Below, one piece after another: positions 1 to 33,711 of a stretch of DNA of 33,711 nt (positions are counted from its first letter, which is position 1; each line of letters starts with the position of its first letter). Position numbers and translations under genes: made by a program. The notes below the pieces were generated by a model that was not told the origin of the DNA, ran no database searches, and worked only from the letters and a program-made list of their open reading frames with translations. The stretch is taken from NCBI GenBank assembly GCA_024280635.1, contig JAJRPS010000007.1:1-33711 (forward strand), in the 5' to 3' direction. This DNA is from Bacteroidota bacterium. GTDB taxonomy: Bacteria > Bacteroidota > Bacteroidia > Flavobacteriales > Flavobacteriaceae.

Positions 1-10
1 AACTTATTAA

Positions 11-39
11 GATAAACAATCGTTTCAATGTTGTTTATC
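11..39. repeat. Inverted repeat at left edge
   Basis: A 9-bp perfect inverted repeat (GATAAACAA at 11-19, TTGTTTATC at 31-39) with an 11-base loop. Outside it, ACTTAT at 3-8 can pair with ATAAGT near 45-50 after small internal loops. It could be the terminator of a gene to the left of the window or a protein-binding site upstream of the SulP gene. No clear T-run follows on the plus strand, so the role is open. Confidence 0.4.
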
Positions 40-119
40 GTTAGATAAGTAAAGTTAGGTAAAAAAAATAAAAAAGTCAAGTGTTAGCGGTAAAAAAAAC
101 TTCAAATTATAATTTCTAC

Positions 120-149
120 TTGTTTCTCATGTAAATAAGCGTATTTTTG
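120..149 (+). promoter_or_regulatory. Promoter of the SulP transporter gene
   Basis: TTG at 120-122, a 19-base spacer and TATTTTTG at 142-149 match the Bacteroidota promoter form (TTG/TTTG, about 19 bases, TAnnTTTG). Transcription would start near 155, leaving a leader of about 30 bases before the ATG at 187, or about 50 before the in-frame ATG at 208. Confidence 0.65.
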
Positions 150-186
150 CACGCTATATTTAAGTCAACCTCTATTGGGTTGGTAA

Positions 187-1851
187 ATGTTTGATAAAGA
201 ATATACTATGAATGCATTAATACAGAAGTCTACCGCAAATATTAAAAATGATATTTTAGCGGGTATGACGGTTTCTTTAGCCATGATACCAGAAGTAGTT
301 GCTTTTGCTTTTGTAGCAAAAATAGATCCTTTGGTAGCGTTATCAGGAGCTTTTATTGTAGGATTAATTGCAGCTATTTTTGGCGGCAGACCGGGTTTAA
401 TATCGGGTGCAGCGGGAGCTGTAGCAGTCATTTTTGTAGACATGATAGCAAAAGGACACGCAAAAGGGTTGGCTTTTGAAACGCCTATTGATAATATGGG
501 CTACTATTACCTTTTAGGTGCCGTTGTGTTAATGGGATTGTTGCAAATTTTTGCAGGATATTTTAAATTAGGGAGGTTTGTTCGTTTGATTCCGCACTCT
601 GTAATGCTAGGGTTTGTAAACGGATTGGCTATTGTTATCTTTTTAGCACAAGTAAAAATGTTTCCGCAGTTACAAGTCACTTCTTTTGAAAATATAGGTG
701 AATGGTTTTCGGGGTTATTTCATCAATTGACAGAAATAAATGCCTTAACAAAAATGATATTTTTTGTTGTAGTAACCATGTTAATTACACATTTTTTACC
801 TAAAATAGCACCAAAGTTACCCGCCGCATTAATTGCAATTTTAATTGTAACCTTGGTTACCATTTTTGCAGAGATAGATGTAGAAACTGTTGGATCATAT
901 ATTAGAAATGGTGGCGGTACAGGACTAAAAGGGGAGTTTCCAACTCCAAATGTAGAATTGTGGAGCAATCTACCTTTTAATTTGGATACTATAAAATTTA
1001 TCTTTCCATATGCATTTTTAGCAGCTTCTGTTGGTTTAATAGAGTCATTAATGACCTTAAATTTAGTAGATGAATTGACTGAAACACGAGGAAACGGTAA
1101 TAGAGAATGTGTAGGACAGGGTATTGGTAATATTGTAAGCGGTCTTTTTGGTGGCACAGGAGGTTGTGGTATGATTGGTCAAACCATGATTAATATCAAT
1201 GCAAAAGGTAGAGGGAGATTGTCAGGTATTATAATGGCATTAACCTTATTGTCATTCATTTTATTTGCTGATAAATATATAGAAATGGTGCCTATTTCAG
1301 CATTGGTAGGCGTAATGTTTATTATGGTAATTGAAACTTTTGCTTGGTCTAGTTTTCGCATCATGCGTAAAATACCAAAGTCAGATGCATTTGTATTGGT
1401 AGCGGTATCAGTAATTACCGTTTTTGTAGATTTAGCGATTGCTGTTTTTGCAGGGGTAATCATATCGGCATTAGTGTTTGCATGGGAAAATGCTAAAAAA
1501 ATTAGAGCACGTAAACGTTTTAAAGAGGATGGAACTAAAGTATATGAAATATTCGGGCCTTTATTTTTTGGAAGTATTCAGGCATTTAATGAAAAATTTG
1601 ATGTAAAAAATGATCCTGAAAAAGTAGAAATAGATTTTTTAGAATCTCGTGTTTCCGATCACTCTGCTTTAGAAGCGTTACATAATTTAGTAGAACGCTA
1701 TGAGAACGCAGGTAAAAAAGTAACCCTAAAGCATTTGTCAGAAGAATGTAAAGATTTGATGATAAAAGCTTCCCCAAAATTAGTAAGTGTTATAGAAGAG
1801 GCTATTGATGATCCGCGTTATCATGTAATGACAGATGGTGATTTTATTTAA
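187..1851 (+). CDS. SulP family inorganic anion transporter with STAS domain
   Basis: A 554-residue inner-membrane transporter of the SulP (SLC26-like) family, which moves sulfate, bicarbonate or other anions, often with Na+ or H+. Residues 20-440 are a run of hydrophobic segments with the family's glycine-rich transmembrane pattern (AGMTVSLAMIPEVVAFAF near the N-terminus, GGTGGCGMIGQTMININA in the middle). Residues from about 445 to the end form a cytoplasmic STAS domain with DHSALEAL, the part that matches the anti-sigma-antagonist phosphorylation loop. Length is normal. The substrate cannot be told from sequence; sulfate or bicarbonate are the usual ones. The start is uncertain: ATG at 187 gives seven extra residues compared with ATG at 208, and neither has a strong ribosome binding site. 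It appears monocistronic, with its own promoter and a convergent gene downstream. Confidence 0.9.
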   Translation: MFDKEYTMNALIQKSTANIKNDILAGMTVSLAMIPEVVAFAFVAKIDPLVALSGAFIVGLIAAIFGGRPGLISGAAGAVAVIFVDMIAKGHAKGLAFETPIDNMGYYYLLGAVVLMGLLQIFAGYFKLGRFVRLIPHSVMLGFVNGLAIVIFLAQVKMFPQLQVTSFENIGEWFSGLFHQLTEINALTKMIFFVVVTMLITHFLPKIAPKLPAALIAILIVTLVTIFAEIDVETVGSYIRNGGGTGLKGEFPTPNVELWSNLPFNLDTIKFIFPYAFLAASVGLIESLMTLNLVDELTETRGNGNRECVGQGIGNIVSGLFGGTGGCGMIGQTMININAKGRGRLSGIIMALTLLSFILFADKYIEMVPISALVGVMFIMVIETFAWSSFRIMRKIPKSDAFVLVAVSVITVFVDLAIAVFAGVIISALVFAWENAKKIRARKRFKEDGTKVYEIFGPLFFGSIQAFNEKFDVKNDPEKVEIDFLESRVSDHSALEALHNLVERYENAGKKVTLKHLSEECKDLMIKASPKLVSVIEEAIDDPRYHVMTDGDFI

Positions 1852-1932
1852 TCACGAGAGAGGATAGTTAATAAATTTTAATGAGTAGTATGTTGTTTTT
1901 GTGTTGTATAGAAGGTTCTTACGTTTAACTTT

Positions 1933-2220
1933 TCATTCTTCCTCATCTCTATACGCACTGGGTAGTAAATTAGGAATTAGTTTAATTAATAAAGGCAATA
2001 ATAATGCACCACCCGGAAGCATAAAAACGGTAAAAGCAGGGATGCTTTTTAAAACATCAAGCAATTGTTCTTTTACCTTAGCTTTTTCTTGAACAGTAAG
2101 TTTTCGGGTAGTAGAAACTTTTAGTAAAACAACAAGTTCCTTACTTTCTTTAAGCTCTTGCAGTAAACAATTTTTATTGCGTTCTAAAAATATATTGATA
2201 TCTTCTTTAGTCATTTTCAT
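1933..2220 (-). CDS. LETM1-like domain small protein
   Basis: A 95-residue protein. Residues 35-90 contain the motif PAFTVFMLPGGALLLPLLIK followed by LIPNLLPSAYRDEEE, which is the signature of the LETM1-like segment found at the C-terminus of larger flavobacterial LETM1-related proteins and in mitochondrial LETM1. The N-terminal 35 residues are charged and probably helical (MTKEDINIFLERNKN). One hydrophobic stretch (about 58-82) could be a membrane segment. Here the domain stands alone, so any role in ion handling or biofilm formation seen for larger relatives cannot be assumed. It lies downstream of the beta-oxidation operon on the same strand, but a hairpin at 2294-2326 separates them, so it is probably transcribed separately. 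The family assignment is fairly secure; the function is unknown. Confidence 0.75.
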   Translation of the reverse strand: MKMTKEDINIFLERNKNCLLQELKESKELVVLLKVSTTRKLTVQEKAKVKEQLLDVLKSIPAFTVFMLPGGALLLPLLIKLIPNLLPSAYRDEEE

Positions 2221-2293
2221 GGGTGATAATATAAAACTAATTCTGGGTTTTTAGCGTAATCTTCTTAAAAAAGAGGATAGGTATAAAATAAAC

Positions 2294-2326
2294 AATCCAT
2301 CAATACTAAATTAATATTGATGGATT
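2294..2326 (-). terminator. Terminator hairpin after the beta-oxidation operon
   Basis: Perfect 12-bp arms (AATCCATCAATA at 2294-2305 and TATTGATGGATT at 2315-2326) with a 9-base loop lie just past the stop codon of the acyl-CoA dehydrogenase gene. Read on the minus strand the hairpin is followed by a T/A-rich tract (TGTTTATTTTATA). This fits a Rho-independent terminator for the operon that starts with marR, although the T-run is interrupted. Confidence 0.6.
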
Positions 2327-2348
2327 TGTTTAGAATAGAAATTTATTT

Positions 2349-4154
2349 TTAGAAACAGTATTTGTTTTCGGTAGTTACCTTTTCAGCAATTTCATTTCTT
2401 AAATTTATAACATTTGGATGGTTGGTATATTTGGTAAACCTACGTAATCCCATTAACATCATTTTTTGTTCATCACCTTCTGCAAAGTATAAAATACCTT
2501 CTTTTGCTTTATCGCTTACAATATCAACTGCTTTGTATAAGTTTAATTGTGACATTGCAATTTGTGTTTTTTGTGAATCTTCACCAAAACGTTTGGCGTT
2601 TTTCTCAGTTCTTAAAATTACCGATTCAGCCATATAAATTTCAATTAAAATATCAGAAGCAGCTAATAATAATTGTTGATGACTTTCTAATTCAGGACCA
2701 AATTTTTGAATAGCAGCTCCTGCTACCATTAAAAATACTTTTTTTAATTTGGCAAGTATTGCTTTTTCTTCTGAAAATAATTCTGAATAATCAGGAATAT
2801 CAAAACTAGGTATTGCTGTCAACTCATCAGCAACTGCCATGGCAGGTGTTAACAAATCTACATGCCCTTTCATTGCTTTTTTAATTAACATTCCAACCGT
2901 TAACATTCGATTAATTTCATTGGTGCCTTCATAAATACGAGAAATACGAGCATCTCTCCAAGCGGATTCCATTGGAGTATCGGCAGAGAATCCCATTCCG
3001 CCAAAAATTTGAATTCCCTCATCTGTAGTTTTTTGAGCATCTTCAGAAACTCTAACTTTTAAGATAGAACATTCAATAGCATATTCTTCAACACCTTTTA
3101 ACTCTGCTTCTTGATGTGTATTTCCGTCTGCTTCACGCATAGCAATACGATCTTCAATGTTTTTTGAAGCCCTGTATGCTGCTGATTCATCTACATATGC
3201 CGCTGTTGACATTTCTGCTATTTTTGCTTTGATGGCTCCAAATTGAGCGATAGGTGTTTTAAATTGCTTGCGTTCATTGGCATATTTTACCGCTTCAGTA
3301 GTAACCCTACGTTGTGCATCTAAACAAGCTGCGGATAATTTTATACGTCCAATATTTAAAGCATTCATGGCAATTTTAAAACCTTTACCTCTTTCAGAAA
3401 GCATGTTTTCTATAGGCACTTTGGTGTCGCTAAAAAATACTTGACGGGTAGAGGAGGCGTGAATACCTAATTTGTGTTCTTCATCACCTAAAGTAATTCC
3501 GTTCGGATTGTTTTTATCATATTCTACAATGAAACTGGTAATGTATTTATCATCTTCAATACGCGCAAATACAATCATAAGGTTACAAAATCCTGCGTTA
3601 GAAATCCACATTTTTTGTCCAGAAATAGAATAGTATTTACCATCATCAGATAAAACGGCTTTTGTTTTACCAGAGTTAGCATCAGATCCTGCACCTGGTT
3701 CCGTTAAGCAATATGCACCAATCCATTCTCCAGAAGCTAATTTGGGAACGTATTTTTGTTTTTGGGCTTCAGTACCATATAATGTAATGGGCATGGTGCC
3801 AATTCCTGTATGTGCACCAAAAGCAGTACCTAAAGATCCTGTTGCACCTGATATATAATCACAAACTAACATGGTAGAAACAAAGCCCATTCCCATACCG
3901 CCATAAGCTTCAGGTACAGCAACACCTAATAAACCTAGATCTCCAATTTTTTTCATGAGTTCTTCGGTTAAAGCATAGTCTTTTTTCTCAAAACGTGCTT
4001 TATGTGGCCAAACCTCACGATCTACAAATTCAGTGACCATTGCTTTCATCATTTTCTGCTCTTCTGTAAAATCTTCAGGAGTAAAAATGTCTTCGCAATT
4101 GGTTTCTTTTACAATAAATTGTCCGCCTCTTAGTATTTCCTTATCGTTAGTCAT
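2349..4154 (-). CDS. fadE: Acyl-CoA dehydrogenase (beta-oxidation, FadE type)
   Basis: A 601-residue FAD-dependent acyl-CoA dehydrogenase, which introduces the trans-2 double bond in the first step of beta-oxidation. An N-terminal helical domain (about 30-150) is followed by the FAD/substrate signature AYCLTEPGAGSDANS, then SGQKMWISNAGFCNLMIVFARI in the beta domain, and the C-terminal helical domain with QIFGGMGFSADTPMESAWRD and RISRIYEGTNEINRM (about 400-415); the Glu of YEGT is the usual catalytic base. A further C-terminal region of about 150 residues makes it longer than the classic 380-residue enzymes and close in size to Bacillus subtilis FadE (YusJ). It is the last gene of the operon, 92 bases after the thiolase. 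The electron acceptor is presumably an electron-transfer flavoprotein encoded elsewhere. Confidence 0.93.
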   Translation of the reverse strand: MTNDKEILRGGQFIVKETNCEDIFTPEDFTEEQKMMKAMVTEFVDREVWPHKARFEKKDYALTEELMKKIGDLGLLGVAVPEAYGGMGMGFVSTMLVCDYISGATGSLGTAFGAHTGIGTMPITLYGTEAQKQKYVPKLASGEWIGAYCLTEPGAGSDANSGKTKAVLSDDGKYYSISGQKMWISNAGFCNLMIVFARIEDDKYITSFIVEYDKNNPNGITLGDEEHKLGIHASSTRQVFFSDTKVPIENMLSERGKGFKIAMNALNIGRIKLSAACLDAQRRVTTEAVKYANERKQFKTPIAQFGAIKAKIAEMSTAAYVDESAAYRASKNIEDRIAMREADGNTHQEAELKGVEEYAIECSILKVRVSEDAQKTTDEGIQIFGGMGFSADTPMESAWRDARISRIYEGTNEINRMLTVGMLIKKAMKGHVDLLTPAMAVADELTAIPSFDIPDYSELFSEEKAILAKLKKVFLMVAGAAIQKFGPELESHQQLLLAASDILIEIYMAESVILRTEKNAKRFGEDSQKTQIAMSQLNLYKAVDIVSDKAKEGILYFAEGDEQKMMLMGLRRFTKYTNHPNVINLRNEIAEKVTTENKYCF

Positions 4155-4246
4155 AATGATTTTATTTTTTTGATGTTTTGTAATTCAAAATTATTTTATT
4201 TTTCTTATTTTATTTCTTCTCTTTGGGAAGACTAGGGTGTTTTTTT

Positions 4247-5437
4247 TTATTTTAAAAACTCAAAAATCCCGCAAGCTCCTTGTCCTGTACCTACACACAT
4301 GGTTACTGCACCGTATTTACCTTGCATGTTTTGCTTGCGCATTTCGTCAAACAATTGAACCGATAATTTAGCTCCTGTGCAACCTAAAGGATGTCCTAAA
4401 GCAATGGCGCCACCGTTTACGTTTATAATGTCTGGGTTTAAGTTTAACTCCCTAATTACCGCTAATGATTGTGAGGCAAAAGCTTCGTTTAATTCAATTA
4501 ATGCTAAATCTGATTGTTTTAAACCTGCTTGTTTTAATGCTTTTGGAATTGCTTTTACAGGTCCAATTCCCATAATACGAGGTTCAACACCGGCTGCTGC
4601 GTAATTAACCATACGAGCAATAGGTTCTAAGTTTAATTCCTTTACCATATCTTCACTCATCACCATTACAAAGGCTGCTCCATCACTCATTTGTGAAGAG
4701 TTACCAGCAGTGACACTACCCCCTTGAGCAAAAACTGCTCTTAATTTGTTTAAAACTTCAATGCTGGTTCCTTTACGAGGACCTTCATCTTTAGTTACGG
4801 TGTATGATTTTGTTGCTTTTTTACCGTTGGCATCTACATAAATTTGATTTACGGTAATGGGTACTATTTGATCTTGAAAACGATTTTCTGCTTGTGCTTT
4901 TAAAGCTTTCATATGCGATTGAAAAGCAAATTCATCTTGGTCTTTCCTTGATACATTAAATTGGTTTGCCACCGCTTCTGCGGTATTTCCCATTCCCCAA
5001 TAATAATCTTCATGACCAGATTTTGCTAAATCGTAGTTTAACTCTGGTTTGTTACCTGTCATAGGTACTGAGCTCATGCTTTCTGCTCCCCCTGCAATAA
5101 TACAGTCTGCCATACCACTTTGTATTTTAGCCGTTGCCATTGCAATAGTTTCTACTCCAGATGAGCAAAAACGATTTACGGTTACTCCAGGAACATCAAC
5201 GGTTTCTAATCCCATTAAAGAAATTAGACGTGCCATATTTAACCCTTGAGAACCTTCAGGCATTGCATTACCTACCATAACATCGTCAATTCTGGTTTTA
5301 TCTAAATTAGGTAACTCTTTCATCATGTATTGAATAGTCTCGGCCGCCAATTCGTCCGTTCTTTTAAAACGAAATAATCCTTTAGGAGCTTTGGTTACTG
5401 CGGTTCTGTATGCTTTTACTATATATGCTGTTTTCAT
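4247..5437 (-). CDS. fadA: Acetyl-CoA C-acyltransferase (3-ketoacyl-CoA thiolase)
   Basis: A 396-residue thiolase that splits 3-ketoacyl-CoA with free CoA, the last step of beta-oxidation. All catalytic residues are visible: the nucleophile Cys91 in VNRFCSSGVETIA, His349 in GGAIALGHPLGCTGA and Cys381 in MCVGTGQGACGIFEF. Length is standard and the protein is intact. It lies 76 bases after the fadN-type gene and 92 bases before the acyl-CoA dehydrogenase, all on the minus strand. These gaps are A/T-rich and hold no obvious promoter or hairpin, so one transcript is likely. The neighbouring genes make a catabolic role more likely than an acetoacetyl-CoA-forming biosynthetic one. Confidence 0.94.
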   Translation of the reverse strand: MKTAYIVKAYRTAVTKAPKGLFRFKRTDELAAETIQYMMKELPNLDKTRIDDVMVGNAMPEGSQGLNMARLISLMGLETVDVPGVTVNRFCSSGVETIAMATAKIQSGMADCIIAGGAESMSSVPMTGNKPELNYDLAKSGHEDYYWGMGNTAEAVANQFNVSRKDQDEFAFQSHMKALKAQAENRFQDQIVPITVNQIYVDANGKKATKSYTVTKDEGPRKGTSIEVLNKLRAVFAQGGSVTAGNSSQMSDGAAFVMVMSEDMVKELNLEPIARMVNYAAAGVEPRIMGIGPVKAIPKALKQAGLKQSDLALIELNEAFASQSLAVIRELNLNPDIINVNGGAIALGHPLGCTGAKLSVQLFDEMRKQNMQGKYGAVTMCVGTGQGACGIFEFLK

Positions 5438-5513
5438 AATTTTTGCTTTGTTTTAGAAAAAGAGAGTAGGATATAATTTCTTTTATCTCTTGTCTTTATT
5501 CTTCTATCTGTTA

Positions 5514-7919
5514 CTAATTTCTTAAGGGTTTTCCTTTTTTAAGCATGTGCTCTAATCGCTCTAAGGTTTTTCGCTCAGTAGTTAGTGATAAAAACGCTTC
5601 TCTTTCAAGGTCTAATAAATATTGCTCTGTTACTAATGTAGGTTCGGATAGATCACCACCTGCCATTACGTAAGCAAGTTTGTTTGCAATTTTTTGATCG
5701 TGTTCAGAAATATAGTGACTCGCTTCCATAGCATCAGTACCTACTATAAACATTCCTAATGCTTGTTTCCCTAAAACTTTTACGTCTTTACGGCGCATGG
5801 GTTGTGTGTAACCGTGTTCTGCCATTATAATTGCTTGTGCTTTTGCGGTTGCTATTTGACGGTCTTTATTCACCACAATGATGTCTTTTCCTTTTTGTAA
5901 TAAGCCTAAATCAAAAGCTTCATAACCAGATGTTGATACTTTTGCCATACCAATGGTTAAGAAGTTTTCTTGTAATACATTCAATTCTATATCTCCTTTT
6001 TTAAAAGAATCAGAAGCTCTTAAAGCCATCTCTTTAGAACCACCACCACCAGGGATTAGGCCTACACCAAATTCTACTAGTCCCATATAGGTTTCAGCAG
6101 CGGCTACAACTTTATCAGCGTGTAAGGATAGTTCACAACCACCACCAAAAGTCATTCCGTGCGGTGCGGCTACGGTTGGTATTGATGAGTATCGCATACG
6201 CATCATCGTATCCTGAAAATACTTAATTGCCATATTCATTTCGTCATACTCTTGCTCAATTGCTAGCATAAATATCATTCCGATATTTGCGCCTACTGAG
6301 AAATTAGCTGCTTGATTACCAATAACCAAACCTCTAAAATTTTGTTCGGCTAGATCAATACCTTTATTAATACCTGCTAAAACATCACTACCAATGGAGT
6401 TCATTTTAGACTGGAATTCGACATTTAATATACCGTCACCAATATCTTCTATAACAACACCAGAATTTTTAAAGACTTCAGTTGTTTTTCTAATATTGTT
6501 TAAGATGATGAATGCATCTTGTCCAGGAACTTTAGTTTGTTTTTTTGAAGGAATATCATAAAAATAGGTAGCGCCTTCTTTTACAGTATAGAATGATGTG
6601 TTTTCTGAAGCTAACATATCGGTTACCCAATTGGCAGGTGTTAGGCCTTCAGTTTTCATCATTTCAATTCCTTTTGCTACACCAATTGCGTCCCAAATTT
6701 GAAATGGACCGTGTTCCCAACCGAAACCAGCTTTCATAGCATCGTCAATTTTATAAAGATCATCCGATATTTCAGGAATTCTATTGGAAACATAAGCGAA
6801 TAATGCCGCGAAACTTTTGCGATAAAAATCACCAGCTTTATCTTTTCCTTTTACTAATACTTTAAAACGATCAATTACATTGTCAATAGTTTTGGTCATT
6901 TCTAGTGTTGCAAACTTTGCTCGTTTTTTAGGACGGTATGCTAAGGTATTTAAGTCTAAAGATAAGATTTCTTTTTTACCATCTTCAGAAACCACTTTTT
7001 TATAAAAACCTTGTTTGGTTTTACTACCCAACCATTTATTTTCCATCATGGTATTGATGAATGCAGGGAGTTTAAATAAATCGTGATTTTCATCATTTGG
7101 ACAATTGTCATAAATACCATTGGCTACATGAACCAAAGTGTCTAGTCCTACTACATCAACGGTACGAAAAGTTGCCGATTTTGGACGGCCAATAACAGGA
7201 CCTGTTAATTTGTCAACTTCCTCAACGGTTAAATCCATTTCTTTTACCATATGAAACAAGCTCATAATGCTAAATATACCGATTCTATTCCCAATAAAAG
7301 CAGGAGTGTCTTTTGCGATAACGGATGTTTTTCCTAAGAATTTTTCTCCATAAGCATTCAAAAAATATAGCACTTCAGGAGTGGTATTGGGTCCAGGGAT
7401 AATTTCAAATAATTTTAAATATCGTGCAGGGTTAAAAAAGTGTGTTCCACAAAAATGCTTTTGGAAATCGTCACTACGCCCTTCACTCATGAATTGAATT
7501 GGAATCCCGGAGGTGTTTGAGGTAATTAAGGTACCTGGTTTACGATATTTCTCAATGTTTTCAAATACCGATTTTTTAATATCTAAGCGTTCCACAACTA
7601 CTTCAATAATCCAATCGGCAGTTGCAATTTGTGCAATATCGTCTGTAATGTTTCCTGTGGTAATTCTATTTGCAAATTTTTGATTGTAAATAGGGGAGGG
7701 TTTTGATTTTAAAGCATTTTTTAAATGATCATTAACCAAACGGTTACGTACTATTTTATCTTCTAGTGTTAAGCCTTTTGCTTTCTCTTTAGCGGTTAGC
7801 TCTCTTGGAGTGATGTCTAATAATAAGACTTCTACGCCAATATTGGCAAAGTGGCAAGCAATACCGCTTCCCATAATTCCAGAACCAATTATGGCTACTT
7901 TTTTAATGTGTCTTTGCAT
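5514..7919 (-). CDS. fadN: 3-hydroxyacyl-CoA dehydrogenase / enoyl-CoA hydratase fusion (FadN type)
   Basis: An 801-residue bifunctional enzyme for the two middle steps of beta-oxidation. The N-terminal dehydrogenase half opens with a Rossmann NAD-binding motif, KKVAIIGSGIMGSGIACHFA (glycines 12, 14, 17 and 19), and continues with the typical SNTSGIPI and GTHFFNPARY motifs (near 135 and 160). A second C-terminal dehydrogenase domain with GFGWEHGPFQIWDAIG is near 400. The enoyl-CoA hydratase domain is C-terminal (about 490-700) with GMTFGGGCELSLHADKVVAA and GLVEFGVGLIPGGGG, the latter carrying the catalytic Glu. This domain order, dehydrogenase first, is that of B. subtilis FadN and opposite to E. 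coli FadB. It starts only 4 bases after the marR stop codon, so the two are surely co-transcribed. Confidence 0.92.
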   Translation of the reverse strand: MQRHIKKVAIIGSGIMGSGIACHFANIGVEVLLLDITPRELTAKEKAKGLTLEDKIVRNRLVNDHLKNALKSKPSPIYNQKFANRITTGNITDDIAQIATADWIIEVVVERLDIKKSVFENIEKYRKPGTLITSNTSGIPIQFMSEGRSDDFQKHFCGTHFFNPARYLKLFEIIPGPNTTPEVLYFLNAYGEKFLGKTSVIAKDTPAFIGNRIGIFSIMSLFHMVKEMDLTVEEVDKLTGPVIGRPKSATFRTVDVVGLDTLVHVANGIYDNCPNDENHDLFKLPAFINTMMENKWLGSKTKQGFYKKVVSEDGKKEILSLDLNTLAYRPKKRAKFATLEMTKTIDNVIDRFKVLVKGKDKAGDFYRKSFAALFAYVSNRIPEISDDLYKIDDAMKAGFGWEHGPFQIWDAIGVAKGIEMMKTEGLTPANWVTDMLASENTSFYTVKEGATYFYDIPSKKQTKVPGQDAFIILNNIRKTTEVFKNSGVVIEDIGDGILNVEFQSKMNSIGSDVLAGINKGIDLAEQNFRGLVIGNQAANFSVGANIGMIFMLAIEQEYDEMNMAIKYFQDTMMRMRYSSIPTVAAPHGMTFGGGCELSLHADKVVAAAETYMGLVEFGVGLIPGGGGSKEMALRASDSFKKGDIELNVLQENFLTIGMAKVSTSGYEAFDLGLLQKGKDIIVVNKDRQIATAKAQAIIMAEHGYTQPMRRKDVKVLGKQALGMFIVGTDAMEASHYISEHDQKIANKLAYVMAGGDLSEPTLVTEQYLLDLEREAFLSLTTERKTLERLEHMLKKGKPLRN

Positions 7920-7923
7920 GGTA

Positions 7924-8361
7924 TTAGTTTTTATTAAATATTTTACGTTGATGTATTAAGTTGAGAATGGTTTCAGAAACTTCAAAAAAATGTGCAATTT
8001 TTTCAGCATCTAAATTTTTATTTACATTCTCATTAAATGAGATTACTTTTTCTTTGGATAAGTTACGCATTTCTATACCTAAATCAGTTAAAAAAATTAA
8101 AACACTACGCCCATCTTCTTGATGTTTTTCACGACGGATGAGTTTTTGTTCTTCCATTTTTTTTAAAGTACGTGATAAGCTAGTTGCTTCCATTCCCATT
8201 TTAGGGCCTAAAGTAGTAGAAGGGGTACCTTTTTTGTCAATGTTTAGAAGCGTAAAAGCTACAGCCATTGTAGCACCATATTTTCCAGCTTCTTCATTGT
8301 ATAGTTTAGCTACAGCTTGCCAAGTAGCTCTCAATGTATGGTCAATAGTATGTTTTTGCAT
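7924..8361 (-). CDS. MarR family transcriptional regulator of the beta-oxidation operon
   Basis: A 145-residue MarR-type winged-helix regulator, expected to act as a dimer. The DNA-binding part is about residues 40-105: a helix-turn-helix (LGPKMGMEATSLSRTLKKME, about 52-71) and a basic wing (KLIRREKHQEDGRSVLIFLT). Flanking helices at both ends form the dimer interface. It is the first gene of the operon; the fadN-type gene follows after 4 bases. A perfect 48-bp palindrome at 8385-8432 overlaps its promoter, so autorepression is the simplest model. Since the operon encodes beta-oxidation, an acyl-CoA or fatty acid is a reasonable guess for the ligand, by inference only. The same operator core recurs before the flavoprotein gene at 17353. 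Confidence 0.9.
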   Translation of the reverse strand: MQKHTIDHTLRATWQAVAKLYNEEAGKYGATMAVAFTLLNIDKKGTPSTTLGPKMGMEATSLSRTLKKMEEQKLIRREKHQEDGRSVLIFLTDLGIEMRNLSKEKVISFNENVNKNLDAEKIAHFFEVSETILNLIHQRKIFNKN

Positions 8362-8383
8362 TATTTGTTGTGAATTTCAATTC

Positions 8384-8414
8384 CAAATATACAATAAAAT
8401 ACTATGCACGCATA
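8384..8414 (-). promoter_or_regulatory. Promoter of the marR-fad operon
   Basis: On the minus strand TATATTTG (8391 down to 8384) matches the Bacteroidota -7 box TAnnTTTG. Nineteen bases upstream lies TATG (8414 down to 8411) in the -33 position; it is also the first half of the palindrome core. Transcription would start near 8377, giving a leader of roughly 15 bases. Operator and promoter fully overlap, which favours repression. Confidence 0.65.
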
Positions 8415-8432
8415 GTATTTTATTGTATATTT
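8385..8432. promoter_or_regulatory. 48-bp perfect palindrome, probable MarR operator
   Basis: The left arm 8385-8407 and right arm 8410-8432 are exact reverse complements over 23 bases, separated by the dinucleotide AC. The core is TATGCACGCATA at 8403-8414. It begins 24 bases upstream of the marR start codon and covers the promoter. MarR dimers usually bind 15-20 bp palindromes, so the length could mean two dimers, or a cruciform/terminator-like structure in addition to an operator. Only the core recurs at 17305-17316. Confidence 0.75.
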
Positions 8433-8532
8433 TTTAATAAAAGTTATAGTGTTTGATAAATGTTTTTAAGAGTTTGGTTGTAAATGCCTTGGCAATAGGA
8501 GGGATACTTAAGTAATCACATAAACTACATTA

Positions 8533-8578
8533 AAGCCTAAAAAGAATTTGTAAATAATAAAATCTTCCTATTAGGCTT
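8533..8578. repeat. Inverted repeat in the bshB1 leader
   Basis: AAGCCTAA at 8533-8540 pairs with TTAGGCTT at 8571-8578 across a 30-base A/T-rich loop, and flanking bases extend it imperfectly (about 12 of 15 positions). It lies 53 bases before bshB1. No T-run follows directly. It may be a leader structure or chance; the rest of 8437-8630 shows nothing I can name. Confidence 0.3.
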
Positions 8579-8630
8579 CAATTGATAAATATTCTTTAAT
8601 TTTAAATTTTTAAATCTTTTAGACTTTTTT

Positions 8631-9347
8631 ATGAAATTAGATATACTAGCTTTCGGGGCACATCCAGATGATGTAGAATTAGGTGCAGGGGCAACTTTAG
8701 CAAAAGAAACAGCGAATGGTAAAAAGGTAGGTATTGTTGATTTAACTCAAGGCGAACTCGGTACACGTGGTTCAGCATCCTTACGAGAAAAAGAAGCTGA
8801 AAAAGCTAAAAAAATATTAGGTGTTGCGGTACGTGAAAACCTAAAATTTGCAGATGGTTTTTTTATAAATGATAAAAGACATCAATTAGAAGTGATAAAA
8901 ATAATACGCAAATACCAACCTAAAATAGTATTGTGTAATGCCGTTTCAGATAGGCATATTGATCACCCAAAAGGAAGTAGTTTGGTGTCAGATGCTTGTT
9001 TTTTATCGGGTTTAGCAAAAATTGAAACAGAGATAGATGGAAAACAACAACAAAAATGGCGACCATTAGTAGTGTATCATTATATACAATGGGAAAATAT
9101 AAAACCTGATTTTGTAGTAGATGTAACAGGATTTATGGAGCAAAAAGTAGCCTCTGTTTTAGCGTATGGTTCACAATTTTATGATCCAAACAGTAAAGAA
9201 AGTAATACGCCTATAACCAGTAAAAACTTTTTAGAAAGCATCACTTACCGAGCGAAAGACTTAGGACGTTTAATAGGTACGGACTACGCAGAAGGTTTTA
9301 CTACGGAGCGTTTTGTAGCTGTAAACAGCCTAGATGATTTGCGATAA
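8631..9347 (+). CDS. bshB1: Bacillithiol biosynthesis deacetylase BshB1
   Basis: A 238-residue zinc-dependent deacetylase of the LmbE/PIG-L fold. In bacillithiol synthesis it removes the acetyl group from GlcNAc-malate, the product of BshA, to give GlcN-malate. The metal-binding residues are visible: His11 and Asp14 in FGAHPDDVELGAGAT and His112 in VSDRHIDHPKGS; Asp13 is the likely general base. The long form with GELGTRGSASLREKEAE after the first strand is that of BshB1, and FLESITYRAKDLGRLIGTDYAEGF near the end is a familiar family tail. Length is normal. Its partner bshA is in the same window at 24648 but in another transcription unit; bshC is not here. It is monocistronic, with no clear -7 box upstream. 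Confidence 0.92.
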   Translation: MKLDILAFGAHPDDVELGAGATLAKETANGKKVGIVDLTQGELGTRGSASLREKEAEKAKKILGVAVRENLKFADGFFINDKRHQLEVIKIIRKYQPKIVLCNAVSDRHIDHPKGSSLVSDACFLSGLAKIETEIDGKQQQKWRPLVVYHYIQWENIKPDFVVDVTGFMEQKVASVLAYGSQFYDPNSKESNTPITSKNFLESITYRAKDLGRLIGTDYAEGFTTERFVAVNSLDDLR

Positions 9348-9400
9348 CATAAACAAATTGAACGACTTAAAAAAAAGAATAAAAAAAATTATTTTTTTCT

Positions 9401-9431
9401 TTTAAAAATGTAAGATTATTGTTTACATTTG
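9401..9431 (+). promoter_or_regulatory. Promoter of tRNA-His
   Basis: TACATTTG at 9424-9431 is a full match to TAnnTTTG; TTTA at 9401-9404, 19 bases upstream, differs from TTTG in one base. Transcription would start near 9438, about 53 bases before the mature tRNA. Confidence 0.6.
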
Positions 9432-9490
9432 CAACCGCAATAAATAATTTTATTTAAAGCACTTCAAGCAATGAAGTAAAAATAAAACAC

Positions 9491-9565
9491 GGTGGTTGTA
9501 GCTCAGTTGGTTAGAGCATCGGTTTGTGGTACCGAGGGTCGTGGGTTCGAATCCCATCTTCCACC
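9491..9565 (+). tRNA. tRNA-His (GTG anticodon)
   Basis: A full cloverleaf can be drawn: D stem GCTC/GAGC (9501-9504, 9514-9517), anticodon stem TCGGT/ACCGA (9519-9523, 9531-9535) with loop TTGTGGT and anticodon GTG at 9526-9528, a 5-base variable loop, and T stem GTGGG/CCCAT (9541-9545, 9553-9557) with loop TTCGAAT. The extra G at -1 (9491) facing C73 (9565) is the identity element of tRNA-His. CCA is not encoded. The acceptor stem is odd: positions 5:68 and 6:67 are T-T oppositions, while -1 to 4 and 7 pair normally. A promoter lies upstream and a terminator directly downstream, so it is a single-gene unit. Confidence 0.93.
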
Positions 9566-9576
9566 CATTTTTTTTA

Positions 9577-9606
9577 AATCCTTTCAGTTTACTGGAAGGA
9601 TTTTTT
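9577..9606 (+). terminator. Rho-independent terminator after tRNA-His
   Basis: AATCCTTTCAG (9577-9587) pairs with CTGGAAGGATT (9592-9602) with one G-T pair and a TTTA loop, followed by a T-run ending at 9606. It begins 11 bases after the tRNA. Confidence 0.85.
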
Positions 9607-9656
9607 AGTGTCACATTATTTTTATATCAAAACCTATTACAAAATAAATATAACCT

Positions 9657-9664
9657 TATCTTTG
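9657..9664 (+). promoter_or_regulatory. Candidate -7 box for the 9744 gene and trmD
   Basis: TATCTTTG matches TAnnTTTG. No good -33 element is found at the usual distance, so this is tentative. It would give a leader of about 73 bases. Confidence 0.35.
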
Positions 9665-9743
9665 TCAAAAAAAACAGGATACAGTGCAACAGCCCTGAAA
9701 CATTGTAATAAAAAAAATTAATACCTCAACTTAATCCGTCACC

Positions 9744-10337
9744 ATGAAAAAACAAATATTATTTTTAAGCCTTTTATGGCTAAGTTGTACAGCATTATTA
9801 GCGCAAAAAACAAAGATAAAAATAGATTTTAACAAGCATACTTTAACACGTACTTTTGATAGTGTGTACCAGTATTCTAATAATTATCAAGAGTTTAAAG
9901 TGGTAAAGAGAGTTTGGTTGCAATCTTTTAAAAAGAAATTATCAGATAGTTTAGATGCGCAAAAAAAGGTTATTCGAAATTTGGAACATACCATTGCTTC
10001 TCAAAGTAAAAAAAGCGAAAGCTTAATAGCGGAAATAGAAACACTAAATAACTCTGTAGCAGCAGTAAATGCAGATAAAGATAGTATTTCGTTTTTAGGG
10101 TCCAATTTAAAAAAGGAACGTTTTAAAGTTATATTTTGGGGCGTTACTGCATTGTTGCTAGGTTTGCTAGGTTTCTTTATTTTTAAGTTTAAAAACAGCA
10201 ATGATGTTACTAAAATAGCAAAAGAAGAGCTTCAAAACGTAGAAAAGGAGTTTGAAATACACCGTAAAACCGCTTTAGAGCGTGAACAAAAAGTGATGCG
10301 AAAGCTACAAGACGAAATCAATAAAAACAGAGCATAA
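9744..10337 (+). CDS. Membrane-anchored coiled-coil protein of unknown function
   Basis: A 197-residue protein I cannot assign to a named family. Residues 1-20 form a signal peptide ([20 protein letters not shown], then QKTK). Residues 55-120 are rich in charged residues with heptad-like spacing ([20 protein letters not shown]) and probably form a coiled coil. A transmembrane segment lies at about 128-150 ([21 protein letters not shown]), followed by a charged helical tail of about 45 residues ([20 protein letters not shown]). With the signal peptide removed, the coiled coil would be periplasmic and the tail cytoplasmic. It ends 2 bases before trmD, so the two are co-transcribed. Because of that linkage, relatives may carry a tRNA methyltransferase label by mistake; nothing here supports methyltransferase activity. 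Confidence 0.8.
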
Positions 10338-10339
10338 GT

Positions 10340-11014
10340 ATGCGTATTGATATTATTACCATATTACCAGAATTGATGCAAAGTCCATTTAGTGCCTCTA
10401 TTTTAAAACGAGCACAAGAGAAAGGAGTTGTTGAAATTCATTTTCATAATTTAAGAGATTATAGTACCAACAAACAAAAAAGTATTGATGATTATCAATT
10501 TGGTGGTGGTGCAGGTATGGTGATGATGATAGAGCCAATTGATTTGTGTATTACAAAACTAAAGGCAGCACGTAATTATGACGAAGTGATTTATATGACT
10601 CCAGATGGAGAAACTTTAAATCAAGGTATGGCAAACACATTGTCATTACATGAAAATATTATCATTTTATGTGGGCATTATAAAGGAGTAGATCAACGAG
10701 TGCGTGATTTGTTTATTACCAAAGAAATATCAATAGGTGATTTTGTGTTGTCTGGAGGGGAATTGGCAGCAAACGTATTGTGTGATGCGGTTATTAGATT
10801 AATTCCAGGGGTTTTAAATGATGAAACTTCTGCATTGACGGATTCTTTTCAAGATGATTTATTAGCGCCACCGGTATATACGCGTCCTTCCGATTATAAT
10901 GGGAATAAAGTACCTGATGTATTACTGTCTGGTAATTTTCCAAAAATAGAACAATGGCGTGAAGAACAAGCATACCAACGTACCAAAGAGAGAAGACCAG
11001 ACTTACTAGACTAA
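10340..11014 (+). CDS. trmD: tRNA (guanine37-N1)-methyltransferase TrmD
   Basis: A 224-residue SPOUT-class methyltransferase that uses S-adenosylmethionine to methylate G37 next to the anticodon of tRNAs reading CNN codons, preventing +1 frameshifts. It starts with [20 protein letters not shown], and carries [16 protein letters not shown] (about 51-66) and the trefoil-knot cofactor site [15 protein letters not shown] (about 111-125) followed by [16 protein letters not shown] (about 130-145). The C-terminal domain with [20 protein letters not shown] is complete. Length is a little shorter than E. coli TrmD (255), as is common in this phylum. The start codon is 2 bases after the previous stop. 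Downstream, 11015-11247 holds no gene. Confidence 0.96.
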
Positions 11015-11221
11015 CCTTTTTGCGTTAGTGATTGCACAGTTATACTTTAGGTTTTGATGGATATTATTTTATTTAAAAGTAAAGCGATTTTATGAGCTCT
11101 TGCTTTTAAAAGCTAAAATAAAACCAGCAAAAGATGAAGATAAAAGTAAAAGCACGTACAACGCCCAAATTAAAAGGAAACAATATCCTGAAGTCTTTAT
11201 CGTTAATATATTGAAAAACGC

Positions 11222-11229
11222 TATTTTTG
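11222..11229 (+). promoter_or_regulatory. Candidate -7 box for the PorV-like gene
   Basis: TATTTTTG matches TAnnTTTG and lies 18 bases before the ATG at 11248, giving a leader of about 12 bases. TTTA at 11196-11199 is a possible -33 element but the spacer is long (22). The remainder of 11015-11221 shows no other feature I can support. Confidence 0.45.
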
Positions 11230-11247
11230 TTTCACATATTTAGATAC

Positions 11248-12315
11248 ATGAAGAAAATATTAATACTTATTGCAATTTTATTTGCCTTTACCGTAACGGC
11301 GCAAACGCGTAAATACTCAAATGAATTTTTAAATATTGGGGTAGACGCAGCCGCATTTGGATTGTCAAATGCAGTGGTAGCGAATACAGAAGATGTGAAT
11401 TCGGGATACTGGAATCCTGCGGGGTTATTGAATTTGAAAGATCAACAAATATCTTTAATGCATGCCAGTTATTTTGCAGATATTGCGAATTATGATTACG
11501 TAGGTTATGCGCAACCCATTGACGAAAAAAGTGCTTTTGCGATTTCAATAATTCGTTTTGGAGTGGATGATATTTTAGATACTACAACGCTTATTGAGGC
11601 TGATGGAAGTATTAATTATAATAATATTAGCTTGTTTTCAGCTACGGATTATGCTTTTACACTTTCTTATGCTCGTGATTTAGGGGTTAAAAATTTACGC
11701 TTTGGTGCAAGTGTGAAAATTATTAGAAGGATTATTGGAGATTTTGCTAATTCTTGGGGATTCGGTTTTGACGCAGGTTTGCAATATGATTATGAAAAAT
11801 GGCACTTCGGATTAATGGCACGAGATATTACCACTACTTTTAATACGTGGAGTTTTGATGAAGATAAATTTGAGGATATTAAAAATGCGATTCCGGGGCA
11901 AAACCAAGAGTTGCCAGAAAAAACAGAAATTACATTACCAAAATTGCAGTTGGGGTTTGCTCGTACTTTTGCAATGAAAAATAAATTAAGCTTGCAGACA
12001 GAATTAGATTTAAACATTCGTTTTTCGGAAACTAATGATTTGATTTCATCTTCCTTTGCAAGTATAAATCCTGCTTTAGGTTTGCAGTTAGACTATAATA
12101 AACTAGTTTTTTTACGTGCTGGAGTGGGTAATTTTCAGGAAGTTACACAGTTAGAAGGTGGGGAGAAAATAGGTGTGCAACCCAATATGGGACTTGGTTT
12201 TCATTACAAAGGTATTTATATTGATTATGCGTTAACCAATCTTGGAAAAACGGATGAAAGTTTGTACTCTAATATTTTCTCTGTAAAATTAGATTGGAGT
12301 GTATTTGGGAAGTAA
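11248..12315 (+). CDS. PorV/PorQ family outer-membrane beta-barrel protein
   Basis: A 355-residue protein with a signal peptide (MKKILILIAILFAFTVTAQ). The mature N-terminus (EFLNIGVDAAAFGLSNAVVA followed by SGYWNPAGLLNLKDQQISLM) is the hallmark of the PorV/PorQ group within the FadL-like barrels, in which the NPAGL motif marks the inward-folded N-terminal segment. The rest is alternating amphipathic strands rich in Tyr, Phe and Gly, ending in an aromatic-rich strand (FSVKLDWSVFGK). True PorV shuttles type IX secretion cargo to the sortase PorU; many paralogues exist with no known role, and this one has no other secretion genes beside it. A TTG start at 11227 is rejected because it lies in the -7 box. 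The next gene begins 27 bases downstream and is probably co-transcribed. Confidence 0.82.
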   Translation: MKKILILIAILFAFTVTAQTRKYSNEFLNIGVDAAAFGLSNAVVANTEDVNSGYWNPAGLLNLKDQQISLMHASYFADIANYDYVGYAQPIDEKSAFAISIIRFGVDDILDTTTLIEADGSINYNNISLFSATDYAFTLSYARDLGVKNLRFGASVKIIRRIIGDFANSWGFGFDAGLQYDYEKWHFGLMARDITTTFNTWSFDEDKFEDIKNAIPGQNQELPEKTEITLPKLQLGFARTFAMKNKLSLQTELDLNIRFSETNDLISSSFASINPALGLQLDYNKLVFLRAGVGNFQEVTQLEGGEKIGVQPNMGLGFHYKGIYIDYALTNLGKTDESLYSNIFSVKLDWSVFGK

Positions 12316-12342
12316 ACAATATAAGTAGTATTTAAGCTTTAT

Positions 12343-13515
12343 ATGATTCAGAAAATTACAATTTACATCTTTTTATTGCTGGCAAGTAGTAGTTTTGGTC
12401 AGCAAAACATTCGCTTTTCAGATAGTCTGATCGTTTCAGTACTTACTTGCGGTACGGGAGATGAATTATATAGCCAGTTTGGGCACAGTGCTTTTAGAAT
12501 TCAAGATCATATTAATCATATTGATATTGTGTATAATTATGGGGTTTTTGATTTTTCTAAGCCTAATTTTTACACCAATTTTGTAAAAGGAAAACTGTAC
12601 TATAAATTAGGGTATAACAGTTATTATAATTTTATTAGACAGTATGAATATGAAAATAGAAGTGTTTTTGAACAAACATTAAATTTAACCTCTGACCAAA
12701 GAGAAAAATTGGTTGCTTTTTTACAAAATAATGCGAAACCTGAAAATGCAACGTATCAGTATACCTTTTTTTATAATAATTGTGCTACTAAAATTAGAGA
12801 TGTATTAGAAACGGTTTTCCCAGAACAAATTACATTTCACAATTTTTTAAAAACAAATTATACACAGCGTGATTTAATTAATAATAATGTGCCTCATAAC
12901 AGTTGGTCAAACGTAGGAATTAATCTTGCTTTAGGAAGTGTAATAGATAAAAAAGCAACTCCAAGAGATTATCAATTTTTACCAGAATATATTGCTAAAT
13001 CATTTGAGCATGCAAGTATAAATAAAAAGTCTTTAGTGCAAAAAGAGCAATTGCTTTTGGCTAAAAAAGAAGTAGCTGCTCAATTTAGTATAGGAAGTCC
13101 GTATGTTATTTTCACACTAATTGGGATGCTGATTTTAGCAATCACTTATTTTGATGCCAAAAAGGAAAAACGCAGTGGATATTTGGATTTTATCTTGCAT
13201 TTTATCACTGGTTTTTTAGGTGTTGCAGTATTGTTACTGTGGTTTGCAACGTATCATGCTGAAACAAAAAATAATTTGAATATTTTATGGGCAGTAGCAC
13301 CTAATTTTGTGATAGCTTTTATGATGCTAAAAAAGAAATTAGCGAAATGGTTATTGCATTATTATACCTTTTTATTAGTATTATTAGTAATACTAATAGT
13401 TGTTTGGGTATTAAAAATAGAAGTATTCGCTTATGCTATGATTCCGTTTTTTATAGCGCTGTTTGTTAGGTGTTTGTATGTGCATAAGCATTTGCGTACA
13501 CAGCATAAAGGTTAA
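12343..13515 (+). CDS. lnb: DUF4105 protein, probable lipoprotein N-acyltransferase (Lnb type)
   Basis: A 390-residue protein with a signal peptide (about 1-19), a periplasmic domain and about five transmembrane segments in the C-terminal third (about 253-385, such as YVIFTLIGMLILAITYF and FLLVLLVILIVVWVL). The periplasmic part is DUF4105: it carries ELYSQFGHSAFRI with His48 and TFFYNNCATKIRD with Cys147, the likely Cys-His catalytic pair of a papain-like thiol enzyme. In Bacteroides a DUF4105 membrane protein (Lnb) has been shown to N-acylate lipoproteins in place of the missing Lnt; assignment here rests on that family link. The substrate would be diacyl-lipoproteins at the outer face of the inner membrane. 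It follows the PorV-like gene by 27 bases, which suggests a joint role in envelope biogenesis, by inference. Confidence 0.78.
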   Translation: MIQKITIYIFLLLASSSFGQQNIRFSDSLIVSVLTCGTGDELYSQFGHSAFRIQDHINHIDIVYNYGVFDFSKPNFYTNFVKGKLYYKLGYNSYYNFIRQYEYENRSVFEQTLNLTSDQREKLVAFLQNNAKPENATYQYTFFYNNCATKIRDVLETVFPEQITFHNFLKTNYTQRDLINNNVPHNSWSNVGINLALGSVIDKKATPRDYQFLPEYIAKSFEHASINKKSLVQKEQLLLAKKEVAAQFSIGSPYVIFTLIGMLILAITYFDAKKEKRSGYLDFILHFITGFLGVAVLLLWFATYHAETKNNLNILWAVAPNFVIAFMMLKKKLAKWLLHYYTFLLVLLVILIVVWVLKIEVFAYAMIPFFIALFVRCLYVHKHLRTQHKG

Positions 13516-13640
13516 GGTTGTAGGTAGTGTTTATTGTGTGTTTAAAGCCGTGATACTTTCAGTCAAGCATGAACTTAATAAAAAAAATCTGGTTTAGTAA
13601 GAAGTAGTAATAAAACTAACACTTTGTAGCCAATTGTGTT

Positions 13641-14090
13641 CTATTCCACAAGTAATTTATAAATTCCAGTTTGAGTGTTCAATTCAAATTCAGAATCAGT
13701 AATAGTAATTTCATGATATTTTGTATGGCTGCAACACTTTTCTGTTTTTCTTTCGGCATTAACGTAAAAATTAAAAATATGATTGTCAGCAATATCAACT
13801 TTTAGGTTTACAATTTCTGTTTTCCAACCTACTGAATTGATTTGAATCAAATTAACATTATTCTCTGAAATAAATACAAAAGCTATAGGTTCATTATTAT
13901 TCAAAACATCAGTTATTGTTATATTATTGGGTTCAAAAGTTCCGTTTGTGAATAAATTTTCTCTACTTATTTTGTCTATAATTTCAAACATAAAAGTTTG
14001 TGTCGGAGTAAAACATTCTCCACAATCATACTATTTACAACTTAGTAAAGTAGTAAATAGTATGATTAGTAATAAGTTGTTTTTTTTCAT
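13641..14090 (-). pseudogene. Lipoprotein gene interrupted by an amber codon
   Basis: From ATG at 14090 the minus strand encodes a lipoprotein signal peptide (MKKNNLLLIILFTTLLSC, lipobox LLSC) plus one Lys, then a TAG stop at 14033-14031. The same frame continues at once with YDCGECFTPTQTFMFEIIDK and stays open for about 130 codons to the stop at 13641. Without the TAG it would be an intact lipoprotein of about 149 residues with Cys pairs (YDCGEC, EKCCSH) and mainly beta-strand sequence. An internal ATG at 13991 gives a 116-residue fragment, but without a signal peptide it would be mislocalised, so I read this as a recent nonsense mutation. The stop lies in a perfect inverted repeat. The family function is unknown. 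A sequencing error is possible. Confidence 0.72.
14024..14067. repeat. Perfect 15-bp inverted repeat containing the amber codon
   Basis: AATCATACTATTTAC at 14024-14038 and GTAAATAGTATGATT at 14053-14067 are exact reverse complements with a 14-base loop. Both arms lie inside the signal-peptide region of the broken lipoprotein gene, and the TAG (14033-14031) is within the left arm. It is not followed by a T-run and is therefore not a typical terminator. Confidence 0.85.
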
Positions 14091-14153
14091 TTATAATTCT
14101 TTTAAGACTTCAATTTATAAATGTTTGGCAATTTAAATTTCAATAGGTTTTAG

Positions 14154-15593
14154 TTAGGATTTGGTTTTAATAAGCAGCAAACCTAAAAAAGTTAAAAAAC
14201 CGTTGAGTATTAAAATAAAAAATCCAAACTCAAAACCAAACCATTTCACACTATTTACGGTAATAAAATAGGATAATATTGGTGCTAAAATGGCAATAAT
14301 TGGAACCAATTTGTCTTTTACATTCCATTTGGTAAACAATCCAAAAGCATATAATCCTAAAAGCGGACCATAAGTATACCCTGCAAATTTGAAGAGTTTA
14401 GCCACTACGCTAGCATCTTTTAATAGATATTTAAATGCAATAATAACAAAAATTAATACCACAGATATTAAAATGTGTATTTGTTTTCTAATTGCAATTT
14501 GTTTTTTAGCATTGTATTTTTTTTCAATATCTAAAATATCAATACTAAAAGAAGTAGTTAGTGATGTTAATGCACTATCAGCACTACTATAAGCTGCCGC
14601 AATAAGCCCTAATAAAAAGAAAATAAATACACCTGCGCCAAAATGTTCTTTTGCTAATATAGGAAAAAGTTGATCTTTATGAGCATCAATACCATTTTGT
14701 TGTGCATAAACGGTAAGTAAAAGCCCTAAGCTTAAAAAGATAAAATTAACAACCACAAGAACAATGGTAAACCAAAAAATATTTTTTTGGGCATCTTTTA
14801 AGGTTTTACAAGTCAAGTTTTTTTGCATCATGTCTTGATCTAATCCTGTCATTACAATAGCAATAAAAGCCCCTGATAAAAATTGTTTCCAAAAATAATT
14901 ACCCGCTTTTACATCGTCAAAAAAGAACATTTTAGAAAAATCATTATCTAAAACAAACCCTAAAGTAGATTTTCCGTTTAAATTTAGCTCATTACTAACA
15001 AAATAGATGGTTACTCCTACAGCAATAAGCATAAATAAGGTTTGCAATGTATCTGTCCAAACAATAGTTTTAATACCCGATTTAAAAGTGTACACCCAAA
15101 TGAGTAATATGGTTATGGTTACGGTTTGCCAAAATTGAATTCCCAAGTCATCAAACAATATAATTTGCAATACATTGGCGACTAAAAAAAGTCGGAAACT
15201 TGCTCCAATAACTCTAGATATTAGAAAAAAACTTGCCCCTGTTTTGTAAGCGTATTTTCCAAAACGTGTTTCTAAATAAGTGTAAATAGAGGTTAAGTTG
15301 AGTTTGTAATATAGTGGCAATAACACCAAACCAATAACAGCGTAACCAATAATATACCCAAAAACCATTTGCATATAGCTAAACTGTGAGGTTTCTATCC
15401 ATCCAGGAACCGATATAAAAGTAACACCAGATAGTGAAGCGCCAATCATTCCAAAGGCAACTACATACCAAGGCGATTGCTTATTACCTTTAAAAAAGGA
15501 ATCGTTATCGGATTTTTTACCGGTGAAATAAGAAATTAAGATGAGTAGTCCAAAATAGGTAGCTATCAGTAATATGATTTGTGTGGTAGTCAT
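14154..15593 (-). CDS. Sodium:solute symporter (SSS family)
   Basis: A 479-residue inner-membrane protein with about 13 hydrophobic segments and the SSS (solute:sodium symporter, LeuT-fold) signatures: GMIGASLSGVTFISVPGW near residue 50, the first-helix Na+ region, WTDTLQTLFMLIAVGVTIYF near 180, GLDQDMMQKNLTCKTLKDAQ near 247-266 and AAYSSADSALTSLTTSFSID near 335-355, which carries the Ser/Thr residues of the Na2 site. The C-terminal 100 residues continue as membrane helices with short loops. The substrate cannot be predicted; family members carry sugars, amino acids, nucleobases, sialic acid or iodide. It is intact and appears monocistronic, with the divergent recR gene about 100 bases upstream of its start codon. 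Confidence 0.9.
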   Translation of the reverse strand: MTTTQIILLIATYFGLLILISYFTGKKSDNDSFFKGNKQSPWYVVAFGMIGASLSGVTFISVPGWIETSQFSYMQMVFGYIIGYAVIGLVLLPLYYKLNLTSIYTYLETRFGKYAYKTGASFFLISRVIGASFRLFLVANVLQIILFDDLGIQFWQTVTITILLIWVYTFKSGIKTIVWTDTLQTLFMLIAVGVTIYFVSNELNLNGKSTLGFVLDNDFSKMFFFDDVKAGNYFWKQFLSGAFIAIVMTGLDQDMMQKNLTCKTLKDAQKNIFWFTIVLVVVNFIFLSLGLLLTVYAQQNGIDAHKDQLFPILAKEHFGAGVFIFFLLGLIAAAYSSADSALTSLTTSFSIDILDIEKKYNAKKQIAIRKQIHILISVVLIFVIIAFKYLLKDASVVAKLFKFAGYTYGPLLGLYAFGLFTKWNVKDKLVPIIAILAPILSYFITVNSVKWFGFEFGFFILILNGFLTFLGLLLIKTKS

Positions 15594-15694
15594 GATTGTA
15601 TTTTCTATGCCGAAAATAGCAAAAAAATAGTGATTAATTTTGAAAAATTTAAAAATACTCCATAGTATAAGGATAAAATTGTAAATTCGCCACT

Positions 15695-16312
15695 ATGGAA
15701 TTTTCTTCAAAACTTCTTGAAAATGCAGTGTATGAAATGTCACAATTGCCTAGTGTAGGTAAGCGTACAGCATTGCGTTTGGTGTTGCATTTATTGCAAC
15801 AAGATGCAAAGCAAACCGAACGATTGGCATTTGCCTTAAGTCAATTGCGGAGTGAAATTAAGCATTGTAAAAAATGTCACAATATTTCTGATGTAGCGCT
15901 TTGTGAAATTTGTGCCAACCCCTTGCGTAATGAACGTTTAATTTGTGTGGTAGAAGATATTAGAGATGTAATGGCAATAGAAAGTACGGGGCATTTTAGA
16001 GGGATGTATCACGTTTTAGGAGGTAAAATATCACCTATTGACGGTATTGGACCATCAGAATTAAATATTGAAACATTAGTAGATAAAGTAAAAAATAAAG
16101 CAGTAGATGAAATTATTTTTGCGCTAAGCGCTACTATGGAAGGTGATACCACTAATTTCTATATTTTTAAGCAAATAGAGGCTTTTAATATTACGGTTTC
16201 TACTATTTCTAGAGGGATTGCAATTGGTAATGAGTTGCAATATGCTGATGAGGTTACTTTAGGTAGATCTATTTTACACCGTATCCCTTTTGAACAAAGC
16301 TTGAAAGGGTAG
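15695..16312 (+). CDS. recR: Recombination mediator RecR
   Basis: A 205-residue RecR, which with RecO (and RecF) loads RecA on single-stranded DNA gaps. Domain order is complete: helix-hairpin-helix N-terminus ([20 protein letters not shown], about 18-37), a four-cysteine zinc finger (Cys58, Cys61, Cys70, Cys73 in [17 protein letters not shown]) and a Toprim domain starting [15 protein letters not shown] (about 83-97), with the usual [14 protein letters not shown] loop and a Walker-like C-terminal ring region. The tail [16 protein letters not shown] is typical of flavobacterial RecR. Length is standard. The upstream sequence has only a weak -7 candidate (TAAATTCG, 15682-15689), which would leave almost no leader. 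The glycosyltransferase gene follows after 2 bases. Confidence 0.95.
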
Positions 16313-16314
16313 TT

Positions 16315-17298
16315 ATGCAATTATCTGTAATCATATTGAATTATAAAGTACCTTATTTTTTAACCTTATGTTTAAAAAGTGTGCAAGCAGCAATAGTAAA
16401 TTTAGATGCTGAAATTATTGTAATCGATAACAACTCAGAAGATGAAAGCTGTCAATTGGTGTCTGATTTGTTTCCGGAAGTAATCCTACTCAAAAACACT
16501 AAAAATGTAGGTTTCTCTAAAGCTAATAATCAAGCAGTAAAAAGCGCAAAAGGAGAATATGTTTGTATTTTAAATCCAGATACTGTTGTTGCAGAAGACA
16601 CCTTTACAACCCTTTTAAAATTTATAAGCACAAAAAGTAATGTAGGAATTGTAGGATGTAAATTGATTGATGGTGCAGGTAAATATCTGCCAGAAAGTAA
16701 GCGAAATATCCCCACACCAGAAATAGCGATAAAAAAGATTTTCGGTTTTTCTAAGAATTATTATGTCAATGATGTGCAAGAGAATGAAATTGGAAAAGCA
16801 GCTGTATTTGTAGGCGCTTTTATGCTAATAAAGCGTAGTGTATATGAACAAGTAGGTGGTTTTGATGAAGACTATTTTATGTACGGAGAAGATATTGATT
16901 TGTCTTATAAAATACAACAAGCTGGTTTTGGTAATTATTATAATGGGCAAGTAACAGTAATTCATTATAAAGGAGAAAGTACTTTAAAAAACGCACAATA
17001 TGCTTCTCGGTTTTATGGGGCAATGCAATTGTTTTATCAAAAACATTTTCGTAAAAATATTCTTTTTGATGCACTTGTTTTTCTAGGAATAAAAATATTA
17101 CCACTCTTGCCAACATCACCCAAAAAAATAGCAATAAAAGAAACAATAGTTTTAGATAATCATAAAACATCTTTTAAAAAAATTATCCAAACTATTGCCA
17201 CACAGCAAAATTATTATACCATTATCCCCAACGGTTGTAAATTTAGTATTGGAAGTAATAGTTCCAATAGTAGAGGAGAAGTAGAACATTACGTTTAA
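16315..17298 (+). CDS. Family 2 glycosyltransferase
   Basis: A 327-residue GT-A fold glycosyltransferase of the GT2, rhamnosyltransferase (WbbL)-like group. The start MQLSVIILNYKVPYFLTLCL with EIIVIDNNSEDESCQLV is the nucleotide-binding Rossmann part; YVCILNPDTVVAEDTF (about 82-97) holds the metal-binding Asp; GAFMLIKRSVYEQVGGFDED and MYGEDIDLSYKIQQAGFG (about 188-205) carry the catalytic acidic residues. The last 70 residues are basic and amphipathic and may contact the membrane. Acceptor and sugar are unknown; a role in surface polysaccharide or lipid-linked glycans is likely by family. It starts 2 bases after recR and is probably co-transcribed. Its stop is only 6 bases before the operator-like core at 17305. 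Confidence 0.9.
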   Translation: MQLSVIILNYKVPYFLTLCLKSVQAAIVNLDAEIIVIDNNSEDESCQLVSDLFPEVILLKNTKNVGFSKANNQAVKSAKGEYVCILNPDTVVAEDTFTTLLKFISTKSNVGIVGCKLIDGAGKYLPESKRNIPTPEIAIKKIFGFSKNYYVNDVQENEIGKAAVFVGAFMLIKRSVYEQVGGFDEDYFMYGEDIDLSYKIQQAGFGNYYNGQVTVIHYKGESTLKNAQYASRFYGAMQLFYQKHFRKNILFDALVFLGIKILPLLPTSPKKIAIKETIVLDNHKTSFKKIIQTIATQQNYYTIIPNGCKFSIGSNSSNSRGEVEHYV

Positions 17299-17304
17299 AA
17301 ATAG

Positions 17305-17335
17305 TATGCACGCATAATAAAATTATGTATCTTTG
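17305..17335 (+). promoter_or_regulatory. Promoter and MarR-type operator before the flavoprotein gene
   Basis: The core TATGCACGCATA (17305-17316) is identical to the centre of the palindrome upstream of marR. TATCTTTG at 17328-17335 is a full TAnnTTTG match, and TATG of the core lies 19 bases before it in the -33 position, exactly as at the marR promoter. The symmetry is shorter here (about 8-bp imperfect arms around AC). Transcription would start near 17342, about 11 bases before the ATG. Confidence 0.65.
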
Positions 17336-17352
17336 GGTAAAATAATTACGTT

Positions 17353-18303
17353 ATGCAAAAACCTACATTACAAGAAATATTAAACATAAAACACCCCATT
17401 ATCATGGCACCCATGTTTTTGGTGTCTAATGTAGCAATGAGTATTGCTGGAATGAAAAAAGGTGTTGCAGCTTGTATTCCTGCTTTAAATTATAGAACTT
17501 TAGAGGAACTTCGAGCCGCTTGTAAACAATTAAAAGCTGCTAAAACGGATAATGGTGCGTTTGGTTTTAATTTAATAGTAAGCAAGTCAAATCCAAAATT
17601 TGAAGGACAATTAGAAGTGATTTGTGAGGAAGGAGCTGATTTTATTATCACCTCATTAGGAAGTCCAAAAACAACAATACTAGCGGCACATAAAGTAGGA
17701 ATTAAAGTTTTTTGTGATGTTGTAAACCTAGAACATGCTAAAAAAGTAGAGGTTTTAAAGGCCGATGCCTTAATAGCGGTAAACAATGAAGCAGGAGGGC
17801 ATAGGGGGAATATTGCACCTCAAAAATTAATACAAGAATTAAATGAAAATACCAGTTTACCTGTAATATCTGCAGGAGGTGTGGCTACAAAAAAAGACAT
17901 TGATAAAATGTTAAGCTATGGAGCTGTAGGGGTATCCGTAGGGAGTTTGTTTATTGCGAGTACCGAATCTAGTGTGTCTGAAGCATATAAGCAAGCTTGT
18001 GTGGATTATAATGCCGATGATATTGTAATGACAGAAAAAATATCAGGAACCCCATGTACGGTAATTAACACACCGTATGTGCAAAAAATTGGCACAAAAG
18101 AATCGTGGTTAGAAAACCTGCTAAATAAAAATAAATCTTTAAAAAAATGGGTGAAGATGATTCGGTTTTCAATAGGAATGAATGCCGTTACTAAAGCCGC
18201 AAATAGTGCAACATACAAAACGGTTTGGGTTGCAGGACCTAGTATTTCACATACCAAAGCTATTTTACCTGTTGCAAAAATTATAGATAAATTGATAAAA
18301 TAA
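17353..18303 (+). CDS. Nitronate monooxygenase / FabK-like FMN enzyme
   Basis: A 316-residue TIM-barrel flavoprotein of the nitronate monooxygenase (2-nitropropane dioxygenase) family, which also includes the enoyl-ACP reductase FabK. Motifs: HPIIMAPMFLVSNVAMSIAG at the N-terminus, FGFNLIVSKSNPKF, ITSLGSPKTTI, the family mark NNEAGGHRGN (about 144-153) where His is the proposed catalytic base, and the FMN phosphate site SAGGVATKKDIDKMLSYGAV with GVSVGSLFIASTES (about 175-205). Sequence alone cannot separate nitronate oxidation from enoyl-ACP reduction. The promoter carries the same operator core as the marR-fad operon, which suggests a lipid-related job, for example on unusual fatty acyl groups; this is inference. 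It converges with the ftsE-like gene downstream. Confidence 0.85.
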   Translation: MQKPTLQEILNIKHPIIMAPMFLVSNVAMSIAGMKKGVAACIPALNYRTLEELRAACKQLKAAKTDNGAFGFNLIVSKSNPKFEGQLEVICEEGADFIITSLGSPKTTILAAHKVGIKVFCDVVNLEHAKKVEVLKADALIAVNNEAGGHRGNIAPQKLIQELNENTSLPVISAGGVATKKDIDKMLSYGAVGVSVGSLFIASTESSVSEAYKQACVDYNADDIVMTEKISGTPCTVINTPYVQKIGTKESWLENLLNKNKSLKKWVKMIRFSIGMNAVTKAANSATYKTVWVAGPSISHTKAILPVAKIIDKLIK

Positions 18304-18375
18304 AAAGCAGTCAATACTTATTGATTATCATTTATTTCTCAGATAAAAACAAAGCAGTTTTATAAGATGTGATCA

Positions 18376-19059
18376 TTAACTCTTTTTCTGCACCACTTCA
18401 AATAACTTTTGATCTTCCAATTTTAAGGTTTTAGAAGGGTAACGTAGTATCATGGAGTAATCATGAGTTGCCATTAATATGGTATTACCCTGTGTATTAA
18501 TTTCCCGTAAAACTTCCATGATTTCAATACTGGTTTGTGGGTCTAAATTCCCCGTAGGTTCATCGGCTAAAATAAGCTCTGGGTTGTTTAATAAAGCTCT
18601 TGCAATAGCAACACGTTGTTGTTCGCCTCCTGATATTTGATGCGGATATTTAAACCCTTTGTTTTGCATATTCACTTTCGTTAATACCTCATCTATTTTG
18701 GTTTTACATTCAGTTTTATTTTTCCAACCTGTAGCTTTTAAAACAAATTCTAAATTATCAAAAATAGTACGGTCACTTAATAATTTAAAATCTTGAAAAA
18801 CAATGCCTAATTTACGACGTAAAAACGGAATTTCCTTTTCCTTTAAGTTATTCAAGTCATAGCCAACAATGCTTCCTTCTCCTTTCTGTAAAGGTAAATC
18901 GGCATATAGGGTTTTCATAAAACTACTTTTTCCAGCACCCGTTTTACCAATTAAGTACACAAATTCTCCTTTGTTTATAGTTAAATTGATGTTGGATAGG
19001 ACTAAGTTTTCTTTCTGAAAAATAGAAGCCTCTTTTAAGGTTAAAATAGATTCTGACAT
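18376..19059 (-). CDS. ftsE: FtsE-like ABC transporter ATP-binding protein
   Basis: A 227-residue ATPase subunit. Walker A is GKTGAGKSS (38-46), the Q-loop is in LGIVFQDFKLLSDRTIFDNL, the signature motif is ISGGEQQRVAIARALLNNP (about 141-159), Walker B with the catalytic Glu is LILADEPTGNLDPQ, and the H-loop is MATHDYSMI. The sequence RRKLGIVFQDFKLL and DLPLQKGEGSIVGYDL are characteristic of FtsE, which with FtsX couples ATP hydrolysis to peptidoglycan hydrolases at the division site. No ftsX is adjacent. MacB/LolD-type ATPases are close relatives, so the name is likely, not certain. It is intact and has about 70 bases between its start and the HsdR-N gene stop, without a clear hairpin; the two may share a transcript. 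Confidence 0.82.
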   Translation of the reverse strand: MSESILTLKEASIFQKENLVLSNINLTINKGEFVYLIGKTGAGKSSFMKTLYADLPLQKGEGSIVGYDLNNLKEKEIPFLRRKLGIVFQDFKLLSDRTIFDNLEFVLKATGWKNKTECKTKIDEVLTKVNMQNKGFKYPHQISGGEQQRVAIARALLNNPELILADEPTGNLDPQTSIEIMEVLREINTQGNTILMATHDYSMILRYPSKTLKLEDQKLFEVVQKKS

Positions 19060-19128
19060 AGATATTGGAATGATTTAGGGTAAAAGTAACAACTTAAATT
19101 GAGATAATATAACAGTGTGATAAAATTA

Positions 19129-19572
19129 TTATGTGTACGAAGGTATTTCTTGTAAAAAATGATAGCGGTTTTGAGAGTAATTCATTGTGCAATAGTAGTG
19201 GTTTAAACCATTAGTAACCATTAAATAATTGGCCTGTAGTTGTAAATTGTACTGTGCTATTTGATCAAAAGTTTTTTGAGTAATCTTAATTTTAGGAGCT
19301 TTACATTCAATTAATAGATGAATACTACCATCGGTATTAAAAACCACAATATCATATCGTTTTTTTAATTTGTTGATTTTTATTTCTTTTTCAACATTAA
19401 TTAAACTCTTCGGAAAGTGTTTTTCTTCCATTAAAAAACGCACGCAATGTTGACGCACCCATTCTTCTGGAGTGAGTACAATAAATTTTTTACGGATTTC
19501 ATCAAAAATACTTACTTTATTTTCGCTATTTTTGAATCGGAATTGATATGGATGAAAATTTAGTTTTTGCAC
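19129..19572 (-). CDS. Stand-alone HsdR N-terminal (PD-(D/E)xK) domain protein
   Basis: A 147-residue protein that matches only the N-terminal nuclease-like domain of type I restriction subunit HsdR. The core motif is visible: Asp74 in KKRYDIVVFNTDGS and Glu89-Cys-Lys91 in LLIECKAPKIKIT, the D...ExK pattern of restriction-endonuclease folds, followed by FDQIAQYNLQLQANYLMVTN. The start is GTG at 19572, chosen because MQKLNFHPYQFRFKNSENKV looks like a complete N-terminus and the next Met is deep in the fold. No HsdM or HsdS is present, so this is not a restriction system. It is divergent from holA with only 48 bases between start codons. The function is unknown; a DNA repair or processing nuclease is possible. 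Confidence 0.82.
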   Translation of the reverse strand: MQKLNFHPYQFRFKNSENKVSIFDEIRKKFIVLTPEEWVRQHCVRFLMEEKHFPKSLINVEKEIKINKLKKRYDIVVFNTDGSIHLLIECKAPKIKITQKTFDQIAQYNLQLQANYLMVTNGLNHYYCTMNYSQNRYHFLQEIPSYT

Positions 19573-19620
19573 AGGGTAAAAATAGACATTTATTTCGATT
19601 TTTTTAAAGTAATTTTTAAA

Positions 19621-20625
19621 ATGGATAAAGTACGTGAAATAGTTTCGGAAATTAAAAATGGTAACGCCAAACCCATCTATTTTTTAATGGGAGATGAACC
19701 TTATTATATAGATGCTATTGCGGCATATATAGAAAAAAATGTACTTTCAGAAGAAGAAAAAAGCTTTAACCAAATGGTGTTATACGGTAGAGATGTTACT
19801 GTTACTGATATTATTGATAATGCCAAACGCTACCCCATGATGGCAGATAAGCAAGTGGTTATTGTAAAAGAAGCGCAAGATTTAAGTAGAACAATAGATC
19901 AGCTAGAAAGCTATGCAAACCAACCGCAACCCACTACTATTTTGGTGATTTGTTATAAATATAAAAAGTTAGATAAGCGTAAAAAAATATACAAAGCCAT
20001 TGCTAAAAATGGAATAATATTTGAAAGCAAACGCTTGTATGATAATCAAGTTCCAGATTGGATACGTAAGGTTTTAGCAGGTAAAAAATATACCATAAGC
20101 CCAAAAGCATCACAAATGTTGGTGGAGTTTTTGGGTGCGGATTTGGGTAAAATTAATAATGAATTAGAGAAACTTCAACTTGTTATTCCAAAAGGTACTG
20201 AAATTACACCTCAACATATTGAAGAAAACATAGGAATTAGTAAAGATTATAATAATTTCGAATTGCGCAGTGCAATAGGTGAACGCAACGTGTTAAAAGC
20301 CAATAGTATCATTAATTATTTTGCGCAAAACCCTAAAGATAATCCAATGGTGGTAACCATATCTTTAGTATATAATTTTTTTGCACAGCTGTTACAATAT
20401 CATGCTGCACCAGATAAAAGTAAATTTGCAGTTGCAAAAGTACTGGGTGTGAGTCCATATTTTGTAAAAGATTACCAAGTGGGTGCAAGAAATTATCCCA
20501 TGAAAAAAGTAAGTCAAGTAATCTCCTTATTGCGAGAAGCTGACATGAAAAGTAAAGGAGTAGGTGCAACAAACCTTTCTCAAGGTGACTTGTTGAAAGA
20601 ATTACTATTTAAAATAATGCATTAA
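19621..20625 (+). CDS. holA: DNA polymerase III subunit delta (HolA)
   Basis: A 334-residue clamp-loader subunit that opens the sliding clamp. The start is ATG at 19621 (MDKVREIVSEIKNGNAKPIY); an in-frame TTG at 19567 would overlap the divergent gene and adds an unlikely hydrophobic stretch. Family motifs include PIYFLMGDEPYYIDAIAAYI (about 18-37), then YPMMADKQVVIVKEAQ, LVICYKYKKLDKRKKIYKAI and the C-terminal domain with LGADLGKINNELEKLQL (about 180-196) and GISKDYNNFELRSAIGERN. It lacks a Walker A lysine, as expected for delta. The C-terminus (GATNLSQGDLLKELLFKIM) is typical. Length is normal. Confidence 0.93.
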   Translation: MDKVREIVSEIKNGNAKPIYFLMGDEPYYIDAIAAYIEKNVLSEEEKSFNQMVLYGRDVTVTDIIDNAKRYPMMADKQVVIVKEAQDLSRTIDQLESYANQPQPTTILVICYKYKKLDKRKKIYKAIAKNGIIFESKRLYDNQVPDWIRKVLAGKKYTISPKASQMLVEFLGADLGKINNELEKLQLVIPKGTEITPQHIEENIGISKDYNNFELRSAIGERNVLKANSIINYFAQNPKDNPMVVTISLVYNFFAQLLQYHAAPDKSKFAVAKVLGVSPYFVKDYQVGARNYPMKKVSQVISLLREADMKSKGVGATNLSQGDLLKELLFKIMH

Positions 20626-20659
20626 ACTTCTGTTTTTTACAAAAATCTGTTTAAAAATT

Positions 20660-20690
20660 ATTGATAAACCCTAAAAAGGACGTATTTTTG
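20660..20690 (+). promoter_or_regulatory. Promoter of the SF2 helicase-truA unit
   Basis: ATTG at 20660-20663 (TTG at 20661-20663), 19 bases, then TATTTTTG at 20683-20690, a full match to the Bacteroidota form. The start codon is 19 bases further on, so the leader is only about 12 bases. Confidence 0.65.
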
Positions 20691-20709
20691 CCCCCACTAA
20701 AAAAATAGC

Positions 20710-22269
20710 ATGTCCACAATATCAAGCACTGAATTAGCAGAAAGAAAAGTAGGGAAAGACCTATATAGTTATCAAAAAGGAGCCATTAATAAAATATTTA
20801 AATGTTTTGAAACCGCTCGTGAAGACTATCATTTACTATATCAGCTTCCAACTGGAGGAGGTAAAACCGTAATTTTTTCTGAAATAGTAAGGCAGTATTT
20901 AAAACATCATAAAAAAAAGGTGTTGGTAATGACACACCGTATAGAGTTGTGCAAGCAAACATCTGGAATGCTTACTGAATTTGGTGTGCATAATAAAGTA
21001 ATAGATAGTAAAGCTAATTTAGACGACCAAAAAGAATACGATTGTTTTGTGGCAATGGTAGAAACGCTAAACAATAGGCTACAAGATGGTAAATTAGATA
21101 TATCAGATATTGGATTGGTAATTATTGATGAGGCGCATTACAATTCGTTCACTAAATTATTTAAATTCTTTGAAAAATCGTTTATTTTAGGAGTAACAGC
21201 AACACCGTTAAGTTCCAATGTAAAACTACCTATGAATGATAATTATGACGAGTTAATTGTTGGAGAAACCATTGAGTCATTAATTTTAAATGAATTTTTA
21301 GCACGTGCTGAGACCTTTAGTTATAATGTAGGATTAACTTCTTTAGTTGTAGGTGCAAATGGAGATTATACCGTAAAATCATCTGAAGATTTATACACCA
21401 ATCAAGACATGTTGAGTAAGTTAATTTACGCTTATGAAACACATTCAAAAAACAAAAAGACGTTAATATTTAATAACGGTATCGCAACATCATTACATGT
21501 ATATGACACCTTTAGAGCGGCGGGTTATGCTGTTGCACATTTAGATAATACCAATAGTAAAAAGGAGCGTGCAGCCATATTAAAATGGTTTAAAGAAACA
21601 CCAAATGCTATTTTAACATCCGTAAGTATTTTAACCACAGGTTTTGATGAGCCTACTGTAGATACAATTATTTTAAATAGAGCAACAAAATCATTAACCT
21701 TATACTATCAGATGATTGGTAGAGGGTCTAGAATTTTGAAAAATAAAGATAGTTTTTCTATTATTGATTTAGGTAATAATTTACATCGATTTGGACCGTG
21801 GGGAGCCGATTTAGATTGGCAAAAGATATTCAAATCACCAAGTTATTATTTAGATAATATTTTAAGTGATGAAGAGCTAGAGGGGAATTTTAAATATGAA
21901 ATGCCTGAAGAAATGCGTGCTGAATTTTCAAAGTCAAAAGAGGTGTATTTTGATATTAAAAGAATGTACATAGAATCTGTTGAAAATGGCGAATCGTCTA
22001 AAGTAGTTTTAGAGCGTTCTATTGAGCAACACGCTAAAATATGCATTGAAAACAGTGAAGATGTGTATGATGCATTGGCTTTGTCAAAAAAATTAGGAGA
22101 AGATATTGATTACCGTATTGCGCGTTATACCAAGTGTATTAGTAAAAGCACGTATAACTTTGTGAGTTGGTTAAAAGACGATTATCGTAAAAAACTACGT
22201 GCCTATTTGCGTGATAATTTTGATCGAGATTTTGAAAAAATTCATGGACACCCTCCAATAGAAGAGTAA
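20710..22269 (+). CDS. DEAD/DEAH-box SF2 helicase (SSL2/RadD-like)
   Basis: A 519-residue superfamily 2 helicase. Motif I is QLPTGGGKTVIF (about 45-56), motif Ia VLVMTHRIELCKQT, motif II (DEAH) IIDEAHYNS (about 138-146), motif III GVTATPLSS, motif V SVSILTTGFDEPTVD and motif VI YYQMIGRGSRI. The closest domain layout is that of SSL2/XPB-like and RadD-like helicases annotated in many bacteria, with no nuclease or zinc-finger domain. The final 130 residues (after the helicase C domain) are charged, helical and of unknown fold. The stop codon overlaps the ATG of the TruA-like gene by one base (TAATG), so translation may be coupled. A DNA repair role is likely by family. Confidence 0.88.
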   Translation: MSTISSTELAERKVGKDLYSYQKGAINKIFKCFETAREDYHLLYQLPTGGGKTVIFSEIVRQYLKHHKKKVLVMTHRIELCKQTSGMLTEFGVHNKVIDSKANLDDQKEYDCFVAMVETLNNRLQDGKLDISDIGLVIIDEAHYNSFTKLFKFFEKSFILGVTATPLSSNVKLPMNDNYDELIVGETIESLILNEFLARAETFSYNVGLTSLVVGANGDYTVKSSEDLYTNQDMLSKLIYAYETHSKNKKTLIFNNGIATSLHVYDTFRAAGYAVAHLDNTNSKKERAAILKWFKETPNAILTSVSILTTGFDEPTVDTIILNRATKSLTLYYQMIGRGSRILKNKDSFSIIDLGNNLHRFGPWGADLDWQKIFKSPSYYLDNILSDEELEGNFKYEMPEEMRAEFSKSKEVYFDIKRMYIESVENGESSKVVLERSIEQHAKICIENSEDVYDALALSKKLGEDIDYRIARYTKCISKSTYNFVSWLKDDYRKKLRAYLRDNFDRDFEKIHGHPPIEE

Positions 22270-23051
22270 TGCAACGTCAATTTTACATTGTTGAAGTACA
22301 ATATTTAGGGTTTCGGTTTCACGGTTGGCAAAAACAACCAAACGTGAAAACGGTACAACTCATGATTGAGCGCACATTAGCATATGTGCTACAACATAAA
22401 AATTTTAAAATTTTAGCAGCAGGACGTACGGACGCAAAGGTTTCGGTGAACCAATCCTATTTTGAATTGTTTTTGGATGAAGGAACGCTAGATATTGACG
22501 AATTTCTACCGTTATTTAATTTGAACTTACCACAAGATATTAAAGTATTATCCATCATAAAAACAGATGCCAAATTTAATATCATACAGCATCCAAAGTT
22601 AAAAGAATACTTGTATTTGTTTTCTTTTGGAGAAAAAATTCATCCTTTTGCAGCACCTTTTATGGTGAGTTTTCCTGAAAATTTAGACATTACTTTGTTG
22701 CTAAAAGCAGCATTATTGTTTGAAGGTAAGCATGATTTTAAAAACTACATTTATAAACCTACAGAAACAACACAAACTCAAGGAGAAATAAAAACCTGTG
22801 AAATTTTGGAAAATACAGTGTATAGAGCTAATTTTTTTCCTGAAAAAAGTTATATTTTACGAGTAATAGGAGAGGGGTTTAAACGTAATCAAATACGTTT
22901 AATCATGGCAAAATTGGTGCAATTAGGCAAAGGTGAGTGTACGTTGAAAGATATTGAAAATTCATTAAGTCACCCTGAAATAATTATACCCATAACCTAT
23001 ATTGCTCCCGCTTCAGGATTAATACTGCACAAAGTAAATTTATTGGGATAG
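22269..23051 (+). CDS. Divergent TruA-like tRNA pseudouridine synthase
   Basis: A 260-residue TruA-family protein; canonical TruA converts U38-U40 in tRNA anticodon arms to pseudouridine. The fold markers are present: VEVQYLGFRFHGWQKQP at the N-terminus and the catalytic Asp55 in LAAGRTDAKVSVNQSYF. The motif differs from the usual GRTDAGVHA: Lys57 replaces Gly and Ser59 replaces His. The C-terminal motif is LRVIGEGFKRNQIRLIMAKL, where canonical enzymes read closer to GFLYNMVR. I therefore see it as a second, divergent TruA paralogue whose target may differ. The Asp, Arg53 and overall length are kept, so activity is likely. It overlaps the helicase stop by one base and converges with the 23057 gene. 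Confidence 0.83.
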   Translation: MQRQFYIVEVQYLGFRFHGWQKQPNVKTVQLMIERTLAYVLQHKNFKILAAGRTDAKVSVNQSYFELFLDEGTLDIDEFLPLFNLNLPQDIKVLSIIKTDAKFNIIQHPKLKEYLYLFSFGEKIHPFAAPFMVSFPENLDITLLLKAALLFEGKHDFKNYIYKPTETTQTQGEIKTCEILENTVYRANFFPEKSYILRVIGEGFKRNQIRLIMAKLVQLGKGECTLKDIENSLSHPEIIIPITYIAPASGLILHKVNLLG

Positions 23052-23056
23052 TGATT

Positions 23057-23488
23057 TTATCGGATGATAATATGCACTTCCTTTTTTTGATCTTCTACTT
23101 TTTCATCATATTTCATGATAAACTTATCAATCTTACTGCTGTTAAAATTACCATTAGCATCAATAAGTTTACTTTTTAATAACTTTTTCACTAATATTTT
23201 TTTAGTAAAAATATAAGATCTTGAGGTAAACGATTTGTTTTGCTCTACAAAAATTACTTTGCAATAAGTCTCCCCATTAGTATATTCGCTATCGTGTATA
23301 AATTTTAATATAATAGTTTGTGCATCGTCTAAGGTTGTAAATTCTTTTGTGAGTATAGAGTTTTCATAGTTTAAAATAGGTTTACCATCAGCAGTAACAA
23401 CTCCTTTTTTAAATTTAATTTTTTGAGCATTTGCAACTTGTAAAGCACTGATAAGTACTAATGTAATTAAGATTATTCTTTTCATCAT
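23057..23488 (-). CDS. Secreted protein of unknown function
   Basis: A 143-residue protein with a signal peptide (MMKRIILITLVLISALQVANA, cleavage before QKIKFKKG) and no further membrane segment, so it is probably periplasmic. The mature part starts with IKFKKGVVTADGKPILNYE, a pattern often seen in short flavobacterial secreted proteins, and is basic with predicted mixed alpha/beta content. It has no lipobox, no sorting domain and only one cysteine. I do not recognise the family. The gene converges with truA (5 bases between stops) and its start lies about 85 bases downstream of the rlmF stop, with a candidate -7 box at 23559-23566. Confidence 0.75.
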   Translation of the reverse strand: MMKRIILITLVLISALQVANAQKIKFKKGVVTADGKPILNYENSILTKEFTTLDDAQTIILKFIHDSEYTNGETYCKVIFVEQNKSFTSRSYIFTKKILVKKLLKSKLIDANGNFNSSKIDKFIMKYDEKVEDQKKEVHIIIR

Positions 23489-23558
23489 TGTCTGATTTAG
23501 TTATTATAAAGCCCGTTAGTGAGCTGAATTTCTAGTGTATTGTACTCAAATATTGCGC

Positions 23559-23566
23559 CAAATGTA
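23559..23566 (-). promoter_or_regulatory. Candidate -7 box for the 23057-23488 gene
   Basis: On the minus strand TACATTTG (23566 down to 23559) matches TAnnTTTG. It lies just after the rlmF stop; a -33 element would be in the end of rlmF and is not clear. The leader would be about 65 bases. Confidence 0.4.
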
Positions 23567-23573
23567 AATTGAT

Positions 23574-24458
23574 TTACCATTTTTTTTGTTCTTGTATGCT
23601 TAAAAATGTCCAAGCCATAAAGCGGGTAATTTTATTTCCTTGTTCCATTTTTATTATTCGTGTTTCCGTAGCGCCTAACTTTTTTAAAGATACCTTCATA
23701 GGTCTAATATTTTCTTTTTTAGATAATAAAGAAGTAAACCAATATACTTGTTTTTTAAATAAAGAGCTTTGATATAAATAATTGTGTAAAAAAGCCTTTT
23801 CGCCACCTTTGTAACAGAGTTCATTTTTTGTTCCGCTAAAGTTCCGTTTTGCGTTATTTTCTTTTCCTAAGCCTTTTAATTTTTGTTGAGTAGCCTTTTT
23901 AGCATCTTCTTGTGAGTTAAAAAAAGGAGGGTTGCACATGCAGGCATCAAAGGTATCAGTAGATTTTATAATGTGATTTAATATGTCGCCAGCATCAGAT
24001 TGATGTCTTAATTGAATTTTATTTTCTAGATTATTTTTATTAATAATTTGTTGTGCATTTTCAATGGAGTGCATATCAATATCCGTAGCAACAAAATTCC
24101 AATGGTATTCTTGAGTACCTAATAAAGGGTAAATACAAGTGGCTCCTGTACCAATGTCTAAAATATTTTTTTCAGAACCATTTATGGGTGTTAATAAATC
24201 TGATAAATGGTGAATGTAATCTACACGTCCAGGGATGGGAGGGCAAAGGTTTGCTTCAGAAAATTTCCAATAAGTGATGCCATAATGTGTTTGTAGTAAA
24301 GCGCTATTGAGTACTTTTACCGCTTTTGGATTGGAAAAATCAATGGTTTGATTACCAAATTTATTTACAAATACGTAACTTATTAAGTTAGGGTTTTCTT
24401 TGCACAGCAATTTAAAATCGTATCCGTTTTTATGTTTGTTGTTTGGGTGTAATGGCAT
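23574..24458 (-). CDS. rlmF: 23S rRNA (adenine1618-N6)-methyltransferase RlmF
   Basis: A 294-residue Rossmann methyltransferase that methylates A1618 (E. coli numbering) of 23S rRNA with S-adenosylmethionine. Recognition features: N-terminal HPNNKHKNGYDFKLLCKENP, which matches the family start, then GITYWKFSEANLCPPIPGRVDYI (about 77-99), cofactor motif ILDIGTGATCIYPLLG (about 117-132), ATDIDMHSIENAQQI, and the catalytic N6-adenine motif CNPPFFNS (about 174-181) with KGLGKENNAKRNFSGTKNELCYKGGE after it. The protein is complete and of normal length. It is divergent from bshA with 189 bases between starts. Modification of rRNA is its only expected role. Confidence 0.95.
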   Translation of the reverse strand: MPLHPNNKHKNGYDFKLLCKENPNLISYVFVNKFGNQTIDFSNPKAVKVLNSALLQTHYGITYWKFSEANLCPPIPGRVDYIHHLSDLLTPINGSEKNILDIGTGATCIYPLLGTQEYHWNFVATDIDMHSIENAQQIINKNNLENKIQLRHQSDAGDILNHIIKSTDTFDACMCNPPFFNSQEDAKKATQQKLKGLGKENNAKRNFSGTKNELCYKGGEKAFLHNYLYQSSLFKKQVYWFTSLLSKKENIRPMKVSLKKLGATETRIIKMEQGNKITRFMAWTFLSIQEQKKW

Positions 24459-24565
24459 GCATCAAAAATACATAATTTTGATTTGTGGTTAGCAATTATT
24501 ATGATTTTAGTTTTTTAAAAAGATGAGTTTGGAGATATCCATGGTGATAGTTTCGTTAGTTTTCG

Positions 24566-24588
24566 TAGCTTTGTAATGAATACAAAGC
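24566..24588 (+). promoter_or_regulatory. Candidate bshA promoter overlapping an inverted repeat
   Basis: TAGCTTTG at 24566-24573 matches TAnnTTTG, but no good -33 element lies 19-21 bases upstream. An 8-bp perfect inverted repeat (GCTTTGTA 24568-24575, TACAAAGC 24581-24588, 5-base loop) overlaps the -7 box and the expected start of transcription. It could be an operator or a 5' hairpin. The distance to the ATG at 24648 would be about 68 bases. Confidence 0.4.
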
Positions 24589-24647
24589 ATGCGGATTGTG
24601 AGGTATTATCAATCTTTCAGTTTTTTAATTTTTATAATAAAGAATAG

Positions 24648-25784
24648 ATGAATATAGGAGTTGTTTGTTATCCAACTTTTGGAGGAAGTGGTGTTGTAGC
24701 TACAGAATTAGGGATAGAAATGTCTAAAAAAGGACATGAAATTCATTTTATAGCCTATAATCAGCCTGTTCGGTTGGATTTATTGGTGCATAATGTTCAT
24801 TATCACGAGGTAAATGTTCCTGAATATCCGTTGTTTCACTATCAGCCTTATGAATTAGCTTTATCGAGCAAGTTGGTAGATATGGTAAAGTTGTATAAAA
24901 TTGATATTTTGCATGTGCATTATGCTATACCTCACGCATATGCGGCATATATGGCTAAAAAAATGTTACATGATCAAGGTATTGATATTCCTGTGGTAAC
25001 TACACTTCATGGCACAGATATTACTTTAGTAGGGAGTCATCCATTTTATAAATCGGCAGTTGAGTTTAGTATTAATCATTCTGATGTGGTAACCTCTGTT
25101 TCGGAGAGTTTAAAAGCGGATACTTTGCGGTTATTTGATATTAAAAAAGAAATTCAAGTCGTTACTAATTTTATCGACATGAAAAAATACGATCATGCAG
25201 CAGAGGGTGTTTGTCAGCGTCATGTTTTAGCAGATAAGTCGGAAAAAATAATTACACATGTTAGTAATTTTAGACCTGTAAAACGTATTACAGATGTGAT
25301 TAATATATTTTACAAAATTCAAGAAAAAATACCCGCTAAATTAATGATGGTAGGTGAAGGGCCAGAAAAAGAAGCAGCAGAGCATTTGGTAGAAGAATTA
25401 GGAATAGCCGATAAAGTTTTATTTTTAGGACGAAGTAATGAAGTAGATAGTATTTTATGTTTGTCGGATTTATTTTTATTACCCTCAGAAACCGAGAGCT
25501 TTGGTTTGGCAGCTTTGGAGGCAATGGCATCATCTGTAGCGGTAATCTCTAGTAATACAGGAGGAATACCAGAAGTTAATATTGATGGAGTTTCTGGTTT
25601 TTTAAGAAATGTAGATGATGTTGATGGTATGGCAGAAAAAGCCATTTATATTTTAGAAGATGAAACACGCTTAACTCAATTTAAAAAGAACGCAAAGGAA
25701 GTAGCAAAAAAATTTGATTTAGAAACGATTGTAAATCAGTATGAAAACCTATATACTAATGCAATAAATAATTTAAGAGAGTAA
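24648..25784 (+). CDS. bshA: N-acetyl-alpha-D-glucosaminyl L-malate synthase BshA
   Basis: A 378-residue GT4 glycosyltransferase (GT-B fold) that joins GlcNAc from UDP-GlcNAc to L-malate, the first step of bacillithiol synthesis. The N-terminus MNIGVVCYPTFGGSGVVATE is diagnostic, with the GGSG donor/phosphate loop. Further motifs: ILHVHYAIPHAYAAYMAKKM (about 87-106), VVTTLHGTDITLVGSHP, VSNFRPVKRITDVINIFYKI (about 205-224), and LLPSETESFGLAALEAMASS (about 281-300), which holds the ExxxxxxxE nucleotide-sugar site. Length is standard. BshB1, the next enzyme, is at 8631 in this window. The M1 peptidase gene begins 14 bases after the stop and may be read from the same transcript. Confidence 0.95.
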   Translation: MNIGVVCYPTFGGSGVVATELGIEMSKKGHEIHFIAYNQPVRLDLLVHNVHYHEVNVPEYPLFHYQPYELALSSKLVDMVKLYKIDILHVHYAIPHAYAAYMAKKMLHDQGIDIPVVTTLHGTDITLVGSHPFYKSAVEFSINHSDVVTSVSESLKADTLRLFDIKKEIQVVTNFIDMKKYDHAAEGVCQRHVLADKSEKIITHVSNFRPVKRITDVINIFYKIQEKIPAKLMMVGEGPEKEAAEHLVEELGIADKVLFLGRSNEVDSILCLSDLFLLPSETESFGLAALEAMASSVAVISSNTGGIPEVNIDGVSGFLRNVDDVDGMAEKAIYILEDETRLTQFKKNAKEVAKKFDLETIVNQYENLYTNAINNLRE

Positions 25785-25798
25785 AAACACTTAAGAAT

Positions 25799-27790
25799 AT
25801 GGAAGTAGTAAAAAGAAACAAGGGGATTGCGCAAAAAATAATTTTGTTATTATTATGTATGATGGCTAATATGATTTTTGCTCAAAAATATGTAAGTAAA
25901 TTAGACAAAGCATTTAAAAAAGATTTAGAAGTTATTGCCGAATCAGAACGGAAAGCAGCATTTAAAGCAAGCTTATCTCCAGTAAATTTAAATACAGGAA
26001 ATTATGATTTAAAATATCATAGGATAGCGTTAAATTTGGATCCTTCTACAACAACACTTTCAGGTGTAGTAACATCCTATTTTACTGCAAAAGAGAATTT
26101 ATCAGAAATAACTTTTGAACTTTCTGATAATATGATTGTTTCACAAGTAGTACAACGAGGGGTAGTATTATCATTTAATCAGAACAGTAATGATGAAGTG
26201 ATTATAGTGCTTCCAGTAGTTCAGAATGTGGGAGTTTTAGACTCTTTAACAATAACATATTCTGGAAGCCCAATAAGTTCAGGTTTTGGTTCGTATGCAG
26301 CAACAACACATAATGGTAATCCTATAGTTTGGACATTGTCAGAGCCTTACGGAGCAAAAGGATGGTGGCCATGTAAGCAAGATTTAAATGATAAAATAGA
26401 TAGTATAGATGTATTTATAACAACTCCTAAATTTAATGCGTCATCAGAAGAATATATTGCGGTAAGTAATGGCTTAGAGCAAAGTCAAGTAACAACAGGG
26501 TTAAATAAAACAACACATTTTAAACATAAATATCCAATACCAGCATATTTAATAGCCTTTGCTGTTACTAATTATGGAGTATATTCACATAATGTACCCA
26601 ATAACGGAAATTCATTTGATGTAGTAAATTATGTGTATCCAGAAAACTTAACTACTGCACAATCACAAACGGGGATAACAGTAGATATTATTAATTTATA
26701 CTCAAATTTGTTTGGAGAGTATCCTTTTGCAAATGAAAAATACGGACATGCTCAATTTGGTTGGGGAGGAGGAATGGAGCACACAACAGTTTCATTTATG
26801 AATAATTTTAATAGAGATTTAATAGCACATGAGTTAGGGCATCAATGGTTTGGGAACAAAGTAACCTGTGGTAGTTGGAAAGATATTTGGTTAAATGAGG
26901 GATTTGCTACGTATTTATCAGGTTTAACCATAGAAAATTTAGATGGAGGTCCGCAATTTAAATCGTGGCGAGAAGGAAAAGTAAGTACAATAACTTCTGC
27001 AACAGACGGAGCAGTATATTTATCAGATGTCGATACAACAAGTGTTAATAGGATATTTAGTTGGCGTTTATCATACAGTAAAGGTGCGATGGTATTGCAC
27101 ATGTTGCGTAAAAAATTAGGAGATAATGTATTTTTTCAAGCGGTTAGAAATTATTTGTCAGATAATCAATTGGCATATAATTATGCAGTAACCGAACAAT
27201 TTAAAGTAGCATTAGAAACAGAAAGCGGCTTAAATTTAACCGAGTTTTTTAATGATTGGGTTTATAAGGAAGGATATCCTACTTATGTTGCAGAATGGCA
27301 ACAAACAAGTAGTACACAAATAACGGTTCAACTCAATCAAACACAAAGTGATCTTTCTGTAGGTTTTTTTGAAGCTCCCGTTCCAATACGTATTATTGGT
27401 ACAGGAGGACAAATTTTAGATGTGATTTATGACAACACAACAAATGGACAGCAATTTGCTAGTTCAGTAACATTTCCTGTAGCTAATATAGCAGTAGATC
27501 CAGATTATCATTTGATTTCTAAAAACAATAGCTCTATATTAAATGTAAATTTAGAAATACTTGCAAAAGAATTAACGGTATATCCAAATCCAACGCAAAC
27601 AACTATTCATATAAACGCACCAATAAATATACAAATTAAAAAGGTGAGTATCTTTAATGCATTAGGGCAATTGGTGCTTGAAACAGAAAATACAAATACA
27701 ATAGACGTCTCAAAACTAGCAACAGGGTTATTGTTGTTAAATATTGAAACTAATTTAGAAACCTATCACAAACAAATAATCAAAAAATAG
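25799..27790 (+). CDS. M1 family metallopeptidase with type IX secretion sorting domain
   Basis: A 663-residue secreted zinc aminopeptidase. An N-terminal signal peptide (about 1-28) is preceded by a basic stretch. The M1 N-terminal beta domain follows (YDLKYHRIALNLDPSTTTLSG), then the exopeptidase motif GWGGGMEHTTVSFM, in which His replaces the more common Asn of GAMEN. The zinc site is His344, His348 and Glu367 (HELGHQWFG...NEGFATY, the HExxH-x18-E pattern). The last 75 residues form a type A C-terminal sorting domain (ELTVYPNPTQTTIHIN ... KVSIFNALGQLVLETE ... HKQIIKK), which directs export by the type IX system and release or anchoring at the surface. It probably feeds on extracellular peptides. 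It starts 14 bases after bshA; its own promoter is not visible. Confidence 0.92.
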   Translation: MEVVKRNKGIAQKIILLLLCMMANMIFAQKYVSKLDKAFKKDLEVIAESERKAAFKASLSPVNLNTGNYDLKYHRIALNLDPSTTTLSGVVTSYFTAKENLSEITFELSDNMIVSQVVQRGVVLSFNQNSNDEVIIVLPVVQNVGVLDSLTITYSGSPISSGFGSYAATTHNGNPIVWTLSEPYGAKGWWPCKQDLNDKIDSIDVFITTPKFNASSEEYIAVSNGLEQSQVTTGLNKTTHFKHKYPIPAYLIAFAVTNYGVYSHNVPNNGNSFDVVNYVYPENLTTAQSQTGITVDIINLYSNLFGEYPFANEKYGHAQFGWGGGMEHTTVSFMNNFNRDLIAHELGHQWFGNKVTCGSWKDIWLNEGFATYLSGLTIENLDGGPQFKSWREGKVSTITSATDGAVYLSDVDTTSVNRIFSWRLSYSKGAMVLHMLRKKLGDNVFFQAVRNYLSDNQLAYNYAVTEQFKVALETESGLNLTEFFNDWVYKEGYPTYVAEWQQTSSTQITVQLNQTQSDLSVGFFEAPVPIRIIGTGGQILDVIYDNTTNGQQFASSVTFPVANIAVDPDYHLISKNNSSILNVNLEILAKELTVYPNPTQTTIHINAPINIQIKKVSIFNALGQLVLETENTNTIDVSKLATGLLLLNIETNLETYHKQIIKK

Positions 27791-27905
27791 AAAGGAATTA
27801 AAGGCAAATGAAGTATTTTTTTTTGTAAAAAAAATAAATAAATACAACTGTCAAATCAAACAGAATAATAAACCATTAGCTTTTAAAAAGTGGTTAAATA
27901 AATAG

Positions 27906-27913
27906 TATCTTTG
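27906..27913 (+). promoter_or_regulatory. Candidate -7 box of the DEAD-box helicase operon
   Basis: TATCTTTG is a full TAnnTTTG match, 18 bases before the ATG at 27932. TTTT at 27881-27884 is a weak -33 candidate with a 21-base spacer. The leader would be about 12 bases. Confidence 0.5.
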
Positions 27914-27931
27914 CAATCTTAAAATAAAGAT

Positions 27932-29050
27932 ATGGCAACATTTGCATCATTAGGTATTCAAAAAGGATACGTAAAAAGTTTGAAAGAACTCAACATTACC
28001 ACACCTACAGCAATACAAGAAAAAGCAATACCTGTATTGTTAAAATCAAATACCGATTTTGTAGGGTTAGCACAAACCGGTACAGGTAAAACAGCCGCTT
28101 TCGGATTACCCATATTACATAAAATTGATACGTCTAAAAATGAAATTCAAGCATTAATTTTATCGCCAACACGTGAGTTGGTACAGCAAATAAAAAAACA
28201 GCTTTTTAAATTTACCAAATATATTGACAATCAAATTTTTGCAGAAGCCGTTTATGGAGGGGAAAAAATTGATAAGCAATTGGCACGTTTGGATAGAACA
28301 ACACACATTATTGTTGCAACACCAGGACGATTAGCCGATTTTATTAAAAGAGGCGATATCAACCTTAAAAATGTACAAACAGTTGTTTTAGATGAAGCCG
28401 ATGAAATGTTAAGTATGGGGTTTAAACAAGATTTAGATTACATACTAAAACACACACAAGGGGAAAGAAATACTTGGTTGTTTTCCGCAACAATGCCAGC
28501 AGGAATACAGCAAATTATAAAAAATTACATGAATCCTAAAGCGGTTCATATAAGTGTTAAAAAAGAAAATCAAGTAAATGAAAATATAAGTCATAGTTAT
28601 ATTAGAACATCCATTAATGGAAAGTTGGATATGCTCATGCAAGTTTTAGAATCACGTGGAGAAGAACGAGGTATTATCTTTTGTAAAACCAAAGCAGGTG
28701 CTCAAAAGCTAAAAGAACAACTCAATGAAGAAGGCTACGCGGTAGATGCTTTAGAAGGGAATATGAAGCAAAAAGAACGTGATAAAGTAATGCGTGCTTT
28801 TAAAAATGAAAGCTTACAGTTTTTGATATCTACAGATGTTGCTGCGCGTGGTATTGATGTGCAAAACTTAGGGTTTGTAATACACCATCAATTACCAGAA
28901 CATATAGAATATTATACACACCGTAGTGGACGTACTGCTAGAGCAGGTAAAAAAGGAGATTCAATTGCTTTTATACTACCAAATGAAATGGAAGATATTG
29001 TACGCATACAAAAAGCCTTAAATATTACTTTTCAAGACAGAACCTTATAG
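27932..29050 (+). CDS. DEAD-box ATP-dependent RNA helicase (minimal core)
   Basis: A 372-residue RNA helicase close to the minimal two-RecA-domain core. All motifs are present: Q motif (FASLGIQKGYVKSLKEL with TTPTAIQEKAIP), motif I AQTGTGKT, Ia PTRELVQQ, Ib TPGR, motif II VLDEADEML, motif III FSAT, IV GIIFCKTKAGAQKL, V ISTDVAARGIDV and VI YTHRSGRTARAGK. The C-terminal basic extension of many relatives (RhlE, CsdA/DeaD) is missing; the protein ends shortly after motif VI with NITFQDRTL. Likely roles are ribosome assembly or mRNA turnover, often cold-related, but no partner is shown here. It heads a run of four same-strand genes (TRIC channel, DUF1456, HD) with gaps of 15, 2 and 6 bases. Confidence 0.94.
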   Translation: MATFASLGIQKGYVKSLKELNITTPTAIQEKAIPVLLKSNTDFVGLAQTGTGKTAAFGLPILHKIDTSKNEIQALILSPTRELVQQIKKQLFKFTKYIDNQIFAEAVYGGEKIDKQLARLDRTTHIIVATPGRLADFIKRGDINLKNVQTVVLDEADEMLSMGFKQDLDYILKHTQGERNTWLFSATMPAGIQQIIKNYMNPKAVHISVKKENQVNENISHSYIRTSINGKLDMLMQVLESRGEERGIIFCKTKAGAQKLKEQLNEEGYAVDALEGNMKQKERDKVMRAFKNESLQFLISTDVAARGIDVQNLGFVIHHQLPEHIEYYTHRSGRTARAGKKGDSIAFILPNEMEDIVRIQKALNITFQDRTL

Positions 29051-29065
29051 GAATATTACGCATAT

Positions 29066-29695
29066 ATGAACTTGATTTATGGTTTAGATATTTTAGGAAC
29101 TTTTGCATTTGCAATTAGTGGAGCATTGGTAGCCTCTAAAAAAAAGTTTGATTTATTTGGAGTAATTATAATCGCTTTTGTTACCGCAGTGGGAGGCGGA
29201 ATGATACGTGATGTTTTAATAAACTATCATCCTATTAATTGGATTGGCGATTTAAATTATGTCTGGACCATATTGATTGCAGTAATTTTTACATTTCTAT
29301 TTAAAAGTAAAATTGCGCCCTTATCTAAAACAATGTTTCTTTTTGATACCATTGGGATAGCTGTTTTTACATTATTAGGGACAGAAAAAGGTTTAAATTA
29401 TGGTTTACATCCTTTTATAGCGGTTATCATGGGAGTGGTATCAGCAGTAATGGGTGGTGTGTTAAGAGATGTTTTAACACAAAAAACACCATTAATTTTT
29501 AAAAAGGAAATTTATGCACTAGCCTGTTTTTTAGGAGCTTTATTTTTTCTAATTTTGCGTAAGCTAAACATGTCAATCAATGTACAATACATATTAACCA
29601 TTGTTTTAGTGGTGTGTGTCCGAACAATAGCAGTAAAATATAAATTACAATTGCCAAAAATTAAGGACGACCTATTTGGTAAATTAAAAAAATAA
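29066..29695 (+). CDS. TRIC-family (UPF0126) trimeric cation channel protein
   Basis: A 209-residue inner-membrane protein with about seven hydrophobic segments made of two repeated UPF0126 units. The two copies show the same motif: AFAISGALVASKKKFDLFGVIIIAFVTAVGGGMIRDVL (about 14-51) and IAVIMGVVSAVMGGVLRDVL (about 118-137), each with the glycine-rich GGGMIRD / GGVLRD turn. Structures of bacterial TRIC homologues show a trimer of K+-conducting pores; the physiological role in bacteria is unclear, though glycine transport has been suggested for some. It lies 15 bases after the DEAD-box gene and 2 bases before the DUF1456 gene, so it is part of that transcript. Confidence 0.9.
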   Translation: MNLIYGLDILGTFAFAISGALVASKKKFDLFGVIIIAFVTAVGGGMIRDVLINYHPINWIGDLNYVWTILIAVIFTFLFKSKIAPLSKTMFLFDTIGIAVFTLLGTEKGLNYGLHPFIAVIMGVVSAVMGGVLRDVLTQKTPLIFKKEIYALACFLGALFFLILRKLNMSINVQYILTIVLVVCVRTIAVKYKLQLPKIKDDLFGKLKK

Positions 29696-29697
29696 TT

Positions 29698-29955
29698 ATG
29701 GGATTAACAAATAACGATATTTTCAAAAAATTAAGAGTTGCACACAAACTACGCGATGATGATATGGTAAAAATATTAGAATTGGTAGATTTCAGAATGT
29801 CAAAAAGTGAATTAAACGCTTTTTTCAGAAATGAAGATCACCCAAAATATATGGAGTGTGGAGACCAAGTGTTGCGTAACTTTTTAAACGGACTCATCAT
29901 TCATTTGCGTGGTCCAATGCCAGATAATCGAAAGAAAAAAACTTCTGATGATTAA
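29698..29955 (+). CDS. DUF1456 family protein (single domain)
   Basis: An 85-residue protein of the DUF1456 (YehS) family. The recognisable pattern is NNDIFKKLRVAHKLRDDDMVKILELVDFRMSKSELNAFFRNEDHPKYMECGDQVLRNFLNGLIIHLRGP, split in the usual way by KSEL and by the HP-Y-C-D turn. E. coli YehS has two such repeats and is about twice as long; this one has a single copy, followed by a short Lys-rich tail (NRKKKTSDD). The fold is probably helical and soluble. No function is established. It starts 2 bases after the TRIC gene and ends 6 bases before the HD gene; translational coupling is likely. Confidence 0.85.
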   Translation: MGLTNNDIFKKLRVAHKLRDDDMVKILELVDFRMSKSELNAFFRNEDHPKYMECGDQVLRNFLNGLIIHLRGPMPDNRKKKTSDD

Positions 29956-29961
29956 AATAAT

Positions 29962-30579
29962 ATGCTAAAAAATACATTCATATCACTCATCGCTAATTAC
30001 ACAAATAGCGATATTTTGATAGATGAGTTATGGATTGATATTGAAAAAAAGTATTCAACAAAAAATAGATATTACCATACTTTAAACCATCTTGAAAATC
30101 TTTTAAAAGAACTTTTAAAAGTAAAAGGGGAAATTGAAAATTGGAATGTCGTATTATTTACGCTTTATTATCATGATATTATTTACAGTTCAGTAAATTC
30201 AAATAATGAAGAGAAGAGTGCTGAGTATGCTGAGATACAAATGAATAAACTGTCAATAAAAGTTGGCTTAATAACAAGTTGTAAACGCCAAATTCTAGCA
30301 ACGAAATCGCATAGCTTATCTACTGAAAAAGACACCAATTATTTTATAGATGCAGATCTTTCTGTGCTTGGGGGAAGTTGGGAAATATATCAAGAATATT
30401 GTAAAAACGTACGAAAGGAATATTCAATTTATCCTGATTTTATATATAATAAAGGAAGAAAAAAAGTATTGACTCATTTTTTAGAAATGAAAAGAATTTT
30501 TAAAACAGATTTTTTTTATAAAAAATATGAGACTCAAGCAAAACAGAATTTGCAAAAAGAAATAACATTACTTGGATAA
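29962..30579 (+). CDS. HD-superfamily metal-dependent phosphohydrolase-like protein
   Basis: A 205-residue protein of the predicted HD-superfamily hydrolase group in which the first His comes in a RYYHTLNHL motif (about 36-44) and the HD pair in LYYHDIIYS (His71-Asp72), with a late acidic site in DADLSVLGG (about 111-119). EEKSAEYAEIQMNKL and KGRKKVLTHFLEMKRIFKTD are also typical of the group. Metal ligands are therefore His39 or His43, His71, Asp72 and an Asp near 113, which suggests a phosphohydrolase, but no substrate is known for the family. Base composition is slightly more AT-rich than in its neighbours. It is the last gene of the four-gene run and converges with the RluE-like gene, with 19 bases between stops. 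Confidence 0.82.
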   Translation: MLKNTFISLIANYTNSDILIDELWIDIEKKYSTKNRYYHTLNHLENLLKELLKVKGEIENWNVVLFTLYYHDIIYSSVNSNNEEKSAEYAEIQMNKLSIKVGLITSCKRQILATKSHSLSTEKDTNYFIDADLSVLGGSWEIYQEYCKNVRKEYSIYPDFIYNKGRKKVLTHFLEMKRIFKTDFFYKKYETQAKQNLQKEITLLG

Positions 30580-30598
30580 TGGATAACTAACAATAGAA

Positions 30599-31180
30599 TT
30601 AGATATTGATTTTGTTGCCAAATGCAATAACCTCCCCAGCTTTCATATTATCAAATTTAACATTTCCAATACGCATGCGTACCAAACGTAAAGTAGGAAA
30701 ACCAACAGCAGCAGTCATTTTACGGACTTGTCTAAATTTTCCTTCACGTAAAGTGATAGAAACCCAGGTAGTAGGTCCATGACGCTCATCTCTAATTTTT
30801 TTAGCACGTTCAGGTAAATTATTTGGAGGGATAACTTGAAAAGCTTTACACGGTTTGGTGGTGTATTTTTTACCTTCTACGGTTATAATAACACCATTTT
30901 GTAACTGTTGTAATGCTTCTTCAGTAATAATACCATCCACTTGTACGTAGTATTCTTTCTCAATTTTACTACTCAAAATATGATAACTAGTTTTACCGTC
31001 TGTAGTGAGTAATAGTAAGCCTTCGGAATCCAAATCTAACCTTCCAATAGGCATGGTCCCTTTGGGGAAATCATGTAATTCGCCTAATAATTTATTTCTT
31101 TTTTTTTGATGCTGCTCATTGTTTACAAACTGACTTAAATATCCCCAAGGTTTGAAAATTAAAAAATGCTGATGTTTCAT
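30599..31180 (-). CDS. rluE: RluE-like 23S rRNA pseudouridine synthase (RsuA/RluB family)
   Basis: A 193-residue pseudouridine synthase. The start is ATG at 31180 (MKHQHFLIFKPWGYLSQF); an in-frame TTG at 31198 overlaps recQ and is unlikely. The active Asp49 is in MPIGRLDLDSEGLLLLT, the second conserved block is IEKEYYVQVDG and the third is LREGKFRQVRKMTAAVGFPTLRLVRM (about 150-175). There is no N-terminal S4 domain, which is the layout of RluE, the enzyme for U2457 in E. coli 23S rRNA; the exact target here is inferred. Its start is separated from the recQ stop by a single base, so the two are co-transcribed. Confidence 0.86.
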   Translation of the reverse strand: MKHQHFLIFKPWGYLSQFVNNEQHQKKRNKLLGELHDFPKGTMPIGRLDLDSEGLLLLTTDGKTSYHILSSKIEKEYYVQVDGIITEEALQQLQNGVIITVEGKKYTTKPCKAFQVIPPNNLPERAKKIRDERHGPTTWVSITLREGKFRQVRKMTAAVGFPTLRLVRMRIGNVKFDNMKAGEVIAFGNKINI

Positions 31181-31181
31181 A

Positions 31182-33290
31182 TTAACTTTCTTTTTCAATA
31201 ATAGTTAAGGCTAAACGGATGGTTCCATAATCCATTTTTTTATCAAAATACTCAAAATAAGGTTTTAATCCTTCGGGGTTTTTTAATTCTTTTTGTGCAT
31301 CTTTTATTTTTTGAACGTCTTTTTTATCAATGTGTTGGTAAATATCAACGTCTTTGCCTTCTATATATAGTTTTGTAATATGAGAAAGAATAGTATTGGT
31401 ACTTAATTCTCGTTTTTTAGCAATTTCTTCAATAGTTAAACCTTCTTTATAAAGTTTATAGGTTGTTTTGTAAGTATCGCCTTTTTGTCTTTTATTTTTG
31501 AGCTTTTCATTTGTGAAAGCCAATATTTCGGCAATAAATTGATCACCATATACTTCCATTTTTCGTTGTCCAACACCACTAATGGTTAAAAAATCACTTT
31601 CAGAAAGCGGTCTAACACGTTCCATTTCTTTTAAGGTAGCATCATTAAAAACCAAATAGGCAGGTATGTTTTGAGCTATGGAAATTTCATGACGTAATGT
31701 ACGTAAGCGTTCAAATAAGGTATTGGGTTTTTGCAACCTTGTCGCTTTTTTACCAACAATATTTTTAGATATTTCAATAGGTTTGGTTAGTTTTACTTTT
31801 TCGCCTTCAAATAATACTTTCTTGGAAAAATCGGTTAATTGCAGCGCATTGTGTTTGTGAAAAGCAATTTCACAATACCCTTGGTTTATCAATTGAATGA
31901 TGTAATGTTGCCAATCTTTCCAAGAAACCTCATTGCCAATACCATACGTTTTTATGGTACTATCATAGCGTTTGTCAATAATAGTAGCATTTTTTGCACC
32001 GCGAAGCACATCAATAACCACACCTGTAGCTTCTTTTTCTTGTAAACGGGCAATGGTAGATAGTGCTTTTTGAGCAATAATGGTACCGTCAAAAAATTCG
32101 GGAGGATTTTTACATACATCACAATTACCACAATTGGTTGCTAAAAGTTCTCCAAAATAACTCAGTAGTATTTTACGGCGGCAAGTAGTGGCTTCACTAA
32201 ACTGCTTCATGCGGTCTAATTTAGCAATTTGTACTTCAGAGTTAGTAGCGCCATCAGCAAATTTACGGAGTTGTATTACATCCGCATAACTATGAAAAAG
32301 TAAGGCGTTAGCAGGTAATCCGTCACGACCAGAACGACCAATTTCTTGATAATAGCCTTCAATGTTTTTGGGCATGTTGTAATGTATTACCCAGCGCACG
32401 TTACTTTTGTCAATTCCCATACCAAAAGCAACGGTAGCACAAACCACTTGAGTTTTATCAAAAATAAAATTTTCTTGCGCTTTGGTACGTTGATCAAAAG
32501 ACAAACCAGCATGATAACTACTGGCTTTAATACCGTGTATTTGTAATTTATCAGCAATTTGCTCGGTAGATTTTCTACTCAAGCAATAAATAATTCCCGC
32601 TTCATTGGGTTTGCTTCTAATAAATTTTACAATTTGAGAAATTCTGTCGTTTGCCGGTCGTACTTCAATCTCTATATTTTTCCGATCAAAAGAAGCTATA
32701 AATTGCTTAGCGTTCGGGATGTTTAGTTGCTGTACAATATCTGCACGTGTAGCTTTGTCTGCAGTAGCGGTTAAAGCGATGATGGGAATGTTGGGGAGTT
32801 TGTGTTTTAAATACCCTAATTGTTGGTAGGAGGGTCTGAAATCATGCCCCCATGAGGATATACAATGCGCCTCATCAATAGCAATACAACTGATGTATTT
32901 TTCATTTAAGATGTTTTCTAAAAGCGATAAACTCTCAGGTGCTACGTATAGCAATTTTAATTTATGGTTATAAATGTCTTCAAATATTTGCTGATGTTCT
33001 TCAGCTGATTGACTGCTGTTATAGTAATTAGCGGCAATACCGTTAGCTTTTAGTCCGTCAACTTGATCTTTCATTAAGGCAATTAATGGGCTCACAACAA
33101 GGGTTAGTCCTTTTAAAAGTAATGCAGGTAATTGAAAACAGATGGATTTACCACCACCTGTGGGCATAATAACCATATTATCATGACCACTTAAAACCGA
33201 TTCAATAATTTCTTGCTGTTGTGCACGAAAGCTATCGTATCCAAAATATTTTTTTAGGGTAGGAAAAAGTTTGTCTTTGTATTGCGTCAT
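31182..33290 (-). CDS. recQ: ATP-dependent DNA helicase RecQ
   Basis: A 702-residue 3'-5' DNA helicase for recombination repair. Helicase motifs: FRAQQQEIIESVLSGHDN (motif 0), VIMPTGGGKSICFQLPAL (motif I), AIDEAHCISSWGHDFRPSY (DEAH, about 138-156), ALTATADKAT (III), GIIYCLSRKSTEQIA (IV), ATVAFGMGIDKSNVRWVIHY (V) and YYQEIGRSGRDGLPA (VI). The RecQ zinc-binding region CRRKILLSYFGE with CGNCDVC follows (about 370-395), then a winged-helix RQC domain, an HRDC domain (LRHEISIAQNIPAYLVFNDA, about 530-600) and a C-terminal helix-turn-helix (EGLTIEEIAKKRELSTNTIL). Length is longer than E. coli RecQ (609) because of that tail, as is common in this phylum. RluE follows directly. Confidence 0.95.
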   Translation of the reverse strand: MTQYKDKLFPTLKKYFGYDSFRAQQQEIIESVLSGHDNMVIMPTGGGKSICFQLPALLLKGLTLVVSPLIALMKDQVDGLKANGIAANYYNSSQSAEEHQQIFEDIYNHKLKLLYVAPESLSLLENILNEKYISCIAIDEAHCISSWGHDFRPSYQQLGYLKHKLPNIPIIALTATADKATRADIVQQLNIPNAKQFIASFDRKNIEIEVRPANDRISQIVKFIRSKPNEAGIIYCLSRKSTEQIADKLQIHGIKASSYHAGLSFDQRTKAQENFIFDKTQVVCATVAFGMGIDKSNVRWVIHYNMPKNIEGYYQEIGRSGRDGLPANALLFHSYADVIQLRKFADGATNSEVQIAKLDRMKQFSEATTCRRKILLSYFGELLATNCGNCDVCKNPPEFFDGTIIAQKALSTIARLQEKEATGVVIDVLRGAKNATIIDKRYDSTIKTYGIGNEVSWKDWQHYIIQLINQGYCEIAFHKHNALQLTDFSKKVLFEGEKVKLTKPIEISKNIVGKKATRLQKPNTLFERLRTLRHEISIAQNIPAYLVFNDATLKEMERVRPLSESDFLTISGVGQRKMEVYGDQFIAEILAFTNEKLKNKRQKGDTYKTTYKLYKEGLTIEEIAKKRELSTNTILSHITKLYIEGKDVDIYQHIDKKDVQKIKDAQKELKNPEGLKPYFEYFDKKMDYGTIRLALTIIEKES

Positions 33291-33361
33291 GTATTATAAT
33301 TGCTAAGATGATAAAAGCAAAGATACAGAAGATATTTTGAGCAATTTAAAAAGTTGGACAT

Positions 33362-33391
33362 AAAAAAACCGAAGCGAAAGCTTCGGTTTTT
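33362..33391. terminator. Bidirectional terminator hairpin
   Basis: CCGAAGC (33369-33375) and GCTTCGG (33380-33386) form a 7-bp stem with a GAAA tetraloop on the plus strand. An A-run precedes it and a T-run follows, so it works on both strands. It ends 5 bases from the GNAT-like gene stop and terminates that minus-strand gene; recQ begins 72 bases further on. Confidence 0.88.
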
Positions 33392-33396
33392 AAATA

Positions 33397-33687
33397 CTAT
33401 ATCCTAACGCCAACGGGTAGTAGTTTTTTATAGCGTTTGTTTTTACGTATAAATTTTACAATAATAGGGCAGGTAGGCATCATTTTTAACTCGCGTTCAT
33501 CTACCAAATCTAGAACTGCTTTGATAAAAATGTTTTGAAAATCTTCATCTGTTATAGATTCAGGGATGGCTGTTTTAGTCAAAAATATCTTACGTTCGCC
33601 AGGAGCGTATTCAATAATGGCTAAATCATCATTTACGGTTGTTTCAAACTGTCTTAAAAATTCATTATCATTTAATTCAATCTCCAT
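33397..33687 (-). CDS. Small GNAT-like protein (COG2388 type), degenerate acetyl-CoA site
   Basis: A 96-residue protein starting at ATG 33687 (MEIELNDNEFLRQFETTVND); the TTG at the window edge is in frame but not needed. The order of elements follows the short YidJ/COG2388 acetyltransferase group: a strand pair (DDLAIIEYAPGERKIFLTKT), a switch Pro (AIPESITDED), a helix (FQNIFIKAVLDLVDERELK) and the closing MPTCPIIVKFIRKNKRYKKL, with the conserved MPTCP Cys. However the usual Arg-x-x-Gly-x-Gly/Ala acetyl-CoA loop is replaced by acidic residues (ITDEDFQ). Acetylation may be lost or cofactor binding changed. The gene is complete and has its own terminator at 33362-33391. Upstream sequence is outside the window. 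Confidence 0.72.
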   Translation of the reverse strand: MEIELNDNEFLRQFETTVNDDLAIIEYAPGERKIFLTKTAIPESITDEDFQNIFIKAVLDLVDERELKMMPTCPIIVKFIRKNKRYKKLLPVGVRI

Positions 33688-33711
33688 ACTATTTTGGTTT
33701 TGGGGGTACAA

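Follow-up and report, generated by a model that had tools for sequence, protein, structure and literature searches.

The DNA analysed here, a stretch of 33,711 nt from a member of the Flavobacteriaceae (the window), carries on its minus strand an operon that opens with a marR gene and continues with fadB, fadA and fadE, and on its plus strand a gene for an NMO/FabK-like flavoprotein. The coordinates of these genes and of the sites associated with them are given in Table 1. The MarR protein scores above the cut-off with both PF01047 and PF12802, which identifies it as a winged-helix regulator. The flavoprotein combines the NMO domain PF03060 with a catalytic histidine (His150, in AGGHRG) that is invariant in all 72 aligned sequences, and was on this basis assigned to the NMO/FabK family.

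Table 1. Genes and operator features of the window.
Feature	Position	Strand	Basis or remark
fadE, acyl-CoA dehydrogenase	2349-4154	-	PF02771, PF02770, PF00441; NF058590 above cut-off
fadA, acetyl-CoA acyltransferase (thiolase)	4247-5437	-	PF00108, PF02803; TIGR01930 above cut-off
fadB/fadN-type 3-hydroxyacyl-CoA dehydrogenase and enoyl-CoA hydratase	5514-7919	-	PF02737, PF00725, PF00378; NF052272 at 1.2e-174, below its cut-off
marR, MarR-family regulator, first gene of the operon	7924-8361	-	Pfam PF01047, 4.2e-9
TATATTTG, -7 box (TAnnTTTG) of the marR promoter	8384-8391	-	match to sigma-A consensus (PMC9723704)
Perfect inverted repeat with operator, before marR-fadBAE	8385-8432		23-nt arms (8385-8407 and 8410-8432), 100% complementary; 2-nt spacer
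Operator core TATGC-AC-GCATA, marR side	8403-8414		core conserved here in relatives
Operator core TATGC-AC-GCATA before the NMO/FabK-like gene	17305-17316		exact core before 23 of 30 close orthologues
TATCTTTG, -7 box (TAnnTTTG) of the NMO promoter	17328-17335	+	pattern match
NMO/FabK-like FMN protein, probable lipid-pathway enzyme	17353-18303	+	PF03060, 8.3e-40

The two genes are linked by a 12-mer, TATGCACGCATA, whose sole exact copies within the window are the two cores of Table 1, at the positions that the original prediction had assigned to them. The copy before marR forms the centre of the inverted repeat. As marR lies on the minus strand, with its start at 8361, its promoter reads TATGCGTGCATA-N11-TATATTTG in the direction of the gene, and the NMO promoter, read gene-ward on the plus strand, is TATGCACGCATA-N11-TATCTTTG. 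The promoter letters thus bear out that at both sites TATG is followed at 19 bases by TAnnTTTG and that both sites terminate in TGTATnTTTGG. TAnnTTTG is the -7 consensus given for the sigma-A of F. psychrophilum (PMC9723704).

Conservation of the operator core across genomes

Statistics from the window are weak: allowing up to two mismatches, five matches were found versus 2.85 expected. The whole source genome, a draft of 80% completeness in which sites were located by pattern search, holds five cores versus three for the reversed control. Both values would agree with a mere coincidence, in which two AT-rich promoters happen to share a 12-mer. The significance of the motif therefore comes from the comparison between genomes. 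In 59 genomes we found 211 matches to TATGCRYGCATARTA, counting both strands and each full palindrome twice, versus one for the reversed control. The core with TAnnTTTG at 4-16 bases gave ∼65 matches in the same genomes versus one for the reversed pattern, and in the window's own genome this arrangement occurs only at the two window sites. Together with the conservation at orthologous positions before marR, etfB and the NMO gene over dozens of genera, which refutes coincidence, these counts leave the chance explanation with a negligible probability.

A marR orthologue was found in 76 of 98 relatives, mostly at 44-76% identity. Counted, like all site numbers given here, without regard to relatedness, the core TATGCNNGCATA precedes marR in 68 of 72 relatives, and the exact core does so in 79 of 80 further named genomes, which were chosen by protein similarity, belong to the Flavobacteriaceae or similar groups and include F. 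psychrophilum and Kordia algicida. The four genes marR, fadB, fadA and fadE are kept together in all 70 testable named loci. Beyond the order, the exact core is present at 8 of 11 marR loci and with one mismatch at two more. The intergenic DNA flanking the conserved sites has diverged. Hence a conserved palindromic operator is present in the regulator's own promoter, as in an autoregulated MarR system.

One of the three other cores in the window's own genome precedes etfBA, which encodes the electron carrier that accepts electrons from acyl-CoA dehydrogenase. When 30 etfB loci were picked by protein search and not by motif, 29 had the exact core; the sole exception was in G025, a genome without marR. 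We regard etfBA as the third predicted member of the regulon, stronger than the NMO gene and the best conserved of the distal members. The beta-oxidation core genes and their electron acceptor thus have the operator in common, as would a regulon for fatty-acid degradation.

Among close orthologues of the flavoprotein gene, defined by an identity of 58% or more, the exact core precedes 23 of 30, and two more carry it with one or two mismatches. Two of three named orthologues have it (Hyunsoonleella ulvae and Psychroserpens damuponensis, not Leeuwenhoekiella palythoae). The window's own genus has the exact NMO core in three of four species; in G001 the site is degenerate (TGTGCTAGCATA), and two other relatives in the genus lack a suitably spaced TAnnTTTG box. 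No core was found before any of nine NMO orthologues of more distant families or before any of 15 copies of the housekeeping NMO/FabK paralogue, a FabK-like protein kept in the same genomes and distinct from the flavoprotein. A divergent NMO form (∼32% identity) has the core in 5 of 11 cases, mostly in an intergenic region common to a 4HBT (acyl-CoA) thioesterase-like gene. At four loci (L148, L149, L150 and L154) the divergent NMO-like gene and the 4HBT thioesterase gene are transcribed divergently from one operator region.

The site also follows the regulator: TATGCRYGCATARTA is present in 43 of 45 genomes with marR versus 2 of 14 without it (Fisher 7e-9, kinship uncorrected), and no TATGCRYGCATARTA site was found in G025 or in G026, both of which are without marR. 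G018 has a site and no marR was found in its assembly, which is 84% complete. Taken together, the sites are concentrated upstream of marR, fad and enoyl-reductase genes, and their presence varies in concert between species, as anticipated by the original prediction; neither a random scatter of the motif nor a lack of conservation before the orthologous flavoprotein gene, the two outcomes that would have spoken against it, was observed. The small regulon that had been envisaged reaches far beyond the window, but etfBA had been missed.

Proposed regulation and promoter geometry

We propose TATGCRYGCATA, which is usually embedded in a longer palindrome, TAYTATGCRYGCATARTA, as the operator for the product of the window's marR gene (7924-8361). 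A dimer of this MarR protein would act locally on the marR-fadB-fadA-fadE operon that encodes it and at distant loci on etfBA and the NMO/FabK-like gene. In the simplest mode it would repress by occupying the DNA directly upstream of the TAnnTTTG element, and an acyl-CoA or fatty acid would serve as the signal for its release. The sequences themselves establish where the sites lie, how far they are conserved, which genes they precede and that most marR-less genomes have none. From these patterns we infer binding by MarR, repression and an acyl-CoA ligand, and we put the probability that marR-fadBAE, etfBA and the NMO gene stand under one MarR protein at about 0.9.

These sites could instead be bound by some other, perhaps global, regulator, with marR merely one of its targets. 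This would account for G068, which keeps sites without a marR orthologue. The site is found almost always before marR, as autoregulation predicts, and is nearly absent from marR-less genomes, and we therefore consider this explanation very improbable. G068 is 99% complete and has three conserved sites (L134, L135 and L065); its sister G091 has marR. A recent loss or a replaced regulator may be the reason.

The original prediction read too much into the equal spacing at the two window sites: the exact 19 bases are not a conserved property. We measured the gap from the end of the core to the -7 box. It is 11 or 12 bases in 75 of 80 marR promoters and 7-12 bases in NMO promoters, whereas in etfB promoters it is mostly 20-24 bases, followed by a variant -7 box (such as TAACTTCG, TATCTTCG or TATATTTG), the position being read by eye wherever the scripted pattern failed to match. 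As the gap varies between promoters, the spacing that the two window sites have in common is typical but not obligatory. Relative to those at marR and NMO, the operator at etfB is displaced upstream from the promoter by roughly one helical turn, and simple occlusion is for this reason less obvious there, while activation is possible. MarR might accordingly activate, or both activate and repress, a reading also favored by sites upstream of genes for fatty-acid synthesis such as fabH. Most MarR proteins, however, are repressors of the operon that encodes them, and at marR the site overlaps with the -33 region, so that we find a departure from plain repression rather unlikely. At marR and NMO, the MarR protein is likely to repress by covering the -33 region.

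The proposed system has parallels in well-studied bacteria. In B. subtilis the TetR-family regulator FadR controls a fadN-fadA-fadE-type operon, etfBA and accessory enzymes for unsaturated fatty acids, and its repression is released by acyl-CoA. The MarR protein would likewise be a single local regulator over an operon of this type, etfBA and accessory enzymes. The system described here differs in that the regulator is a MarR protein of Bacteroidota with an unrelated operator, its gene comes first in the fad operon, an NMO/FabK-like flavoprotein is a predicted member, and release by acyl-CoA is putative. With E. coli FadR, of the GntR family, it would share transcriptional control of fatty-acid degradation, and some of the sites found here also lie before synthesis genes (KASIII/FabH). 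Both the protein family and the operator are different. FabT of the Firmicutes is a MarR-family regulator of fatty-acid synthesis that uses acyl-ACP. The MarR fold, the connection to lipid metabolism and a palindromic operator are common to both, whereas the targets found here are mainly catabolic; the PDB sequence matches to the window's MarR protein included no entry named FabT.

Bacteroidota are major degraders of lipids and polymers in the sea, in soil and in fish disease. We found no earlier description of this regulon or motif in the open papers covered by our searches, where their control of fatty-acid use seems to be undescribed. The present analysis offers a concrete operator with which any genome can be scanned and names a candidate regulator. 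In F. psychrophilum the beta-oxidation genes are strongly induced by fish mucus and plasma, with no regulator named (PMC9723704).

Function of the flavoprotein

As the NMO gene stands under the operator common to fadBAE and etfBA, its product would belong to lipid catabolism and most likely assists, as an accessory enzyme, in the breakdown of fatty-acyl-CoA. Identity with the enoyl-ACP reductase FabK was rejected, since the curated equivalog model TIGR03151 gave 129.6 bits, far below its cut-off of 453.1. FabX is an NMO-family enzyme that handles acyl-ACP (PMC8626469). The flavoprotein resembles FabK and FabX in being of the FMN-binding NMO family, in having FabK enzymes as its nearest solved structures and in keeping the catalytic histidine. 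It differs from FabK in the equivalog score and in its apparent control together with beta-oxidation.

Known 2,4-dienoyl-CoA reductases are the flavoprotein FadH in E. coli and an SDR enzyme found in mitochondria and in Bacillus. Neither an OYE-type FadH nor a DECR orthologue was found in the window's own draft genome. Among 74 marR-bearing genomes, 23 have only DECR, 40 only the NMO-type enzyme, five both and six neither, which corresponds to a raw Fisher p of 3e-9 for mutual exclusion of the NMO-type and DECR1-type enzymes (kinship uncorrected). Here the divergent form was counted as NMO-type by choice, on the grounds of residues common to the close orthologues and absent from the paralogue; leaving it out gives a raw p of 3e-4. 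Over a marR+fadB tree of 72 genomes, the presence of DECR changes 12 times and that of the NMO-type enzyme 10 times. Of 7-8 independent pairs, ∼0 change the same way and 3.5-4.2 the opposite way (median p 0.125 in an underpowered sign test). Corrected for phylogeny, the exclusion is thus only a trend.

Since the two types tend to exclude each other, the flavoprotein may replace the DECR1-type enzyme, and this hypothesis is made reasonable by the invariant histidine and by the acyl-thioester enzymes, FabK and FabX, within the NMO family. We tentatively suggest that the flavoprotein could be a 2,4-dienoyl-CoA (or related enoyl-CoA) reductase that takes the place of the unrelated DECR1-type enzyme in many Flavobacteriales. 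If so, it would represent a third independent solution for the oxidation of unsaturated fatty acids, beside E. coli FadH and the SDR enzyme. The operator had also been expected before DECR genes in general, but only 3 of 30 carry it, and the complementarity in presence thus does not extend to shared regulation. In F. psychrophilum a gene behind the operator (L375:1532-2410) encodes a DECR1-type 2,4-dienoyl-CoA reductase (PDB 1w6u, E = 2e-84).

Alternatively, the NMO gene could be controlled by MarR and its product clear nitronates or reactive by-products of lipid use without performing a step of the breakdown, in line with the name of its Pfam family, nitronate monooxygenase. Sequence and solved structures, though, place the protein nearer to FabK, an enoyl-thioester reductase, than to the nitronate monooxygenases, the divergent form has its operator region in common with an acyl-CoA thioesterase-like gene in several species, and the NMO-type enzyme tends to occur where the 2,4-dienoyl-CoA reductase is absent. 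A detoxifying role consequently appears unlikely to us. Under the preferred reading, as an accessory enzyme of acyl-CoA catabolism, an uncharacterised flavoenzyme would be tied to the breakdown of lipids, and its reaction would be open to assay.

Further genes behind operator sites

The site census covers a subset of the matches, and the following gene classes are given among the matches listed. They comprise KASIII/FabH-like enzymes, 4HBT thioesterases, FadL, a TonB receptor, patatin, an acyl-ACP desaturase, a fatty-acid hydroxylase, stand-alone or second copies of fadB or fadE, and 2,4-dienoyl-CoA reductase. The set appears largely coherent, most of its members being lipid-related by annotation. 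Some seemingly unrelated genes (peptidases, an aminotransferase) also lie behind sites and may be chance or species-specific targets.

In at least six species (L156, L161, L166, L169, L189 and L386) an operator lies ∼160-170 bases before the gene for FabH (beta-ketoacyl-ACP synthase III), which hints at an influence of the regulator on the synthesis of fatty acids as well. A TonB-dependent receptor with a carboxypeptidase-like domain recurs behind the operator in many species (L133, L157, L162, L164, L167, L168, L170, L173, L180, L186, L377, L379 and L388) and is a candidate outer-membrane lipid importer. Finally, G000:C41:1859-1870 (L114:1859) is a strong palindrome with the same core and a TC centre, TTACTATGCTCGCATAGTAA, the sole such case among 313 distinct sites. 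It is located 42 bases before a gene whose 821-aa product carries a type IX secretion tail, which would fit a secreted lipid-related enzyme.
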